Positions 1 through 64,000 of a stretch of DNA of 64,000 nucleotides are shown here, in pieces. The stretch covers positions 1 to 64,000 of the forward strand of contig JAFSRN010000003.1 of NCBI GenBank assembly GCA_017446095.1, in the 5' to 3' direction. The notes beneath the pieces were generated by a model. It was not told the origin of the DNA. It saw nothing but the letters and a program-made list of their open reading frames with translations, and ran no database searches. The position numbers were made by a program, and so were the translations under genes. Source of the DNA: Eubacterium sp. (GTDB taxonomy: Bacteria > Bacillota > Clostridia > Oscillospirales > Acutalibacteraceae). Position 1 is the stretch's first letter; each line of letters starts with the position of its first letter.

Positions 1-712
1 CTTCAGCTTCTACGGTGCGCAGGTTACCACATTGAACAGCGTTCAGTTTGATAAGCGTGTAACGGTTCAGTTTGATACTTCCAAGCTTGCCGAAGGCGAA
101 ACCTTTAAGGCCTGGGCTGTTAAGACAAGCGCAAATAAGTACCAGATTGCTTCGTACAATCAGAACTTCTACTTCTACGCTTGCCAAAACGAAAACTATG
201 TTCCGATTATTAAGAAGGACGGCGTTTACAAGGCAAAGACCGCAGACGGTACTTACGATGAACTCACGGCTTCCAAGATTGACGGCGATATTCCGACAGT
301 TGCAAATGTAACTGCGAACAGCGTCCTCACGCAGAAACTGGATGGCAATCTTCCGTTCATCGCTATTGAAAACGTAAAAGTAAACGACGATAAATATCAG
401 ATAAGAACTTATGTCAGGGTTACTCAGGGTGCAAGCAATGTAACCGGCTACGGTATGCTTCTTAAGAACGGTTCAACCTTGGAAGAGGCAAACGCACTTA
501 CAACGACGAACAACGACAAAAAGACAGCAATTACAAACATTCTTGAAACAGGCCAGTTTACCTACACACTCAAGAATAAGAGCAAACCATTCAGTAAAAA
601 TGTAGGAATAAGAGGCTACATAAACTATGATTTCAGCTACACAGCTGCAAATACTACAACGAGCATTAGCGCAGTTGATTATTCAAATGGTGCGCTTGCA
701 ACGATTGTTTAA
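1..712 (+). CDS. giant secreted protein, C-terminal end (partial)
   Basis: The reading frame is open from base 2 to the TAA at 710-712, so the gene starts before the window and only about 236 C-terminal residues are visible. They align along their whole length with the last ~210 residues of the 3772-aa protein ending at 58801: shared blocks include FKAWAVK/FAAWAVK, YQIASY, YVPII, ETGQFTYTL and YINYDF/YVNYDF. Seen: two large secreted-type proteins end in the same module. No LPXTG motif, no complete dockerin and no C-terminal membrane segment is visible. Inferred: the module mediates attachment, export or folding of very large surface proteins. A 38-aa peptide gene follows after 21 bp behind a strong ribosome site and is probably co-transcribed. 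Confidence 0.8.
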   Translation, partial: FSFYGAQVTTLNSVQFDKRVTVQFDTSKLAEGETFKAWAVKTSANKYQIASYNQNFYFYACQNENYVPIIKKDGVYKAKTADGTYDELTASKIDGDIPTVANVTANSVLTQKLDGNLPFIAIENVKVNDDKYQIRTYVRVTQGASNVTGYGMLLKNGSTLEEANALTTTNNDKKTAITNILETGQFTYTLKNKSKPFSKNVGIRGYINYDFSYTAANTTTSISAVDYSNGALATIV

Positions 713-733
713 AACTCAAGGAGGGTGTTTATT

Positions 734-850
734 ATGAAAAAAGAATATATGCCTCCTGAGGCAGAAATTGAAATGTTCATTCTTTCACAGTATTCGGCAA
801 TAACCACTTCCGGATTGAACGCTGATACCGAAGAAGAAGTAGAATGGTAA
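734..850 (+). CDS. 38-aa peptide of the Y-x-x-P-E...TTS type
   Basis: The ATG at 734 follows AAGGAGGG with good spacing. The product starts MKKEYMPPEAEIEMF, has ITTSG in the middle and ends with an acidic tail EEEVEW. It has no signal peptide and no membrane segment. It resembles the 45-aa peptide at 18819 (MREKYVKPDCELMEF... ILTTSD): both begin M-[KR]-x-x-Y-x-x-P-[DE]-x-E, then F, then TTS. Short peptides of this shape are, from general memory, common as unannotated proteins in gut Clostridia; no function is known to me. A modified-peptide precursor or a small regulatory protein are both guesses. The position directly behind a giant secreted protein gene suggests co-expression with it. Confidence 0.65.
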   Translation: MKKEYMPPEAEIEMFILSQYSAITTSGLNADTEEEVEW

Positions 851-864
851 ACTAACACGGCAAG

Positions 865-892
865 GGGGCTACTTAACTGTAGCCCCTGTTTT
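865..892 (+). terminator. hairpin terminator after the 38-aa peptide
   Basis: A perfect 8-bp stem GGGGCTAC/GTAGCCCC with a 6-nt loop is followed by TGTTTT. It lies 9 nt before the next start codon, so it may be a partial terminator or attenuator. Confidence 0.65.
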
Positions 893-900
893 GAAAAACT

Positions 901-2883
901 ATGGGCGAGTTATACAGGATAAGGCTCACCAATGCGCTGTTTGATTGGACTGTCAGCAGAAAAAAGTATTCTGCAAGTCCTCACAAAATGCCGTATGTTA
1001 TCGCGTTTGGTTCAGACAGCAGGCACGGTGTAGTCCTTGGCAAATCGGAAAAATGCAATAAGTATAACATCTCACTTGACGAGCCGCTTTCGCAGGCTCT
1101 GTTAAAGTGCGCCGACCTTGTGGTTGAGGAAGCCGATTTCAACCTCCTGCGCAGGAAGTCAAAGCCATTTTACGACTTGTGTGCCGGCTTTGGCACGGTG
1201 CATCGCCTGTTTTTTGACGAGTGCATAGTTGAAGTTGAGGGTAGCACTTCTTCAGATAAGCTTATGCAGGTGATGACCGATAATTTTGGCACGCCCTGCA
1301 CCGTGAACGCTGCTGACTCGTTTGTGCGCTACAGCGTTACTGCAAGCGGCGAAAATGCACTTGCCGCGCTCTCCGGTAAAACCTGCGCAATGATGCGTTA
1401 CAGCGGCGACGAGGCGGTTGCGATCACACTTGTTGCAGGCAGCGACGACGGCGAAAGCGAGTTTACCCGCACGCTTGCTGTTCCGACGGACGACGCTAAT
1501 ATCATTCTTATGCTGCTGCAGAGTATTGTTGACTTTGCCGACGTAAACAACGCTGCTTACTACACGTTGGTTATTACAGACTACCGCAAAAAGCAGGCGG
1601 AGAAGTCGAATCAGAAGAAGAATCTGACTGTCAGGCAGAAGTTCCGCGCTATGAGCGACAGCGACCATATGAGGTATCAAAAAAAGATTGCGGCGACGGT
1701 TAAAGATAATAACCTCGACGATCTCAACAGCCTTTACCTGTTTATTCACGACAATCCGCTTGAACTTGAACTTTGCGACCTTTGCGCAGTGGCTGAACGC
1801 GTGAACAACAAAAGACTCGGTCTTGGCGAGTATTTTGCAAGCCGCGACTATATGCGCGTTGCTGTTGCCGAACTGCCCGATTTCCCTGATGAAAGCATCA
1901 GTTTTTGCATCAACGGGCTTGTTCCGTTTTCGCTTCTGTTTGCGGTTGTCGAGCGGTTTAAGGACAGAACAAAGGATTTTTCATTTGTCGGTTTTGATGT
2001 TAAATCACGTCTGATTGTCAGCCTTTTGAAGCAGCACTCGGCGTTTAACAATTACACGTTTAATTACGCCGACAATGCCCTTGATAAGCGTTTTGACCTG
2101 TGCATAACCAACGAGTACAAGCCGGAGATAAAAAGCGATTATACGCTGCTTCTGTGCGAAAAACGGCTGTTCAACGAGCCGGAGTACGCTGATATTAGGG
2201 ATGATATCACCGAAAAGCGTGTTTACAGCATAATCGACCTTGAAAAATACGGCATAAGCGGCAAGCACTATCAGCACGCCGTTTTGCTGATTGATAACAA
2301 CTCTGCGCCGGAGAACACAAAGGTGCTTTCAAACGCAGGGAACAACGTAATTGTTCAGCGCCAGTCGTACATATTCGGCAGCGACTTGCCGTACTGGATT
2401 ATCTACCGTAACGCAGATTTTGACGAGTATTACAATGCGTTGCAATTTGATGCGTTCGATATTTTCTGCGACCATCAGATTAAGCACCGCGATGTCCATC
2501 AGAGCGGCGATTTGCGCATACTAAAACTGCGTGACCTTACTAAAGACGGTGAAATTGATTCACTTGCTGATTCAGGCTATCTTAACGCTGTTGAAGTGCC
2601 AGATTACGAGGTTCTGCGCTATGCAGACGGCGATAATCTGTACATTGTACCGCGGACAAGCGAGTGCATACGCATCGCAAAAAAACCGCAGGGAACAGTA
2701 ACCAATGGCTCTATGGCGGTGCTGATTCCAAAAGGCAAGTTCTCGCTTTCGTCAGACGAACTAAAAATGTACAGCAGCAAGCAGTTCAGGGCGTTTTACA
2801 ACATAGCAAACAACGCGCAACCTGTATCGCTTGCATACGACTACGGCGCGCTGTACTTCCTCGGCGTGCAAAAGAATATATAA
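901..2883 (+). CDS. unrecognised 660-aa protein with a methylase-like C-terminal half
   Basis: A single long frame with composition like the housekeeping genes. I do not recognise the first ~250 residues. The middle (about 335-400: FSFVGFDVKSR, then FDLCITNEYKP) has the spacing of a Rossmann-type DNA methylase core in which the catalytic NPPY position reads NEYK. The last ~150 residues (VPDYEVLRY..., LIPKG, SSKQFRAFYN) resemble the target-recognition part of N-6 adenine methylase or type I specificity proteins. If that comparison is right the enzyme has lost catalysis. There is no signal peptide or membrane segment. The ATG at 901 has no clear ribosome site and follows a terminator hairpin closely, so the start is uncertain. 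No restriction gene is nearby. Confidence 0.6.
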   Translation: MGELYRIRLTNALFDWTVSRKKYSASPHKMPYVIAFGSDSRHGVVLGKSEKCNKYNISLDEPLSQALLKCADLVVEEADFNLLRRKSKPFYDLCAGFGTVHRLFFDECIVEVEGSTSSDKLMQVMTDNFGTPCTVNAADSFVRYSVTASGENALAALSGKTCAMMRYSGDEAVAITLVAGSDDGESEFTRTLAVPTDDANIILMLLQSIVDFADVNNAAYYTLVITDYRKKQAEKSNQKKNLTVRQKFRAMSDSDHMRYQKKIAATVKDNNLDDLNSLYLFIHDNPLELELCDLCAVAERVNNKRLGLGEYFASRDYMRVAVAELPDFPDESISFCINGLVPFSLLFAVVERFKDRTKDFSFVGFDVKSRLIVSLLKQHSAFNNYTFNYADNALDKRFDLCITNEYKPEIKSDYTLLLCEKRLFNEPEYADIRDDITEKRVYSIIDLEKYGISGKHYQHAVLLIDNNSAPENTKVLSNAGNNVIVQRQSYIFGSDLPYWIIYRNADFDEYYNALQFDAFDIFCDHQIKHRDVHQSGDLRILKLRDLTKDGEIDSLADSGYLNAVEVPDYEVLRYADGDNLYIVPRTSECIRIAKKPQGTVTNGSMAVLIPKGKFSLSSDELKMYSSKQFRAFYNIANNAQPVSLAYDYGALYFLGVQKNI

Positions 2884-2898
2884 TTGTATTAATTTATA

Positions 2899-2930
2899 AA
2901 CCTGTCAATTGGCAGGTTTTTTATTTTTTT
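2899..2930 (+). terminator. rho-independent terminator
   Basis: Stem ACCTGTC/GGCAGGT (one G-T pair) with an AATT loop and a long T-rich tail. It ends the 660-aa gene and runs directly into the first ECF promoter copy. Confidence 0.85.
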
Positions 2931-2931
2931 A

Positions 2932-2958
2932 TGTCACATTTTCGTTTTTTTGCTACTA
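2932..2958 (+). promoter_or_regulatory. ECF sigma promoter, copy 1
   Basis: TGTCACA, 14 nt containing CG and a seven-T run, then CTACTA. The 27-bp block is identical to copy 2 (3288-3314) and differs by one base from copy 3 (7374-7400). A conserved GAAAGG follows. The upstream element matches the TGTCACA type of -35 known for some ECF sigma groups. It sits 42 bp before a 31-aa peptide gene. Confidence 0.75.
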
Positions 2959-2999
2959 CTTAATGAAAGGCAGTAAATCATACGAAAGGAGTAAGAGTT

Positions 3000-3095
3000 A
3001 TGATTACCCGAATTTACAAAACTCTCAAAAAGAAAAAGGAAAACGAGTCCAGTGCAGTTCGCAGAAGAATTAAGCAAATCGAAAAGGCTGCATAG
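3000..3095 (+). CDS. 31-aa basic peptide under the ECF promoter
   Basis: The ATG at 3000 has a good ribosome site (GAAAGGAG). The product begins MITRIYKTLKKKKENE and ends IKQIEKAA. It is strongly basic (about 11 Lys/Arg in 31 residues) and probably a single helix. It has no signal peptide and no relative I recognise. Evidence that it is real: ribosome site, its own copy of the ECF promoter, and a GC-rich hairpin behind it. It may act inside the sigma circuit, or it may be a marginal frame within a small regulatory RNA. Function unknown. Confidence 0.5.
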   Translation: MITRIYKTLKKKKENESSAVRRRIKQIEKAA

Positions 3096-3139
3096 TTACA
3101 TATGGTATTACATCGCAGGAGATTATTAGCGATGTTGCC

Positions 3140-3180
3140 TGCCGCCGCCTGACTAAAGTTCCTTCTTCCCGGCGGCGGCA
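3140..3180 (+). terminator. strong GC hairpin without T tail
   Basis: Perfect 10-bp stem TGCCGCCGCC/GGCGGCGGCA with a 21-nt loop, followed by TTATATAAG rather than a T run. It is likely the 3' end or a stability structure of the short ECF-promoter-1 transcript. Confidence 0.5.
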
Positions 3181-3230
3181 TTATATAAGAGGGAAAAAAT
3201 ATATATTAAAAACAATTGTATTTATAGTAC

Positions 3231-3259
3231 TTGGCAGTAAGTGATTTTTTGTGTATAAT
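3231..3259 (+). promoter_or_regulatory. sigma-A promoter upstream of the ECF sigma gene
   Basis: TTGGCA, 17 bp, TATAAT. It lies about 30 bp before the ECF-type promoter, so the sigma gene appears to have a basal and an autoregulated promoter in tandem. Confidence 0.75.
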
Positions 3260-3287
3260 AAAAATAGAAAAAATTTTCATTTTTTTA

Positions 3288-3314
3288 TGTCACATTTTCG
3301 TTTTTTTGCTACTA
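3288..3314 (+). promoter_or_regulatory. ECF sigma promoter, copy 2 (autoregulatory)
   Basis: TGTCACA-N14-CTACTA, identical over 27 bp to copy 1. It lies 33 bp upstream of the ECF sigma factor ATG and is preceded by the same T-rich stretch. Confidence 0.75.
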
Positions 3315-3347
3315 ATATGTGAAAGGCAAAAGAAGGAGGAATAAAAA

Positions 3348-3899
3348 ATGGCAATTTCTAAAGAAACTGCCGACCAATTGATGACCCAGGCATATGAGGA
3401 ATACCATGTTCTGATTCTTGGCTTCTGCCGCACCCGATTACGAGAATGTCGGGATATGGCGGAGGACTGTATGCAGAAAACTTTTATGTTTTACTACAAT
3501 CAGCTATTGGAAGGCGAATACATAATAAAGGTAAAGGCTTACCTTTACAGGGTTGCGGATAACATCTGCAAGGCGGAATACACGGATTACATCCGCCGCG
3601 ATATGCGAACTGCCAACCTTGAAACAGCGGAGGATATTGCCGACCCGCGCCAGGCGTTTGAGCTGGAGGAATCGGTTTACTACGATTACGACGAGCTTGC
3701 AAGAATGCTCATTAAGCAGCTTAACGACGACGAACAGACTATTTACCGTTTGAAGTATCAAGAGCAGAAGTCGCTGCAGGAAATCGGCGAGCTGCTTGAA
3801 CTCAAACCGAACACCGTTGCAAAACGTGTATCGCGAACGCGCGCCAAAATCAAAGATATGGTTGAACCGGCGCTTGATAATTACAGGAAGGGAGGTTAA
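3348..3899 (+). CDS. ECF-type RNA polymerase sigma factor
   Basis: The 183-aa length fits an ECF (group 4) sigma factor with regions 2 and 4 only. Region 2 is at about residues 12-95 (YEEYHVLILGFCRTRL, AEDCMQKTFMFYYN, KAYLYRVADNICKAEYTDYIRR). Region 4 is at about 125-175 (LNDDEQTIYRLKYQEQKSLQEIGELLELKPNTVAKRVSRTRAKIK), with the helix-turn-helix in LQEIGELLELKPNTVAKRVSR. The ATG at 3348 follows AAGGAGG. It directs polymerase to a small gene set, presumably the TGTCACA-N14-CTACTA promoters of this locus, including its own. The next gene, 5 bp away, encodes a membrane protein with anti-sigma topology. The signal sensed is unknown. Confidence 0.93.
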   Translation: MAISKETADQLMTQAYEEYHVLILGFCRTRLRECRDMAEDCMQKTFMFYYNQLLEGEYIIKVKAYLYRVADNICKAEYTDYIRRDMRTANLETAEDIADPRQAFELEESVYYDYDELARMLIKQLNDDEQTIYRLKYQEQKSLQEIGELLELKPNTVAKRVSRTRAKIKDMVEPALDNYRKGG

Positions 3900-3904
3900 C
3901 TGCT

Positions 3905-4609
3905 ATGTCATTAAAGTTAGATATTAATATTCTTAATGAACTTCTTTCAGACGAAAAGTTAAAAAGCGAGCTTGTTGAGTACCTTAACAAAGCGATTGAC
4001 GCAGAGCTTGAAAAGTCTGATGAAGAGATGGACACAGATCTGATTGACGAGTGTGTTCAGATTATCACAGCAATAGAAGAAGGCAACATTAACAGCCTGA
4101 CAGACGAAGTATCAACTAACAAAACAATAATCAACTTTGCACAGGAAAAAGAAAAAGTCGAAGCAGCGCAGCCAAAGCGCATAGCTTTCAGAGCCCGCAA
4201 AGTGCTTGCAATAGCAGCAGTGGTGGCGATTGTATCCACAATCTCGCTGCAGGTCTTCCCGGGAGTTGCAAACGATGTTAAGTCGTTCTTCAACCAGATG
4301 GTTGACAGTCTTTGGCACACCGCTGACGAGAGCGCGACCACCGCTGAAGGGGAAAAACAGATTATGGGCATAGACGTTATCTTCCCCGATGACGCGACCG
4401 ACGAGGTTAAAAGCCTTGATGAGGCCAAAGCGCTTATGTCTAAATGCACATTCTATGCTTACGATGAGGACGGCAAGCAAATTGAATTAGCAGCATCTGA
4501 CTGCAAATTCAACTACACACAAACCGAAAACGAGGGCAGGCAGTGCATCATAGTGGCGGTTGGCTACCGCGGTTCTGCCGAAACCGTAACCCTTTATATA
4601 GCCAAGTAG
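3905..4609 (+). CDS. probable membrane anti-sigma factor
   Basis: The 234-aa protein starts at ATG 3905 behind GGGAGG, 5 bp after the sigma gene. Residues 1-60 are a charged helical domain (LNELLSDEKLKSELVEYLNKAIDAELEK... DTDLIDECVQII). One membrane helix is at about 98-115 (VLAIAAVVAIVSTISLQV), and about 115 residues are predicted outside. This topology plus the gene order is that of an ECF anti-sigma factor; no zinc-binding HxxxCxxC is present, so it is not a ZAS-type anti-sigma. The N-terminal domain is repeated as the separate 69-aa protein at 7431, which supports a modular sigma-binding function. The sigma interaction is inferred, not shown by family recognition. Confidence 0.7.
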   Translation: MSLKLDINILNELLSDEKLKSELVEYLNKAIDAELEKSDEEMDTDLIDECVQIITAIEEGNINSLTDEVSTNKTIINFAQEKEKVEAAQPKRIAFRARKVLAIAAVVAIVSTISLQVFPGVANDVKSFFNQMVDSLWHTADESATTAEGEKQIMGIDVIFPDDATDEVKSLDEAKALMSKCTFYAYDEDGKQIELAASDCKFNYTQTENEGRQCIIVAVGYRGSAETVTLYIAK

Positions 4610-4623
4610 AAGGAGGAACAAAT

Positions 4624-7311
4624 ATGAAAAAGACAATATCAATATTGCTGTCAGCAATAATTCTTTTTAGCTCAATGCCTTTGTCAGTTTTAATCGCCCT
4701 TGCAGGGGAAAATGAAACATCAGGTATCGTAATGAATGGAATTTATTGGTCATATGATAAAAACAGCAAAACATTAACTTATAGCGGTGAAGGAAGTATG
4801 TATGGGGCGCAAAGCTATAATTCAAGCATTGATGATAGTGTTATTAGTGATGCTGAATGTATTGTATATTCCGAGGGTATTACCGATTGTTATAATGCAA
4901 TTAATATTAATAACTCGCCGATTGCGGTATCTAATATAAAAAGTGTTTCGTTCCCTGCGAGCGCAACGTATATAAACGTCAATTCATACAAGAGTTTCCC
5001 CAATTGTAATACTATAACTATATCGCAGGATAGTGACAGCTTTACTATTGAAAATAATGTTTTATTTAACAAAGATAAAACTGTTTTATATGGTGCAGTA
5101 CCGCTGGTTAAATCAACATATATTGTTCCGGATTCTGTAAGAACAATTGAAGGTTCAGCGTTCAGTTCTTGCAAAAAACTTGCTTATGTAGAATTAAGCG
5201 AAAATGTCAGAACAATTGAAGGTTCTGCTTTTGCAGATTGCACTAATTTAAGACTGATTGAGATCCCTGACGGAGTGAAAACTATCGCCAGAGATTGCTT
5301 TGATAACTGTGTCAGCCTGACTCAACTTGATTTACCCGCAAGCGTTACCGGGTTAGGTTATGAATTTTGTGAAGGTTGCTCTTCGTTAACCGCTATTAAT
5401 GTTGATTCTGAAAACGAGGCTTACACAAGTTTTAACGGTGTTTTGTTCGAAAATAGCGGAAAAACATTGCGGAAGTATCCAATCGGCAACAGCAGACAGC
5501 AGTATACGATACCGAACGGCGTAGAAATTATTAATGAAGGTGCATTTGTAGAATGCAGAAACCTGCAAAATGTATTTTTTCCGGAATCGTTAAAAAGTAT
5601 AGGCTTGTGTGCGTTTCAGTATTGTACAAATCTTAAAGCGATAAACCTTCCAAACAGTGTCACTTCAATTGGAAAATCAGCTTTTGAATCGTGTTATAAC
5701 GTTGAAGAAATTGAACTAAGCAACAGCCTTGAAAGTATCCCTTACGCTGCTTTTTATAATTGCGAGAAAACTAAAGAAATCACTGTTCCCTCATCGGTCA
5801 AGTCTGTATATATGCAAGCATTGCGTGGAATTAACACCGTGACTTTTCTTAATCCTGATGTTATTATTAATGATTATAACGATGACAGAGTCAATACTGT
5901 AAGAGGATTTTGTAATTCAACAGCACAAGAATTTGCAGAAAACCATGACAAAAAATTCGTTTGCCTCTGCACAGACGGCAGCGAAAATCATGATTTTGAG
6001 GAAACTATTGTTCCGCCTGCAGGTGACGAAAAGGGCTATACGCTTTACACCTGCAAAACCTGCGGTTATAACTACAAATCAAACGTCATCAAAGCGGATG
6101 AGATTGTTTACTCAAACGGCGGCAAGACGCTTGTAAGCTATTCCGAAAACCTTACCGAAGACACCTTTGAGGTGCCGGATACCGTAACCGTTATCGCAGA
6201 CGACGCGTTCAATAACGAGTATCTTAAAACTATCGTTATCTCTGATAACGTTAAGGTTATCGGCAACAGCGCGTTTGAAAACTGCCCGAACCTTGAATCA
6301 ATTGAGTTTAAAGAGGACGCGCATCTTGAGCAGATTCAGCGCAAGGCTTTTGCAGGAACAAGAATCAAAGAAATCGTTGTGCCTGAAACGGTAACAACTA
6401 TCGAGTCGCAGGCTTTTGCAAACTGTTCAAATCTTGAATCTTTTGATGTTGAAGAAAATGTGCAGACCATTGCCGACGATTCGTTTGAAAACAGCAAGAA
6501 CGTAACCTTCGTATGCGTATATCAGTCAAATTCGTACAAGTTTGCTTCGCGCAAAAAAATACGTACAATTGCTTACACAAGAATTCCCGACCAGACATAC
6601 ACCGGCAAAGCAATCAAGCCGCGCGTAACTATCCACGATACTTACGGTAACGTTATGAACCTCGGCGAGGATTACTATGTCGGCTACAAGAATAATATCA
6701 ATGTGGGCACAGCGCAGATGGGTGTTTACGGTCTTGGCGAATACAGCGGTAAGTCCAAAACCTTAAGCTTCAAAATCGTTAAGCCAGCAGCAAAGGTTAA
6801 GGCTTCAACCCTAAGCGTTAAGCTTTCCGCAACGTCTTACACATACAGCGGTTCTGCCGTTACTCCGGGCGTTATTGTTAAAACAGGCGCGGGCAAAACC
6901 GTATCAAGCGCAAACTACACAGTATCGTATCCGAGCGCGAGGAAGAACGTTGGCAAATACACGGTAACAATCAACTTCAAAGGCGACTATACAGGCTCTG
7001 TATCACGCACATTTAAGATTTTGCCCAAGGGCACATCTATCAGCAAGCTCAGCGGCGGCAGCGCGTGCTTTACCGCAAAATGGAACAAGCAGACCGCACA
7101 GGTTACAGGCTACCAGATTCAGTACTGCGTGCGCAGCAACTTCAGCAAAGCAAAGAGCGTCAAGGTTAAGGGCGCAAAGGCTTCAAAGAAGAAAATCAGC
7201 AAAGTAGCTTCAAAGAAAAAATACTATGTAAGAATCCGCACTTACAAAACCGTAAACGGCAAAACTTACTATTCAAGTTGGAGTAAGACTAAATACGTTA
7301 AAACAAAGTAA
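4624..7311 (+). CDS. secreted BspA-type leucine-rich-repeat protein
   Basis: Start at ATG 4624 behind AAGGAGGAAC, 14 bp after the anti-sigma gene; 895 aa. The signal peptide is MKKTISILLSAIILFSS...LIALA. BspA/TpLRR (LRR_5) repeats run to about residue 440 (units such as IEGSAFSSCKKLAYVELSENV), followed by a Cys-hairpin linker (YTLYTCKTCGYNY), further LRRs, two MBG-like beta domains (about 655-800: YTGKAIKPRVTI, YSGSAVTPGVIV) and a Fn3-like end (YYVRIRTYKT). Bases 4624 to ~5960 are clearly more AT-rich than the rest. It is the third gene of the ECF sigma operon, so it is the likely output. Role inferred: adhesion or surface binding. Confidence 0.88.
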   Translation: MKKTISILLSAIILFSSMPLSVLIALAGENETSGIVMNGIYWSYDKNSKTLTYSGEGSMYGAQSYNSSIDDSVISDAECIVYSEGITDCYNAININNSPIAVSNIKSVSFPASATYINVNSYKSFPNCNTITISQDSDSFTIENNVLFNKDKTVLYGAVPLVKSTYIVPDSVRTIEGSAFSSCKKLAYVELSENVRTIEGSAFADCTNLRLIEIPDGVKTIARDCFDNCVSLTQLDLPASVTGLGYEFCEGCSSLTAINVDSENEAYTSFNGVLFENSGKTLRKYPIGNSRQQYTIPNGVEIINEGAFVECRNLQNVFFPESLKSIGLCAFQYCTNLKAINLPNSVTSIGKSAFESCYNVEEIELSNSLESIPYAAFYNCEKTKEITVPSSVKSVYMQALRGINTVTFLNPDVIINDYNDDRVNTVRGFCNSTAQEFAENHDKKFVCLCTDGSENHDFEETIVPPAGDEKGYTLYTCKTCGYNYKSNVIKADEIVYSNGGKTLVSYSENLTEDTFEVPDTVTVIADDAFNNEYLKTIVISDNVKVIGNSAFENCPNLESIEFKEDAHLEQIQRKAFAGTRIKEIVVPETVTTIESQAFANCSNLESFDVEENVQTIADDSFENSKNVTFVCVYQSNSYKFASRKKIRTIAYTRIPDQTYTGKAIKPRVTIHDTYGNVMNLGEDYYVGYKNNINVGTAQMGVYGLGEYSGKSKTLSFKIVKPAAKVKASTLSVKLSATSYTYSGSAVTPGVIVKTGAGKTVSSANYTVSYPSARKNVGKYTVTINFKGDYTGSVSRTFKILPKGTSISKLSGGSACFTAKWNKQTAQVTGYQIQYCVRSNFSKAKSVKVKGAKASKKKISKVASKKKYYVRIRTYKTVNGKTYYSSWSKTKYVKTK

Positions 7312-7336
7312 CACTTGTTTATGAATCTTCTGTATA

Positions 7337-7374
7337 AAAATTTTGGGAATGGCAGACATTCCCAAAATTTTTTT
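7337..7374 (+). terminator. terminator of the ECF sigma operon
   Basis: Perfect 15-bp stem AAAATTTTGGGAATG/CATTCCCAAAATTTT with a 5-nt loop and further T's. Its T run abuts the TGTCACA box of ECF promoter copy 3. Confidence 0.9.
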
Positions 7375-7400
7375 GTCACATTTGCGTTTTTTTGCTACTA
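7374..7400 (+). promoter_or_regulatory. ECF sigma promoter, copy 3
   Basis: TGTCACA-N14-CTACTA with one T-to-G difference from copies 1 and 2. It lies 30 bp upstream of the gene at 7431. Confidence 0.75.
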
Positions 7401-7430
7401 CCATATGAGAAGGAAAGGAAGGAGGCTCTG

Positions 7431-7640
7431 ATGAATGAACCTATAAATGTTTTTAAAAAATCAACCGGTCTCAATTATCGGATTCTAAACGACGTGCTTT
7501 CGGATTCACAGTTCGTCAGGGAGATGAGCGTTTATCTGAACAAAGCAATAGATAACGAGCTGCAAAAAGAGGATATGGACACCGTCGTTATCGACGAAAG
7601 CGTCCAGCTTCTTGAAATGCTTGATAACTTTTCACATTAA
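7431..7640 (+). CDS. free-standing anti-sigma-domain protein (69 aa)
   Basis: ATG 7431 behind GGAAGGAGG. The product aligns with the cytoplasmic N-terminal domain of the membrane protein at 3905: LNDVLSDSQFVREMSVYLNKAIDNELQKEDMDTVVIDESVQLLEML against LNELLSD...VEYLNKAIDAELEK...DTDLIDECVQII. It has no membrane helix, so it should be soluble. It is driven by its own copy of the ECF promoter. Inferred role: a soluble competitor or second negative regulator of the ECF sigma factor, made only when the sigma factor is active. That the domain binds sigma is inferred from context. Confidence 0.75.
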   Translation: MNEPINVFKKSTGLNYRILNDVLSDSQFVREMSVYLNKAIDNELQKEDMDTVVIDESVQLLEMLDNFSH

Positions 7641-7824
7641 TATACGGAGGATAAACACATAGTGTTTATATATTCGCCGTATTTCTTAAATATCCTTCTT
7701 CTCACGGCGAGCCGACCGGCGGCGATTGCTGTCGGTCGGTAAAGGGCGTTATTAACAAGCAAAAGGCAGCGTCGTCAACCGGAGAGGCACACCTAGGGAA
7801 CAGTATATTAAAGCAATAAAAAAC
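7641..7824 (+). other. intergenic region with hairpins, no clear gene
   Basis: Contains an ATAAACAC/GTGTTTAT inverted repeat near 7651-7671 and a CCGACCG/CGGTCGG stem at 7712-7739. A 26-codon GTG frame (hydrophobic, ending in the second stem) follows a GGAGG, but I do not call it. The words CCTTCTTC and CGGCGG recur here and in the 3' region of the 31-aa peptide, hinting at related transcript ends. Confidence 0.4.
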
Positions 7825-7859
7825 GGCTGTCGGACATTGTGCCCGACAGCCTTGTTTTT
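7825..7859. terminator. bidirectional terminator between convergent genes
   Basis: Stem GGCTGTCGG/CCGACAGCC followed by TTGTTTTT on the + strand. It has AAAAAA on the other side, so it also serves the leftward gene at 7861. Confidence 0.85.
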
Positions 7860-7860
7860 G

Positions 7861-8139
7861 CTATGCGGCAAGGTCATACCATTCGGTTTGCACCCTTGCT
7901 ATTTTTTTGCGCCTTTCGCTGTGGCGCTGTTGCATTTTTGCCTGCTGTTCCTTTTTCTTTTGCTGCAGTGCAAGAAATAGCAAGCCGATTGCAAGGTAAA
8001 TCACCAGTTCACCGATGAACACCTTTTGCATCATTGCGCTGTCCAGCGTGTCAAAAAGCCTGAACGGCAGGGAAATTGCAACGTAGCCAACTGCGAGTGA
8101 AAGTACTGAAATTACTAAACCTTTAACAAAATTTTTCAT
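7861..8139 (-). CDS. small two-helix membrane protein
   Basis: The 92-aa product starts behind a good AAGGAGG. It has two hydrophobic segments (about residues 5-27, FVKGLVISVLSLAVGYVAIS; and 42-60, FIGELVIYLAIGLLFLAL), then a highly charged Lys/Gln/Arg tail (QQKKKEQQAKMQQRHSERRKK) that should be cytoplasmic and helical. I recognise no family. It ends at a shared terminator and is separated from the next leftward gene by about 125 bp with no gene in it. Function unknown. Confidence 0.7.
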   Translation of the reverse strand: MKNFVKGLVISVLSLAVGYVAISLPFRLFDTLDSAMMQKVFIGELVIYLAIGLLFLALQQKKKEQQAKMQQRHSERRKKIARVQTEWYDLAA

Positions 8140-8263
8140 ATCTAATCCTCCTTGAATTAACTGTGTTTTTGTTTACAATCACAGTTTAACTCAAGTCGAA
8201 CGACTGTTCAATACCCCAAAGGCTCACAGTACCAAAAACGGTACAGTAATTGCAAAAAATCTT

Positions 8264-9034
8264 TTAATATATGTCGTCTTTATGTATTATTCCAATGCCG
8301 ATTCCGAGCTTTCCGCCGCGCTGAATAAACTGTTTTGCGCTTTTTTGCAGCGAGGTTTTTGCAGGGTAGAATGTAGGAATTCTGCGCCTTTTGCCGAATA
8401 TCCGCTTGATTGCCTGCTCGTCGTCGGGCACGCTGTACACTATGTCAAACAGTAGCTGAAACTGCAGAATATTTGAGTCTGCCTGCATAAACAAATGGTT
8501 TTCGCGGTACAGCAGCCAGCTTTCGCTAAAAAAGTAGGAGTACTCAAAATCGGGGAAGTACTTAACGAAAAAAGCCTTTGCCGCTGACAGCGATTCAAGG
8601 CACGCCGCGTACTGCAGCGGCTCGCCCTGCGGAATGTGTACATATATCAGGTTGTCGCCGTAGGCAAACGGCAGGCAGTCGTAATCAAGCGTGTCATTTT
8701 CGCACTTGTACATCTGGAACTGCAGCCTGCCGATTTTAAACAGCTCAAGGCGCAGGTGGTTGTGAATCCAATTGTAATTGTGCAAGCCCTTGTTGCCGTT
8801 GTTTTCGCACCAAACGGCAATGTCGTGCATCGTGTTAATAAAGATTTCTCGCGGAATACCGCGCTTCTCGTACTCATTTTGCGTAACCTCTGCGATGTAG
8901 TTCAGGCACACCGCAAGGCGAGTCAGGTCGTCCTTATTTTCAAGCTCGTCAAGCGTTACTCCTGTAACATCGATGTCGCTGGTTTTCTCAATCAGCGCTT
9001 CGTCCAAGCCGATTTCTTTTGCAAGTCTAATCAT
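8264..9034 (-). CDS. acyltransferase-like protein (GNAT-related, two-domain)
   Basis: 256 aa. The N-terminal helical part (to about residue 120) and the C-terminal alpha/beta part (EPLQYAACLESLSAAKAFFVKYFPDFEYSYFFSESWLL) have the layout of the two-domain NAT_N/GNAT_C acyltransferase-like proteins of Clostridia. The match is from memory, so the call is moderate and the acyl acceptor unknown. No signal peptide. Its start overlaps the stop of the MocR-type regulator gene by 8 nt, so the two are translationally coupled and probably act together. Unlike classical GNATs I cannot point to a clear acetyl-CoA P-loop. Confidence 0.5.
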   Translation of the reverse strand: MIRLAKEIGLDEALIEKTSDIDVTGVTLDELENKDDLTRLAVCLNYIAEVTQNEYEKRGIPREIFINTMHDIAVWCENNGNKGLHNYNWIHNHLRLELFKIGRLQFQMYKCENDTLDYDCLPFAYGDNLIYVHIPQGEPLQYAACLESLSAAKAFFVKYFPDFEYSYFFSESWLLYRENHLFMQADSNILQFQLLFDIVYSVPDDEQAIKRIFGKRRRIPTFYPAKTSLQKSAKQFIQRGGKLGIGIGIIHKDDIY

Positions 9035-10295
9035 AATTAAGTATTTCCTTTATCTTACCGACAGCGCCTGGAATCCTGCTGTTTTCAACAGCGGATGGCA
9101 CAAGCGCCATATTGATTTTGCCGTTTTCAATGCCGTAAATGAACACGCTCACGCCGCTTTTTTCAAATGCCACCGCTGTGCCGTTATAGTCAGCGGTAAG
9201 CTTAATTGCAAGCCCGTTTTCGGAAAGGGAAGCCTTAACTTCGGGCATCTGATTTTTAATTTCGTTGTACATAAACCGAGCTTTTGCAGTGTAGTGGCGG
9301 CGGATTTTTCGCGTTTGAGCGGCTATATGTCCGTCGCGTATGTATCCGCACAGCGCAATCTGTTCCGTTTTGCTTGCCGTCTGCGCAAAACATTGCTTCA
9401 TATTGTAAAACTGCGCCGCGAGCTCGCCCGGCAGCACCATAAAACTGATGCGGATACCCGGCACAAGCACGTTTGAAAATGAGCCCATATACACCACGTT
9501 GTCGCAGTCGGACAGCGCAAAAAGTGACGGCATCGGCTTTGACTGGTACAAAAAGTCGCTGTCAAAGTCGTCCTCAATTATCATGCTGTTGTTGTCCTTG
9601 CTGTGTTTTGCAAGTTCAAGCCTGCGCTGTATCGGCATAACGTCGCCGTAAGATGTCATATGCGACGGCGAAACGTAGATTATATCCGCGTTTTTATCCC
9701 TTGTGTGAACCTCGTAGCCAAAGCTCTCAAAGGTCGAAATACCCTGCACAAAGTTTGCTGTGGGGAAGGACACCGTGCGCCGTTCTTTCAGCAGTACGCA
9801 GAGTATGGACAGCAGCGCCTGCACGCCTGCACCTACTATTATTCTGTCAGGCGATGCAACTACATTTCGCTTTTCGCGTATGTAAACGGACAGCGCCTCG
9901 CGCAAATCTGCCTCACCCTCGGCGTCGCTGTACGACAGCATACGTTCCTTCTGGCGCAGCGCGCTTTTTATGTAACGCTGCCACAGGTTTATATCAAAAC
10001 TCTCGCTGTCCGCGTCGCCGCTCTTCAAATCAAAAAGTATTGGCGTTTCCTTCTTTGCCTGAGGTGCTTCCTCGTTGCGGCTCGGCGCGGAGTAGGAAAC
10101 ATAGTAACCGCTTTGCGGCTGCGCAATAATGTAGCCGTCAGCCTGCAACTCGAAGTACGCGTTTTCAACCGTCGTTTTGCTAACAGACAGCAGCGCGGTT
10201 GACTGCCGCACAGACGGCATTTTGTCGCCTTTTTTGTACTGACCTGATGTTATAAGGTCTTTATAATGGTTATAAACTTCTATATATTTCTTCAA
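9027..10295 (-). CDS. MocR-type GntR regulator lacking the PLP lysine
   Basis: N-terminal GntR winged helix (residues ~1-70: ITSGQYKKGDKMPSVRQSTALLSVSKTTVENAYFELQADGYI) fused to a type I aminotransferase-like domain (SHMTSYGDVMPIQRR, IIEDDFDSDF). This is the MocR/PdxR architecture. The position of the Schiff-base lysine (usually GSFSK) reads GSFSN, codon AAC, so covalent PLP binding should be lost. Start: TTG at 10295 with GAGG six bases upstream is favoured over TTG 10307, which has no ribosome site. It is transcribed divergently from an ECF transporter S component gene, its most likely target. The ligand may be a vitamin or amine other than PLP, or PLP bound non-covalently. Confidence 0.88.
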   Translation of the reverse strand: MKKYIEVYNHYKDLITSGQYKKGDKMPSVRQSTALLSVSKTTVENAYFELQADGYIIAQPQSGYYVSYSAPSRNEEAPQAKKETPILFDLKSGDADSESFDINLWQRYIKSALRQKERMLSYSDAEGEADLREALSVYIREKRNVVASPDRIIVGAGVQALLSILCVLLKERRTVSFPTANFVQGISTFESFGYEVHTRDKNADIIYVSPSHMTSYGDVMPIQRRLELAKHSKDNNSMIIEDDFDSDFLYQSKPMPSLFALSDCDNVVYMGSFSNVLVPGIRISFMVLPGELAAQFYNMKQCFAQTASKTEQIALCGYIRDGHIAAQTRKIRRHYTAKARFMYNEIKNQMPEVKASLSENGLAIKLTADYNGTAVAFEKSGVSVFIYGIENGKINMALVPSAVENSRIPGAVGKIKEILNYD

Positions 10296-10346
10296 ACTGT
10301 ACCTCAAAAACTTTTAAAAATTGTGCATTTTATTATTGTCAGTTAT

Positions 10347-10375
10347 AGTATATACTGTTACCAACGCAAATGCAA
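10347..10375 (-). promoter_or_regulatory. promoter of the MocR-type regulator operon
   Basis: On the minus strand: TTGCAT, 17 bp, TATACT. The -10 overlaps the palindrome AGTATATACT at 10347-10356, a plausible binding site in the divergent region. Confidence 0.55.
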
Positions 10376-10400
10376 TATCTATTTTAAGAAGGTGATAAAT

Positions 10401-10904
10401 ATGAATAATAAAACGCGTAACATAATCATAACAGCAGTGTTCAGCGCAATGATTTTTGTTATGACGGCTGTCCTGCACATTCCTGTTGCAAGCGGCTATG
10501 TGCATCTCGGCGACGCGCTTCTTTACGTCAGCGCAATGCTGCTCGATATGCCATGGGCGCTGATTGCAGGCGCACTCGGCGAAGGTCTTGCAGACGTTGC
10601 AAGCGGCTTTGCGGCATATGCCCCCGCTACGGTTATTATCAAGGTTCTGATTGCGATTTGCTTTGCTGTTGTTAAAAAGAAAAACAGCAAGCTGCTATCC
10701 GCTTTTTCTGCTGTTATGACTGTACCTGCAGGCGTTATCACGGTTGGCGGCTACTTTGTAGCAGACCTTATTATCAGCAGAGAATACGCAGTTGTTGACA
10801 TTCCTGGCAACCTTATTCAGGCAGTTGCGAGCGCAGTAATTTTCATAATTATCGCCGCAGCACTTGACAAGATTAAAATAAAGGATAAAATATATAAAAA
10901 ATAA
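10401..10904 (+). CDS. ECF transporter S component
   Basis: ATG 10401 behind AAGGTG; 167 aa with about five or six hydrophobic helices. The stretch VHLGDALLYVSAMLL, GALGEGLADVASGFAAYAPAT, IIKVLIA is typical of the DUF1393/riboflavin-type S-component family of energy-coupling factor vitamin transporters. It would be the substrate-binding membrane subunit, working with EcfA/EcfA'/EcfT encoded elsewhere. Substrate is not readable from sequence; the divergent MocR-type regulator makes a B6-type vitamer the first guess. It is followed at 13 bp by a radical SAM gene, probably in the same transcript. Confidence 0.82.
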   Translation: MNNKTRNIIITAVFSAMIFVMTAVLHIPVASGYVHLGDALLYVSAMLLDMPWALIAGALGEGLADVASGFAAYAPATVIIKVLIAICFAVVKKKNSKLLSAFSAVMTVPAGVITVGGYFVADLIISREYAVVDIPGNLIQAVASAVIFIIIAAALDKIKIKDKIYKK

Positions 10905-10917
10905 TCAGAGGTATGCT

Positions 10918-11529
10918 ATGGCTGATATTATTTACAACCTTGACGGCGGAACTTATTTTAATATAACAAACAAATGCCCGTGCGCCTGCGCGTTTTGTAT
11001 ACGCAATAAGCGCGACGCTGTCGGCAGCGCAAAACGCCTGTGGTTCGACGAAGAGCCGACTTTTGAAGAAATCAAAGCGGCAATCGACAGCTACGATTTT
11101 ACAGATGTTGACAGCGCGGTTTTCTGCGGCTACGGCGAGCCCACAAACGCGCTTGATAACCTGCTTAAAACCGCAAATTACGTTAAAAGCATAAAGCCGT
11201 CAATCAAGCTGCGGCTTAACACAAACGGACTGTCCGACCTTATCAACGGCAGACCCACTGCAAAGGAAATTTGCGAGTGCATTGACGTTATATCCGTGTC
11301 GCTCAACGACCCCGACAGCGAACAGTACGACAAAATTACAAAAAACATCTACCCCGGCAAAGCGTTTGACGCAATGCTCAACTTCACACGCGATTGCGTG
11401 CAGCAGGGCAATGAGGTGCGAATGACGGTTGTTGACGTTATCAGCGACGAGAATATTGAAAAATCACGCAAGCTCTGCGAATCCCTCGGCGCAAAGTTCA
11501 TAGTGCGTTCCTTCTCCCGCGGCAGATAA
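10918..11529 (+). CDS. radical SAM protein, TatD-associated type
   Basis: 203 aa. An N-terminal CPCACAFC supplies the CxxxCxxC that holds the 4Fe-4S cluster, within YFNITNKCPCACAFCIRNKRDAVG...LWFDEEPTFEEI. This is characteristic of the short radical SAM family usually found near TatD DNases. FCGYGEPT is the glycine-rich SAM-binding strand. The family is about 200 aa, so the gene looks complete. The reaction is not known to me. No tatD lies in the window; here the gene follows an ECF transporter S component and ends at a terminator. Confidence 0.85.
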   Translation: MADIIYNLDGGTYFNITNKCPCACAFCIRNKRDAVGSAKRLWFDEEPTFEEIKAAIDSYDFTDVDSAVFCGYGEPTNALDNLLKTANYVKSIKPSIKLRLNTNGLSDLINGRPTAKEICECIDVISVSLNDPDSEQYDKITKNIYPGKAFDAMLNFTRDCVQQGNEVRMTVVDVISDENIEKSRKLCESLGAKFIVRSFSRGR

Positions 11530-11540
11530 TAAACTATGTG

Positions 11541-11569
11541 ACAGAGAACTCGGTGTTCTCTGTTTTTTC
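11541..11569 (+). terminator. rho-independent terminator
   Basis: Stem AGAGAAC/GTTCTCT with a 5-nt loop, then GTTTTTTCT. It ends the S component and radical SAM unit. Confidence 0.9.
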
Positions 11570-11598
11570 TTGACTGTTTAATCTGTTAATGATAGAAT
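11570..11598 (+). promoter_or_regulatory. sigma-A promoter of the C-type lectin gene
   Basis: TTGACT, 17 bp, TAGAAT. The 14-mer TTAATGATAGAATG recurs in the promoter at 43364. The ~160-nt leader has small stems (GTACAG/CTGTAT and GCCTT...AAGGC) before the AAAGGAG ribosome site. Confidence 0.7.
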
Positions 11599-11759
11599 GT
11601 AATTGACAAATGAACTAACAAGTGAATAATATGCGTTGATAGTTTGTTTGGTGATAGTCGAGCTATGCGTTTTTTGTGTACAGTCTTGGCTGTATGCTTT
11701 TTATTTTTCAATGCCTTCCCCTCAAGGGAAAGGCTTAAAACATCAAAGGAGTAAAAATT

Positions 11760-14618
11760 ATGAAAAAAACTTTAAGCTTGCTTTTGTCGTTATTAATGGG
11801 ATTGTATGCAATTAATAACTATCCTTTTATAGTAAACGCAAATATAAAATCAACGTCTTCAACAATTGAGAGCAGTGAATCAGAAGCTATAGGAGAAACT
11901 TGTGCTTTTGAAAATCATTTATATCAATTGTTTAAAAACGATTTTAGTTCTTATGAAGCATGCGAGAATTATTGTGAGGTGCTTGGTGGTCATCTTGCAA
12001 TTATTGAATCTAAAGAAGAGAATGATTTTATTTACTCTTTAATAAGTAAGGAGAGCATTAAAGGAAATGTTTTCTTTGGTATGTATGAGTTAAGCGATGG
12101 GAAATGGGTTGATGTTTTAGGTAACCCTTTAACTTATTTTAATTGGGCAAATGGCGAACCTAACAATGATCAAGATGTTGACGAAGGAATTATTAATTGG
12201 TTAACGTACGATAATGGAAAGTGGAATGATACATATTTTGATGGCGGATATTGCGATTATTTTGTTTGCGAGTGGGAAAGTGATAATAGTACAACTAATG
12301 AAAACTCGAATATGCTTTATTTGTCAGAGTGTAATAGAATCAGTTGGGATCGTTATACAGGTAATTTAGGCGACAGTAGATTAAATGTTTTAGGCGAGCA
12401 ATATGAATACGGATATGGCAATACTGGGCTAAATGGCGAAAAGTTTAATAATGGTTTTGAAGCTTGGATCGCAAGATGGAATTATACAAAAGAGATTAGC
12501 TGGGTTCAAGGAACATATAAACTAGATGGACAGTTCGTTACCTTGTCGGGTTATACTGATTTAATTAAGAGCTATAATACTTCAAATTTTGATACTACTA
12601 TCTTTTTTTACAATGGTAACAATCTAATAGAATCATATAGACTAACAAATAACGATTATAAAAAAAGAATTCTGGTAGATGTTTCAGGCGTAGATGAATT
12701 AACTCTGTTAGTTAAAGATAATGTTGCAGTAAGCGGTGGCACATCATTTGCTTTATATAATTTGGTGCTTTGTGGGAAAGACGTTGATAACGAAAACTTA
12801 TCAATTGATGATTATATTTGTGAAAATATATCAAAACATTATGATTATATTATGTCTACAGAAGGACCAGCGGGTCCGTTAATGGATGATGCTTGGGATG
12901 TTAATAAAATCGCGAACGCATTTGTTCAGAGTAGTGCTCATCTATTCAATGGAAAAACTACCGACCAGAGTATACAAGAATACTACGATGCCGTACTGTT
13001 TGATTTAATTGCCAATACTTATACCTTGCCTAATTTTGACTCGTACATGGAAAAACAGTTTACTAAACTTCAAAATAGTATGATTAACTATTTTATAGGT
13101 CAAGGTTTTGATTTGACAAAAAACATTAATGATAGTAGTAATTTGGGATTGTTTTATGATTATATTGAAGAGTTTATGGGAGCCAAAATGACTTCTTATG
13201 AACTTACATATGATTTAATAAATTCTGTTGCAGACGGATGCGATGATGCTTTGGAATGCATTGATCTTTTAAGTCAATATATTTTGGTTCATGAACAGGG
13301 AAAAGACCTTGAATCGGCACTAAAAACCATAAAATCATTTGCTGTTGACGATAATTTCAGAAAAGCAATATCTGATGTTGAAGCATCATTATCAATGACG
13401 CCTCAACAATATGTTGATAAAATCGTTGCAAAAAAAATGATTGAATATGGCTTAACGCTTGCTGAAAAGGTTGCTGAAGAAATCGTTAAAGACATAATAG
13501 TAATAGGTTTTAACAAAGTTTTTCCCCTTTCAGAAATCAAATTGATTGTTGAACTTACATCATACCTCTGTGATACATTTTTTGCAACTACTGTGAATAG
13601 TAATCAGCAGTATAGACTGTATATTTATGTAAAAGTTGAAACTGCATGTAAAAGAGCACTTGAATACTCCTATAATTATGGTTCACCAGGTGAAATTTCT
13701 TCATGCTATGAAATGTATTTAAGAATTTTCGAACATGAAATTAGAGAATGTTTGAACTTTGCGGATATTTATTTTAACCAAGGTTTATTTAATCAAATTA
13801 AAAATTATATGAAATTAAATGGCGGAAGTTATGAAAATGCGGTTGATTGGATAAATTCATATAGGTATCCGTTAAATAATCTAAAAGCAATAAAAACAAA
13901 TGCGCAAAAAAGGTGGGGACTCGATACAGGAGTGCTAGTTTACCTTTATGAAATATGTTTGTTTGATGGGATGATTGCTGGATTTAAAGAGCATATAGTC
14001 GATGTTGGCTATGAGTATAATAAAGAAAAGGATGATATTATTGAAAGTTACATTCATAGTTTGAGTGGTAAAACTGTTATCATTGATTCTGTATATTACG
14101 ATTCAGAAATGAAAAATGAGATTCGACAATTTCCTATTACAATAAATGAGAACACGGCATTGTACTACAATTTTCACGAAGTCAATAATGATGTTCATCG
14201 GCATTCTTATAAATCTGTTGTAACAAAGAAAGCAACGCCGACTGCGACGGGTGTCAGAACTTTCACCTGCACGGTTTGCGGCGCAACTAAAACCGAAACT
14301 ATTGCAAAGTGTGCGAAGTACGCTAACCCGATTTCTGCAAAGGGTAAGACGGCAACTGTAAAGCTTGCAAATCTCAAAAAAAAGAACCAGACCATTTTGC
14401 AGAAAAATGCATTTGCAATCAGCAAGGCGCAGGGCAAGGTGACTTTCAAAAAAGCAAGCGGCAATAAAAAAATTACCGTTGTTAAGAGCGGTAAGATTAC
14501 AGTAAAAAAAGGCTTGAAAAAAGGCACATACAAGGTTAAGGTCAAAGTTACCGCCGCAGGTAATGCTAATTACAAAGCATTAGCAAAGACGGTGACGGTA
14601 GTAATTAAAGTAAAGTAA
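11760..14618 (+). CDS. secreted C-type-lectin-domain protein
   Basis: 952 aa with signal peptide (MKKTLSLLLSLLMGLYAINN). A C-type lectin-like domain is at about residues 48-172 (HLYQLF, YEACENYCEVLGGHLAIIES, WANGEPNN, KWNDTYFDGGYCDYFVCEWE) with the EPN and WND motifs of sugar/calcium sites. A beta domain at ~180-345 resembles NPCBM. A long helical region follows (~355-800), then a Cys-hairpin linker (RTFTCTVCGATK) and a Lys-rich beta cassette. Bases up to about 14210 are very AT-rich; the last ~400 are not, switching at the linker. Likely surface binding to glycans; no anchoring motif is visible. Confidence 0.87.
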   Translation: MKKTLSLLLSLLMGLYAINNYPFIVNANIKSTSSTIESSESEAIGETCAFENHLYQLFKNDFSSYEACENYCEVLGGHLAIIESKEENDFIYSLISKESIKGNVFFGMYELSDGKWVDVLGNPLTYFNWANGEPNNDQDVDEGIINWLTYDNGKWNDTYFDGGYCDYFVCEWESDNSTTNENSNMLYLSECNRISWDRYTGNLGDSRLNVLGEQYEYGYGNTGLNGEKFNNGFEAWIARWNYTKEISWVQGTYKLDGQFVTLSGYTDLIKSYNTSNFDTTIFFYNGNNLIESYRLTNNDYKKRILVDVSGVDELTLLVKDNVAVSGGTSFALYNLVLCGKDVDNENLSIDDYICENISKHYDYIMSTEGPAGPLMDDAWDVNKIANAFVQSSAHLFNGKTTDQSIQEYYDAVLFDLIANTYTLPNFDSYMEKQFTKLQNSMINYFIGQGFDLTKNINDSSNLGLFYDYIEEFMGAKMTSYELTYDLINSVADGCDDALECIDLLSQYILVHEQGKDLESALKTIKSFAVDDNFRKAISDVEASLSMTPQQYVDKIVAKKMIEYGLTLAEKVAEEIVKDIIVIGFNKVFPLSEIKLIVELTSYLCDTFFATTVNSNQQYRLYIYVKVETACKRALEYSYNYGSPGEISSCYEMYLRIFEHEIRECLNFADIYFNQGLFNQIKNYMKLNGGSYENAVDWINSYRYPLNNLKAIKTNAQKRWGLDTGVLVYLYEICLFDGMIAGFKEHIVDVGYEYNKEKDDIIESYIHSLSGKTVIIDSVYYDSEMKNEIRQFPITINENTALYYNFHEVNNDVHRHSYKSVVTKKATPTATGVRTFTCTVCGATKTETIAKCAKYANPISAKGKTATVKLANLKKKNQTILQKNAFAISKAQGKVTFKKASGNKKITVVKSGKITVKKGLKKGTYKVKVKVTAAGNANYKALAKTVTVVIKVK

Positions 14619-14623
14619 TATGA

Positions 14624-14660
14624 ACGAAGTGCTGACTATAGCACTTCGTTTATTTATTTT
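14624..14660 (+). terminator. rho-independent terminator
   Basis: Perfect 10-bp stem ACGAAGTGCT/AGCACTTCGT, 6-nt loop, T-rich tail. Confidence 0.9.
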
Positions 14661-14680
14661 TGCCTTTTTTCATTTTCCTA

Positions 14681-14709
14681 TTGACAAAGTAGGAAATAAA
14701 GTATATATT
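14681..14709 (+). promoter_or_regulatory. sigma-A promoter of the nifS operon
   Basis: TTGACA, 17 bp, TATATT, about 51 bp before the nifS start. Confidence 0.85.
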
Positions 14710-14732
14710 ATAGGTCGAAAAACCTATAATAT
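14705..14732 (+). promoter_or_regulatory. perfect 11-bp inverted repeat over the nifS -10 (operator)
   Basis: ATATTATAGGT, 6 nt, ACCTATAATAT: every base pairs. It covers most of the -10 box and the start region, the position expected of a repressor site. An iron-sulfur or cysteine-responsive Rrf2-type regulator is a reasonable guess, but the sequence is not a consensus I recognise. Confidence 0.65.
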
Positions 14733-14760
14733 TTGTAGGAATAAGAAATCAGGTGACATT

Positions 14761-15945
14761 ATGAACACTATTTATGTTGATAACGCGGCTACCACGCAGG
14801 TGAGCGAAACCGCTTTAAATGCGATGCTGCCGCTTCTTAAAGAAACCTACGGCAACCCGTCCTCACTTCACCACATCGGTCAGATTGCCAAGGAAGTGCT
14901 TGAGGATGCAAGGGCACGCGTTGCTACCTGCATCGGTGCAAATCCTAACGAGATTTACTTCACATCCTGCGGTACGGAAGCAGACAATCAGGCAATTCTG
15001 TCCGCTGCTTACACCGGCGCGATGAAGGGCAAAAAGCACATAATCTCCTCAAAGTTCGAGCATCACGCAGTCCTTCATACGCTTGAAAAGCTGAAAAAAG
15101 AGGGCTTTGAAATTACGCTTCTTGATGTTTATAAAGAGGGTATTGTAAAGGTGGACGACCTTAAAGCCGCTCTGCGCGACGATACCGCGCTTGTTACAAT
15201 TATGATGGCAAACAACGAGGTCGGCACAATTCAGCCGATTAAGGAACTTGCCGCTGTCTGCAGAGAAAAGGGCGTTACTTTCCACACCGACGCTGTACAG
15301 GCTGCAGGTCACATCAAGGTTGATGTTAATGAACTCGGCGTAGATATGCTTTCCGTTTCAGGTCACAAGTTCCACGGCCCCAAGGGCGTCGGCTTCCTTT
15401 ACTGCAAAAAGGGCGTTCCGCTTCAGGTGTTTATGAACGGCGGCGCGCAGGAGCGCAACCGACGTGCCGGTACGGAAAATATGGCAGGCATCTGCGGACT
15501 TACCGCAGCGCTTGAGGAGGCGTGCGCAAACCTTGATAAAAACGCTGCTCACATAACCGCAATGCGCAACAGGATTATCGACGGCGTTAAGGATATTGAG
15601 CTCTGCTCAATCAACGGCGACCTTGAAAAGCGCCTGCCCGGCACGGTAAATATGTGCTTTGAGGGCATTGAGGGCGAGGGACTTATCCTCCTGCTTGACC
15701 AAAAAGGCATCTGCACTTCATCGGGCTCTGCCTGCACTAGCGGCTCGCTTGACCCGTCGCACGTACTGCTTGCAATGGGCGTGCCGGTTGAAAGCGCGCA
15801 CGGCTCGCTCAGGATTTCGCTCAGCGAGTACAATACCGAGGAAGAAGCAGACTTTATAGTAGAATCAATCCACGAAGTAGTAACATATCTTCGTTCAATC
15901 TCACCCGTTTGGGAGAAAATTCAGAAAGGCGAGGTAGTAGAATAA
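14761..15945 (+). CDS. nifS: cysteine desulfurase NifS
   Basis: PLP enzyme that converts cysteine to alanine and passes sulfur as a persulfide to scaffold proteins and tRNA thiolases. 394 aa, normal length. The start ATG 14761 follows AGGTG. Motifs: DNAATTQ at the N-terminus, CGTEADNQA, TDAVQAAGHI, the PLP lysine in SVSGHKFHGPKG and the catalytic cysteine loop SSGSACTSGSLDPSHVL. It overlaps nifU by one base (TAATG), and mnmA, which needs persulfide sulfur, lies in the same direction downstream. The promoter carries a perfect inverted repeat, suggesting regulated expression. Confidence 0.95.
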   Translation: MNTIYVDNAATTQVSETALNAMLPLLKETYGNPSSLHHIGQIAKEVLEDARARVATCIGANPNEIYFTSCGTEADNQAILSAAYTGAMKGKKHIISSKFEHHAVLHTLEKLKKEGFEITLLDVYKEGIVKVDDLKAALRDDTALVTIMMANNEVGTIQPIKELAAVCREKGVTFHTDAVQAAGHIKVDVNELGVDMLSVSGHKFHGPKGVGFLYCKKGVPLQVFMNGGAQERNRRAGTENMAGICGLTAALEEACANLDKNAAHITAMRNRIIDGVKDIELCSINGDLEKRLPGTVNMCFEGIEGEGLILLLDQKGICTSSGSACTSGSLDPSHVLLAMGVPVESAHGSLRISLSEYNTEEEADFIVESIHEVVTYLRSISPVWEKIQKGEVVE

Positions 15946-16364
15946 TGGCACTGTATTCAGAAAAAGTAATGGATCACTTTACAAATCCGCGTAATGTAGG
16001 CAAAATTGACGACGCAGACGGCGTTGGCGAGGTAGGCAACGCAAAGTGCGGCGATATTATGAAGATTTATCTTAAGGTTGACGAGAATCAGATTATCACC
16101 GACGTTAAGTTCAACACCTTCGGCTGTGCGTCTGCTATTGCTTCAAGCTCAATGGCTACCTGCCTTATCAAGGGCAAGCCAATCAGCGAGGCTATCGAAC
16201 TGTCCAACAAAGCAGTTGTTGAGGCGCTTGACGGACTTCCGCCGGTAAAGATTCACTGTTCCGTTCTTGCAGAGGAAGCAATCAAAGCCGCTGTTAAGGA
16301 TTACTACGACAGAAACGGCATCGATTACGACCCTGAAACATTTAAGGAAAAAGTCGTTGACTAA
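15945..16364 (+). CDS. nifU: iron-sulfur scaffold protein, NifU/IscU-type
   Basis: 139 aa, the length of the IscU-like scaffold domain alone. The three cluster-binding cysteines are in place: NAKCGD, FGCASAIASSS and KIHCSVLAEEAI. It receives sulfur from NifS and assembles Fe-S clusters for transfer, in the cytoplasm. The ATG overlaps the nifS stop, so the pair is translationally coupled. The two lack the C-terminal NFU and ferredoxin domains of nitrogen-fixation NifU, so the role is general Fe-S assembly; the nadA product downstream is an obvious client. Confidence 0.95.
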   Translation: MALYSEKVMDHFTNPRNVGKIDDADGVGEVGNAKCGDIMKIYLKVDENQIITDVKFNTFGCASAIASSSMATCLIKGKPISEAIELSNKAVVEALDGLPPVKIHCSVLAEEAIKAAVKDYYDRNGIDYDPETFKEKVVD

Positions 16365-16383
16365 TCGAACTAATTAATATATT

Positions 16384-16482
16384 ATGTAGGGGAGGGTTTC
16401 CTAACCCTCCCATTATTGCCTTTTTGCCTCCTTTGTGTAAAGGGAGGTGCCGAGCATTTGCGAGGCGGAGGGATTTTAATCG
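16384..16482 (+). repeat. dispersed palindromic intergenic repeats
   Basis: Two elements side by side: GGGGAGGGTTT...AACCCTCCC (16388-16409), and one with CTCCTTT...AAAGGGAGG followed by GAGGCGGAGGG. The same types recur at 29708, 33154 and 34704. They resemble REP/MITE-like repeats common in Ruminococcaceae intergenic DNA; the first may also end the nifU transcript. Confidence 0.55.
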
Positions 16483-16492
16483 AGGAATTATT

Positions 16493-17407
16493 ATGGCAAT
16501 CAAAGACATTCAGCAGGAAATTTTAAAACTAAAAAAAGAAAACGACATCTGCATCCTTGCGCACTGTTATCAGGAACCGGAAATACTCGAAATCGCCGAT
16601 TATACGGGCGACAGCTTCGGTCTTTCCGTATCCGCTTCAAAGGTGGCAAACAAGACGGTTATTATGTGCGGCGTTCGCTTTATGGCGGAAACCGTTAAGA
16701 TTCTGTCACCCGACAAAAAGGTTATTCTCTCTAACGCAGATGCAGGCTGCCCGATGGCAGAAATGATGGATAAAGCCCTCATTTCGCAGGTCAAAGAGCA
16801 GTACCCCGACTACACGGTTGTTGCGTATATAAACACCACAAGCGACCTTAAAACCGTGTGCGATGTGTGCGTTACTTCATCTTCTGCGCTCAAAATCTGT
16901 TCGCAGCTTGAAAGCGATAAAATCCTGTTTATTCCCGATAAAAACCTCGGCTCATGGATTGCCGAAAAGCTGCCGGAAAAAGAGCTTAAGCTGCTTCACG
17001 GCTGCTGCCCGACTCACGCAAAAATGACGGCAGAGGACGTTAAAAAGGCAAAAGCTGCGCACCCTGATGCACTCTTCCTTGTTCACCCCGAATGTGACCC
17101 CGAGGTTGTTGCGCTTGCAGACTATGTCGGCTCAACCACGGGCATTATGGATTATGCAAAAAACAGCGATGCAAAAGAGTTCATTATCGGTACGGAAAAC
17201 AGCATTGTTACGCATCTTCAGCTTGAGTGCGCGGACAAACTTTTCTATCCGCTGTCAAAGGATTGCATCTGCCACAATATGAAGGCAACTACGCTTGTTG
17301 ACGTGCTCAACTGTTGCAAGGGCATAGGCGGCGAGGAAATCGAGCTTGACGAGGAAACACGCCTCGGCGCAAAGCGCTGTATAGACAAAATGATAGAATT
17401 AGGATAA
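16493..17407 (+). CDS. nadA: quinolinate synthase
   Basis: Condenses iminoaspartate with dihydroxyacetone phosphate to quinolinate in NAD synthesis, using a 4Fe-4S cluster. 304 aa, normal for the class. Start ATG 16493 follows GAGG. Key parts: LAHCYQEPEI, GDSFGLS, IMCGVRFMAE (cluster Cys), HGCCPTHAKM (Cys), HPECDPEV and CICHNMK (Cys). nadB and nadC, the usual partners, are not beside it. It sits between nifU and mnmA, two bases before mnmA, consistent with its need for Fe-S assembly. Confidence 0.95.
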   Translation: MAIKDIQQEILKLKKENDICILAHCYQEPEILEIADYTGDSFGLSVSASKVANKTVIMCGVRFMAETVKILSPDKKVILSNADAGCPMAEMMDKALISQVKEQYPDYTVVAYINTTSDLKTVCDVCVTSSSALKICSQLESDKILFIPDKNLGSWIAEKLPEKELKLLHGCCPTHAKMTAEDVKKAKAAHPDALFLVHPECDPEVVALADYVGSTTGIMDYAKNSDAKEFIIGTENSIVTHLQLECADKLFYPLSKDCICHNMKATTLVDVLNCCKGIGGEEIELDEETRLGAKRCIDKMIELG

Positions 17408-17409
17408 TT

Positions 17410-18468
17410 ATGAAAAAAGCAATTATTGCTATGAGCGGCGGTGTCGATTCAAGCGTCGCCGCTTATTTTATGAAACAAAAGGGCTTTGAGTGCATCGGCG
17501 TTACGATGAAGCTTTACGACAATGAGGATATAGGTATCAGCAGGGAAAAGACCTGCTGTTCGCTTGATGATATCGAGGACGCGCGCGCCGTTGCGCACAA
17601 GCTCGGTATGCCTTATTATGTGTTCAATTTCAAGGATGAGTTTGAGCAGAAAGTCATTGATAAATTCATAAGAACCTACGAGCAGGGCGGCACGCCGAAC
17701 CCGTGTATTGACTGCAACAGATACCTCAAGTTTGAAAAGCTGATGCACCGTATGAAAGAGCTCAAATATGACTATGTGGTAACAGGTCACTACGCTGATA
17801 TTGAGCTTGTAAACGGCAGATATCTGCTCAAAAAGGGCGCAGATGAAAGCAAGGATCAGAGCTACGTTCTGTACTCGCTCACGCAGGAACAGCTTGCGCA
17901 CACAATGTTTCCGCTTGGCAAATGCTCAAAGGCTGAAATCCGCGAAATTGCTGAGCGCGAAGGCTTTATTAACGCCAAAAAACGCGATTCGCAGGACATC
18001 TGCTTTGTCCCTGACGGCGACTACGCAAAGTTCATTGAACAGTACAGCGGCAAGTCATACCCGAAGGGCAGCTTTGTCGATAAAGACGGCAATATTCTCG
18101 GCGAGCACGGCGGCATAATCAAGTACACAATCGGTCAGCGCAAGGGGCTTGGTATCGCTGTCGGTCACCCGATTTACGTCTGCGCAAAGAACATTGAAGA
18201 AAACACGGTTGTGCTCGGCTCGGAAAACGATCTTCTTTGTGAAAAGCTTGAAGCGACCGACTTCAACTGGATGATTGAACCGCCAGACGCACCCGTTAAG
18301 TGCAAGGCGAAAACGCGCTACAATATGCGCGAGGTACCTTGCACCGCCACTCGTGATGGCGACAAGGTATTCGTCACCTTTGATAACCCCGTCCGCGCCG
18401 TTACAAGCGGTCAGGCTGTGGTGCTTTACGACGGCGACTACGTCCTTGGCGGCGGCACGATCCTTTAA
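17410..18468 (+). CDS. mnmA: tRNA-specific 2-thiouridylase MnmA
   Basis: Thiolates U34 of tRNA Lys, Glu and Gln, using ATP and sulfur delivered from a cysteine desulfurase. 352 aa, typical. N-terminal PP-loop MSGGVDSSVAA; catalytic cysteine in TPNPCIDCNRYLKF and the second in SQDICFVPDGDY; TGHYADI for substrate binding; C-terminal beta-barrel (YTIGQRKGLGIA). Only 2 bp follow nadA, so it is co-transcribed. Being in one operon with nifS gives a direct sulfur source. Confidence 0.96.
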   Translation: MKKAIIAMSGGVDSSVAAYFMKQKGFECIGVTMKLYDNEDIGISREKTCCSLDDIEDARAVAHKLGMPYYVFNFKDEFEQKVIDKFIRTYEQGGTPNPCIDCNRYLKFEKLMHRMKELKYDYVVTGHYADIELVNGRYLLKKGADESKDQSYVLYSLTQEQLAHTMFPLGKCSKAEIREIAEREGFINAKKRDSQDICFVPDGDYAKFIEQYSGKSYPKGSFVDKDGNILGEHGGIIKYTIGQRKGLGIAVGHPIYVCAKNIEENTVVLGSENDLLCEKLEATDFNWMIEPPDAPVKCKAKTRYNMREVPCTATRDGDKVFVTFDNPVRAVTSGQAVVLYDGDYVLGGGTIL

Positions 18469-18472
18469 ATTA

Positions 18473-18655
18473 CTACGCAAAGTTACAGATTGTTAACAAT
18501 ATTTGCAGATTATTAATCATATCTGCAAGTTTTATTAAATATTGCTGTGTATAGTATAGGTGTAACGAATAGTTGGCAAGATTGATTTCATTGTTATTTT
18601 CCTTTCTCTTGGTGGAAGACAGCATTGCGGAGTCGGAATAAGTTTCTCTTTTCAT
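18473..18655 (-). CDS. possible 60-aa protein
   Basis: A leftward frame starting at ATG 18655 with a clear GAGGAG seven bases upstream (MKRETYSDSAMLSSTKRKENNNEIN...). The product is polar with a hydrophobic end (LIKLADMINNLQILLTICNFA). No relatives are recognised and no promoter is evident. It runs tail-to-tail into mnmA. The ribosome site is the only positive evidence, so treat it as tentative. Confidence 0.3.
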   Translation of the reverse strand: MKRETYSDSAMLSSTKRKENNNEINLANYSLHLYYTQQYLIKLADMINNLQILLTICNFA

Positions 18656-18705
18656 TGTTTCTCCTCTATCCGGCAGTCTTTAATAAAAACTCCAATCCAC
18701 CGCAA

Positions 18706-18738
18706 CAAGGCACCTGCAAAGGTGCCTTGATTATTTTA
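18706..18738. terminator. hairpin terminator
   Basis: Perfect 9-bp stem CAAGGCACC/GGTGCCTTG with a 6-nt loop and an ATTATTTTAT tail. It may end the nifS-mnmA transcript. Confidence 0.7.
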
Positions 18739-18768
18739 TGAAAATTTATTTACAGATGTTTCATCCTA

Positions 18769-18797
18769 TTGATTTTCTGTGTAAAATCTGTTATATT
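18769..18797 (+). promoter_or_regulatory. sigma-A promoter of the 45-aa peptide gene
   Basis: TTGATT, 17 bp, TATATT, ending 21 bp before the peptide start. Confidence 0.65.
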
Positions 18798-18818
18798 GGA
18801 CTCAAAGGGGGAAAGATT

Positions 18819-18956
18819 ATGCGCGAAAAATATGTTAAACCTGATTGCGAACTTATGGAATTCCAACATACGGCGGATATTCTTACTACTTCCGATTCGT
18901 CAGGTAACAATCAGAACAATCTGAATAACGACGACCAGTACAATTACATACCGTAA
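18819..18956 (+). CDS. 45-aa peptide of the Y-x-x-P-[DE]...TTS type
   Basis: ATG 18819 behind GGGGGAAAG. Sequence begins MREKYVKPDCELMEF, has ILTTSDSSG, then an Asn/Asp-rich tail ending NYIP. The first half matches the 38-aa peptide at 734 (M-[KR]-x-x-Y-x-x-P-[DE]-x-E...F...TTS). It has its own promoter and a good terminator, so it forms a one-gene unit of about 200 nt. No signal peptide. Function unknown; the conserved front and variable Asn/Asp or Glu-rich tail recall leader-plus-core precursors, but no modifying enzyme is adjacent. Confidence 0.65.
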   Translation: MREKYVKPDCELMEFQHTADILTTSDSSGNNQNNLNNDDQYNYIP

Positions 18957-18969
18957 TATGAATTTTTAA

Positions 18970-19009
18970 CAGCGTTGCACAATTTTTTGTGCAGCGCTTT
19001 TGTTGTTTT
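18970..19009 (+). terminator. rho-independent terminator
   Basis: Stem GCGTTGCAC/GTGCAGCGC (one G-T pair), T-rich loop, TTTTGTTGTTTT tail. It closes the 45-aa peptide unit. Confidence 0.85.
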
Positions 19010-19125
19010 GTACAAAATTTTTAATTTTTGTAATTATCTGTAATTTTTTTATAATTTTCTATTTATTTTAAATGTATTTTATGTTACAATGTTTTCATCT
19101 GTGAAATTATAAAGGGGGATGGGCT

Positions 19126-20433
19126 GTGAAATCGGCAAAGATTATTGCCTTAATATTGGTTGTAGCGGCAGTGTTCAGCGGTTGCAGCCTGCGCATATCA
19201 TCGTCTATGGACGACCTTATATCCCCAATTTCACCTTTTGGCGATAATGCAGACATCAAAAGCGCTATGGACGAGTTCGCCGGCAGCGGCTATTCGCTCA
19301 AGACGCCGCACCTCGGCAGTTACATTACCGCGTATAACTTCTTTGACCTTGACGGCGATAAGTCGGACGAAGCGATTGTGTTCTACGAGCCGTCGGATAA
19401 CCTCGGCACAATCAATATGGCGCTGATTAAAAAGGTTGACGATAAGTGGCGTGTTATTGATAACAAAAAGGGCATAGGCGTTGACGTAAGCTCGCTTAGC
19501 TTTGAGGATGTTGACGGCGACGGCAGGTACGAGATTATTGTTTGCTGGGATACAATTTCAAATTCCACTAACCACGAGCTCGCTATGTACGACTACCGCA
19601 AAGAGTCAAATAAGCTTCACTGCTTCTATAAGGGCTTAACGGTCAATAACTACATCGCAGTTGATATGGTTAACGACAGCACTCCCGAGCTTTTGATGTT
19701 TGAACTCAATTCCGGCGACTATTCAACCGCCAAGGCAGAGCTGTATTCCTTTACTTCAAAGAAGGCGCGCCTCATCAGCGAAACCAAGCTTGACGCACAC
19801 ATAACCTCATACAACAGGATTCAGGTTGAAACTGTCAAGGGCGAAAACAGAGTTTTTGCAGACGCAATAGGCAGTAACGGCTCATCAATGCTTACGGAGA
19901 TTATTCGCTGGTCAAGCGGCTACAATGCAATTGTTTCGCCGTACTACAGCTACAGCTCGGGGCGCACGCCGGACACAACGCGCAGCATAATGATTACAAG
20001 CCGCGATATTAACGGCGACGGCAGGATAGAGGTTCCGTTTAACGACAGTTCGGTTAAAAAACTGCCCAAGGCGGTATCCTGCGTCAGGTGGAAGTTTTAT
20101 GACGACGGACCTATGGCGCACGCGTGCTATTCGCTAATGCCGAAGGGCGACGGATATCTTGTTATTATCCCCGACGACTACATCTCAAAAATAGACGTGG
20201 CGTACAATCAGGAACAAAAGCTGATGACGGTTATCAGCAAAAAGGATAAAAAGGAAGTCTTTTCCGTACGACCTGTACTTAAGGTTAAGTACTCAAAGTC
20301 GAAGTACAAGGACTACGAACTGATGTTTGAGAAAAAGGGTTATTATTTCCTCGCCAAAACAGGCGACAGCGGTGCAATCAAAATACCGCTTGACGAACTT
20401 AAAAAACAGGTTCTCTCAATTGAGCAGGACTGA
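19126..20433 (+). CDS. lipoprotein with calcium-loop repeats, upstream of a two-component system
   Basis: 435 aa, GTG start behind AAAGGGGGAT. The signal peptide ends in the lipobox VFSGC, so it is anchored outside the membrane by lipidated Cys20. Acidic loops FDLDGDKSDEA, FEDVDGDGRYE and DINGDGRIE have the FG-GAP/VCBS or EF-hand-like spacing of calcium sites, pointing to a beta-propeller-like fold. The response regulator gene starts 43 bp after it in the same direction, so it may be a co-sensor or main target of that system. No enzyme motif is seen. An upstream TTGTAA-N16-TATAAT pair is a possible promoter. Confidence 0.75.
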   Translation: MKSAKIIALILVVAAVFSGCSLRISSSMDDLISPISPFGDNADIKSAMDEFAGSGYSLKTPHLGSYITAYNFFDLDGDKSDEAIVFYEPSDNLGTINMALIKKVDDKWRVIDNKKGIGVDVSSLSFEDVDGDGRYEIIVCWDTISNSTNHELAMYDYRKESNKLHCFYKGLTVNNYIAVDMVNDSTPELLMFELNSGDYSTAKAELYSFTSKKARLISETKLDAHITSYNRIQVETVKGENRVFADAIGSNGSSMLTEIIRWSSGYNAIVSPYYSYSSGRTPDTTRSIMITSRDINGDGRIEVPFNDSSVKKLPKAVSCVRWKFYDDGPMAHACYSLMPKGDGYLVIIPDDYISKIDVAYNQEQKLMTVISKKDKKEVFSVRPVLKVKYSKSKYKDYELMFEKKGYYFLAKTGDSGAIKIPLDELKKQVLSIEQD

Positions 20434-20476
20434 CAGATAAACAATCAATCAAATTTACATAATCGGAGGGAATTAA

Positions 20477-21190
20477 ATGAAAAAGGTACTTGTAGCAGAA
20501 GATGAAGAATCAATCCGCGAGTTTATAGTTATCAACCTCACCCGCAGCGGATATACAGTAGAACAGGCACAAAACGGCGTTGTAGCACTGCAGAAGTTCC
20601 ACGAGGACGAGGCAGGCTTTGACGTTGCTATTCTCGATATTATGATGCCGGAACTCGACGGATTGTCGGTTTGCAAGGAACTTCGCAAGTGTTCGTCCGA
20701 CCTCGGCATTATTATGCTCAGCGCAAAAACGCAGGAAATGGATAAGGTAACAGGTCTGCTCTTCGGTGCGGACGACTATGTTACAAAACCGTTTTCACCG
20801 TCGGAACTTATGGCGCGTGTTGACGCTGTTTACCGCCGCGTTGAAATGACGAGGGGCTTCAGGAAGAACGACACTACGGGCGACAGCATTATTCTTGACG
20901 AGTTTGAACTCAACCTGCGCAACAGAACTCTCACCAAAAACGGTCAGAGCATTGAACTCACACAGGTTGAATTCCAGATTATCGAATACTTCTTCAAAAA
21001 TCCCAACGCTGCGCTTTCGCGTACCGATATCCTCAAGCAGGTATGGGGCGAAAATTACTTTGGCGACGAAAAGATCGTTGACGTTAACATCCGCCGCCTG
21101 CGTATGAAGATTGAAGATAACGCTTCAAGCCCCAACCGCCTTGTTACAATTTGGGGACTCGGCTACAAGTGGATTACCGACGTAAAATAA
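20477..21190 (+). CDS. OmpR/PhoB-family response regulator
   Basis: 237 aa. Receiver domain with acidic pocket (AEDEES), phospho-acceptor Asp in VAILDIMMPELDG and the conserved Lys in DDYVTKPFSPSEL. C-terminal winged helix (about 140-235: LTQVEFQIIEYFFKNPNAALSRTDILKQVWG, VDVNIRRLRMKIE). It starts behind GGAGGG and is followed after 27 bp by its sensor kinase. Together they transduce a cell-surface signal to transcription; the target is not evident, but the lipoprotein gene just upstream is a candidate. Confidence 0.95.
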   Translation: MKKVLVAEDEESIREFIVINLTRSGYTVEQAQNGVVALQKFHEDEAGFDVAILDIMMPELDGLSVCKELRKCSSDLGIIMLSAKTQEMDKVTGLLFGADDYVTKPFSPSELMARVDAVYRRVEMTRGFRKNDTTGDSIILDEFELNLRNRTLTKNGQSIELTQVEFQIIEYFFKNPNAALSRTDILKQVWGENYFGDEKIVDVNIRRLRMKIEDNASSPNRLVTIWGLGYKWITDVK

Positions 21191-21217
21191 TTCTTACTCA
21201 ATAACGGACTGCAAACA

Positions 21218-22696
21218 ATGGACAAACAAGTAATAAATACGGCTTATGAAAAACTGAAAAGCCTTAAAACAGAGGGCATTACACGGCGCTGGTTATTCAA
21301 CATTATCGGCGTTATTGCGGCTTTGTTCATTGTTACTTTTATCGTTGCTTCCATCGGAATCAAAACCTACTATTACAACAGCGTAGAGGACATCATCAAA
21401 GCAGGTGCTTCGGACAGTGCTGTGCAGTACTTCGTAAATAACCTCTCAAACGGCAAGTCAATTGAGTCGTCCGCGGCGGAATTTGTTAACTCATATTCCT
21501 ATAAAAACCGCACAACGCTCTGGGTTGTGGACGACGAGGGAAATATCGTGCTGTCCTCAAGCGGCTTCCATGTAGAGAAGCAGGATATGCCCGACTTCCG
21601 CGAGGCGCTTGAAAATCACGGCACAACGGCGCAGTACATCGGCAAAACCGATTCCGGCGAAAAGATTATGGCAGTCACGCGTGCGATTACCGATGACGAC
21701 GGCGCAGAGTACGGCGCAATCCGCGTTATGACTACTATTGACGCCGTCGATACGCAGATTAGGACGCTGCGGTTTGTTATGTTTATTATACTCGTGGTCG
21801 TTATGGGTATAATCATGTTCTCAAACCAGTTCTTCATAAGGTCTATTATCATACCTGTTCAGGAGGTTAAAAAGGCTACAAAGCTTATTGCCGACGGCAA
21901 CCTCGATGTTCGTATTGAAAAGCAGTACGATGACGAAATCGGCGACCTTGCCGACAGTATCAATACTATGGCTACGGAGATTTCCGCCGCCGATAAAATG
22001 AAAAATGACTTTATTTCCACAATCTCGCACGAGCTGCGCACGCCGCTTACCTCTATCAAAGGTTGGGGCGAAACGCTTACCCTCGGCAACAGGGATAACG
22101 TTGACGAGCTAACGCAAAAGGGCTTGCAGGTTATTGTTAACGAAGCAAGCCGCCTTGAGGGATTTGTGGAAGAACTGCTTGACTTCTCACGCCTGCAAAG
22201 CGGCAGAATGCAGCTGCGCCTGAGCAAAACGGATATTCTTGCCGAGCTTGAGGAAACGCTGTTTACCTTCCGCGAGCGCGCTGTGCGCGAGGGTTATGAG
22301 GTACGCAGCAGCATACCTGAAACGCCTTCCGTTGCAAATGCAGACGCAAACAGGCTCAAGCAGGTGTTTATGAATATTCTTGACAACGCGCTTAAATACT
22401 CACGCCCCGGCAGCAAGATTTTTGTTAAGGCGGAGTTTATCACAAAGGACGGCAAGGACTTTGTACAGGTTGCTATTGCCGACCAGGGCTGCGGTATTTC
22501 GGAAGAGGATTTGCCGCACGTTAAGGAAAAGTTTTATAAAGCAAATATGAGCGTCCGCGGTTCGGGTATCGGACTTGCCGTTACTACCGAGATTGTCAAT
22601 CTTCACGGCGGCTCGCTTGATATAGACAGCGTTAAGGATAAGGGAACGCTTGTCACAATTCAGCTTCCTGTTGAGGAAGTTGCAAAAGCGCAGTAA
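21218..22696 (+). CDS. sensor histidine kinase
   Basis: 492 aa. Membrane helices at about 28-50 (FNIIGVIAALFIVTFIVASIG) and 187-208 flank a ~135-residue extracellular Cache-like sensor. HAMP follows (about 209-262), then the H box ISHELRTPLTSIKGWGETL with the phospho-His, N box NRLKQVFMNILDNALKYS, G1 ADQGCGISEED and G2 GSGIGLAVTTEIV. It belongs to the PhoR/WalK-like class. Partner of the response regulator 27 bp upstream. Signal unknown; the sensor domain looks too large to be merely structural. Confidence 0.95.
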   Translation: MDKQVINTAYEKLKSLKTEGITRRWLFNIIGVIAALFIVTFIVASIGIKTYYYNSVEDIIKAGASDSAVQYFVNNLSNGKSIESSAAEFVNSYSYKNRTTLWVVDDEGNIVLSSSGFHVEKQDMPDFREALENHGTTAQYIGKTDSGEKIMAVTRAITDDDGAEYGAIRVMTTIDAVDTQIRTLRFVMFIILVVVMGIIMFSNQFFIRSIIIPVQEVKKATKLIADGNLDVRIEKQYDDEIGDLADSINTMATEISAADKMKNDFISTISHELRTPLTSIKGWGETLTLGNRDNVDELTQKGLQVIVNEASRLEGFVEELLDFSRLQSGRMQLRLSKTDILAELEETLFTFRERAVREGYEVRSSIPETPSVANADANRLKQVFMNILDNALKYSRPGSKIFVKAEFITKDGKDFVQVAIADQGCGISEEDLPHVKEKFYKANMSVRGSGIGLAVTTEIVNLHGGSLDIDSVKDKGTLVTIQLPVEEVAKAQ

Positions 22697-22731
22697 TTCT
22701 GCGCACACTAATGAAAGTACAGGTTTAAGAT

Positions 22732-23703
22732 ATGCCAAAAAAATGCCACAAAACCTCTGTAGGCGGTCAGGCGCTGATTGAGGGAATAATGATGCAGGGG
22801 CCAAAGGGCATGGCTACCGCGGTTCGCAAGCCCGACGGCGAAATACTTACCGAATACCATGAGGTCAAGCACCTGCGCGATAAAAACAAATTCTGGGGCG
22901 TGCCGATTATCCGCGGCATCGTTGGATTTATCGAATCCATGGTCACAGGCTACAAGTGCCTTATGTATTCGGCAGAGGTTTCCGGTATGGAGGAAATTGA
23001 GGAAGCCGAAATGAGCAAGTTTGAAAAATGGCTCACAGACAAACTCGGCGACAAGCTTATGAGCATTATTATGGGCATCGCAACAGTGCTCGGCTTTGCG
23101 CTTGCATTCTTCATCTTTGCGTATATGCCGTCAATGTTGTTCAAACTGATTAACACGCACACCGCGGCAGACCTTGAGCCGCTTCGCGGTACGTTTGAGG
23201 GCGTGCTTAAGATAATCATCTTCGTGCTGTATATGTTCGCTGTTTCGCAGATGAAGGACATCAAGCGCGTGTTCAAGTACCATGGCGCAGAGCACAAAAC
23301 CATTGCCTGCTATGAGTCGGGCATGGAACTTACGGTGGAAAACGTTAAAAAATGCACACGTTTCCACCCGAGGTGCGGCACTTCGTTTATGTTCGTAATG
23401 CTTATTCTGAGCATTGTTATCATCTCAATACTGTCCTTCTTTGTACCCGAAGAGGTTAAAAAAATCACCATTCTCTGGGTGCTTATAAGGCTGCCTATGA
23501 TACCGCTTATCATGGGCATCGGCTACGAGTTTATCCGCTATGCAGGACGGCACGACAACGCGTTTGTTAAAATTCTTTCCGCCCCCGGTCTGTGGATGCA
23601 GCGCATCACAACAAAAGAGCCTGAGGATGATATTATCGAAGTCGGCATTGCTTCGCTGCAGGCGGTAATAACCGAAAATCCCGAAGACGACGAGATTAAG
23701 TAA
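22732..23703 (+). CDS. DUF1385 membrane protein (YqhQ-like)
   Basis: 323 aa. It begins with the family's signature SVGGQALIEGIMMQGP, then a polytopic part (helices near 118-140, 160-178, 225-245, 250-270) and the conserved stretch KYHGAEHKTIACYE...CTRFHPRCGTSF. Members of DUF1385 are predicted metal-dependent membrane enzymes; activity is not established. Overlaps prmC by one base (TAATG). In many Firmicutes it lies in the prmC-prfA neighbourhood; prfA is absent here. Confidence 0.9.
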   Translation: MPKKCHKTSVGGQALIEGIMMQGPKGMATAVRKPDGEILTEYHEVKHLRDKNKFWGVPIIRGIVGFIESMVTGYKCLMYSAEVSGMEEIEEAEMSKFEKWLTDKLGDKLMSIIMGIATVLGFALAFFIFAYMPSMLFKLINTHTAADLEPLRGTFEGVLKIIIFVLYMFAVSQMKDIKRVFKYHGAEHKTIACYESGMELTVENVKKCTRFHPRCGTSFMFVMLILSIVIISILSFFVPEEVKKITILWVLIRLPMIPLIMGIGYEFIRYAGRHDNAFVKILSAPGLWMQRITTKEPEDDIIEVGIASLQAVITENPEDDEIK

Positions 23704-24518
23704 TGACGTTACAGGAAGCGTATTTATACGCGCAAAATTGCCTTAACAAAAACGGCGTTGACGAGGCTGACTTCAAGTCGCTGTGCCTGGTCTGCTCGCT
23801 TGCAGGTATAGAAAACAGCGAATTTCAATTGCACAAGCAAGATGAGTTTGACGAAGTAAAAATCACCGAACCGCTGCTGCGCATACTCGGCGGCGAGCCG
23901 CTGCAGTATATTCTCGGCGAGTGGGATTTTTACGACAGTAAATTCAAAGTCGGTGAGGGCGTGCTCATTCCGCGCCCCGAAACCGAAGAGCTTGTCGACC
24001 TTGCAATATCTGCTACAAAGAACTGCGACAGCCCTGTTATTTACGACCTCTGCGCAGGCAGCGGATGCATTGGCATAAGCATTGCAAAGGCTGTGCCGCA
24101 ATCCACCGTCTACTGTGTGGAAAAGAGCAGGGAAGCGATTGCTTACCTTTACCAAAACGCAAAGGGCATAGACAACCTGCACGTTATCCTCGGCGACATC
24201 ACTAAACCGCTCGACTTGCCGCCGGCAGACATTATCGTGTCAAATCCGCCATACATCAAAACGGCAGACATCAGGGATTTACAGAGTGAGGTTCACTTCG
24301 AGCCGCAAATGGCGCTTGACGGCGGCGCGGACGGTCTTGTGTTCTACAGAGCGATTAACGAAATCGTGCAAACCAATCTTAAGCATAGCGGCGCGCTTTT
24401 GCTCGAAATCGGCAACGAACAGGGCGAGGACGTACCGAACGTCCTCACAAACCTCAAGGACACAGAGGTTATCAAAGATATCTACGGCAACAACCGTATG
24501 GTCAGAGCCGTTAAATAA
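23703..24518 (+). CDS. prmC: release factor glutamine methyltransferase
   Basis: SAM-dependent enzyme that methylates the glutamine of the GGQ motif in RF1/RF2, tuning termination. 271 aa, normal. N-terminal helical substrate domain (1-80), then motif VLIPRPETEELVD, SAM loop DLCAGSGCIGISIA and the catalytic SNPPYIKTADI with the FEPQMALDGGADGL block. ATG overlaps the DUF1385 stop. Followed 9 bp later by an M50-type protease gene. Confidence 0.95.
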   Translation: MTLQEAYLYAQNCLNKNGVDEADFKSLCLVCSLAGIENSEFQLHKQDEFDEVKITEPLLRILGGEPLQYILGEWDFYDSKFKVGEGVLIPRPETEELVDLAISATKNCDSPVIYDLCAGSGCIGISIAKAVPQSTVYCVEKSREAIAYLYQNAKGIDNLHVILGDITKPLDLPPADIIVSNPPYIKTADIRDLQSEVHFEPQMALDGGADGLVFYRAINEIVQTNLKHSGALLLEIGNEQGEDVPNVLTNLKDTEVIKDIYGNNRMVRAVK

Positions 24519-24527
24519 GGAGTAATT

Positions 24528-25205
24528 ATGTTTTCTCTTATTTCACTTATAAGAAGCGGTCAGACGCTGGAAGCCGTAATTTTCGTACTCACAGGCTGCT
24601 TTGTTGTGTTTGTCTGTTCACCAATTCACGAACTTTCGCACGCGTTTGTTGCATTCAAGCTTGGCGATAACACCGCAAAGCGCGAGGGCAGGCTCACGTT
24701 CAACCCGATCAAGCATATTGACCCGATTGGTATGATTATGATTCTGCTGTTTGGTATCGGCTACGCAAAGCCCGTGCCCGTTGATATGCGCAACTTCAAA
24801 AACCCCAAGCAGGGTATGGCGCTTGTTGCACTTGCAGGTCCTGTTTCAAACCTGCTTATGGCGTGGATCAGCTGCTTTATAACTTACGCTATTGCAGCGG
24901 TATCGCAGGGCAGCCTTGTGCTTCAACTTATCCAGATATTCTTTATGTTTTCAACGTATATCAATATCTCGCTCGGCGTGTTTAACCTGCTGCCTATTCC
25001 GCCGCTTGACGGCTCAAAAATCCTTGCAGCAGTTCTGCCCGACAGGGTTTATTACAAGTATATGATGTACGAAAGATATGTTATGATCGGTCTTATGATA
25101 CTGCTGTTCACAGGCGTGCTCGGCGGATTGATCAGCGGTCTTTCAAGTGTTATGTTCAAAGTTGTTTCAATAGTACCAAAACTCATTTTCGGAGACATTG
25201 TTTAA
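24528..25205 (+). CDS. site-2-protease family membrane metalloprotease
   Basis: 225 aa with several hydrophobic helices. Zinc-binding HELSH in SPIHELSHAFVAF and the third ligand region LLPIPPLDGSKIL. Compact M50B-type without a PDZ domain, so not an RseP orthologue in the strict sense. It would cleave membrane-embedded substrates; a link to the ECF sigma/anti-sigma system of this window is conceivable but not supported by position. Stop overlaps the scpA start (TAATG), and the order M50-scpA-scpB is common in Clostridia. Confidence 0.9.
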   Translation: MFSLISLIRSGQTLEAVIFVLTGCFVVFVCSPIHELSHAFVAFKLGDNTAKREGRLTFNPIKHIDPIGMIMILLFGIGYAKPVPVDMRNFKNPKQGMALVALAGPVSNLLMAWISCFITYAIAAVSQGSLVLQLIQIFFMFSTYINISLGVFNLLPIPPLDGSKILAAVLPDRVYYKYMMYERYVMIGLMILLFTGVLGGLISGLSSVMFKVVSIVPKLIFGDIV

Positions 25206-25924
25206 TGGCAAAACCAACCTATAAGATTGAGGTGTTTGAAGGTCCGATGGACTTGCTTTTGCACCTTATCAGCAAGCATAAACTGAATATTAACGACATA
25301 CCGATTGTTGAGCTTGTTAACCAGTACCTTGACTACGTCCGCCAGATGGAGGAAGCTGATTTTGATATTGCAGGCGACTTCCTTGAAATGGCTGCAAGGC
25401 TTATCTACATCAAGACGGTATCGCTTCTGCCGCGCCACGAAGAGGCTGAAGAACTTAAGCGCGAGCTTACGGGCGAACTCATTGAGTACCGCGACTGCAA
25501 AATCATGGCGGAAAAACTGTCCCACCAGACGGACGGCTTCAACCGCTTTGTACGCCAGCCGCAGGGCGGAATGGTAAACTACGACTACGAGCGTTTTCAC
25601 GAGGGCGAGGAACTGCTTGAAGCGTATATAAACGTTGCCGGCAAGGCACAGCGCAGGCTTCCGCCGCCTATTGATTCCTTCAAGGTAATCGTGGCGCGCA
25701 AGTTCGTTAACGTTGCGTCAAAAGTCCGCACCGTTATGCGCAAGCTGTGGTCGGGCAAAAAGGTTGAGTTTATGACCTTGTTCGACGGCGCACAGTCAAA
25801 GAGCGACCTTGTGGCTACATTCCTTGCAGTGCTTGAGCTTGCCAAAACAAAACGCATAACGATTGAGGGCAGTATGCAAAACCCGACAGTACAGATTGTA
25901 AACGAGGTAGAAGAAGTTGAATAA
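25205..25924 (+). CDS. scpA: segregation and condensation protein A
   Basis: Kleisin subunit bridging the SMC dimer in chromosome condensation. 239 aa. N-terminal kleisin motif FEGPMDLLLHLISKHKLNI, then YLDYVRQMEEADFDIAGDFLEMAARLIYIKT and the C-terminal winged helix (FLAVLELAKTKRITIEG). It overlaps scpB by 8 nt, which fits stoichiometric production of the two partners. Confidence 0.96.
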   Translation: MAKPTYKIEVFEGPMDLLLHLISKHKLNINDIPIVELVNQYLDYVRQMEEADFDIAGDFLEMAARLIYIKTVSLLPRHEEAEELKRELTGELIEYRDCKIMAEKLSHQTDGFNRFVRQPQGGMVNYDYERFHEGEELLEAYINVAGKAQRRLPPPIDSFKVIVARKFVNVASKVRTVMRKLWSGKKVEFMTLFDGAQSKSDLVATFLAVLELAKTKRITIEGSMQNPTVQIVNEVEEVE

Positions 25925-26543
25925 AACAGACGATTACATATCAAAATTGGAAGCAATGCTTTTTGCAGCAGGTGACCCTGTAGAGGTTGCAAAGCTTGCA
26001 GAAGTGCTTGAAATAGATGTAGAAACCGTGTCAAAAATGCTCGGCTATCTTTCGGCAATGTACGACGAGCGCGATTCCGGGCTTATGATAATCAAGGTGG
26101 ACAACAAGTACCAGCTCTGCACGCGCGAAAAGTATTCCGAAGAAGTCCGCAAACTGCTTGAAATCAAAAAGAACACGCCGCTTTCAAACGCAGCGTTTGA
26201 GGTTCTTGCGATTGTGGCTTACAATAAAACGGTAACAAGGGCGTTTATCGAGCAGGTGCGCGGCGTTGACTGTTCAGGTCCCGTGTCCTCACTCGTACAA
26301 AAAGGCTTGATTGAGGAAAAAGGCAGGCTTGATTTACCCGGCAGACCGCTTATTTACGGTACTACAGACAGATTTTTGCGCTGCTTCTCGCTCAACTCGC
26401 TTGAGGATTTGCCAGACCTGCCGCAGACCGAAGAGATAGAAAAAATATCAAAGGATTCTTCGCAGACTTCGCTGTTCGACACGCAGGACAGCGAGCAGAA
26501 AGAGCAGATTTTGCAAACTAACGATCAAGAAGAGGGGGATTAA
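25917..26543 (+). CDS. scpB: segregation and condensation protein B
   Basis: Partner of ScpA in the SMC complex; two winged-helix domains. 208 aa. Motifs: KLEAMLFAAGDPVEVAKLAEVL at the N-terminus, LSNAAFEVLAIVAYNKTVTRAFIEQVRGVD in the middle and LIEEKGRLDLPGRPLIYGTTDRFLRCF. TTG start at 25917 inside the end of scpA. The acidic, Ser/Gln-rich tail (about 165-208) is typical for variable ScpB ends. Directly abuts the next gene. Confidence 0.95.
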   Translation: MNKTDDYISKLEAMLFAAGDPVEVAKLAEVLEIDVETVSKMLGYLSAMYDERDSGLMIIKVDNKYQLCTREKYSEEVRKLLEIKKNTPLSNAAFEVLAIVAYNKTVTRAFIEQVRGVDCSGPVSSLVQKGLIEEKGRLDLPGRPLIYGTTDRFLRCFSLNSLEDLPDLPQTEEIEKISKDSSQTSLFDTQDSEQKEQILQTNDQEEGD

Positions 26544-27416
26544 ATGAAAGTTTTTCTTATAATACTTGCCGTTCTTGTCGTTTTGATTGCGATAATACTC
26601 TCGCTCTCTGCAGAGTTCGAGGTTGTGTTTGAGGACGGCTGGTCAACCAAAGTCCGAGTTCTATGGATTGAAAAGGATATTGAGCTGTCAAAACTTCTTA
26701 ACTTTATCCTGTTTCCCGAAAAGGCGGCGGAGGAAGCCGCCGAGGAAGTGACTGAAAAGGCAACAGAGGCGCCGGCTGAAGAGCATCAAAAAGCCGAATT
26801 AATCGAGGTTGTCGAGGAAGAGGACGGACCTACGGGTGTGTTTGTTGCGGAGAAAGCCGAAGCGGACGAAAAGGTAGAAATTCCGCCGCCCGACGAGGAA
26901 CGTCATCTCTCGGACGAGGAAATCAGGCAGATTGTGGCGCAGCTCAACGAGGAAGAGCAGGCTGAACAACCGGAAGAAGAGCCTGAACCTCAGGGCAAGC
27001 CCAACTTTATTGTGAAGATATGGCAGGACGAAGGCATTGTCGGAATCCTTGAATTTGCAACAAATTTGCTTGAAACTGCAAATTCTGCCGTAACAACTTT
27101 AATTAAAGGTTTGCATATTTACTCATTATATGTTAAAATGATAATCGGTGGGGGCGACGCAGCCGATATTGCTGAAAAATACGGCTCCCTCGCATCGCAT
27201 TACTACGTGCTTAAAGGCATGATACTCAATCAGATGAAGGTCGACCAGTGCGACGAATTAATCGAGCCGGACTTCATCGCACCGCGCAGCGAGTACGTTT
27301 TCCAGATTATTGCAGGACTTAACGTCGGCTTGCTGCTCAAGGTTGCGCTTCGCGCAGGCAGAGTATTTTTAGTTAACTTAATTAAAAATAAAAAATCTAA
27401 TAAGAAATATAAATAA
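26544..27416 (+). CDS. DUF2953 protein (YtfI-like)
   Basis: 290 aa. One N-terminal membrane helix (VFLIILAVLVVLIAIILSLSA), then a long Glu/Ala-rich acidic stretch (about 60-150) and a conserved C-terminal part (LLETANSAVTTLIKGLHIYSLYVKMIIGGGDAADIAEKYG) that marks DUF2953. In Bacillus the homologue YtfI pairs with YtfJ/GerW, the gene that follows here, and both belong to spore development. The acidic insert is longer than I expect for the family. Membrane-anchored; molecular function not established. Confidence 0.85.
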   Translation: MKVFLIILAVLVVLIAIILSLSAEFEVVFEDGWSTKVRVLWIEKDIELSKLLNFILFPEKAAEEAAEEVTEKATEAPAEEHQKAELIEVVEEEDGPTGVFVAEKAEADEKVEIPPPDEERHLSDEEIRQIVAQLNEEEQAEQPEEEPEPQGKPNFIVKIWQDEGIVGILEFATNLLETANSAVTTLIKGLHIYSLYVKMIIGGGDAADIAEKYGSLASHYYVLKGMILNQMKVDQCDELIEPDFIAPRSEYVFQIIAGLNVGLLLKVALRAGRVFLVNLIKNKKSNKKYK

Positions 27417-27438
27417 CATTGTATAAGGAGATATTGAG

Positions 27439-27837
27439 ATGAAAGAAACACCGGTAAACAAGATTATGGAAAGCACACTTGACAGAATGCGTGAAATGGT
27501 TGACACTTCAACCATCATCGGCGAACCTATGGTAACAGGCGACACTACGCTTATCCCTGTATCAAAGGTAACATACGGCTTTACTTCCGGCGGCACAGAC
27601 CTTCCGTCAAAGCAGAATAAGGAACTGTTCGGCGGCGCAGGCGGCGGCGGTATTTCCATCACACCCGTTGCTTTTATCGTTATTCAGGGCGGCAAGTGCA
27701 GAATGATGCAGATTAACAACTACACTTCATCTGCAGACCGTGCAATCGCTATGATTCCTGAACTTCTTGACAAGCTTACCGAACTCCTTGAAGCAAAGAA
27801 CAGCAACGAGGACGCGGCTGAAGAAACTGCAGAATAA
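27439..27837 (+). CDS. GerW/YtfJ-family sporulation protein
   Basis: 132 aa, full length. Motifs: VNKIMESTLDRMREMVDTSTIIGEPM at the N-terminus, TTLIPVSKVTYGFTSGGTDLP, a glycine-rich GGAGGGGISITPVAFIVI and the acidic tail. In Bacillus the orthologue is needed for spore germination with certain nutrients. Found with the DUF2953 gene 22 bp upstream as usual, so the organism is probably a spore former or descends from one. Confidence 0.92.
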   Translation: MKETPVNKIMESTLDRMREMVDTSTIIGEPMVTGDTTLIPVSKVTYGFTSGGTDLPSKQNKELFGGAGGGGISITPVAFIVIQGGKCRMMQINNYTSSADRAIAMIPELLDKLTELLEAKNSNEDAAEETAE

Positions 27838-27876
27838 CCACCATAATCACCTGCATAGTATTAGCAGGTGATTATT

Positions 27877-28914
27877 TTGTTAAAAAGGTTTTGTATTGCG
27901 CTTTGCGTTATTCTGATGCTACCGTACTGCAGCGCTTTTGCAATGAGCAGTATCAGCGCCGCTTCTGCGGCTGTAACTGATGCATACACGGGCAAGGTGT
28001 TGTACTCTCAAAACAGCAACGTTATGCGCCCGATTGCGTCCACCACCAAGCTTATGACCTGCCTTCTTGCGTGCGAAAGCGGCAAACTCGGCGATATTGT
28101 TACCGTTACCGATGATATGCTCTACGGCACGGAAGGCTCGCTTATTTACCTTAAGGCAGGGGACAGGATTACGCTTCTCGACCTTGTTAAGGGCGCAATG
28201 CTCGCATCGGGTAACGACGCGGCAAATGCGATTGCATTTTACCTCGGCGGAAGTCTTACCGCGTTTGTTAATGCGATGAATCGCCGCGCCGAGCAGATTG
28301 GTATGAAGAATACGCATTTTGTCACGCCGTCGGGGCTTGACAGTGGCAACCACAAGTCAACGGCTTACGATATGGCGCTGCTTGCAGGCGAGGTCGTCAA
28401 AAACTCCCGGCTTATGCAGATTGCCTCGATGACCGCGGCGGAAATCACAGTCGGCGGAAGGTTGCTGACGGTGTATAACCACAACAAGCTTCTGACTTAC
28501 GACAAGAACTTTGTCGGGCTGAAAACGGGCTATACCAAAAAGGCAGGCAGGTGCCTTGTCAGCGCATACAGGTACGGCGGCAGCATTATTGTTACCGTAA
28601 CGCTTGCCGCGCCCAACGACTGGGACGACCACAAAAAGCTTGTATTGCAGGCGAAAAAGTGTTATAAAAATATACGTAAACGGCAAACGGTCGCCATTAA
28701 TACGGTGGGTGCTAATAAAAGCACCGTTGACGCACAGTATGAATTTGAGTGCAAAACCGCAGGCGACGTCTATGTGCGCGAATACTATTATCCCTTTGTC
28801 TATGCCCCTGTTACAAAAGGGCAGGTTCTCGGCAGGGCGGATATCTACATAGCGAACAAAATTATTAAATCTACTGAAATTGAAGCAGCAGAAGGTATAA
28901 ACTATGGCAAATAA
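27877..28914 (+). CDS. D-alanyl-D-alanine carboxypeptidase (DacF-like PBP)
   Basis: Serine peptidase S11 trimming peptidoglycan stem peptides outside the membrane. About 345 aa with a signal peptide (LKRFCIALCVILMLPYCSAFA). All three active-site motifs are present: ASTTKLMT (SxxK), SGNDAAN (SxN) and LKTGYTKKAGRC (KTG). The TTG at 27877 sits 6-7 nt after AGGTG and is preferred to the GTG inside that box (27868). The end overlaps rluB by 11 nt. The scp-spore gene-dacF-rlu order recalls the scpAB-dacB-rluB region of Bacillus. Confidence 0.93.
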   Translation: MLKRFCIALCVILMLPYCSAFAMSSISAASAAVTDAYTGKVLYSQNSNVMRPIASTTKLMTCLLACESGKLGDIVTVTDDMLYGTEGSLIYLKAGDRITLLDLVKGAMLASGNDAANAIAFYLGGSLTAFVNAMNRRAEQIGMKNTHFVTPSGLDSGNHKSTAYDMALLAGEVVKNSRLMQIASMTAAEITVGGRLLTVYNHNKLLTYDKNFVGLKTGYTKKAGRCLVSAYRYGGSIIVTVTLAAPNDWDDHKKLVLQAKKCYKNIRKRQTVAINTVGANKSTVDAQYEFECKTAGDVYVREYYYPFVYAPVTKGQVLGRADIYIANKIIKSTEIEAAEGINYGK

Positions 28915-29650
28915 TGAAATAAGACTGCAAAAATTTATGGCAGAGCAGGGCGTTGCCTCGCGCAGAAAGAGCGAAGAGCTGATTAAAGCAGGCAAGGTTA
29001 AGGTTAACGGTCACGTTGCCGAAATCGGGCAGAAAATCAATCCGCGCAAGGATTTGGTAACTGTCGGCAAGCAAAAGATTACGCGCGTTAAAAAGCGCAC
29101 AATGGTGTATATTATGCTTCATAAGCCGCGCGGATACGTAACCACTGTGTCTGACGAGCACGGCAGAAAAACCGTTATGGATCTGGTAAGCGATATTGAC
29201 GAGCGTATCTATCCCGTAGGCAGGCTTGACAAGGACAGCGAAGGTCTGCTTATTCTCACCAACGACGGCTCATTTACAAATGCAATGACGCATCCATCGC
29301 ACAACTACGCAAAGGTTTACCGTGTTACCGTGCGTCCGTCCGTGAGCGACGAAGCGCTTTATAATATGAAAAACGGCGTTGTTATCGACGGCAAAAAAAC
29401 TGCGCCGTGCGAAATTACAGTGCTTGAAACGCAGGAAAACAGGGTAGTGCTTGAGTTCGTCCTCCACGAGGGCAGAAACCGCGAAATCCGCAAGCTTTGC
29501 GAAAGTCAGGGCTTGGAGGTAGCGCGCCTCAAGCGCACTTCTATCGGCTCGCTCAAACTCGGTATGCTGCCGCAGGGCAAGTACCGCGAGCTGTCAGAGC
29601 AGGAAGTCAAAAAGCTTCTGCGCTCAGCAGGGCATACAGAGGTGAAATAG
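28904..29650 (+). CDS. rluB: 23S rRNA pseudouridine synthase, RluB/RsuA family
   Basis: 248 aa. N-terminal S4 RNA-binding domain (RLQKFMAEQGVASRRKSEELIKAGKVKVNG) followed by the RsuA-type catalytic domain with PVGRLDKDSEGLLILTNDG, where the Asp is the nucleophile, and EGRNREIRKLCES. Isomerises a uridine in 23S rRNA helix 90 region if truly RluB; RluE/RsuA relatives cannot be fully excluded. Overlaps the carboxypeptidase gene and is the last gene of the run that begins with DUF1385. Confidence 0.92.
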   Translation: MANNEIRLQKFMAEQGVASRRKSEELIKAGKVKVNGHVAEIGQKINPRKDLVTVGKQKITRVKKRTMVYIMLHKPRGYVTTVSDEHGRKTVMDLVSDIDERIYPVGRLDKDSEGLLILTNDGSFTNAMTHPSHNYAKVYRVTVRPSVSDEALYNMKNGVVIDGKKTAPCEITVLETQENRVVLEFVLHEGRNREIRKLCESQGLEVARLKRTSIGSLKLGMLPQGKYRELSEQEVKKLLRSAGHTEVK

Positions 29651-29705
29651 GGGAGGAACAAGAAGTACTTTTCCGCAGAACTACGCACAGTCACCGACGA
29701 AATTA

Positions 29706-29785
29706 AGTACATATGGGAATAATCACGGGCGGGTTGGGAAACCCGCCCCTACTTCTGTCCACTGTTCACTGTCCACTGTTCACCA
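29706..29785 (+). repeat. palindrome plus heptamer tandem repeats
   Basis: GGGCGGGTTGGGAAACCCGCCC is an intergenic palindrome (29728-29749), and next to it the 7-mers CTGTCCA and CTGTTCA alternate four times (about 29756-29783). This fills most of the 245 bp between rluB and the next operon. Confidence 0.6.
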
Positions 29786-29813
29786 ATTAATTTAAAATAA
29801 ATCAAATTACTTA

Positions 29814-29842
29814 TTGATATTGACAGCAATAATTGTTATAAT
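29814..29842 (+). promoter_or_regulatory. sigma-A promoter of the carboxyltransferase operon
   Basis: TTGATA, 17 bp, TATAAT, 53 bp before the gene at 29896. Confidence 0.75.
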
Positions 29843-29895
29843 CTAAATTAGGTAAATTTGAGAATTTGCTTATTTCCCATAAAGGAGGATAACAA

Positions 29896-31203
29896 ATGAG
29901 CAATAAATCAAAAGCATTTGAAAGGTTTACCGCTCTGTTTGACGGCGGCACATTTACCGAAATTGACCCCTTTGCAAAATCTGCCGAGGGCGAAATTGAG
30001 GTTGTCGCAGGATTCGGTCTTGTAGGCGGTGCGTATGCATATGCTTTTTCGCAGGATAAAGAAGTGTGCGGCGGCGCTGTTACCGTTGCACAGTGCGCTA
30101 AAATCAAAAAGGTTTACGACCTTGCGCAAAAAACCGGCTATCCCATTATCGGCGTGTACGATTCAAACGGCGTAAAGCTCACCGAGGGCTTTGAGGTTAT
30201 GTCCGCGTACGGCGAAATCGTTAAGGCTTCCGCCCGCGTTTCGGGCGTAGTTCCGCAGATTTCCGTAATCGCAGGCGCGTGTGTTGGAACATCGGCGCTT
30301 ATGGCGAACCTCGGCGACGTTATTATCGCGGTTAAGGACGCAGATTTTTACGTTACCGCACCGAGCGAGGTTGCGGTTGACTGCAGTGCTAAAGGCGGCG
30401 TGGTTGATATTGTTGCAGATGATTTTGAAAGCGCGGCAGGCAGCGTTAAGTCGCTTGTTGCGATGTTCCCGTCAAATAACCTTGACGTTTCGGGCTACTT
30501 CAATTTCAGCGAGCATGCAGCGGCAGTGGATGAAGGACTCGGCGCAAAAGCACTTGTTGAAGCGCTTGCAGACAGCGGCAGCGTGGTTGAACTCAAGGCA
30601 GAATACGGCAGCAATGTTGTTACTGCATTTGCTTCAATCGGCGGCGAAGCAGCAGGCGTAATCGCTTTTGACGGCGGCGCACTCTGCCCGTCGTGTGCTT
30701 ATAAGGCGGAGGCTATGGTTAAGCTTTGCGACGCGTTCAGCATCCCGATTATCACCATCGCTGACGCAGACGGTTTTGCAAAGGATTGCGAAGCGCAGAT
30801 GCTCACTGCAGCGACCAAACTCACCTCGGCTTACGCATCTGCAACCTGCCCGAAAATCAGCCTTATCACAAAGCAGGCTGTCGGCGGCGCCTACATCGTG
30901 CTTGCAGGCAAGGGCGCAAACGCAGACCTCACCTTTGCGTGGGACAACGCGGTTGCGTCACCGCTTGATACAGACAGCGCGGTTGCTTTCCTCTGGAATG
31001 ACCGCCTTGCAGACGGCGAGGACAGGGAACTGCTTGAAAAAGAGTATGCCGCAACTATCGGCTCTGCTTACACAGCGGCGGCTTGCGGCGCGGTTGACGA
31101 CGTTTTCACCCCCGATATGACAAGGGCAAAACTCATCACAGCGCTCGAAATGCTTTCCGGCAAGAGGGAAACCACTTTACCAAGAAAACATTCTGTTAAA
31201 TAA
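29896..31203 (+). CDS. acyl-CoA carboxyltransferase subunit (MmdA/12S-like)
   Basis: 435 aa crotonase-fold carboxyltransferase, beginning behind AAAGGAGG. N-terminal half: GFGLVGGAYAYAFSQD, ISVIAGACVGTSALMANLGDV; C-terminal half: PIITIADADGFAKD, KISLITKQAVGGAYIVLAGKG. This is the domain pair that moves a carboxyl group between biotin and an acyl-CoA. It is shorter than typical MmdA (about 510 aa) and diverged, so the acyl-CoA (propionyl/methylmalonyl most likely) is uncertain. A biotin carrier follows in 8 bp and an oxaloacetate-type carboxyltransferase further on. Confidence 0.85.
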   Translation: MSNKSKAFERFTALFDGGTFTEIDPFAKSAEGEIEVVAGFGLVGGAYAYAFSQDKEVCGGAVTVAQCAKIKKVYDLAQKTGYPIIGVYDSNGVKLTEGFEVMSAYGEIVKASARVSGVVPQISVIAGACVGTSALMANLGDVIIAVKDADFYVTAPSEVAVDCSAKGGVVDIVADDFESAAGSVKSLVAMFPSNNLDVSGYFNFSEHAAAVDEGLGAKALVEALADSGSVVELKAEYGSNVVTAFASIGGEAAGVIAFDGGALCPSCAYKAEAMVKLCDAFSIPIITIADADGFAKDCEAQMLTAATKLTSAYASATCPKISLITKQAVGGAYIVLAGKGANADLTFAWDNAVASPLDTDSAVAFLWNDRLADGEDRELLEKEYAATIGSAYTAAACGAVDDVFTPDMTRAKLITALEMLSGKRETTLPRKHSVK

Positions 31204-31211
31204 AGGAGATT

Positions 31212-31604
31212 ATGGATATGAAAAACTATAAGATTACAGTAAACGGCACACCTTATAACGTAACAGTTGAAGAGGGTACTGGCGCAGCTCCTGCTCCCGC
31301 AGCAGCACCCGCACCTGTAGCAGCGGCACCGGCACCTGCAGCAGCACCGGCGGAAGCACCGGCACCGGCAGCATCTCAGGGCGCAGCAGGCGCAGTAAGC
31401 GTTGACGCACCAATGCCCGGCAACATCATCGACGTTAAAGTTGTAGCAGGCACAGCAGTTAAGAGCGGCGACGTGCTTATCATCCTTGAAGCAATGAAGA
31501 TGGAAAATGATATCGTTGCACCGCAGGACGGCACCATCGCAACAATCAACGTTACTAAGGGCGACACAGTTGACGCAGGTCAGACGCTTATTACTATGAA
31601 CTAA
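31212..31604 (+). CDS. biotin carrier protein (1.3S/gamma-type)
   Basis: Up to 130 aa. N-terminal strand (YKITVNGTPYNVTVEEG), a long Ala/Pro hinge (about 28-58) and a C-terminal biotinyl domain with the biotinylated lysine in LEAMKMENDI. It carries carboxybiotin between the two carboxyltransferases encoded on either side. The ATG at 31218 has the better distance to AGGAG than the one at 31212; the difference is two residues. Size and hinge match the biotin carrier of transcarboxylase or sodium-pumping decarboxylases. Confidence 0.93.
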   Translation: MDMKNYKITVNGTPYNVTVEEGTGAAPAPAAAPAPVAAAPAPAAAPAEAPAPAASQGAAGAVSVDAPMPGNIIDVKVVAGTAVKSGDVLIILEAMKMENDIVAPQDGTIATINVTKGDTVDAGQTLITMN

Positions 31605-31608
31605 TTTT

Positions 31609-31730
31609 GGCTTTAAGATTTAAGATTTAAGTTTTAAGCTTAACGGTGGGCTCTGCCCACACCCGATATAATATGGGTACGGGCGAAGCCCGTCATAAAG
31701 CTTAACACTTAACACTTAATACTTAAAACC
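31609..31730 (+). repeat. palindromic element with TTAAGNN heptads
   Basis: The left arm (31609-31641) is built of TTAAGNN units. The right arm (31697-31730) is its imperfect reverse complement. In between lie two perfect hairpins, GTGGGC/GCCCAC and ACGGGC/GCCCGT. It looks like a non-coding MITE-like or cruciform repeat inserted between the biotin carrier and the next gene. Confidence 0.65.
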
Positions 31731-31747
31731 TTTACAGAGGTAAAATT

Positions 31748-33145
31748 ATGTCTAAAATTGGAATTACCGAAACCATTCTGCGTGACGCGCATCAGTCGCT
31801 CATCGCAACAAGAATGAGGACGGACGAATTTGTTGATATTCTCGACAAGCTTGACAAGGTCGGCTTCCGCTCGCTTGAGTGCTGGGGCGGCGCAACATTC
31901 GATTCCTGCCTTCGTTTTCTTGACGAGGACCCATGGGAAAGACTGCGCCTTATCCGCGAAAAATGCCCTAACACCAAGCTGCAGATGCTTTTCCGCGGTC
32001 AGAATATGCTCGGCTACCGCCACTATTCGGACGAGGTTGTTGACTATTTTGTTAAAAAGAGTATCGACAACGGCATTGATATTTTAAGAATTTTCGACGC
32101 GCTCAACGACGTGCGCAACCTGCAGACGGCTATCAACGCCGCTAATAAGTACGGCGGTCACGTTCAGGCTGCGATTTCTTATACAACAGGTCCTGTGTTC
32201 GATATCGAGTACTACTGCAACTATGCAAAGCAGCTCGAAGAGGCAGGCGCAGCGTCTATCTGCATTAAGGATATGGCAGGTCTGCTCACACCGTACGGCA
32301 CATACGACCTTGTTAAAGCGCTTAAGGAAACGGTTGACATCCCGATTCAGCTTCACTCTCACTACACCTCGGGGCTCGCTTCTATGGTGCATATGAAGGG
32401 TATCGAAGCAGGCGTTGATATTATCGACACCGCTATGTCACCGCTTGCAATGGGCACATCTCACCCTGCAACGGAATCTATGGTTGCAGCGCTTCAGGGC
32501 ACAGAGTACGACACAGGTCTTGACCTCAAAGCACTTACGGAAATCCGCGACTTCTTTATGCCGCTTCGCCAGAAGTATCTCGACGAAGGACTCCTTGACC
32601 CGAAGATGCTCGGCGTAGACGCAAATACGCTGCTTTATCAGGTACCCGGCGGTATGCTCTCCAACCTCAACAGCCAGCTTAAGCAGGCAGGCAAAGAGGA
32701 TAAGCTTGAGGACGTACTTGCAGAGGTTCCGCGCGTGCGCGAGGACTCAGGTTATCCACCGCTTGTAACTCCGACTTCGCAGATTGTAGGCACACAGGCT
32801 GTGTTCAATATCATTATGGGCGAACGCTACAAGATGGTAACCAAAGAATTCAAGGATATGGTTGCAGGCAAGTACGGCAAAACGCCTTGCGATATTGACC
32901 CTGACTTCCGCAAAAAGATTGTCGGCGACGACGATATCATCGATTGCCGCCCTGCAGACCTGCTTAACGATACTATTGAGCAGTTCCGCGGCGAGATTGC
33001 AGAGTTCTGCGAAAGTGATGAGGATGTTCTCTCCTACGCACAGTTCGGTGCGGTTGCGGTCAAGTTCTTTGAAAAACGTCGCGATAAGAAGTACGGCCTT
33101 GACTCAAAGCATGACGATATAGAAAATAAGGTTCATCCCGTATAA
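31748..33145 (+). CDS. oxaloacetate decarboxylase alpha-type carboxyltransferase (5S-like)
   Basis: 465 aa TIM-barrel carboxyltransferase. ETILRDAHQSLIATRM holds the first metal-binding Asp, CWGGATFD and ERLRLIREKCPNTKLQMLFRGQN follow, IKDMAGLLTP includes the carboxyl-accepting lysine region, and HSHYTSG provides metal-binding histidines. The C-terminal biotin domain of classical OadA is absent, supplied instead by the separate carrier gene. It exchanges CO2 between oxaloacetate and pyruvate through biotin. No membrane beta subunit (OadB/MmdB) is in the window. Confidence 0.92.
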   Translation: MSKIGITETILRDAHQSLIATRMRTDEFVDILDKLDKVGFRSLECWGGATFDSCLRFLDEDPWERLRLIREKCPNTKLQMLFRGQNMLGYRHYSDEVVDYFVKKSIDNGIDILRIFDALNDVRNLQTAINAANKYGGHVQAAISYTTGPVFDIEYYCNYAKQLEEAGAASICIKDMAGLLTPYGTYDLVKALKETVDIPIQLHSHYTSGLASMVHMKGIEAGVDIIDTAMSPLAMGTSHPATESMVAALQGTEYDTGLDLKALTEIRDFFMPLRQKYLDEGLLDPKMLGVDANTLLYQVPGGMLSNLNSQLKQAGKEDKLEDVLAEVPRVREDSGYPPLVTPTSQIVGTQAVFNIIMGERYKMVTKEFKDMVAGKYGKTPCDIDPDFRKKIVGDDDIIDCRPADLLNDTIEQFRGEIAEFCESDEDVLSYAQFGAVAVKFFEKRRDKKYGLDSKHDDIENKVHPV

Positions 33146-33153
33146 ATTGATAA

Positions 33154-33230
33154 TGTAGGGGCTGGCGTCCCCGACAGCCCGAACAACTTTGACGTTGCAA
33201 CTCGGGACGTCGAGGACGCTGTCCCCTACA
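33154..33230 (+). repeat. imperfect inverted repeat, TGTAGGGG type
   Basis: Arms begin and end with TGTAGGGG and CCCCTACA and pair imperfectly over about 30 bp (CGTCC...GGACG inside). A member of the dispersed GTAGGGG-type intergenic palindromes also seen at 16386 and 29728. Confidence 0.6.
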
Positions 33231-33251
33231 AGTTATATAATCGGTGATAAT

Positions 33252-34703
33252 ATGAAACTCAAACGCGTTTTGGCAATAACTCTTTCAATAATAGCGGTCA
33301 CACTTATGTGCGCACCGTTTATTTCGTTTGCCCAGGTTCGCACCGGCGAGGGCGAGGCTGCGCTTTTGCAGGAAGGCGAGTTCGATATAGCAACAGGGGA
33401 AAGTGTTAAACTCGGCGCAACGCGCGGCACGGCGGACACTGTTGCGCAGAACATATATAACGGCCTGCTCAGCTATTCAAACCGTATTGACGTAAGCGCC
33501 CTCAAATGCACTCCTGATGATTTTGACGCGTATTACGCAAACGTTATCAACGATAACCCCGATTTGTTCTTTGTTTCAAGTTCGTACAGTTATTACTATA
33601 GCCAGTATACCGGTTATGTTACCGCCGTTATTCCTCAGTATGCTATGACGCAAAATGAGGTGGAAGCCGCTATGGAAATATTTAATGCAGGCGCGGCGAA
33701 GGCACTTAAAGAGGTCGATTCCTCAATGTCCGATATGCAAAAAGCGCTCGTAATTCACGATTACATCTGCGCATATGCAATTTATCCCGGCATTTATGAT
33801 TCAAACGGCAATTACATTGAGTCGCTTGACCTTGATATCTACCACTCGGCATACGGCTTCTTTAAGGACGAAACCGCTGTTTGCGCAGGCTACACGCTCG
33901 CGTATTCATACCTTATGCATCAGCTCGGTATTGACTGTGAATACGTGTCTTCCGACTCTATGGAACACGCGTGGAACAAAATCAAAATCGGCGGCAACTG
34001 GTACAACGTTGATATTACATACGATAACTACGACTATGTTGAGGAAGAAAACACATACGGCGTTGCGTTCCACAGATGCTTCCTCAAAAGCGATTCGTAT
34101 TTTCAGAGCGAAAGCGGACTTTTCCACTATGACTATCTGGATTACGACGCCGGCGACGCAACGAGCACTATCTATGACGATTATTTCTGGGACGATGTAA
34201 ATTCACGCGTTTACGTTGCAGACGGCAATTTCTATTACCTCGATCCGGATTACACCAATCAGCGCGTTTATCTGACAAAACGCACAGCGGCAGGAACGGA
34301 AACAAAGGTTAATTCGGCGTACCTGCGCTCGCCTACGATTGGTGTCACTCGCTATGCGTTTGATAGCAGCGGCACGCAGCACAATATTGACTGCACGGAT
34401 ATTCTCTGCCGACTGCTTTACCTTGACGGCAAGTTCTATGTTACGGATTCGTCAAAAATCTACTGCATTAAAATGAACGGCGCAAAGTCTGTGCTTCTGT
34501 CAAATGTAGGCTACACAATCTCGCTGGGCAGCGTAGACGGCAACATCGTTTACCAGACTTACAACGATATGAGCACCGTTGTAACCCTTGATAAATCGCT
34601 GTATTTCCGCAATTATCTTAACGGTACCCACGTTTACCCCGATGTAAACAACGACGGCATTGTCAACGGCCGCGACTGGGCTTGTATGATTAACCAATCC
34701 TGA
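33252..34703 (+). CDS. secreted transglutaminase-like protein with one dockerin-type repeat
   Basis: 483 aa with a signal peptide (LKRVLAITLSIIAVTLMCAPFISFA). Transglutaminase/cysteine-protease core at about 205-270: Cys in ETAVCAGYTLAYSYLM, His in SMEHAWNKIKIGG, Asp in WYNVDITYD. It may crosslink or cleave peptides at the surface. The last 22 residues contain one dockerin calcium loop, PDVNNDGIVNGRDW, where complete dockerins have two. The stop codon is followed at once by a dispersed repeat element, suggesting that the second half was lost. Upstream is another palindromic repeat. Confidence 0.85.
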   Translation: MKLKRVLAITLSIIAVTLMCAPFISFAQVRTGEGEAALLQEGEFDIATGESVKLGATRGTADTVAQNIYNGLLSYSNRIDVSALKCTPDDFDAYYANVINDNPDLFFVSSSYSYYYSQYTGYVTAVIPQYAMTQNEVEAAMEIFNAGAAKALKEVDSSMSDMQKALVIHDYICAYAIYPGIYDSNGNYIESLDLDIYHSAYGFFKDETAVCAGYTLAYSYLMHQLGIDCEYVSSDSMEHAWNKIKIGGNWYNVDITYDNYDYVEEENTYGVAFHRCFLKSDSYFQSESGLFHYDYLDYDAGDATSTIYDDYFWDDVNSRVYVADGNFYYLDPDYTNQRVYLTKRTAAGTETKVNSAYLRSPTIGVTRYAFDSSGTQHNIDCTDILCRLLYLDGKFYVTDSSKIYCIKMNGAKSVLLSNVGYTISLGSVDGNIVYQTYNDMSTVVTLDKSLYFRNYLNGTHVYPDVNNDGIVNGRDWACMINQS

Positions 34704-34751
34704 TAGCCTCCCCTTGGTGAAGGTGACAGCCAAAGGCTTACGGATGAGGGG
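34704..34751 (+). repeat. dispersed CTCCCCTTGG...GATGAGGGG repeat
   Basis: Begins directly after the stop codon of the transglutaminase-like gene; the ends CTCCCCTT and GATGAGGGG are partly complementary and AGCCAAAGGCTT forms an inner inverted repeat. Of a type widespread in Ruminococcaceae intergenic DNA (from memory). Confidence 0.55.
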
Positions 34752-34772
34752 AAGTCATTGATTAATTCGTGA

Positions 34773-34801
34773 TTGACTATGCAATCGCATAGTGTTATAA
34801 T
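34773..34801 (+). promoter_or_regulatory. promoter with inverted repeat in the spacer
   Basis: TTGACT, 17 bp, TATAAT. The perfect inverted repeat ACTATGC-AATC-GCATAGT (34776-34793) fills the spacer, an operator-like position for controlling the epimerase gene. Confidence 0.65.
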
Positions 34802-34846
34802 ATTATAGAATAAATAAGCTGATATTCAGCAACGGAGGTAAAATTT

Positions 34847-35866
34847 ATGAATGTTCTTATTTTTGGCGGTACAGGACTTCTCGGTTCAGCAGCTGCACAG
34901 ATCTTCATCGACAGGGGACATAAGGTAAAGACTATTGCTCTTCCGCCCCTTCCTGAAGGCGCACCGATTCCCGAGGAAATGGAAATTGAGTTCGGCAACT
35001 TCCTTGAACTCACTGACGAAGAGCTTGAAAAAGCAATGACAGGCGTTGACGCTTTCGTTTACGCTGCGGGCGTTGACGAGCGTGTTGAATTCCCGGCACC
35101 CGTTTACGACGCTTACAAAAAGTTCAACATTGACCCTGTTGATCGTTGCTGCGCTATGGCAAAGAAGTGCGGCGTTAAGAGAGTTGTAGTTCTCGGCTCA
35201 TACTTTGCATGGCTCGCAAAAGAAAAGCCCGAGATGAAGCTTGGCGAAAAGCACCCCTACATCCGTTCCCGTCTTGATCAGGAAGAGGTTGCTTTCAAGT
35301 ATGCTGACGACGATATGGGCGTTGCAGTTCTTGAGCTGCCTTACATCTTCGGCACACAGCCGGGCAGACGTCCCGTATGGGTTATCCTTATTGAGCAGCT
35401 TCAGCGCTTTGAAAAAATGCCTTGCACGCTCTATTCAAAGGGTGGCACGGCAATGCTTACGGTTCGCCAGGTTGGCGAGGCTATCGTCGGCGCTGCAGAG
35501 CAGGTTAAGGGCGCAAGAGCGTACGGCATTTCCTGCTATAATATGACATGGAGTGAATTCCTTAAGATCGTTTACAGAGCTATGGACGGCATTGAGGACA
35601 GAAAAATTGTCGGCGTTCCGAAGTGGACATTCAAGGCTTTCGGTCTTACAATGAGAAAGGATTACGCAAAGCGCGGCATCGAGTCGGGTATCGATCCGGT
35701 TGGTCTTGCAGATATTATGGATATGAACCTGTTCATTCCTACTGACGACACCAAGGAACTCGGCTGCACACCTGATGATATCGAGGCTTCAATCTTTGAT
35801 TCAATTGCACTTTCAAAGAAGGCGTTTGAAGGCAAAGCAAACCTCATCGGTATGCGCGGCGAATAA
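34847..35866 (+). CDS. NAD(P)-dependent epimerase/dehydratase family protein
   Basis: 339 aa. Rossmann nucleotide-binding loop FGGTGLLGSAAAQIF at the N-terminus, DAFVYAAGVDER at the end of strand 4 and VVVLGSYFAW. The canonical YxxxK appears to be altered: the region reads HPYIRSRLDQEEVAF, so catalysis as a classical SDR is doubtful. Start behind GGAGG. A single-gene unit whose promoter carries an inverted repeat. Substrate cannot be told; nucleotide sugars or a nitrosative/oxidative-stress role like NmrA proteins are possible. Confidence 0.8.
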   Translation: MNVLIFGGTGLLGSAAAQIFIDRGHKVKTIALPPLPEGAPIPEEMEIEFGNFLELTDEELEKAMTGVDAFVYAAGVDERVEFPAPVYDAYKKFNIDPVDRCCAMAKKCGVKRVVVLGSYFAWLAKEKPEMKLGEKHPYIRSRLDQEEVAFKYADDDMGVAVLELPYIFGTQPGRRPVWVILIEQLQRFEKMPCTLYSKGGTAMLTVRQVGEAIVGAAEQVKGARAYGISCYNMTWSEFLKIVYRAMDGIEDRKIVGVPKWTFKAFGLTMRKDYAKRGIESGIDPVGLADIMDMNLFIPTDDTKELGCTPDDIEASIFDSIALSKKAFEGKANLIGMRGE

Positions 35867-35880
35867 TAATCGTATCAGTC

Positions 35881-35904
35881 AGGGCGGGTTATCCCGCCCT
35901 GTGT
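35881..35904 (+). terminator. hairpin after the epimerase gene
   Basis: Perfect stem AGGGCGGGTT/ATCCCGCCCT region followed by GTGTTT; a weak T tail. It also lies 20 bp before the next start. Confidence 0.55.
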
Positions 35905-35922
35905 TTATGAAAGGACAGAAAA

Positions 35923-37224
35923 ATGAAAAAAGTATTATCTATTGTACTGTCGCTTGTTATGGTGCTTGGCACTGTATGCTGCTTTAATATAAGCGCGTTT
36001 GCGCTTTCTTCGAGCGGATACTGCGGCGATAATCTGTATTATAACTTCAATTCGTCCACGGGCGCGCTTGTTATCAGCGGCAGCGGAATGATTGACGGCG
36101 AAACTTTTTATGAGAACAACAGCATTAAAAGCGTTGTTATAAATAACGGATGCATCGGTTCAGAATCGTTTGCCTTTTCTGCTTGTAAGAATTTGCAGAG
36201 CATCTCTTTCCCGAAATCATTTGACAATCTTGGTTTTGCAACCCTTTACGGCTGCACTTCTCTGACAAGCATCACGGTTGATTCGCTAAACAATACTTAC
36301 GACAGCAGAAACAACTGCAACGCTGTTATTGAAACAAAAACAAATACAATGGTTTCAGCGTGCAAGGCGACGGTAATACCTTCATCGGTACGTCATATTG
36401 ACTGTGAGGCTTTTGGCGGTCAAACAGGTATTACAAGTTACACAATACCCGAAGGTGTTAATTCAATTGAATACTGCGTGTTTAACGGTTGCAGCAATCT
36501 TAAAAGCATTACTTTGCCCAGATCGCTTAAATATGTCGGTCTTTATGCGTTCTCTTCGTGCAGTAAGCTTACCGATGTTTATTATGCAGGCAATAAAGCA
36601 GATTTCGTAAAGATTGATATGGACAACTTAAACCATTCAAACGATGACTTTGTTAATTCGCTTATTCACTGTAACAACGGCAATATGCGCTGGTTCCGCA
36701 ACGATACCTGCACCGGTAACAGCACGGTTTGCGGCGTTGTAAGTGTCAGTGGAATTAAAACGTTGACCTATAACGGCAAGGCAAAAAAGCAAAACCCGAC
36801 TGTTAAGTTCGGTGGCAAAAAGCTTGCAGCAGGAACGGATTACACAGTTAGCTATTCCAACAATAAAAACGTCGGCAAAGCAACTGTAACCTTAAAGGGC
36901 AAGGGTGTATATTACGGCACAATTAAAAAGACCTTTAAGATTAACCCCAAAGGCACAAGCATAACAAATGCTAAAAAGTCAAAGACCGCAGTTGTTATTT
37001 GGAAGCGCCAGAAGAAGCAGACTACGGGCTATCAGATTCAACTTAGCACATCCAAAAAGTTTGCAAAGAAAGCTACCAAAACGTATACAATTAACAACAC
37101 AACAGGCAACAAGTTGGTTGCATCGTATAAAAAAGGTAAAAAGTACTACGCGCGCGTACGCACATATAAAACAGTAGGCAGCACAAAGTACTACTCAAAA
37201 TGGAGTAAAACAAAAGCGTTTTAG
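35923..37224 (+). CDS. secreted BspA-type LRR protein (433 aa)
   Basis: Signal peptide (MKKVLSIVLSLVMVLGTVCCFNISAFA). LRR_5 repeats at about 40-240 (IGSESFAFSACKNLQSISFP; INSIEYCVFNGCSNLKSITLP), then an MBG-like domain (about 270-345: LTYNGKAKKQNPTVKF... KNVGKATVTLKGKGVY) and a Fn3-like end (YYARVRTYKTVGSTKYYSKWSK). It is a short relative of the proteins at 4624 and 38841, with the same C-terminal cassette but no Cys-hairpin modules. Probably a surface binding protein. No cell-wall anchor motif is visible. Confidence 0.88.
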   Translation: MKKVLSIVLSLVMVLGTVCCFNISAFALSSSGYCGDNLYYNFNSSTGALVISGSGMIDGETFYENNSIKSVVINNGCIGSESFAFSACKNLQSISFPKSFDNLGFATLYGCTSLTSITVDSLNNTYDSRNNCNAVIETKTNTMVSACKATVIPSSVRHIDCEAFGGQTGITSYTIPEGVNSIEYCVFNGCSNLKSITLPRSLKYVGLYAFSSCSKLTDVYYAGNKADFVKIDMDNLNHSNDDFVNSLIHCNNGNMRWFRNDTCTGNSTVCGVVSVSGIKTLTYNGKAKKQNPTVKFGGKKLAAGTDYTVSYSNNKNVGKATVTLKGKGVYYGTIKKTFKINPKGTSITNAKKSKTAVVIWKRQKKQTTGYQIQLSTSKKFAKKATKTYTINNTTGNKLVASYKKGKKYYARVRTYKTVGSTKYYSKWSKTKAF

Positions 37225-37228
37225 TAAC

Positions 37229-37262
37229 AAAAAAAAGAACCTTCGCTATGAAGGTTCTTTTA
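37229..37262. terminator. bidirectional terminator
   Basis: Stem AAAGAACCTT/AAGGTTCTTT with 7-nt loop. Four T's follow on the + strand (LRR gene end) and eight or more on the minus strand (small RNA end). Confidence 0.85.
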
Positions 37263-37424
37263 ATATAAATCCGCACATCCGCCAAGGCTGAAGATAACCT
37301 GCTGTTAAACGCAGGTGGGTTTCGTCCCTTGTACTTTACTGCTCCCAACGTCCTGCAAAGCAGGGAGGTCTGCAAACCGTACCCGGAGTCCGAATCCCTG
37401 AATAAAGATTGTTCGGGTTATTTA
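37229..37424 (-). ncRNA. structured small RNA, possibly 6S-like
   Basis: On the minus strand this stretch ends in a terminator (GAACCTTCATAGCGAAGGTTC) with an eight-T run. Before it lies a rod-like fold: 5' AAATAACCCGAACAATC can pair with 3' GGATGTGCGGATTTAT as a bulged closing stem, a 3'-side hairpin ACCTGC/GCAGGT sits in a central bubble, and GTAC..TTTGC..TCCC pairs with GGGA..GTAAAGTAC as a terminal stem. That plan (about 175-195 nt) fits 6S RNA. I see no good promoter and no conserved 6S sequence I can swear to. It could instead be a 3' UTR of the DUF1292 transcript. Confidence 0.4.
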
Positions 37425-37440
37425 AGCTCTTGGTTGTCGA

Positions 37441-37680
37441 GATGCGCAGACTCGTTCACGAGCGCTGCCGGTGGCAGATGAAGCGAGTGATAAGAGTTGC
37501 GTAGCGGTCAAAATTTGCCGCCGCGCCAAGGCGAAGCAAATTTTGGGCACCGCCCGCCGTTCGTCCAAACATATTACGTGATTAAAGCATTTTGATTTGC
37601 AAAATACTAACAATCACTTCATATGTTTCTCCTCTCAAATCAAAATTTCGCTTCGCTGCTTTTTGATTTGTTGAATTTAG
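37441..37680 (+). repeat. non-coding palindromic DNA between small RNA and DUF1292 gene
   Basis: Holds the inverted repeats CAAAATTTGC/GCAAATTTTG (37509-37545) and CAAATCAAAA/TTTTTGATTTG (37637-37673). The second is a plausible terminator for the leftward DUF1292 gene. GC-rich blocks alternate with AT-rich ones. No frame here has a ribosome site; it looks like repeat-element remains. Confidence 0.45.
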
Positions 37681-37702
37681 CAATTCTAATATCTAAACTG
37701 TC

Positions 37703-38017
37703 TTACTGCTCCGGCTCAAAGTACTCTACTTCGTACTTTTCCTCAACTTTAGCCATAAGGATATCGGATACCTGCTCGTATTCCATATCGTTCTGGATTT
37801 CCTCAAGGTACTCATCGCCGTTTTCGTCCTCAATAACTTTGAGGATAATCACTTCAAAGTCAGCCTCAACGATTTCCTCATCGTCGTCGCGGTACTCGGT
37901 GATTGCAACGTAAACCGCATCCTCGGTTTCATACCTTTCAAGAAGTTCAAAAAGTATTTCGTTTCCGTTTTCGTCTGTTACCGAAATAATGTCCGGCTCA
38001 TAAATTTCGTTATCCAT
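37703..38017 (-). CDS. DUF1292 protein
   Basis: 104 aa, very acidic. The family pattern is clear: IISVTDENGNEILFELLERYETEDAVYVAI, then DFEVIILKVIEDENGDEYLEEI and a C-terminal helix. DUF1292 proteins are small beta proteins widespread in Firmicutes, often near ruvX and fur-like genes; function unknown. ATG 38017 follows AAGGAGAAC on the minus strand. It stands alone here, divergent from the large RNA gene on its right. Confidence 0.9.
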   Translation of the reverse strand: MDNEIYEPDIISVTDENGNEILFELLERYETEDAVYVAITEYRDDDEEIVEADFEVIILKVIEDENGDEYLEEIQNDMEYEQVSDILMAKVEEKYEVEYFEPEQ

Positions 38018-38108
38018 ATCTGTTCTCCTTTAGTATCTTGCCTATATTATATTAAATTAAGATAAAATAGTCAATAGGGAAGCGGCGTTTAGTAAAAACT
38101 TACAAAAA

Positions 38109-38127
38109 TTTTCAACAATGTTGAAAA
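38109..38127 (+). promoter_or_regulatory. palindrome upstream of the large RNA promoter
   Basis: TTTTCAACA, one base, TGTTGAAAA: perfect 9-bp arms, ending 6 bp before the -35 box. Well placed for a regulator of the RNA gene. Confidence 0.5.
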
Positions 38128-38133
38128 AAACTA

Positions 38134-38162
38134 TTGACAAACGCTAAAAGATGTGTTATTAT
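38134..38162 (+). promoter_or_regulatory. strong sigma-A promoter of the large RNA
   Basis: Consensus TTGACA, 17 bp, TATTAT (five of six). Transcription should start about 38168. Confidence 0.85.
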
Positions 38163-38543
38163 TAGGTTGAACTTAAGAGAGGGCTCAGAATTAAGAAGTG
38201 GAGATTTGTTAGAGCCAAGGTTCAAAATTTAATAAGGAGGCTGAATACTATGATGAAACTTCAGATTGATGGTTCAGCCACCTGTACAGTATCCCAATAG
38301 AGATAACGAGATATTTTGGTCGACAGAGGTAAAACGGAATTACCTACGGATCACATGATTGTTAAAGAAGAAAAAGCGTTATAAGCAGGGATTGGAAAAA
38401 TACTTACAGGTGTCGACTAAAATTTAATACTAAAGTTATATAAGATTATTTTCCTGCTGATAATCAGAGTAGAGATACTCTATAAATAAATTGGATAGAG
38501 TTTATCAATTTATTTAATAAAGAAATATTATGAGGATATACCA

Positions 38544-38670
38544 ATGTTCTAGTTAGTACGAACGAATACCAACAATCCTTAAAGAAAGGAAAACTCCGAT
38601 GTTCTAGTTAGTACGAACGAATATCAACAATCCTTAAAGAAAGGTATAATCCAATGGGCTAGTCAGATTA
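38544..38670 (+). repeat. 55-nt tandem repeat inside the large RNA
   Basis: Units start at 38544, 38599 and (partial) 38654. Each has ATGTTCTAG or ATGGGCTAG, GTTAGTACGAACGAAT, and a CCTTAAAGAAAGG mini-hairpin. Units are contiguous, so this is a repeated RNA module and not a spacer array. Confidence 0.8.
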
Positions 38671-38722
38671 ACTGCAATATAATTGTAGAGGTAAAGTCCA
38701 AAAATGTACAAGTAAATAACAG

Positions 38723-38751
38723 CTCCCGACCAGTAGGTCGGGAGTTTTTTT
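38723..38751 (+). terminator. terminator of the large RNA
   Basis: Perfect stem CTCCCGACC/GGTCGGGAG, AGTA loop, seven T's. Confidence 0.93.
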
Positions 38752-38779
38752 GCTTTTTAGACAAATGTACATAAAAATG

Positions 38780-38809
38780 TTGACATTATAATATATTTTA
38801 TGTTATTAT
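38780..38809 (+). promoter_or_regulatory. sigma-A promoter of the 1439-aa LRR gene
   Basis: TTGACA, 18 bp, TATTAT, downstream of the RNA terminator. It shows that the RNA is a separate unit rather than a leader of the LRR gene. Confidence 0.7.
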
Positions 38810-38840
38810 AAAGTGAATAATTATTTTAAGGAGTGATTTT

Positions 38841-41800
38841 ATGATAAAAACCACTAAAAAAGTAATCGCTTGCATTTTGTCGATGCTTATGGTGATTACT
38901 TCAGCTCCTTTCATCGCACTTGCTGACGAGCCTATTGATGAGCTCAAAGCGGCAATTACTGCTTACGAAACAAAGATGGACGGAACTGTTTACACAAATA
39001 TGGAAGCGGCGTATACCTCATACTACAACGCTGTAAAAGCACGCGACGCTTACATTAACGGTATGAGGACTGAAATCGATCTTGCACCGATTACAGCAGA
39101 CCTCACCACAAAAACTGCCGCTATGCAGGCGTTCACACCGAGCTTTACTACGGTAGTTCCCTCGTTCCATGGCGACGACCTTACTGCTTACGTTGGCACA
39201 GCGTACAACAACGTGCTTTATTCACCGCAGGTTGACAACGCTACCGCTACAGCAGAAAACACCAACGCAAAAGTTAAGTACGAGCTTTTCTACGCACCTA
39301 CAGTTCTTGCGTATGACGGCACAACACAGCTCAGAATGCCTGTTATGGTAAGTGCACAGCTTACTTATTCAAAAACAAGGTATCTGTACGGCAGTTATCC
39401 TACCGTATCGTCAACCGATATGGCAGACCATCCTGATTTAGCGCTCATAGGCCGCTGGTATTCAGGCGATAACGTTACCGGCTGGAGTGACAGCAACAAC
39501 GGTAAGGATGGTAACTGGAGTTTTGCTGCTCAGCTTGCTGCTAACCTTCAGACCTTCGGTTACAACAGCGATACCGGCTACGGCTCAAACCAGTCTACGG
39601 ATACACGTTCACAGGAACTTCCGCAGTACGGCACACTTGCGTGGTGGCAGGGCAGAATGTTCTACGCTGCAAACATTATGAATGTTAACACCACATTTGC
39701 AGACGGCGAGTACCTCAAGACTTATCAGCCGCACTGGTATATCTGCGCAAGTGACAGCCCTAACTCAACTTACGACGCAACTATGATGCGTGGCTCAAAC
39801 ATCATTTATGTAATCAACTACAAGGCGTATACAGACGCACTTGCAAACAATGCCGCAAAGCTGGCAACTATCTATAAGTACAACAAGACTCCCGACCGTG
39901 CAGAGGATCTTCTTGAAGCTTATGATACAGCTACTTCATTCAACATCAATTCCTACAATTTCGAGGATTCATCAAAGATTGTTGAGGCTGCAGACCTGAT
40001 TCAGACACTTTGCGAAACACTTGCAGACAAGAACTCAAAGCTTACTGAGTCCAATATGTCCGACTATAACAAGCTCTTTAATGCTATTGATGCATATGAT
40101 GATATTTACTTCGCAGGCAACGCAGACGGTCATTACGACGCTACTACCTGGGATACGTTCTCATCAAACTTTGAAAGAGCAGTAAACGCTGCAGGCAACG
40201 TTTATGAAAACGGCTATGTTGCTGAATTTGATAATAAGTCCATCGCTTACATCGCAGAAGCGCTTGACTTTATGCTTGATAAATCAGGCGACCTCGGAGA
40301 CAATGCTACTTACGACTTTGACAGCTCAACAGGCGTTGTAACAATCAGCGGTACAGGCGCCCTTGATGATTACACCGGCACTGACAGCCCGTTTGCAGGT
40401 AACACAAAGATTACAAACGTTGTTATTGAAGACGGCGTTACCTCAATCGGCGACAATATGTTCAACGGCTGCACAGGTCTTGAGAATGTTACTATTCCTT
40501 CAACCGTAACATACGTTGGCGAGAGCGCATTTGAGGATTGCTCTTCGCTCACAACAATCACTGTTCCTGCAGGCGCAACATACGGCGATAACGCATTCAA
40601 CGGCTGCACTTCACTTGAGAGTGTTGAGTTCGGCAGCGGCGAGATTGCTTCCAAGGATGAAGCTGACCACAACGCGCCGTGGTATCAGCCAAGCGTTAAG
40701 GAAATCATTATCACACCCGGCGTTACCAAGATCGGTGAGCACGCATTCAGCGACGCTACTAATATCGAAAAACTTACCGTACCTTGCGATATCCCTGTTA
40801 ACACTGCTTCAAACACAAATGCGTTTGAGGGTATGACAGGTCTTAAGTACATCACAATCACACCCGGTACTACCGGCACAATGATTAACTGGGGCGAAAA
40901 CAGCTATTATAAGCGTTCACCCTGGTACGGCAACAGAAATAATCTGGAAATGCACGTAACCGTTCAAAACGGCGTACAGAATATCTCAAGCCACGCATTC
41001 TATGAGTGCTCTAATATTGACGATATCAACCTTCCGGGTTCTATCGCATCTGTCGGCGAAAGAGCATTCTACGGCTGTTCTGCACTTGACGACATTTACT
41101 TCTACAATCCTGATTGCGTAATTTACGATTCAGCATTCACGCTTCGTGAACTCATCAAGATTCACGGTTATGATAATTCAACCGCACAGGCTTATGCTAA
41201 TAAGTACAACAGAGATTTCATTCTTATCGGCGACCACACACATAATTTTATACCTGCTGTAACCGCACCTACCTGCACAGAACAGGGTTATACTACATAC
41301 ACTTGCTCTTGCGGTAATTCTTATACTGCGGATTACACCGATGCAACAGGTCACGACTGGGACGAAGGCACTGTTACAGTTAAACCTACCTGCACAACAA
41401 CAGGTACAAAGGTTTACACCTGTAAGAATGACGCAAGCCATAAACGCAGCGAAACTGTTGAAAGAGTTGCCCACACTTGGGAAGCAACAAGCACAACCGC
41501 AACCTGCACAACACCGGGGATCACTAATTATACCTGCGCAGTTTGTACTTCAACAAAAACTGAAGTTGAGCCTGCTCTCGGCCACGATTATATCGGCACA
41601 GTAACGGCACCTACCTGCACAGCACAGGGCTACACAACTTACAACTGCTCACGCTGCGAAGCTACTTATGTAGGTAGTTATGTTGCTGTTCTCGGTCACA
41701 ACTATATCAGCACTGTTGTTCCTGCTACCTGCAGCGATTTCGGTTATACAGAGCATAAATGCTCACGCTGCCAGGATTCGTATCAGGACACATTAAAGCC

Positions 41801-43160
41801 AACCAACAATAACCACGATTGGGATGACGGCGTAAAGATCAAAGATCCTGACTGCACTGAAAAAGGTGAAATTCTTCATACCTGTAAGCGCGACCCGCAG
41901 CACACTTATATTGAGTATATTGCTGCAAACGGTCACTCTTGGGATGCAGGCGTAGTTACTGCACCTACCTGCACAGCACAGGGTTACACAACCTATACAT
42001 GCACAGAGTGCGGCGAAACCAAGAAGGGTAATTATACCGGCGTTAACCCCAATAACCACAAGTGGAATGCCGGTGTTGTTACACAGCCGACATGCACATC
42101 AAGAGGTTATACAACTTACACCTGCACACTTTGCAGCGAAACTAAAATCGATAATTATGTTGACGCTTTTGGTCACACACCTGGCGCCGCAGTTCAGGAG
42201 AACGTTGTTTCTGTAACCTGCACAACAGGCGGCTCATACGACGAGGTTGTATACTGCACAACTTGTACAACAGAGCTTTCAAGAGTAAACCACACATCCG
42301 ATCCGCTCGGTCACAACTGGGTAGCAGGCAAGGTTACTGCACCTACCTGCACAGCAAAGGGCTACACTACCTACACCTGCTCTAACTGCGGCGAAACCAA
42401 GAAAGCTGACGAAACTGCAGCACTTGGCCACGCGTGGAATGAAGGCGTTGTAACCAAGGAAGCAACTGTTGAGGAAACCGGCGTTAAGACTTACACCTGT
42501 AAGAACGACCCGACTCACACCAGGACGGAAACTATTCCGCAGCTCACAGTTGCACCTGTTCCTACTGAGGCTGAAGCTAACAAAGCACCTGTTAACAAGC
42601 AGATTAAGAAGATTAACAAGATCAGCACAGTCAGCAACATCAAGAAAAAGAACATGACTATCAAGTTCAGCAAGATCAGCGGCGCGCAGAACTACCGTGT
42701 TGCATTCCGCAAAGCGGGCGACAAGAACTGGAAGTATTACTGGACTAACGGCAAGTCAACTTATGTTCTTAAAAAGCTTAAGGCAAATCAGCTTTACGAG
42801 TTCAAGTTTGCTGCTTATAAGAAGAATAAGAAAGGCAAATGGGAACGCGGCGACTGGTCAACAGTAAGCTACAGATACTTTGCAAAGGCTACTGCTAATC
42901 CTCTTAAGACAAAGAAGAATACAATCACTGTATCCTGGAAGAAGGATAAGAACGCGTCTTACTACGAAGTATTCTATGCTACAAACAAGAATATGACCAA
43001 GGCGAAGAAAGTTAAGGTTGCAAAGAGCAAGACTAATTACACAATTAAGAAGCTCAAGAAAGGCAAGAAATACTACGTTCGCGTAAGAGCCGTAAAGACA
43101 AAGAGCAAGAAGAATTACGTTGGCGAACTTTCCGCAAAAAAGAACATCAAATGTAAATAA
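38841..43160 (+). CDS. large secreted LRR protein with Cys-hairpin array (1439 aa)
   Basis: ATG 38841 behind AAGGAG. Signal peptide (ACILSMLMVITSAPFIALA). A FIVAR-like helical piece (about 33-95) and an unnamed ~250-residue domain are shared with the N-terminal region of the 3772-aa protein at 47483. LRR_5 repeats lie at about 490-800 (TSIGDNMFNGCTGLENVTIPSTV). Eleven Cys-hairpin modules follow at about 800-1235 (core APTCTAQGYTTYTC..CGETK, then GHxW), and two Fn3-like domains with a Lys-rich end (YYVRVRAVKTKSKKNY). No sortase motif or complete dockerin. Likely a long surface stalk presenting a binding head; function inferred from architecture only. Confidence 0.87.
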   Translation: MIKTTKKVIACILSMLMVITSAPFIALADEPIDELKAAITAYETKMDGTVYTNMEAAYTSYYNAVKARDAYINGMRTEIDLAPITADLTTKTAAMQAFTPSFTTVVPSFHGDDLTAYVGTAYNNVLYSPQVDNATATAENTNAKVKYELFYAPTVLAYDGTTQLRMPVMVSAQLTYSKTRYLYGSYPTVSSTDMADHPDLALIGRWYSGDNVTGWSDSNNGKDGNWSFAAQLAANLQTFGYNSDTGYGSNQSTDTRSQELPQYGTLAWWQGRMFYAANIMNVNTTFADGEYLKTYQPHWYICASDSPNSTYDATMMRGSNIIYVINYKAYTDALANNAAKLATIYKYNKTPDRAEDLLEAYDTATSFNINSYNFEDSSKIVEAADLIQTLCETLADKNSKLTESNMSDYNKLFNAIDAYDDIYFAGNADGHYDATTWDTFSSNFERAVNAAGNVYENGYVAEFDNKSIAYIAEALDFMLDKSGDLGDNATYDFDSSTGVVTISGTGALDDYTGTDSPFAGNTKITNVVIEDGVTSIGDNMFNGCTGLENVTIPSTVTYVGESAFEDCSSLTTITVPAGATYGDNAFNGCTSLESVEFGSGEIASKDEADHNAPWYQPSVKEIIITPGVTKIGEHAFSDATNIEKLTVPCDIPVNTASNTNAFEGMTGLKYITITPGTTGTMINWGENSYYKRSPWYGNRNNLEMHVTVQNGVQNISSHAFYECSNIDDINLPGSIASVGERAFYGCSALDDIYFYNPDCVIYDSAFTLRELIKIHGYDNSTAQAYANKYNRDFILIGDHTHNFIPAVTAPTCTEQGYTTYTCSCGNSYTADYTDATGHDWDEGTVTVKPTCTTTGTKVYTCKNDASHKRSETVERVAHTWEATSTTATCTTPGITNYTCAVCTSTKTEVEPALGHDYIGTVTAPTCTAQGYTTYNCSRCEATYVGSYVAVLGHNYISTVVPATCSDFGYTEHKCSRCQDSYQDTLKPTNNNHDWDDGVKIKDPDCTEKGEILHTCKRDPQHTYIEYIAANGHSWDAGVVTAPTCTAQGYTTYTCTECGETKKGNYTGVNPNNHKWNAGVVTQPTCTSRGYTTYTCTLCSETKIDNYVDAFGHTPGAAVQENVVSVTCTTGGSYDEVVYCTTCTTELSRVNHTSDPLGHNWVAGKVTAPTCTAKGYTTYTCSNCGETKKADETAALGHAWNEGVVTKEATVEETGVKTYTCKNDPTHTRTETIPQLTVAPVPTEAEANKAPVNKQIKKINKISTVSNIKKKNMTIKFSKISGAQNYRVAFRKAGDKNWKYYWTNGKSTYVLKKLKANQLYEFKFAAYKKNKKGKWERGDWSTVSYRYFAKATANPLKTKKNTITVSWKKDKNASYYEVFYATNKNMTKAKKVKVAKSKTNYTIKKLKKGKKYYVRVRAVKTKSKKNYVGELSAKKNIKCK
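41240..42545 (+). repeat. eleven coding Cys-hairpin repeats
   Basis: Protein units of 36-45 residues, most with PTCT..GYTTYTC..C and ending GHxW or NHxW. At DNA level several units share long identical stretches (e.g. GCACCTACCTGCACAGCA), so unit number could vary by recombination. Confidence 0.8.
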
Positions 43161-43174
43161 TTCTTAACAGCAGC

Positions 43175-43277
43175 GGCTGCCCGGTTTCGGGCAGCCGTGA
43201 GGCTGTCGAAAAAGTGTATAACCATGCGAAATACTATTTAGGAGAAATAGTAGGGAGCGGCGACCCCGACGCTCCGC
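43175..43277 (+). repeat. hairpin and repeat-element remains
   Basis: GGCTGCCCG/CGGGCAGCC (43175-43196) directly after the LRR gene, then CTATTT/AAATAG and GGAGCG/CGCTCC stems in a stretch starting GGCTGTCGAAAAAGT that looks like an intergenic mobile-repeat remnant. Confidence 0.5.
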
Positions 43278-43307
43278 GTGCGAAGCACCTGATAAATAAT
43301 ATCTATG

Positions 43308-43342
43308 AAAACCCGCAGAAACATTGAGTTCCTGCGGGTTTT
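43308..43342. terminator. bidirectional terminator
   Basis: Perfect 11-bp stem AAAACCCGCAG/CTGCGGGTTTT; A's on one side and T's on the other. Confidence 0.75.
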
Positions 43343-43363
43343 GGCATTTCCCGTTTTTCTGTT

Positions 43364-43454
43364 TTGACTATTTTTATATTTAATGATAGAATGAACTTGC
43401 CAAATACTTTATGCATTTTTATCATTTGATAAAAATGCACGCTTTTTCTTTTTG
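43364..43454 (+). ncRNA. promoter and perfect palindrome: possible very short RNA
   Basis: TTGACT-N17-TAGAAT (43364-43392), followed 20 bp later by the perfect 12-bp inverted repeat GCATTTTTATCA/TGATAAAAATGC (43413-43438) and a CTTTTTCTTTTT tail. Read literally this gives a ~60-nt transcript. The promoter shares TTAATGATAGAATG with the one at 11570. It may equally be a decayed gene front. Confidence 0.35.
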
Positions 43455-43499
43455 TAGGACAATATGAGCTCGGCATAATATGACAAAATAAAAAAAATC

Positions 43500-43528
43500 T
43501 TGACAAACAGGTTACAACTGATTATAAT
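43500..43528 (+). promoter_or_regulatory. sigma-A promoter of the T-box operon
   Basis: Consensus TTGACA, 17 bp, TATAAT. Confidence 0.9.
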
Positions 43529-43806
43529 ATACACACAATATTGAAATGCGTTGACAAGAACAACGCCGCTGTTTACTTGATTTCAGAGAACTGCCGGTTG
43601 GTGCAAGGCAGCACGGGGACGCAGCGGATATCCTCTTTGAGCAGATGTGCCGAATTTAGTAAGCACATACGGGTTCTCCCGTTACAGAGATAGCATATCA
43701 CTTACAATCGTAAAGTATGCAAGAGCGCACTGTTTATCAGTGAATAAGAGTGGTACCACGGTATTTATATCGCCTCTTAACCCTTCGGGGTTAGGAGGCT
43801 TTTTTG
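43529..43806 (+). promoter_or_regulatory. T-box riboswitch leader (probably isoleucine)
   Basis: Stem I: GCCGCTG pairs with CAGCGG; the apical part has AGAGAACTGCCGGTTGGTGCAAG. The T-box core is AGAGTGGTACCACGG (43748-43762). The intrinsic terminator GCCTC.TAACCC/GGGTTA.GAGGC with T's is at 43772-43805. Uncharged tRNA should bind TGGT with its ACCA end and favour read-through. The specifier loop after GCAGCGG reads ATATCC, in which ATC (Ile) is the best codon candidate, so the amino acid is an inference. It controls the four-gene ferredoxin oxidoreductase operon starting at 43826. Confidence 0.88.
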
Positions 43807-43825
43807 ATTAAAAGGGGACGATATT

Positions 43826-44401
43826 ATGGATAATGTAGTAGAAATCCGCTGGCACGGCAGAGGCGGTCAGGGCGCAAAAACAGCAGCCCTCCTGCTTGCA
43901 GACGTTGCATTTAAAACGGGCAAATTCGTTCAGGGTTTCCCGGAATACGGTCCGGAGCGCATGGGCGCGCCGATAACCGCATATAACAGAATCGGTGATA
44001 ATGAAATTCGCGTTCACTCAAACATCTACCACCCCGATTATGTGGTTGTTGTTGATGAGGGACTTCTCGAGGTTGTTGATGTTACCGACGGTCTTTCAGA
44101 GCAGGGTGCAATCGTTGTCAACACCAAAAAGCCTGTTGAGGAGATTAAAAAGCACCTCAAGGGCTATAACGGCAAGGTGTTTACTATCGACGCGCGCAAG
44201 GTGTCAAAGCAGTGCCTCGGCAAGTATTTCCCGAACACACCTATGCTTGCGGCTATCGTCAAGGTATCCCGTGTAATGGACGAGGACGTGTTCTTCAGCG
44301 AGATGAAAGCGTCGTTTGAGCATAAGTTTTCCTCAAAACCGGAGGTTATAGAGGGCAATATGAACGCCCTTAAAATGGCATTTAAGGAGGTGCGCGGATA
44401 A
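43826..44401 (+). CDS. 2-oxoacid:ferredoxin oxidoreductase, gamma subunit
   Basis: 191 aa. Family marks RWHGRGGQGAKTAALLLADVAFKTGKFVQGFPEYGPERMGAP at the N-terminus; the rest is the PorC/VorC fold. One of four subunits (gamma, delta, alpha, beta) that oxidise or form 2-oxoacids with CoA and ferredoxin in the cytoplasm. It overlaps the delta gene by one base (ATAATG). The order gamma-delta-alpha-beta is that of pyruvate/ketoisovalerate oxidoreductases of anaerobes. The T-box upstream argues for a role in branched-chain amino-acid supply. Confidence 0.93.
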   Translation: MDNVVEIRWHGRGGQGAKTAALLLADVAFKTGKFVQGFPEYGPERMGAPITAYNRIGDNEIRVHSNIYHPDYVVVVDEGLLEVVDVTDGLSEQGAIVVNTKKPVEEIKKHLKGYNGKVFTIDARKVSKQCLGKYFPNTPMLAAIVKVSRVMDEDVFFSEMKASFEHKFSSKPEVIEGNMNALKMAFKEVRG

Positions 44402-44709
44402 TGAAAAGCGATGTATCAAAGCTTGGTCTTGACTGCAAGTGGACTGATCTTACAGAAGGTATGCAGATTTACGGCAGCTCGACTTCTGTAGAGTTCAACA
44501 CGGGCGAATGGGCTTCCGTTCAGCCTGAAATTGATAACGAAAAGTGCATCCACTGCCTTCTTTGCGTGCCTGTTTGCCCCGATAGCTGCATCAGCGTTAT
44601 CAAGGGCACTACCGCAAGGGGAGCAATTGATTACGAACACTGCAAAGGCTGCGGCATTTGCGTTAAAACCTGCCCGACGGGCGCACTTTCAATGGAAGGG
44701 GTGAGGTAG
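44401..44709 (+). CDS. 2-oxoacid:ferredoxin oxidoreductase, delta subunit (2x 4Fe-4S)
   Basis: 102 aa ferredoxin-like subunit. Two cluster motifs: CIHCLLCVPVCPD and CKGCGICVKTCPTGAL. It passes electrons from the thiamine site in the beta subunit to free ferredoxin. It lies between the gamma and alpha genes with one-base overlap and a 1-bp gap. Confidence 0.95.
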   Translation: MKSDVSKLGLDCKWTDLTEGMQIYGSSTSVEFNTGEWASVQPEIDNEKCIHCLLCVPVCPDSCISVIKGTTARGAIDYEHCKGCGICVKTCPTGALSMEGVR

Positions 44710-44710
44710 C

Positions 44711-45895
44711 ATGGCAAGAAAAGACAGAATGTCAGGTAACGAAGCTGTCGCAGAGGCGCTTCGTCAGATTAACCCCGATGTAATGGCGGCTTTCCCGATC
44801 ACACCTTCAACCGAGATTCCGCAGTATTTCTCAAAGCTCGTTGCAAACGGTCTTGTTGACAGCGAGTTCATCCCTGTTGAGAGCGAACATTCCGCTATGT
44901 CCGCGGTTATCGGTTCGGAATCCGCAGGCGCAAGGTCTGTAACAGCCACTTCCTCGGCAGGTATGGCGCTTATGTGGGAAGAACTTTACCTTGCTGCGTC
45001 AAACCGTCTGCCTATCGTGTTAACGCTCGTTAACCGTGCGCTGTCAGGTCCTATCAACATCAACTGCGACCACTCTGACTCAATGGGTGCGCGCGACGCG
45101 GGTTGGATTCAGATTTACGCAGAGAATAATCAGGAGGTTTACGATAACCTCTGTATGGCTTACAGAATCGGCGAGCACAAGGATGTTAAGCTGCCTGTTA
45201 TGATTTGCCAGGACGGCTTCATCACCTCGCACGCAGTAGAGAATATTACGCTCAACGAGGACGACGAGGTTAAGGGCTTTGTCGGCGAATACGAGCCCGA
45301 GCACTCGCTTCTTGACCCAGATTGCGCTATGGCGGTTGGTCCTTACAGCGTTACAAACTACTATTTTGAAGCAAAGCGCGCGCAGGCAGAAGCGCTTAAA
45401 AATGCAAAGCAGGTAACGCTTGACGTTGCAAAAGAGTACGCGGCGCTTACAGGCAGGGAATACGGTCTGTTTGAGGAGTACCGTATGGACGACGCCGAGT
45501 ATGCAGTTGTGATTATCGGCTCTGCCGCTGGCACAACCAAGGAAGCGGTTGATAAAATGCGCGACGAGTGGGGCAAAAAGGTCGGTATGATTAAGATCCG
45601 CCTGTTCCGCCCGTTCCCTGCAGATGAAATTGCAAAGGCGCTCGAGGGCGTAAAAGCCGTTGCAATTATGGACAGAACAGAGTCGTATAACGATTCCTGC
45701 GGTCCGCTCGGCGCAGACGTTACAACCGCGCTTTACCGTGCAAAGAGCGACTGCCTGACAGTCAACTATGTTTACGGTCTTGGCGGACGCGACGTGCGTG
45801 TTAAGCATATGATTGATATTTACGAAGAACTTGAACGTATTGCCGCTGACGGCAAGGTAGACAACCCGTATCGCTATATGGGCGTGCGTGAGTAA
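44711..45895 (+). CDS. 2-oxoacid:ferredoxin oxidoreductase, alpha subunit
   Basis: 394 aa. N-terminal pyrimidine-binding domain (MSGNEAVAEALRQINPDVMAAFPITPSTEIPQYF, IPVESEHSAMSAVIGSESAGARSVTATSSAGMALMWEELY) and a C-terminal transketolase-like domain (KVGMIKIRLFRPFPADEI). Closest by eye to PorA (pyruvate) type, but the same family includes 2-ketoisovalerate enzymes (VorB). With the beta subunit it forms the thiamine-diphosphate active site. Start follows GGGGTGAGG. Confidence 0.94.
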   Translation: MARKDRMSGNEAVAEALRQINPDVMAAFPITPSTEIPQYFSKLVANGLVDSEFIPVESEHSAMSAVIGSESAGARSVTATSSAGMALMWEELYLAASNRLPIVLTLVNRALSGPININCDHSDSMGARDAGWIQIYAENNQEVYDNLCMAYRIGEHKDVKLPVMICQDGFITSHAVENITLNEDDEVKGFVGEYEPEHSLLDPDCAMAVGPYSVTNYYFEAKRAQAEALKNAKQVTLDVAKEYAALTGREYGLFEEYRMDDAEYAVVIIGSAAGTTKEAVDKMRDEWGKKVGMIKIRLFRPFPADEIAKALEGVKAVAIMDRTESYNDSCGPLGADVTTALYRAKSDCLTVNYVYGLGGRDVRVKHMIDIYEELERIAADGKVDNPYRYMGVRE

Positions 45896-45907
45896 GGAGG
45901 GGAGAGT

Positions 45908-46855
45908 ATGTACAATTTTAAAGAATTTGTGTCCCGTGAGGACAGACTCGCCCCCGGTCACAGAATGTGCGCAGGCTGCGGCGGTACAATCGCTGTAAGG
46001 AATGTGCTTAAAGCCGTTCACGAGGGCGACCACGCCGTTGTGGGTAATGCAACGGGCTGTCTTGAGGTTTCGAGCTTTATGTACCCCTATACGGCGTACA
46101 AGGACTCATATATTCACAATGCGTTTGAGAATGCAGGCGCAACGCTTTCCGGCGTTGAAGGTGCGTATAACGCACTTAAGCGCAAAGGCAGACTGAAGGA
46201 TGATAACTTCAAATTCATCACTTTCGGCGGCGACGGCGGCACGTACGATATCGGATTCCAGTCCCTTTCAGGCGCAATGGAACGTAACCACGATATGGTT
46301 TATGTCTGCTACGATAACGGCGCGTATATGAACACAGGTATTCAGCGTTCATCTGCAACGCCTATGTTTGCGGACACCACCACAACGCCTGTCGGCAGGC
46401 AGTCGGACGGTAAAATCCAGTACCGCAAGGACTTGGCGGCAATCATCGCAGAGCATCAGGTTCCGTATGTTGCGCAGACTACGTTTGTTAAGAACTTCCG
46501 CGACCTGCACTGCAAGAGCGAGCGCGCTATTTACACAAAGGGCGCAGCGTTCCTTAACATTATGGCGCCCTGTCCGCGTGGCTGGCGCTATCCTGCTTAC
46601 GATATTTTGGATATCTGCAAGCTTGCTGTTGAAACGCGTTACTGGCCGCTGTTTGAGGTTGTTGACGGCAAATGGATACTCAACTACGAGCCTGCAAAGT
46701 ACGTTCCGATTGAGGAATGGCTTGTTAAGCAGGGCAGGTTTAAGCATATGTTCAAGCCGGGCAACGAGTGGATGATTGAAACCTTCCAGAAGGAAGTTGA
46801 CCGCCGCTGGGATGAGCTTCTTAAACGCTGCGACGGACATAAATTTTCCTACTAA
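45908..46855 (+). CDS. 2-oxoacid:ferredoxin oxidoreductase, beta subunit (TPP-binding)
   Basis: 315 aa. Cluster/TPP region GHRMCAGCGGTIAVRN, ATGCLEVSSFMYPYTAY, and the thiamine-diphosphate/Mg motif FGGDGGTYDIGFQSLSGAMERNHDMVYVCYDNGAYMNTG. The strong PorB character suggests pyruvate or a short branched 2-oxoacid. Last gene of the T-box operon, 12 bp after alpha behind GGAGGGGAG. If the T-box senses isoleucine, the enzyme may work in the carboxylating direction to make branched-chain 2-oxoacids. Confidence 0.94.
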   Translation: MYNFKEFVSREDRLAPGHRMCAGCGGTIAVRNVLKAVHEGDHAVVGNATGCLEVSSFMYPYTAYKDSYIHNAFENAGATLSGVEGAYNALKRKGRLKDDNFKFITFGGDGGTYDIGFQSLSGAMERNHDMVYVCYDNGAYMNTGIQRSSATPMFADTTTTPVGRQSDGKIQYRKDLAAIIAEHQVPYVAQTTFVKNFRDLHCKSERAIYTKGAAFLNIMAPCPRGWRYPAYDILDICKLAVETRYWPLFEVVDGKWILNYEPAKYVPIEEWLVKQGRFKHMFKPGNEWMIETFQKEVDRRWDELLKRCDGHKFSY

Positions 46856-46873
46856 TCATATTACAATTCAAAA

Positions 46874-46905
46874 CCGCAGGATTTATGCATCCTGCGGTCA
46901 ATTTA
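46874..46905 (+). terminator. terminator of the oxidoreductase operon
   Basis: Perfect 8-bp stem CCGCAGGA/TCCTGCGG with an 8-nt loop, weak T tail. Confidence 0.75.
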
Positions 46906-46926
46906 TTTATAATGATGTATTTTGCT

Positions 46927-46941
46927 GTGCGAGAGACGGGA
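46927..46941 (-). repeat. 15-bp duplicate of the tRNA-Leu 3' end
   Basis: GTGCGAGAGACGGGA here is identical to 47015-47029 inside the tRNA gene, and the TATTTTG before it is also shared. It is the kind of short tRNA-end copy left by integration/excision or by loss of a tandem tRNA gene. Confidence 0.5.
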
Positions 46942-46977
46942 ACACAATAATTGTACATTTGTGATTTAAGAAATGAA

Positions 46978-47012
46978 AATAGACCACACAGCAAATGCTG
47001 TATGGTCTATTT
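46978..47012 (-). terminator. terminator of tRNA-Leu
   Basis: On the minus strand, a near-perfect stem AATAGACCATACAGC/GCTGTGTGGTCTATT with an ATTT loop, then TTCATTT. Confidence 0.75.
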
Positions 47013-47097
47013 TGGTGCGAGAGACGGGACTTGAACCCGTACGAGTCGCCCCACACGCCCCTCAAACGTGCGCGTCTGCCGATTCCGCCACTCTCGC
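47013..47097 (-). tRNA. tRNA-Leu, anticodon GAG
   Basis: Acceptor stem GCGAGAG/CTCTCGC, discriminator A and encoded CCA. Anticodon stem CACGT/GCGTG with loop TTGAGGG gives anticodon GAG (reads CUC/CUU). A long variable arm and the T loop GGTTCAAGTCC are present. 85 nt, a normal class II tRNA. Transcribed leftward from its own promoter. Confidence 0.95.
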
Positions 47098-47109
47098 TCA
47101 ACGAATAGA

Positions 47110-47138
47110 ATTATAACAAACGCACGCGCAAATGTCAA
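47110..47138 (-). promoter_or_regulatory. tRNA-Leu promoter
   Basis: On the minus strand TTGACA, 17 bp, TATAAT: a full consensus. Confidence 0.88.
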
Positions 47139-47272
47139 CACTTTTTTAAAAAATGTTTAAACTAATTGGTTTTTAATTATTAATATTTAACAGGGGAACA
47201 GGGAATAGCGATTTTCTCATCGATAATACACAACCGTCCACAAAATTTTATTAACAAAATGTTTACAAATAC

Positions 47273-47301
47273 TTGACATCGGCGTTAGTCTATTATATAA
47301 T
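47273..47301 (+). promoter_or_regulatory. promoter of the giant protein gene
   Basis: TTGACA, 17 bp, TATAAT, followed by a ~175-nt leader with no clear gene and then GGAGGAGG before the start. Confidence 0.85.
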
Positions 47302-47482
47302 GAAGATGAAATAAAATAGGCAAAAACTTTCAACTTTTAGCATTATTTCTTGTGTACAATGCACAGAGTATAGGCTGCAAGATAAGGTCAGTATCGTTGC
47401 GGTTAGTGTTTTACGGTGTGTTAATTATTTAACAATCTTGACAAAACAACCTGCATTGTCGCAAATTGGAGGAGGAATTTAT

Positions 47483-50400
47483 ATGAGTACAAAATCAAGA
47501 ATAGGCAAAAAATTCTTAGCCATAGTACTGTCCGTACTTATGGTTGTTACAATGTTGCCAACATTTGCGATTACAGCAAATGCCGCAGTAAAATGGAATG
47601 TTGTAGCATCTTCTGATTTTACGAAAGCGACACTTCAAGTAGAAGGCGGAGCGCTCTCTAATGTTCCAACATACAAAGGCGGCAATCCTATTTCCTGGAA
47701 CACAGTTGTATGGACCGGAACAGGAAATGCATATAAAACATCGGAAGCCTATGGTATTCCCGACGGATATATGTATATGAGTGGCTACGGAAACAACACG
47801 GCATTTCCAATACCAAAGAATTCTTCTACTATGAAAATTGATTTTGGATTTAGCTTCAATTCTTCATATTCTATAGATGCTTCAAGTGGTATTTATGATT
47901 TTTTGAAGTTAAACTATGATACAACACTTTTTGGTGATATTGGAAGAGACCAATACGGATATTGTGTGTTTGAACAGGGTGTAGACGGCAAAGCGTATTC
48001 TTTTGGTCAAACACTTGCACCTGCAAGCCCTGCAAGACAGACATACTATACAAGTAGTAGCCTCTCTGCCGGTGTTGAGTATCACTATATACTTGAATAT
48101 GTAGAAGGTCAATATGCTTGCGCTTATATTACCGATGCTGCCGGAAACTATATTCAGGAGCAATTTAATACAACTGATTCCACTTTGTTAAATCAATTCT
48201 ATCGTGGCTTGCACGAATGGAATGGTATTACAGGTATCCGTATGGGTGACTACAAACAAGGTGATTATCTACGCGGTCTGGAATACAGAAATATTACATT
48301 TTACACAGGTAGTGTAACCGGAGGCGAAGCATCTGTAAACAACCTCAGGTCTTTAATTGAAGATTATGAGGGTATAATGGCGAGCGGTAGTGTATATACC
48401 AATATGGCCTCTGCATATAAAGCGTATGTTGATGCAAATGAGGCTTATGATGCTGCTGTGTACGGAAACAACACCTCTAAAGTGTCCGACGCGTATTCTG
48501 CTCTGTCAAGCGCTATTGCAAATATGAAAACCTGGACGCCTGCGACATTTACCGCAAAGTCTTACCATTATGATGACGAGGCTGTAAATGGTTACTCAAA
48601 TGTTGTATATGCTACAAGTGGCGACAGCGGAATGTTTGAACCTGACGATTATACTGAACCTGGTGCAACGTATGTTAAACTTTTTCTCCCTAAGATTACA
48701 GTTCTTGTTTATGATGGAAAGAATGAAGTGTCTTCGCCAATCGTTGCAGAAACCAAGCAGCATGATAAGGCAGCAGTTAGTAAACAAAAGATTTGCTATA
48801 TAGCAAGTCCAAATGATACTGTATATTTTGACCAAACGTGGAAAGGTTATACTGAAACAGATTGGAAAAAATGGCCAACAACTACTACAAATCAATTTGG
48901 TTCGTTAACATCACACGGGACTTCGTACATGTTTGACACCACTAATAAAAACACACCGCGATTCTGGAGAAACAAATTAGTGTATCATGGCACGGGTAAT
49001 TCTGCTAATTATTATGAAACTTTTAGTAATTTCAATTTTAGTAGTTATGCGTATTATAGTAATTGGGGTGATAAGTACGGAAGTAAAAGTATTGCGACAA
49101 CATTTACTAACTACGTTATCAATTACAAGCCTATTATCAGCGATGTCAACACACTTAAATCACGGCTTTCTGCTGTCGATGTTTCAAATTACAAAGAGGG
49201 CGGTCTTTCCTCAATTATGATTGCATTTGACGCGTATACAAGTGATAGCGTTAATCCAAATAAGTATGCGTATTCAAATGTATCAAGCGATGTTTCTGCG
49301 TGTGCAACTGAAATAAAAAATGCTCACAATAATTATGCTTCTGAAACAGTTGGTGCCGCTGACAATGCAAACAATTACATCAAACTTCGCAGTTATTTAA
49401 CTGACGGTTTGAGTGGTACGTTTGATTTTGGTAACGGCAATGTTACATTAACGGCAAAACAGATATTTGAAGATTCTGCATATAACGCAGATAACCTTGC
49501 AAATTACGGTGACTCAACAACCGGTTTCTACAAGGCTTATCTTGACGCTGTCAACCATATGGCGGCTCTGCCTGCTACAACCAGCGCAAGCGATTATGAT
49601 GGAAGCACAGCGGCTTCGCTTGCAACGGCGCTGAAAAATGCATTTGATTTGCTTTCTGTTAAAGCGCCTATTGATCCGCCTACATTCACAGGTCAGGCAT
49701 ATATAGGCTCAACAAATACTATCACAATTAATAACCCTTCCGTTGCAGACGGTGCAACTGTTCACTATTCTATCGAGTATACTAAAACCGATAATACAAA
49801 AGTGACAGAAAACGGTACTTTCTCAACCGCAAGCAAGGATATCACACTGTTTGCTGCTAACGCTTCTTCGGTTATATACAAGTCTGCGCAGATTACCGCG
49901 TATGCAGAGAAAAACAACAGCCCGACAGATAATGTTACAGCATCGTATACATATCTGCCTGCGCCTACAATTATTAATGACCACACCTCGGCGGCGCTCG
50001 AGGATAATACTGTGTTTGTAAACTATACGGTAAGTGTAACATCAAACAGTACAGCTCCGAATCCGACATTTGAGTACAGCTTCAATGGCAGTGCATGGTA
50101 TCCAATGCCTGCACACCTCAATCCGTTTGGCAGCGGCGCAGCGCAAGGCGACAGTCCTGCTTATGATAACTCAAATCTTGATAAGGTTACGCTCTATGTA
50201 AGAGAAAAGTATAATATATCCTTTGAAACAACTTCAAAAAGGATTATCAACAGAGCTACTGCGCCTACTATCACCGCTGCAAGTGAGTATGTTGATGAAA
50301 ACCACGGTTTTACTGTTAATGACCGTGACACCGTACATGGTACGCTCAAATTTGAACTTTCGACTGATAACAGCAACTGGGTTGAGTTTGATTACAACAA

Positions 50401-53400
50401 CGAGTTGGACAACGGTATAATTAAACCGTTTAACATTATCAGTCCTGCTTCAAGTCAGACTGTTTATGTAAAGGCTCGTTCTTACAGAAACGGTGACTAT
50501 TCAGAGTATTCTGACATCAAAACTTTCCACTACCTGTCACGTCCTGCGGTAACCTTCGGCGGCAGCGCGCTTGCTGATAACGCAATCGTTGCAGACGACG
50601 GCACTATTACCGTAACTAACACAAGCGGCGCTACCGACGGACTTAAGTACAGTATTGACGGCGGTTCAACTTGGACGGCTATTGCAAACGGTGCTTCATT
50701 CTCGCCGTTTACGCTTAATTCCACCGCTACAAAGCTCTCAGTACAGGTTAAACAGGAAAAGGACGGCTCTACATCGCCGATTTATTCTGCAACAATTTAC
50801 AATAAGCCGACTGCGCCCACTATCATTAGTGAAAATGAGTTCCTTGATAAAACTCACGGCGTTACGGCTTCGTTGCAAGACGGTTCTGATAACACCGCTT
50901 CAACTCTTGAAATCAGTACTGACGGCTCAGCATTCACAGCTTATACGGGCAAGGTTTATCCGTTTAGCGGTGTTACCGACGAAAACTCAAGACCTACCAT
51001 AACTTATTACGCCCGTGCTAAAAGGGTTATTGACGGCGTTACGGCATATTCCGACGTTGTTGATACCGGAACGCTGTATTATCTCTCACAACCGAGAATT
51101 ATGGACGCCTCCGGTTTAAGCGATATTACCGCAAATCAGGCTCTGCTTGAAAGTGACACCGTTACTCTTCATCCGCAAAGCGGACATCTCGGTGATTTGA
51201 AGTACAGTTATGATGGCGTTTCGTGGAGTGATTACTCAGCTGCTATTGCACCGTTTGCAGCTAATTCTACAAAGCTCAGCGTAACAATATACGCAAAGCA
51301 GGTTAGCGGTGCTTGCGAATCTGCTGTATATTCGATTAAGGTTGTTAAGAACGACACATTCTATATCTACTCCTACACCTCGGGCAAAACACCGCAGTAC
51401 TCGAGCAGAGAGTTCAGTAACAGCTCTAAATTGTTTGTTTCAACAACCGCTGTTGTGGCAGACGATATTACCAAGTACGGCGCTAACAGTAAGTATCTTG
51501 ACAGCATTTACTATAAAGTCACGGTTGACGGCGAACCTGACGATACTCTTTATCATTACGACAATGACGGTATTGATATTGCAACGCATACAAGCGGCGA
51601 ATACACTGCGCCCGACCTGACCGGCGCAAGCGTTGTTAAGATTCAGGCGTTTATCGTTGAGGATGATGGCAGCGGCGGACTTGTATCGTGCAGGGAATAC
51701 GCAACGCAGACGTTCTTCAACACCGTAAACTACAGTGAAGATGTTATGCACGAGTCGTTTAACAATGCGTCAGTCAGCGGAACAACGCTTACTTTGAGTG
51801 ACCGCTCAACTGCAACGCTGCTCGGCGGCGCAGGTACGGCTTCAATCGTTGAGGGCGCGGGATACGTCGACGGCAACAAGAATTCGCCCGACTGGCGTAA
51901 TAACGTGCTTAAGATTAATGCAAATTCAACCGCGCCGGGCAACAGCATCCAGTTTACAAACAACCCGCTTGCTGATCCCAAGGCGGCTGCAGCGGCTAAT
52001 ACAAGCGGCGTAACAATTTCGTTCTGGCGTTATCTTGAAAAGGACGGCGTTTGCGCTAACCTTGGTACATCCGGCGACCCGACAGGCTATCCTTGGCGCA
52101 ATGCTATTGCGTTTGATGACGCTTGGCAGAATCACGAGGGATATTACCTTATTGAAGTCAACGGCACTAATTCGCGCTGCGTTACAAATAACTTGGATTA
52201 TTATGACTATGCTCAGGAGAATCAGGATCCAACAGGTCACGCAGCGGGCAACGCACGCGGCAACTGGGTAAACGTTGTAATTACGATTGACCCGAACAGC
52301 GGCGTAATGCTTTATACAAATGGCGAGCCTCACAAGATGAAAGCAGGTTATCCCAAAAAGATTGGAACTACTTTCTCCGGCAAGAGCGACGCTGTTGTTG
52401 CACAGGAAATTCTTGAGTTTATTACAAGCAATACTACAAGATTGCTGTTTAACTACGGCGAGGTAAAAGAAGGTAACGACTTCGATATGTACCTTGACGA
52501 TGTTCGCATTTACACCGGCGTTAAGTCGCAGGTGGACATCAACAATATGTACATTTCAAGCGATGCCGACGTTGTGTCTGATTTAACTTCCACTTCGCAC
52601 GATCCGACCAATGTTACGGTTTACACGCTTAAGCACGATGTTACTTACACTGCTTACAGCGAAGCAAATGCGGCTAAATCAATTACTATCCCTGCAGGCA
52701 CAACTGTTGGTCAGGAAGTTATTGATTACTGTAGCCTCAGCCCGATTCCGGGCGGTGCCGATGTTTCTGCTGTTGATGAGTACTCATTCGGTACCGGCAT
52801 GACGATTTACCACAAGAACAAGTCGAACGGCAAGTGGGAAGTTGTTGGCGACGATCAGGGCAGATGCGGTTACCAGAATCAGAAGCTGTTTGGCGGCGAT
52901 TATGAAACTACACTTAATGAAGCGCTTTCTTACGCCGCAGAGGACGACAAAGTCGGCGCAGGCAAGCTCGTATGGGCGCCGCACGTGATGTTCAACCTTT
53001 TCAATGCAAAGTGGACTTATTACGGTTCTGCTTCGTCGTGGAGTTCGCAACATTCTGCAATATTTGTTTGCGACGGTGCGGAAAACGGCAGTATTGAAGG
53101 TCCGTATACTTACAGGCAGGTTGTTTATAAATCCAACGGTCATCCTAATGCAATCGACCCGTGTTGCTACTACGCGTATGACGGCAATAATAAACCGATT
53201 ACAAATAATGTTTATATGGCGTTTGGCTCATGGGGCGGCGAGAATTGTATAGCGCTTAAAACGCTCTATGCTGACGGCGACGGTAATAATTTCACAACAG
53301 CATTTGATGACAACAGTACTAAATATCTGTGCCATGGTATTAACAGCACGCTTGAGGGTGCTTCTGACGGCAGCTCAGGTGAGGGTGCATACATCACTTA

Positions 53401-56400
53401 CGAAAACGGTTATTATTACTTGTACGTTTCTTATGGACAGAATACAGGTTCTTACCTTGAACGTGTGTTCCGTTCAAGCAGCCCGACCGGCGGATTTGCA
53501 GGCTACAATGAAGTAGCTGCGCTTGATAACGAAACGCATAAAACGCACGGCGGTCAGGTTCTTGCACCGTTTGACTTGTCGAATTACGACTACACAATGG
53601 TTTCCACAGGTCATAACTCGGTTTACAAGACTGTAAACAATTACGGTCAGGTTGTAACTGTAAACTCGGCTCATGCAAGACCGCTTGCTAACGCTGATCA
53701 CAGCTGGCAGGCATTGCCGGACGGCGCACTTGCAACACGCCAGAGTGAGGTAACAGGTAATATTAACCTGCTTAATCAGGTGGCGTATAACGAGGATGGC
53801 TGGCCGGTATTCATGCCGTTCCAGTACACAGGTAACGACAAGGTTAAGTTCGCTGACGGTGAAATCACTGCAGAGAAAATCGAAGGCATTTACGGCGCTA
53901 ACGACCTGCAGAATACCGAGTACTACAACTATGCAAAAGAGTACATGTATACAATCATCAAGGACGAAACCGACCCGATGCTTGCTTATGAGTACGGTAC
54001 AGACGGTTCGGGTGCAGTGTTTAAGGATTACATCAGGCTTACCCGCGTAACAGAAGGTCCGAACACAGGCACAGTTTACGCAACCTACTATACTGATAAA
54101 AACGATATGGCAGGTTCAACGCTGTACAAGGGCGTAGTCGGCACTCATAACGGACAAATCTGCATTTCCATGGTTTGCACGGAAGACTATGAGTACACCT
54201 GGACTTACCGCATCAGCGAAATTCCTAAAACAGAGGACGTTGACGCACTTGGCGACAGCGTATCTATGGACGGCGTTCTTTATACGCATAAGCCAAAAGA
54301 TTCTTATGCTATGTACGGTCGTGAGATTTCCTGCGACTTCGATTACGGAAAATCAAGCCTGCACCAGGGTGAGCGCTGCACAACTGTTACAACAACTTAT
54401 CCTGCAAAGATTGACCTGTCAGACCCGGCGGCGATTTACTGCTTGTCCGATGAAGAGCTTTGCAAGACAGGTGAATATGCAGGCGGCGATTACAGCCTGA
54501 CGGCACTTAATGATAACAAATGGTACGACAAGGCAGGTAATAAGTATACTGATGCAGAGGCGATTGCCCGCAACGGTCTTGGTACCGGCGGCGCGTCGGA
54601 TAAGCTTAAACATCTCTACGGCGTAACCGGCTACGTTTCGGACTACTACTTTGATGCTGATTCGGGTAAGTACCGCGATAAAGGTGTAACGCTTATCATC
54701 GGGTACACGGACATTACAAGCGGCAAAAATTATAGCGAATTTGAATTCTGCTACGTAATGGCTAACCCTGCAATGGCACATACAATTCAGGGTATCAGAA
54801 ACCAGTCAAAAGATGGTACATCCAGAAAAGCAAGTCAGTTGCTTTATGATAGATTCCAAGGATCTTATGGCCATGCTTCTGGAATTATATCTGAAGTTTC
54901 TAAACAAAGCGCTGTAAACGCAGGTAGTTCTTCAACTGGAGAACCTATTATGCATGGTACTGGTGTGTTCAATTATGCCGGTACTTGGGGTAATTCAGAG
55001 TCTGTATCTGCTTCGTACGATAGTCCTTCTGCAATGGCAAGTAAGTTTAATTTCTTTGAAAGCAATGTGGGAATTAACTCTGGTTCGTACGGAATGATTG
55101 AACATAATGACACTGGCGAGAACTCTTTTTCAGTTTCATCTAATGTTGTTGATACCGATTATTATGTTGACTATTCTAATACAGATAATTATAAGTCAAA
55201 CAATCCATATGGTCTTATTACTGTTAACGGAAGTGGCAAACCTACAGGTTACTCGTTTGATTTTAAAACTTCGAATATCAAATGGGTTGGTGATAACGAA
55301 GCAGATTTCCGTTGGGGTACAACATCATATATGCTTACAACAGGTGATGCCAAAACTAAACTAACTCTTGATAGCACGTATGATTCTTCAAAGGATTCGT
55401 TTGTAAAAGGTATTGCTTCGGACACTACAAGGTATTCATATGGTAACTATACCGATAGTGAAATGACGGCATTAGGTTACACCGATACTGAGTTTAAGAT
55501 TTCGGGTACTGGTGATTATTGTACAAATTCGAGCCACGGAAGTGCTTCTACTTCAAATCGTAATAATTTACCAAATGCACATACGCTTGGTTTATATAAT
55601 GACGATTTAAAAAAGGTGGTTAATGGATATTTCTATAATAGCTCTGAATATGATGCTGCATATCCAAGTAACGATAACTATACAGCTGGATTAACACGTG
55701 CTCTTCCGGTGGTTAACGCGGGCAGAACTGACACAAATGCATGGAATATGCACATTACCTTTACTGGTAAACAATCTGTTGCTAAAAACAGTGATCCGGG
55801 TGACAAAGAAACTTATCGAGCTGAAAAGTACGCGAACTTTATTTTGGAGCAAGGCGTTATTGTACAGCCTGCAACATATGCAGATGTTTTTGGCGCTTAC
55901 ATTGTTGTTGCAAGATATGTAATATGCGAAGAATCTTACGCATACTACAACATCGGCGTTCACACCTGCGATAAGGGTGCGGCAAGAGCGTTTGCAGATA
56001 ACTACCTGCGCAAAAAACTTGCTGTAACAAAGAATCCCAACGGTTCGGTTAGCGTTAAAAAGAACGCTACCACAGGCGCACCGATTTACCTTGATGAAAA
56101 CGGCGACGAAACTACAAATGTAGACGAGGCTGCAATTATCAATCCGCAAGCCTTCACGCTTAAGTCGTATCAGGATTACATCGACGCGGTTGCTGAACTC
56201 AACTGGTTTGTTAATAATCCTACTAACACCACGTTTAAGGATTACGCTAACAGCGGCTCGAACGCTTCTACAGAGTACACCACTGCTTATACTGCAGGCG
56301 GATCGCCGATTTACAACACTACTACAGCGGGCGATAACATCTTTGATGAAAACGTTAACACCGTTCACACCGACTCGGTTCAGGCTATGCTTATCAATAA

Positions 56401-58801
56401 CGTAATCACTGCTTATGAGAATCTGTTTGAGCAGGCAGATTATAAGAACGCGGCTGACGAGTACGCAACGGTTAAGCTCTTTGACGGCGATACAGAGTCG
56501 TCAACAATTGCAAACGTTGATAAGATTACAATTACCCCGACTGAAGGCGAAGCGCAGATTTACACAAAGGATAACTTCACAGACGATTCCTGGAACTCAT
56601 TTGTAACCCTTATTGTTAATGTATCTTCTGCATTTAACTACAAGTGCGGCGAATCTGTTTCTCCTAAAGATAAGGATTCCTGGCGCCACGTTAACCTTTC
56701 CGGCGCAGAGTACAGGAACCTGCTTAATATCCTGAAGAGTGCAGACGACACTTTGCTTGAAAGCGTGGATATAGAGTCACTTACTACAACCTATAACACC
56801 AAGCACGGCAACGACGCTGCAGGCTCGGCTACAGGTACAGCAACAGGCGGTATATTCACAAGTACGGCTAAAACTGTCAGCGGCACCGAATTTGCAGCAG
56901 GTCAGCAGGTATATACCTTTGCAAGCTGGAACACACTTAACAGCGAGTGCGTTAAGGCGAATGCTTATCTGACTGTAGGCAACGCAAAATACGCACGCAA
57001 TCAGAGCAAAACGATAAGCGGCGCAAATGTGGTGAATAAGGGCGATAATGAGCCTGACTTCAGCTACAAACAGGGTAAATACAAGGTAACAGGCGTTACC
57101 AAGTACACGTTTGACGGCATTAACTTCTACGCTCGCACAATTGATAAAACTCAACGTTCCGACGAGCAGCTTGAAGTAGATGGCGAAAATACTGCTCTCG
57201 GCGGACTGTCACTTGTGGTTGTTGATACCCCGGACTGCTACAATACTTACGACAGCGCAAAGACAATTGTTGATACGCTTGATATGGATAAGTACACCGC
57301 GGCAGGTCAGGAAATTATCACCAACGCTTCAACTACTACAAACAATGCTGTTTACCATACTCTCAACAGTGATGAAGCAACGGCATACAACGCTGCTGTA
57401 ACGGGTGCAAGTCTTGCAGCGGGCGACAAGCTTCGCCAAACTACAACCGGACAGACAGACCCGCAGTCCTCGGCGCTTATGACTGCTATTAACAACGTTA
57501 ATGGCACCAAGGAAAACGGCGAGTATAAGTACATCAAGTACTTCAAGGTTACGTTTAGCAAGGAATACTCGGATACAGAGCTGTATATGGACAGTGAAGT
57601 TCACAAGGTTATGTACGGCGACCCGATTACCGTTTCAATCGACAGTTCTGACAAGATTGTTAACTGGGGTATTTCGATTTACGACGGTGAGTATGCAGAC
57701 GATTTCAGCGAAAAGCCAAGAGCATCGCAGAAGGTATCCAGTGTAATGGGCGGCTCGCTTACCAGAATTGCAAACAACAATATGGCAATCGTTGCGGAAG
57801 TTGAACAAAGCTCTGTTCCAAACGGCAAGATACAGTTCAACATCCTTGACGCTTACGGCAAGCTTAACGATGTAACATACGGCGCGTCGCTCACAAGAAA
57901 CGGCGATGCTATTACATCAAGCACAACGATAGACAATCTCGAGTATCCGCTGCTGATTGACGGTAGTGAGATTTCGCTCAAAGCCGTGCCGTTCTACACG
58001 CAGACAGGCTGGACGATTACCAAAAAGAGCAACACGCTCTTTACAATCAGACCTATCTACAGCGTTGCGGATGTTTATAACATCACGGTTATAGACGACG
58101 GCACCCACACCGATTACGAGAGAAAGTACGATTCCAAGTATTACCTCAATGTATCGGAGAAAAACAGCGCTAAGTTCGCTGCGTGGGCTGTTAAGAAGGG
58201 CGACATGTACCAGATTGCATCGTACAGCAAGAGCTATATGTTCTACGTTTGCGCTAACGAAACTTACGTTCCGATTATCAATGTAGGCACTGCTGAAGCA
58301 CCTTCTTACAAGACTGCTGAAGGCGTTGCGATTACATCGTCCAACATTGACGGCGTAATTACCAAGACCGGCGCCCTTAATGCGGACGCCTTTGTAACCA
58401 ACAAGATTAAAGAGCACTATCCGTTTGTATCTGTTGAAAATGCAAAGATGTCTACAAAGGACACGGTTAACGGCAACTTAAGGTATACTAAAGCGCGTCT
58501 GTTTGTAAGAATTACAGAGGGTTCGGATGCTAAGCTGTCAAGCTATGGCGTGCTGTTCTTCAACGGCAATAACAGTGCTGAAAATATGGTTATTGACGGC
58601 GACGGCGTATACCGCAGAGCGGTTACAAATAAACTCGAAACAGGTCAGTTTACTTACACATTATCCAATACCAAGAACGGATTCTCACAGAACGTAACGT
58701 TCAGAGCATATGTAAACTACGACTTCGATTACACCGCAGGCGGCACGACAGCTTCCATCAACGGACTTGATTACTCAGACATCGCAATTGCAACAGTCTG
58801 A
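47483..58801 (+). CDS. giant secreted protein with LamG-like and GH43-like domains (3772 aa)
   Basis: ATG 47483 behind GGAGGAGG; signal peptide FLAIVLSVLMVVTMLPTFAITANA. Approximate order: jelly-roll-like N-terminal domain (30-270), FIVAR-like helices (277-353), an unnamed domain shared with the protein at 38841 (353-640), Ig/chitobiase-C-like beta units (730-1290: YSIDGGSTWTAI), LamG-like (1420-1700) and a GH43-like five-blade propeller (1770-2440: SFGTGMTIYHKN, WAPHVMF, NAIDPCCYY, EGAYITYENGYYYLYVSYG). Then comes an AT-rich stretch (2435-2818), helical segments, and the C-terminal module seen at 1-712. The expected HDP catalytic aspartate before the first blade is not evident, so arabinan hydrolysis is uncertain. 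Probably a plant-polysaccharide-binding or -degrading surface protein. Confidence 0.88.
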   Translation: MSTKSRIGKKFLAIVLSVLMVVTMLPTFAITANAAVKWNVVASSDFTKATLQVEGGALSNVPTYKGGNPISWNTVVWTGTGNAYKTSEAYGIPDGYMYMSGYGNNTAFPIPKNSSTMKIDFGFSFNSSYSIDASSGIYDFLKLNYDTTLFGDIGRDQYGYCVFEQGVDGKAYSFGQTLAPASPARQTYYTSSSLSAGVEYHYILEYVEGQYACAYITDAAGNYIQEQFNTTDSTLLNQFYRGLHEWNGITGIRMGDYKQGDYLRGLEYRNITFYTGSVTGGEASVNNLRSLIEDYEGIMASGSVYTNMASAYKAYVDANEAYDAAVYGNNTSKVSDAYSALSSAIANMKTWTPATFTAKSYHYDDEAVNGYSNVVYATSGDSGMFEPDDYTEPGATYVKLFLPKITVLVYDGKNEVSSPIVAETKQHDKAAVSKQKICYIASPNDTVYFDQTWKGYTETDWKKWPTTTTNQFGSLTSHGTSYMFDTTNKNTPRFWRNKLVYHGTGNSANYYETFSNFNFSSYAYYSNWGDKYGSKSIATTFTNYVINYKPIISDVNTLKSRLSAVDVSNYKEGGLSSIMIAFDAYTSDSVNPNKYAYSNVSSDVSACATEIKNAHNNYASETVGAADNANNYIKLRSYLTDGLSGTFDFGNGNVTLTAKQIFEDSAYNADNLANYGDSTTGFYKAYLDAVNHMAALPATTSASDYDGSTAASLATALKNAFDLLSVKAPIDPPTFTGQAYIGSTNTITINNPSVADGATVHYSIEYTKTDNTKVTENGTFSTASKDITLFAANASSVIYKSAQITAYAEKNNSPTDNVTASYTYLPAPTIINDHTSAALEDNTVFVNYTVSVTSNSTAPNPTFEYSFNGSAWYPMPAHLNPFGSGAAQGDSPAYDNSNLDKVTLYVREKYNISFETTSKRIINRATAPTITAASEYVDENHGFTVNDRDTVHGTLKFELSTDNSNWVEFDYNNELDNGIIKPFNIISPASSQTVYVKARSYRNGDYSEYSDIKTFHYLSRPAVTFGGSALADNAIVADDGTITVTNTSGATDGLKYSIDGGSTWTAIANGASFSPFTLNSTATKLSVQVKQEKDGSTSPIYSATIYNKPTAPTIISENEFLDKTHGVTASLQDGSDNTASTLEISTDGSAFTAYTGKVYPFSGVTDENSRPTITYYARAKRVIDGVTAYSDVVDTGTLYYLSQPRIMDASGLSDITANQALLESDTVTLHPQSGHLGDLKYSYDGVSWSDYSAAIAPFAANSTKLSVTIYAKQVSGACESAVYSIKVVKNDTFYIYSYTSGKTPQYSSREFSNSSKLFVSTTAVVADDITKYGANSKYLDSIYYKVTVDGEPDDTLYHYDNDGIDIATHTSGEYTAPDLTGASVVKIQAFIVEDDGSGGLVSCREYATQTFFNTVNYSEDVMHESFNNASVSGTTLTLSDRSTATLLGGAGTASIVEGAGYVDGNKNSPDWRNNVLKINANSTAPGNSIQFTNNPLADPKAAAAANTSGVTISFWRYLEKDGVCANLGTSGDPTGYPWRNAIAFDDAWQNHEGYYLIEVNGTNSRCVTNNLDYYDYAQENQDPTGHAAGNARGNWVNVVITIDPNSGVMLYTNGEPHKMKAGYPKKIGTTFSGKSDAVVAQEILEFITSNTTRLLFNYGEVKEGNDFDMYLDDVRIYTGVKSQVDINNMYISSDADVVSDLTSTSHDPTNVTVYTLKHDVTYTAYSEANAAKSITIPAGTTVGQEVIDYCSLSPIPGGADVSAVDEYSFGTGMTIYHKNKSNGKWEVVGDDQGRCGYQNQKLFGGDYETTLNEALSYAAEDDKVGAGKLVWAPHVMFNLFNAKWTYYGSASSWSSQHSAIFVCDGAENGSIEGPYTYRQVVYKSNGHPNAIDPCCYYAYDGNNKPITNNVYMAFGSWGGENCIALKTLYADGDGNNFTTAFDDNSTKYLCHGINSTLEGASDGSSGEGAYITYENGYYYLYVSYGQNTGSYLERVFRSSSPTGGFAGYNEVAALDNETHKTHGGQVLAPFDLSNYDYTMVSTGHNSVYKTVNNYGQVVTVNSAHARPLANADHSWQALPDGALATRQSEVTGNINLLNQVAYNEDGWPVFMPFQYTGNDKVKFADGEITAEKIEGIYGANDLQNTEYYNYAKEYMYTIIKDETDPMLAYEYGTDGSGAVFKDYIRLTRVTEGPNTGTVYATYYTDKNDMAGSTLYKGVVGTHNGQICISMVCTEDYEYTWTYRISEIPKTEDVDALGDSVSMDGVLYTHKPKDSYAMYGREISCDFDYGKSSLHQGERCTTVTTTYPAKIDLSDPAAIYCLSDEELCKTGEYAGGDYSLTALNDNKWYDKAGNKYTDAEAIARNGLGTGGASDKLKHLYGVTGYVSDYYFDADSGKYRDKGVTLIIGYTDITSGKNYSEFEFCYVMANPAMAHTIQGIRNQSKDGTSRKASQLLYDRFQGSYGHASGIISEVSKQSAVNAGSSSTGEPIMHGTGVFNYAGTWGNSESVSASYDSPSAMASKFNFFESNVGINSGSYGMIEHNDTGENSFSVSSNVVDTDYYVDYSNTDNYKSNNPYGLITVNGSGKPTGYSFDFKTSNIKWVGDNEADFRWGTTSYMLTTGDAKTKLTLDSTYDSSKDSFVKGIASDTTRYSYGNYTDSEMTALGYTDTEFKISGTGDYCTNSSHGSASTSNRNNLPNAHTLGLYNDDLKKVVNGYFYNSSEYDAAYPSNDNYTAGLTRALPVVNAGRTDTNAWNMHITFTGKQSVAKNSDPGDKETYRAEKYANFILEQGVIVQPATYADVFGAYIVVARYVICEESYAYYNIGVHTCDKGAARAFADNYLRKKLAVTKNPNGSVSVKKNATTGAPIYLDENGDETTNVDEAAIINPQAFTLKSYQDYIDAVAELNWFVNNPTNTTFKDYANSGSNASTEYTTAYTAGGSPIYNTTTAGDNIFDENVNTVHTDSVQAMLINNVITAYENLFEQADYKNAADEYATVKLFDGDTESSTIANVDKITITPTEGEAQIYTKDNFTDDSWNSFVTLIVNVSSAFNYKCGESVSPKDKDSWRHVNLSGAEYRNLLNILKSADDTLLESVDIESLTTTYNTKHGNDAAGSATGTATGGIFTSTAKTVSGTEFAAGQQVYTFASWNTLNSECVKANAYLTVGNAKYARNQSKTISGANVVNKGDNEPDFSYKQGKYKVTGVTKYTFDGINFYARTIDKTQRSDEQLEVDGENTALGGLSLVVVDTPDCYNTYDSAKTIVDTLDMDKYTAAGQEIITNASTTTNNAVYHTLNSDEATAYNAAVTGASLAAGDKLRQTTTGQTDPQSSALMTAINNVNGTKENGEYKYIKYFKVTFSKEYSDTELYMDSEVHKVMYGDPITVSIDSSDKIVNWGISIYDGEYADDFSEKPRASQKVSSVMGGSLTRIANNNMAIVAEVEQSSVPNGKIQFNILDAYGKLNDVTYGASLTRNGDAITSSTTIDNLEYPLLIDGSEISLKAVPFYTQTGWTITKKSNTLFTIRPIYSVADVYNITVIDDGTHTDYERKYDSKYYLNVSEKNSAKFAAWAVKKGDMYQIASYSKSYMFYVCANETYVPIINVGTAEAPSYKTAEGVAITSSNIDGVITKTGALNADAFVTNKIKEHYPFVSVENAKMSTKDTVNGNLRYTKARLFVRITEGSDAKLSSYGVLFFNGNNSAENMVIDGDGVYRRAVTNKLETGQFTYTLSNTKNGFSQNVTFRAYVNYDFDYTAGGTTASINGLDYSDIAIATV

Positions 58802-58811
58802 TACAAAAAAT

Positions 58812-58841
58812 AAACGGGTGGATTTCCACCCGTTTATTTTG
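58812..58841. terminator. bidirectional terminator
   Basis: Perfect 10-bp stem AAACGGGTGG/CCACCCGTTT, ATTT loop, TATTTTGTT on one side and AT-rich DNA on the other; serves the giant gene and the leftward phosphodiesterase gene. Confidence 0.85.
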
Positions 58842-59306
58842 TTAAATTTTAGCGTGGTATGCATTGATCTTGCCGTCAATAATATCAATCACAGCGTATG
58901 ACGAATTGCACACCGCACCCGGATTTATCAGGTAAATGCCGTCAATCTTTTCAATGTACGGCGTGTGCGTGTGACCGAACAGGCAGATATCTACCTGTTC
59001 TTTTTTTGCGGTTTCAAGCAGCCTTTCGTATCCGTGCTTTACGCCGTAGGTGTGTCCGTGGCAGAAGAAAACCTTCTTATCAGCAAACTTTACAACCTTC
59101 CAAAGCGGCATAGTGCTCTCCCAATCACAGTTGCCGGCAACGCATTCAAAGCGTATTTTCGGGTAAATAAACGGTATATTCTCAACGTCGCCCTCGCCGT
59201 CGCCGCAGTGTATAAACAGGTCGGCATTGTCGATGTGTCTGTCAATAATATCATACAGGTAATTCCTGCGCCTGTGCGAATCGGAAGTCACAACAATTCT
59301 CATCAT
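58842..59306 (-). CDS. YfcE/MJ0936-type phosphodiesterase
   Basis: 154 aa calcineurin-like metallophosphoesterase of the small YfcE class. All metal motifs are present: SDSHRR (D-x-H), HCGDGEGD (GD), GNCD (GNxD), CHGHTYG and GHTHTPY (GHxH). Hydrolyses phosphodiesters with a dinuclear metal centre; the natural substrate is not known. It can start at either of two adjacent ATGs behind GAGGTG. Stands alone, convergent with the giant gene. Confidence 0.92.
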   Translation of the reverse strand: MMRIVVTSDSHRRRNYLYDIIDRHIDNADLFIHCGDGEGDVENIPFIYPKIRFECVAGNCDWESTMPLWKVVKFADKKVFFCHGHTYGVKHGYERLLETAKKEQVDICLFGHTHTPYIEKIDGIYLINPGAVCNSSYAVIDIIDGKINAYHAKI

Positions 59307-59365
59307 AACACCTCAAAATCAATCATAATATTAATATATTATACTACATAACGGGGGAATGTTCA

Positions 59366-59620
59366 ATGCCGCAATTTTCTGGCAACGAAATTGACGAAGC
59401 AAAAAAGCGCGTGCGTGAAATGCAGGAACGCACAAGGCACCTTGCAGACACAGACAAATCGGACGAATTAGACGCAGAGCAACTGATCATGCTCATCGAC
59501 CTACTTCAACCGCTAAAAAGTAAAGACACCACGCCGCTTGCGCTGTTTGCCCTCATCTCCGCAATGAAGGAAAACTGCAACAAAACCCTGATTTTAGCAT
59601 TAATATATATTTTATTATAA
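59366..59620 (+). CDS. hypothetical 84-aa protein
   Basis: ATG 59366 with GGGGGA seven bases upstream. The N-terminal two thirds are charged and helical (ENEID-like: EIDEAKKRVREMQERTRHLADTDKSDELDAEQLIMLIDLL), and the C-terminus is hydrophobic (TLILALIYILL), possibly a short membrane tail. No family is recognised. It reads in the same direction as the M16 peptidase pair and lies about 50 bp before it, so it may share their transcript. Confidence 0.6.
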   Translation: MPQFSGNEIDEAKKRVREMQERTRHLADTDKSDELDAEQLIMLIDLLQPLKSKDTTPLALFALISAMKENCNKTLILALIYILL

Positions 59621-59671
59621 TTGTGGATATTTTTATTAAAGTGTGTTATAATACCCAATTAGGTGATTAAA

Positions 59672-60952
59672 ATGAAGGAATTTACACAAATCAATATCGG
59701 CGCAGGCATTGACATTGTTTACGCTAAAACCGATAAGTTTAAGACTAACGAAATTGCGGTGTCGCTTCTAACACCGCTTTGCGAGGACACGGTTTCCGCT
59801 AATGCGCTTTTGTTCAATCTTATTTCCCGCACAACTAAAGCGTACCCGACGGTTAACGAGTTTAACCGCAGGCTTGCCGCGCTTTACGGCGCAAAGGTTA
59901 ACTGCTCTGTGGGCAAGCTTGGCGAAAATCAGTCGCTTACCATTATGATGTCGTCACTCGCCGACCGTTTTGCCATTGATGGCGAAAGTATCGGCGCCGA
60001 CTGTTTTGACTTAATCGCAGATATGCTTTTTGCGCCCAACACCGATGAAAACGGCCACTTTTTTGAGTCGGATATCAAGCGCGAGAAAAAGCTGCTTTGC
60101 GAAAAGCTTGACGCTGAATACAGTGAAAAACGCATTTACTCTCTGCGTAAGCTTGAAGCGCTGATGTTCGAGGGTGAGCCTTACGCTATCAACAAGTACG
60201 GCACGAAGGACAGCATCAATGCGCTTGACGGCAAGGCGCTCACCAGTGCTTATAACACGCTGCTTAAGTCTGCTAAAATCCAGATTACCGTTGTTGGTAA
60301 TGTTGATATTGACTACATCACTGCTCGCGCTGCGGCTTGCTTTGCCACAGTCAGCAGGGAATATCAGCCGCCAGTTAAGGCTGTGTTTAAGCCGTTCCCA
60401 GAAATGATTAAGGACGAACGCGAAGCAATTGACGTTGAGCAGGGCAAGCTTGTTATAGGCTACAGGGTTAACTGCGAGGATAACTTTGCCGGCAGACCTG
60501 ACGTGCGCCTGTTTTGCGATGTTTTCGGCGGCGGACCTTACAGCAAACTGTTCACCAATGTTCGTGAGAAGATGTCGCTTTGCTACTACTGCTCGGCGCG
60601 CTATGACCGCCGCAAAAGCTGCGTAATTATTCAGTGCGGCTGCGAGGAAGAGAATATGAATAAAGCAGTTGACGAGATTAACCATCAGCTTGAGTCTGTT
60701 CAGAACGGCGATATTGAAGAGGAATTTACCGCTGCTAAAATGGGCGTTTCGGACTTGATTATGTCCGTACGCGACGACTCTGTTTCGCTTTGTATGTGGT
60801 ATTCAAGCCAGATTACAGATGCAGAAATTCTGTCGCCCGAAGCATCAGCAGAGTGCAATAACAGCGTTACTTTTGATGAGATTGTGAGTAGCGCAAAACT
60901 GCTTAAACTTGATTCCGTTTTCAGACTTGTACCGAGTAAGGAGGGCGAATAA
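59672..60952 (+). CDS. ymfF: M16-like peptidase homologue without zinc site (YmfF-type)
   Basis: 426 aa M16/pitrilysin-fold protein. The position of HxxEH reads LLFNLISRTTKAYPT, so the zinc ligands are missing and the subunit is non-catalytic. Overlaps the next gene, which has the intact site, by one base. This inactive/active pair is the YmfF-YmfH arrangement linked to EF-P 5-aminopentanol modification in Firmicutes. ATG 59672 lies 8 bp after AGGTG and is preferred to the GTG within that box. Confidence 0.88.
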   Translation: MKEFTQINIGAGIDIVYAKTDKFKTNEIAVSLLTPLCEDTVSANALLFNLISRTTKAYPTVNEFNRRLAALYGAKVNCSVGKLGENQSLTIMMSSLADRFAIDGESIGADCFDLIADMLFAPNTDENGHFFESDIKREKKLLCEKLDAEYSEKRIYSLRKLEALMFEGEPYAINKYGTKDSINALDGKALTSAYNTLLKSAKIQITVVGNVDIDYITARAAACFATVSREYQPPVKAVFKPFPEMIKDEREAIDVEQGKLVIGYRVNCEDNFAGRPDVRLFCDVFGGGPYSKLFTNVREKMSLCYYCSARYDRRKSCVIIQCGCEEENMNKAVDEINHQLESVQNGDIEEEFTAAKMGVSDLIMSVRDDSVSLCMWYSSQITDAEILSPEASAECNNSVTFDEIVSSAKLLKLDSVFRLVPSKEGE

Positions 60953-62226
60953 TGGCTGTTAAAGAGGTTACATCATCGATACTCGGCGAAAAGTATTATG
61001 AAATTGACCACAAAAGCGGTCTTAAGATTTACGTTATGCCAAAGGAAAACTATTCCTCGGCTTATGCGATTTTCGGCACAAAGTACGGCTCGGTTGATAC
61101 TCGTTTCAGGCGTTCCGACTGCAGCGAATTTACCGAGGTTCCCGAGGGTATTGCCCACTTCCTTGAGCATAAACTCTTTGAGAGTGAGGAACTTGACGCC
61201 TTTGCTCGCTATGCAAAAACAGGCGCAAGCGCAAACGCCTACACATCTTTTGACAGAACGTGCTACCTGTTCCAGTGCAGCGATAATTTTAAGGATAGTC
61301 TGGAAATTCTGATTGACTTTGTGCAGAATCCTTACTTCACGGCACAGACTGTGCAAAAAGAGCAGGGGATTATTGCCCAGGAAATCAGGATGTACCTTGA
61401 TTCGCCGGGCTGGATGAGCACCTTCAACCTGCTTAAATGCTTTTACCACAAAAACCCCGTGCGCATTGATATTGCAGGCACAGTTGAGTCGATTGCACAG
61501 ATTACAGACAAACTGCTGTACGACTGCTACAACACGTTTTACAACCTGCACAATATGGCGCTTGCAGTTGTGGGCAACGTAACCGTTGACGACGTGCTTG
61601 AAGTATGCGACAAATTCCTCAAGGATGCGCCGCCGCTTTCAATCGAACGTTCTATTGAAGCGGAAGAACGCGACATCGTATGCGATTACAAGGAACACAA
61701 TCTACCCGTTTCCATCCCCACTTTCTCATTTGGCTACAAGGAAGCATGCGTCAAGCCAATCCCGACCTTCCGCGAGAATATTGCCACCGATATTCTGCTC
61801 GAAATCATTGCAGGCACAACCTCGCCGCTGTATTCACGCCTTGTTGAGCAAGGGCTTGTTGATACCTCCTTCGGCGGCTCATACTTCATAGGCAACGGCT
61901 TTGAAACCGTGATTTTTGAGGGCGAGAGCGAGGATCCTGAAGCTGTAGCCGCTGCGATTAAGCAAGAAATCGCCGCACTTAAGGCAAACGGCATAACCGA
62001 AGAGCAGTTTGAAATTGCTCGCAGAAGCCTTTACGGTCAGGAAATTATGTCGTTTAACGACACGGATACAATCGCAAACGCACTTATCGCCTGTGATTTT
62101 AACGGCTGGTCGCTGTTTGACGGCATAGAGATATATCAGCAAATCACTCTGCAGGAGGTGCAGGATAGGCTTAATTCCATGATGGAAGAAAAGTACTCCG
62201 CACTTTCGGTTGTAAGAAATAAATAA
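60952..62226 (+). CDS. ymfH: M16-family zinc peptidase (YmfH-type)
   Basis: 424 aa. Inverted zinc motif HFLEH in VPEGIAHFLEHKLFE, with the downstream Glu region EQGIIAQEIRMYLDSPGW. C-terminal half is the second M16 domain. It forms the active half of the pair with the preceding gene. Cytoplasmic; the substrate is unknown beyond the reported link to EF-P modification. Followed after 14 bp by lgt. Confidence 0.92.
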   Translation: MAVKEVTSSILGEKYYEIDHKSGLKIYVMPKENYSSAYAIFGTKYGSVDTRFRRSDCSEFTEVPEGIAHFLEHKLFESEELDAFARYAKTGASANAYTSFDRTCYLFQCSDNFKDSLEILIDFVQNPYFTAQTVQKEQGIIAQEIRMYLDSPGWMSTFNLLKCFYHKNPVRIDIAGTVESIAQITDKLLYDCYNTFYNLHNMALAVVGNVTVDDVLEVCDKFLKDAPPLSIERSIEAEERDIVCDYKEHNLPVSIPTFSFGYKEACVKPIPTFRENIATDILLEIIAGTTSPLYSRLVEQGLVDTSFGGSYFIGNGFETVIFEGESEDPEAVAAAIKQEIAALKANGITEEQFEIARRSLYGQEIMSFNDTDTIANALIACDFNGWSLFDGIEIYQQITLQEVQDRLNSMMEEKYSALSVVRNK

Positions 62227-62240
62227 TGGAGGACAAATAA

Positions 62241-63248
62241 ATGTCTGATGTAACACACGTTTATTTTGACGGACTCGGTATTGATTTTGACCTGCCGTCC
62301 GTTGCGTTTTCCGTATTCGGGCACGACGTCCACTGGTACGGTGTTATTATAGCCTTCGGCTTTGCACTTGCAGTGCTTTACGGCGGCAGAGGCGCGTACA
62401 AGTGGAAGATGAGCCTTGACGGTATGACCGATGTGCTTATCTGGGGCACAATTTTCGGTATCGTCTGCGCAAGGCTTTACTATGTGGCTTTTGAATGGGG
62501 ATACTACTCAAAGCATCTTAACGAGATTCCGGCTATATGGAACGGCGGTATTGCGATTTACGGCGGAATAATCGGTGCGCTTATCGGTGCGGCAATCGGC
62601 TGCAAAATCGGCAAAATCAACTTCCTTAACTTGCTCGACCTCGGCGCGCTCGGCTTGCTTATCGGTCAGGGCATCGGCAGATGGGGCAATTTCTTTAATC
62701 AGGAGGCTTTCGGCACTAATACAGATACGGCACTGTTTCGTATGTGGTCGCCAAAAATCCGCGACACTCTTGCTGCAAGCGCAGACGCACTCGCTGCAAA
62801 AGGCATTGATGTTGACCCTACAAGTGCTGTTCACCCCACATTTTTGTACGAAAGTGTATGGTGCATATTCACCTTTGTAATCCTGCACATAATTGTTACA
62901 AATTACCGCAAATTCAAGGGCGAAATCTTTATGCTCTACGGCATTATGTACGGTGCAGAGCGTATGATTGTTGAGGGTATGCGCACAGATTCGCTGTATA
63001 TCGGTTCTACGAATATCCGCGTGTCGCAGTTGCTCTCCGCGATTATCGTAGCGGTTGCGCTGGCGTGCTTCGTTTACTTTATGGTGCGGTACAAAAAGGG
63101 CAACCTTCCCGCAAAAATGCTGCCCGAAAAGCCTAATCAGGTTGTATATGCGGACACAGACGGTTATTCGTCAATCACAATTGGAATTGACGATGAAGAA
63201 TATAATGAATTAGTTGAAAACAGGGAGAAGAAAAATGCAGATAATTGA
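62241..63248 (+). CDS. lgt: prolipoprotein diacylglyceryl transferase
   Basis: 335 aa polytopic membrane enzyme that transfers diacylglycerol to the lipobox cysteine of prolipoproteins, such as the one at 19126. Lgt signature GQGIGRWGNFFNQEAFG, catalytic HDVHWYG near the N-terminus, HPTFLYES and the second conserved Arg region YGAERMIVEGMRTDSL. A cytoplasmic tail of ~45 residues is longer than usual. Its end overlaps folD by 14 nt. Confidence 0.95.
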   Translation: MSDVTHVYFDGLGIDFDLPSVAFSVFGHDVHWYGVIIAFGFALAVLYGGRGAYKWKMSLDGMTDVLIWGTIFGIVCARLYYVAFEWGYYSKHLNEIPAIWNGGIAIYGGIIGALIGAAIGCKIGKINFLNLLDLGALGLLIGQGIGRWGNFFNQEAFGTNTDTALFRMWSPKIRDTLAASADALAAKGIDVDPTSAVHPTFLYESVWCIFTFVILHIIVTNYRKFKGEIFMLYGIMYGAERMIVEGMRTDSLYIGSTNIRVSQLLSAIIVAVALACFVYFMVRYKKGNLPAKMLPEKPNQVVYADTDGYSSITIGIDDEEYNELVENREKKNADN

Positions 63249-64000
63249 CGGAAAAGCAGTATCAAAATCAGTTAAAGAAAGCGTAAAAGCAGAGTGCGAT
63301 GAACTCAAGGCAAAGGGCGTTACACCCGGACTTGCAGTAATACTTGTAGGTGAAGATCCTGCGTCGCAGGTTTATGTTCGCAATAAAGAAAAAGCCTGCG
63401 AAGAATGCGGCTTTTACAGCGAAAAATACGCAATTCCTGCAGACACAACGCAGGAAGAACTGAACGCACTTGTTGACAAACTCAACAAAGACCCGAAGAT
63501 TAACGGTATTCTTTGCCAGCTTCCTCTGCCGTCACACCTTGACGACAAAGAGGTTATCAACCGCATTGATCCGATTAAGGACGTTGACGCGTTCCACCCG
63601 GTAAATGTAGGCGCTATTATGATTGGCGATTATAACTTCCTGCCCTGCACACCTGCAGGCGTAATGGAACTTATCCACTCAACAGGGGTTGATGTAAGCG
63701 GCAAAAAGGCTGTTGTTATGGGCAGAAGCAACATCGTCGGCAAGCCTATGTCAATGCTTCTTCTGCACGAAAATGCCACGGTTGAGATAACACATTCCAG
63801 AACGCAGAACCTCGCAGAAATCACAAGCGGCGCAGATATCCTCATCGCCGCAATCGGCAAGGCGAAGTTCGTTAAAGCCGATATGGTTAAGGAAGGCGCG
63901 GTAGTTATCGACGTCGGTATGGACAGGGACGAAAACGGCAAGCTCTGCGGCGACGTTGATTTTGACGACGTTAAGGATAAGTGCTCATACATAACGCCCG
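63235..64000 (+). CDS. folD: methylenetetrahydrofolate dehydrogenase/cyclohydrolase (partial)
   Basis: ATG 63235 behind GGGAGAAG, within the end of lgt; the frame is open to the window edge (255 codons seen of about 280). Motifs: AVILVGEDPASQVYVRNKEKACEECG with the catalytic lysine, LPLPSHLD, the active-site DPIKDVDAFHPVNVG, PCTPAGVMELI, and the NADP loop GRSNIVGKPMSMLL. Bifunctional enzyme of one-carbon metabolism interconverting 5,10-methylene- and 10-formyl-tetrahydrofolate. Confidence 0.96.
   Translation, partial: MQIIDGKAVSKSVKESVKAECDELKAKGVTPGLAVILVGEDPASQVYVRNKEKACEECGFYSEKYAIPADTTQEELNALVDKLNKDPKINGILCQLPLPSHLDDKEVINRIDPIKDVDAFHPVNVGAIMIGDYNFLPCTPAGVMELIHSTGVDVSGKKAVVMGRSNIVGKPMSMLLLHENATVEITHSRTQNLAEITSGADILIAAIGKAKFVKADMVKEGAVVIDVGMDRDENGKLCGDVDFDDVKDKCSYITP

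Follow-up and report, generated by a model that had tools for sequence, protein, structure and literature searches.

Within the 64,000-nucleotide stretch of DNA analyzed here (the window), an RNA gene of ~580 nt with an approximate 5′ end was delimited on the forward strand at 38168–38751, based on a promoter, a terminator and homologues in the genus. The promoter (38134–38162, forward strand) comprised TTGACA at 38134–38139, a 17-nt spacer, an extended TG and TATTAT at 38157–38162. The same layout was present upstream of 56 of the 59 homologues (exceptions L029, L143 and L146); the −35 element of these 56 promoters was TTGACA in 55 and TTGACT in one, spacer length and TG were the same in all, and TATTAT occurred in 40. 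Because the promoter is near-consensus, the RNA is probably abundant. The unit ended at an intrinsic terminator (CTCCCGACC...GGTCGGGAG and a T-run; 38723–38751, forward strand), and a loose scan without shuffle control placed a terminator-like site downstream of all 59 homologues, implying RNA lengths of 456–1076 nt, the longest of which may overshoot. The folding energy of the window RNA was −132.9 kcal/mol, compared with −110.0 ± 7.0 kcal/mol for 100 shuffles (z = −3.27). These data are in good agreement with the consensus promoter, strong terminator and dense folding described in the initial annotation, and together with the covariation reported below they support its picture of a free-standing, highly structured transcript.

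Two neighbors, both separate from the RNA, lie on the reverse strand: a divergent gene for a DUF1292 protein (PF06949; 37703–38017) and, beyond it, a 6S RNA (RF00013; 37264–37455; 48.6 bits vs a cut-off of 46.4). The divergent DUF1292 gene was found 92–490 nt upstream in 56 of the 59 homologues, the other three having less than 130 nt of upstream sequence, and 6S RNA in 8 of 20 loci scanned, some of which were too short or unrelated. On the downstream side, the longest ORF within 900 nt was co-oriented with the RNA in 46 homologues, opposite in 10 and absent in 3. The 56 ORFs fell into 17 blastp clusters, and this variety, with 10 of them running opposite to the RNA, makes a dedicated leader for one gene unlikely; by eye, the next gene in the window is preceded by a promoter-like sequence of its own. 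The nine neighboring proteins scanned belonged to metabolic, surface (LRR) or DUF1292 families and none was phage-like, which, with the fixed locus beside DUF1292, agrees with the earlier placement outside a prophage. A phage link was also considered and rejected: six matches of the module pattern (see below) on viral contigs looked by eye like repeats within protein genes, and a DUF1292 protein scan of viral contigs yielded nothing. Since the DUF1292 synteny is constant and the downstream gene variable, the RNA gene appears to be chromosomal and passed on vertically, and it resembles neither a prophage element nor the leader of a single gene. Elsewhere in the window, a T-box leader (43542–43780) was observed upstream of pyruvate:ferredoxin oxidoreductase-like subunit genes, which would be an unusual T-box target, and a single ORF of 3787 codons spans 47438–58801.

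Distribution and relation to known RNA classes

A DNA search recovered homologues in 30 of 98 genomes (including the window's own), all within the window's genus. A covariance model, R1, built from 171 central positions, matched 61 of 80 genus genomes and 45 of the 51 high-quality ones, with one match each, indicating a single-copy gene. Among 394 sampled genomes of the order, R1 matched five, four of the genus and G068; the latter match (L144, 27 bits) reads as an ordinary protein gene start and was discarded as false, so that the pseudoknotted core was not found outside the genus in this search. The genus includes [Eubacterium] coprostanoligenes ATCC 51222, whose contig NZ_FUWW01000009.1 (76,233 bases) carries the RNA (L079). 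Throughout, the 59 rows analyzed are those with matches at E ≤ 1e-10 in 59 selected sources; of the 61 genus genomes in which a match was found, they represent 59. Near-duplicates were left out, among them L079 as a duplicate of an earlier locus, as were L025 (83.9 bits, an NN assembly gap in the core), L033/L145 (29 bits; same genus, divergent), L100 (24 bits) and L144.

Six high-quality genomes lacked an R1 match. In three of them the contigs ended 109–157 nt beyond the DUF1292 domain match, and the remaining three had no DUF1292 match either. Because contigs end early or DUF1292 itself is missing, the absences are more likely assembly gaps than losses, and no clear loss of the RNA was seen in the genus genomes checked. 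The contigs of three genus MAGs (L214, L215, L216) stop within 157 nt of DUF1292, just before the RNA, and that of L215 ends in apparent conserved promoter-upstream sequence; going by these ends, the locus may be hard to assemble.

A gathering-level Rfam scan of the whole window found no family at its cut-off for this RNA. The initial annotation had put forward a ROOL-class candidate, to be checked with the Rfam models, and a new class should these fail to match. The ROOL, GOLLD, OLE and tmRNA models gave no match for 38000–38860 at E ≤ 10 with permissive filters, there was no gathering-level match to ROOL, GOLLD or OLE in 20 related loci either, and ARAGORN detected neither tRNA nor tmRNA at the RNA locus; the ordinary tmRNA of the genome was located elsewhere (141 bits). 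A match to STnc430 (33 bits vs a gathering threshold of 47) overlapped the terminator and the repeats and was treated as chance. Size, pseudoknot and free-standing transcript would fit a known giant RNA class (ROOL, GOLLD, OLE) or a tmRNA-like RNA, but the blank model and ARAGORN searches, the fixed chromosomal locus without prophage sign and the separate tmRNA leave such membership practically no chance. The RNA is thus not ROOL; sequence and structure models rule out all four memberships, and with no prophage in evidence the RNA is read as a new class, which is almost certainly real.

The folded core

Aligned to R1, an alignment fitted to the model itself, the 59 sequences had 96.7% of cells paired and double-sided changes at 19 of 25 pairs. 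Cells with double-sided changes numbered 243, compared with 72.5 ± 8.0 in shuffles and 16–42 in slid controls, and a plain MAFFT alignment of 38 sequences, the basis of the model, displayed the same pairing alternatives. By these counts the helices covary strongly, and the pseudoknotted core is supported by covariation.

All helices are given on the forward strand. P1 (TTGAAC 38167–38172 / GTTCAA 38220–38225), apparent in the window sequence, is also visible by sight in homologues. H1 (38239–38279) is a GGCTGAA/TTCAGCC hairpin enclosing the Shine–Dalgarno sequence (SD) and AUG of a short ORF, sORF1 (see below); its arms vary yet stay complementary, with at least 5 pairs in 58 of 59 homologues, a weak control given that 69% of shuffles reach 5. 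H2, H5, H4 and H3 form a nested domain. In H2 (CACCTGT 38279–38285, within sORF1 / ACAGGTG 38406–38412), five of six modelled pairs had double-sided changes and 99.1% of cells were paired, and in H5 (CCAAT 38294–38298, at the sORF1 stop / ATTGG 38391–38395) these values were five of five and 90.5%. H4 (ATAAC/GTTAT, 38303–38382) was 99.3% paired and nearly invariant, with no double-sided change and thus no covariation support. H3 (GGTC/GATC and GGTAA/TTACC with loop AACGGA, 38318–38352) had double-sided changes at nine of nine pairs. The core loops at 38303–38351 carry ACGG-type motifs (AACGGA, TACGGA) that recur in the cores of many homologues.

The pseudoknot H6 (38384–38465) pairs AGCAGG at 38384–38389 with CCTGCT at 38453–38458, which sits in the loop of a GATTAT/ATAATC hairpin (38444–38465), and crosses H2 and H5. 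This crossing pair, picked out from the window alone, turned out to be conserved: a complement of at least 6 nt was found in 47 of 59 homologues, vs 8.8% with shuffled partners, and of at least 5 nt in all 59. Seven of the 47 rows match elsewhere, leaving 40 of 59 with at least 6 nt at the H6 site proper. Variants include GACAGG/CCTGTC, TACAGG/CCTGTA and GGCATG/CATGCC. Two other elements of the initial annotation hold for the window and not for its relatives. The 13-bp helix (~38312–38324 / 38411–38423) is present, but the double GTCGAC underlying it occurs in only 5 of 59 homologues, where the counterparts measure 8–13 bp, and it is in competition with H2 and H3a, which covary. Likewise, the window sequence accommodates the H-type pseudoknot at 38477–38515, but a loose search recovered only something similar, with differing sequences, in 19 of 59 homologues, so that it does not count as conserved.

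Short reading frames in the genus and beyond

The transcript had been described as free of usable frames. This does not hold, since it contains a 16-codon ORF with a strong SD and four mini-ORFs, and frames of this kind are conserved; the RNA is therefore not taken as purely non-coding. The 16-codon ORF, sORF1 (38234–38300, forward strand; SD AAGGAGG 38234–38240, ORF 38250–38300), encodes MMKLQIDGSATCTVSQ and stops at TAG. It was open in all 59 homologues, with 10–19 codons behind an SD, ending in TAA (45), TAG (12) or TGA (2), while frames +1 and +2 ended at scattered places; other homologues encode, for example, MDLEPGQTSARIVIQ, MRLEIDNLATCKVSQ and MVDLEPGQTNACSVFR. CC at −3,−2 preceded the start in 47 of 59. 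Across the 44 of 59 usable rows, synonymous changes amounted to 35% in frame vs 29% and 20% in the shifted frames, and no third-position excess was detected (0.43/0.37/0.41). With so weak a synonymous signal and the third-position excess absent, the sORF1 peptide as such is hardly conserved. The 3′ half of sORF1 supplies the 5′ strands of H2 (38279–38285) and H5 (38294–38298), so that, going by the coordinates, reading of sORF1 and folding of the core should be mutually exclusive.

Downstream of the core, the 55-nt repeat noted earlier is visible in the window sequence and consists of mini-ORF modules with the layout SD, a few nt, WCCR, AUG, a few codons and a stop. On the forward strand of the window these are GAGGATATACCA plus ATG TTC TAG (MF; 38532–38552), AAGGAAAACTCCG plus ATG TTC TAG (MF; 38586–38607), AAGGTATAATCCA plus ATG GGC TAG (MG; 38641–38662) and GAGGTAAAGTCCAAAA plus ATG TAC AAG TAA (MYK; 38688–38715), the last with its AUG shifted by 3 nt and outside the counts that follow. 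Selection by SD and CC yielded 143 modules in 59 RNAs, 1–4 per RNA, which are not independent events as the homologue rows are related. A stop directly followed codon 2 in 100 of the 143, and at most 4 residues were encoded in 126. For frames +1 and +2 at the same sites, immediate stops numbered 0 and 0 and frames of at most 4 residues 63 and 34; for the 124 other ATGs of the region the counts were 8 and 42. Module stops were TAA (113), TAG (20) and TGA (10), and the commonest second codons TAC (63), GGC (24), CAC (15), TTC (11) and GAC (10). Codon 2 ended in C in 127 of 143 modules and in T in 6; the C share of C/T-ending codons in 21 window genes was 48%. The last counted module started MY with TAC in 47 of 59 homologues.

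When sites were selected by SD only, CC at −3,−2 was found before 139 of 156 ATGs of the region; among long ORFs that start at ATG behind an SD the figure was 1 of 85, an enrichment that points to a special initiation context. Of 165 motif sites found within the genus, 143 had an ATG directly following WCCR, and the remaining 22 include several shifted ATG or TTG starts. The middle module was a 10–12-codon ORF in 11 of 59 homologues (MRRNFNILIK, MLRKFIWSIK, MIRRFIVFKK, MLRKFIVLGK) and, with a shifted start, in a few more; its residues are conserved and its starts are ATG or TTG, that of MIRRFIVFKK being TTG. Predicted openness of the SD-AUG sites did not exceed that of random windows (0.47 vs 0.49, p 0.71). 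The frame and stop statistics make it likely that the mini-ORFs are translated. The initial annotation had named codon-type conservation or missing covariation as counterevidence to its RNA; the former was found in part, in that in-frame starts and stops are kept (59/59 for sORF1; 143 modules), and the helices covary nonetheless.

Arrays of such modules also occurred outside the genus. Two modules in tandem, used as a search pattern, matched 4 of 394 order genomes (1 of 394 for a reverse-pattern control) and, slightly narrowed, 1 of 291 class genomes (control 0); it missed genomes of the window's own genus in both draws and is therefore of low sensitivity. All five matches read out as arrays: MYKIY, MYI in L160; MKT, MRN in L161; MNK, MNK, MNG, MRK in L162; MNK, MNE, MNG, MRK in L163; and MFR three times, then MTLDIKNEQK, in L178. 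Terminators were seen by eye in L160, L161 and L178. The arrays of L178 (G897) and L161 (G314), from other families, end in a similar ORF (MTLDIKNEQK / MLDIKSEQK) with its stop inside the 5′ arm of the terminator, and this arrangement could be a translation-controlled terminator. L162 and L163 (G139, G323) carry four SD-WCC-AUG mini-ORFs plus MVKIISLLKRKEI or MAMFKFLPKKEI, have no DUF1292 neighbor and adjoin a gene whose product, from its motif, we take to resemble histidine phosphatase.

The divergent side was read at 30 DUF1292 loci of other genera, drawn from 75 genomes with a match, three of the 30 being truncated, and arrays lay beside DUF1292 in two. L201, from another family, has a promoter (TTGACA..TATTAT), sORF1 MDSEKTARYHAGFSIVR, MY, MR, MT, MITFKAATHFGLNII and a terminator; L197, from another genus of the same family, has two AUG-less modules, then MYT, MFIATRIMKTQKKFK, MYS and a terminator. 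L057, located via its promoter, also adjoins DUF1292 and 6S RNA. A relative, L068, showed by eye a long array of GAGTGAGTCCRATG-type modules (MFT, MNIE, MF, MNS, MGK, MFM, MYI). A promoter pattern restricted to TGAACWWAAGRR matched only two genus members among 300 family genomes and says little on relatives. Some modules of L160, L197, L201 and L068 keep GAGTCCR without an AUG; from these modules outside the genus, the SD-UCC element may act without translation. What the arrays have in common across groups is putative initiation sites with early stops, neither the peptide nor the core.

Possible functions and comparison with known systems

Four readings of the array were weighed, of which the capture or sensing of ribosomes appears the most likely, although as the main function it falls short of an even chance. 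Ribosomes would initiate at each module, form at most one to few peptide bonds and terminate, and several ribosomes (or 30S subunits) would thus be tied up on each RNA in brief, futile rounds. The core would stay unfolded while sORF1 is under translation and would fold when free ribosomes are scarce, and the RNA would in this way capture or sense ribosomes. Little would depend on the peptides as such, since the products vary between species (MG, MY, MF, MH, MD, MN, MFR) whereas the initiation site, the early stop and the arrayed layout persist. Two-codon minigenes such as mg2 of the txe leader occupy ribosomes and stabilize their own RNA, as reported in the cited part of PMC8708949. Ribosome capture or sensing is preferred because arrays with early stops are shared between groups and because minigenes are reported to hold ribosomes. 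Several findings count against it, namely the lack of any predicted extra openness at the SD-AUG sites, the weak constraint on sORF1, a core found only in the genus, arrays at just 2 of the 30 DUF1292 loci read from other genera, the co-orientation of 46 of 56 downstream genes, which would also fit an attenuator, and above all the AUG-less modules, which weigh most heavily against a reading by translation alone.

Those same AUG-less modules favor the reading ranked next, which we consider unlikely: an untranslated sponge whose repeated GG-N-WCCR(AUG) binds a protein or the 16S rRNA 3′ tail, the in-frame stops being incidental. The strong nucleotide constraint (the C of codon 2) would suit it, and a duplex calculation allows both GAGG and UCC to pair with the 16S tail; the tail was not found in this MAG, and the 16S pairing idea therefore rests on a tail sequence from outside it. 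What such a sponge leaves unexplained is the in-frame stop after codon 2, seen in 100 of 143 modules with TAA, TAG and TGA all in use and in none when the other frames are read, and an ATG directly after WCCR at 143 of 165 genus sites, several of the remainder having shifted ATG or TTG starts. Somewhat less probable again is a polycistronic micropeptide mRNA, including a 10–15-residue cationic or hydrophobic peptide in some species. The 10–12-codon middle module with conserved residues in one subgroup (11 of 59, a few more shifted) speaks for this, as do MVKIISLLKRKEI, MFIATRIMKTQKKFK and MITFKAATHFGLNII in other genera, but the window lacks such a peptide and offers only 2–3-residue products besides sORF1, the dipeptides vary freely among species, and the coding constraint on sORF1 is weak. 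Least likely of the four, and improbable in our estimate, is a translation-controlled attenuator, in which ribosomes on the last mini-ORF would block the terminator and transcription would enter the next gene. In 24 of 59 homologues 1–16 nt separate the last stop from the terminator arm, in L178 and L161 the last stop is inside the arm, and most downstream ORFs are co-oriented (46 of 56); against this, the next gene varies (17 clusters, with 10 of 56 in opposite orientation), the distance from stop to terminator reaches hundreds of nt in some homologues, and the next gene of the window has its own promoter-like sequence.

Returning to ribosome capture or sensing, we tentatively propose that this is a bacterial RNA new in kind, in which minimal frames arrayed in tandem would do the work and which would be dedicated to trapping ribosomes or sensing their availability; it would be genus-wide and, as an array without the core, present in some other families of the order and class. 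If its frames are translated, the RNA would be a natural case of futile initiation as a function, to buffer, count or hold ribosomes, which is not described in the papers among the matches listed. As the RNA is present in a cultured type strain, the idea is directly testable. No description of such an RNA appeared in the open-access literature at title and abstract level among the matches listed, which is weak evidence of novelty.

Bacteria have few classes of large structured RNA, and what these do is poorly understood; the present RNA carries a functional clue of its own in its conserved arrays of putative initiation sites with nearly immediate stops. It resembles ROOL in being of ~600 nt scale, pseudoknotted and free-standing, the solved ROOL, from cow rumen, measuring 659 nt with the same two traits according to the cited part of PMC12286853. 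That part places ROOL genes in phages or prophages, often near tRNA islands, and mentions no mini-ORFs for ROOL, whereas the window RNA carries mini-ORFs at a fixed chromosomal locus and does not match the Rfam model. A further trait of ROOL is its octameric RNA cage. GOLLD, reported there as ribosome-bound in pull-downs, and OLE are likewise large, ornate and poorly understood; their models are unmatched, the setting of GOLLD is phage, and no mini-ORF array is mentioned for either in the sources as cited. The ORF of the window RNA begins at an SD and AUG and tmRNA models are unmatched, unlike tmRNA, which also unites pseudoknots and a short reading frame in one RNA. Dual-function sRNAs and sORF or uORF motifs share a short ORF on a structured RNA, whereas here there are several 2–3-codon ORFs and not one small protein; of eight uORF candidates in a 50-genome survey (PMC11109978), the two described in the part cited are both unlike this RNA. 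The modules also resemble mg2 of the txe leader, with SD, AUG, one codon and stop and a proposed role in occupying ribosomes and protecting RNA, and 126 of the 143 modules consist of SD, AUG, 1–3 codons and a stop. A minigene leader also has a constant downstream gene in the same transcript, which was not found among the 59 homologues, all with a terminator-like site. Minigenes of the mg2 type, as far as the cited part of the txe study goes, precede a gene on one shared mRNA and have their effect in cis, whereas the window RNA ends at a terminator, with its modules arrayed and a structured core attached.
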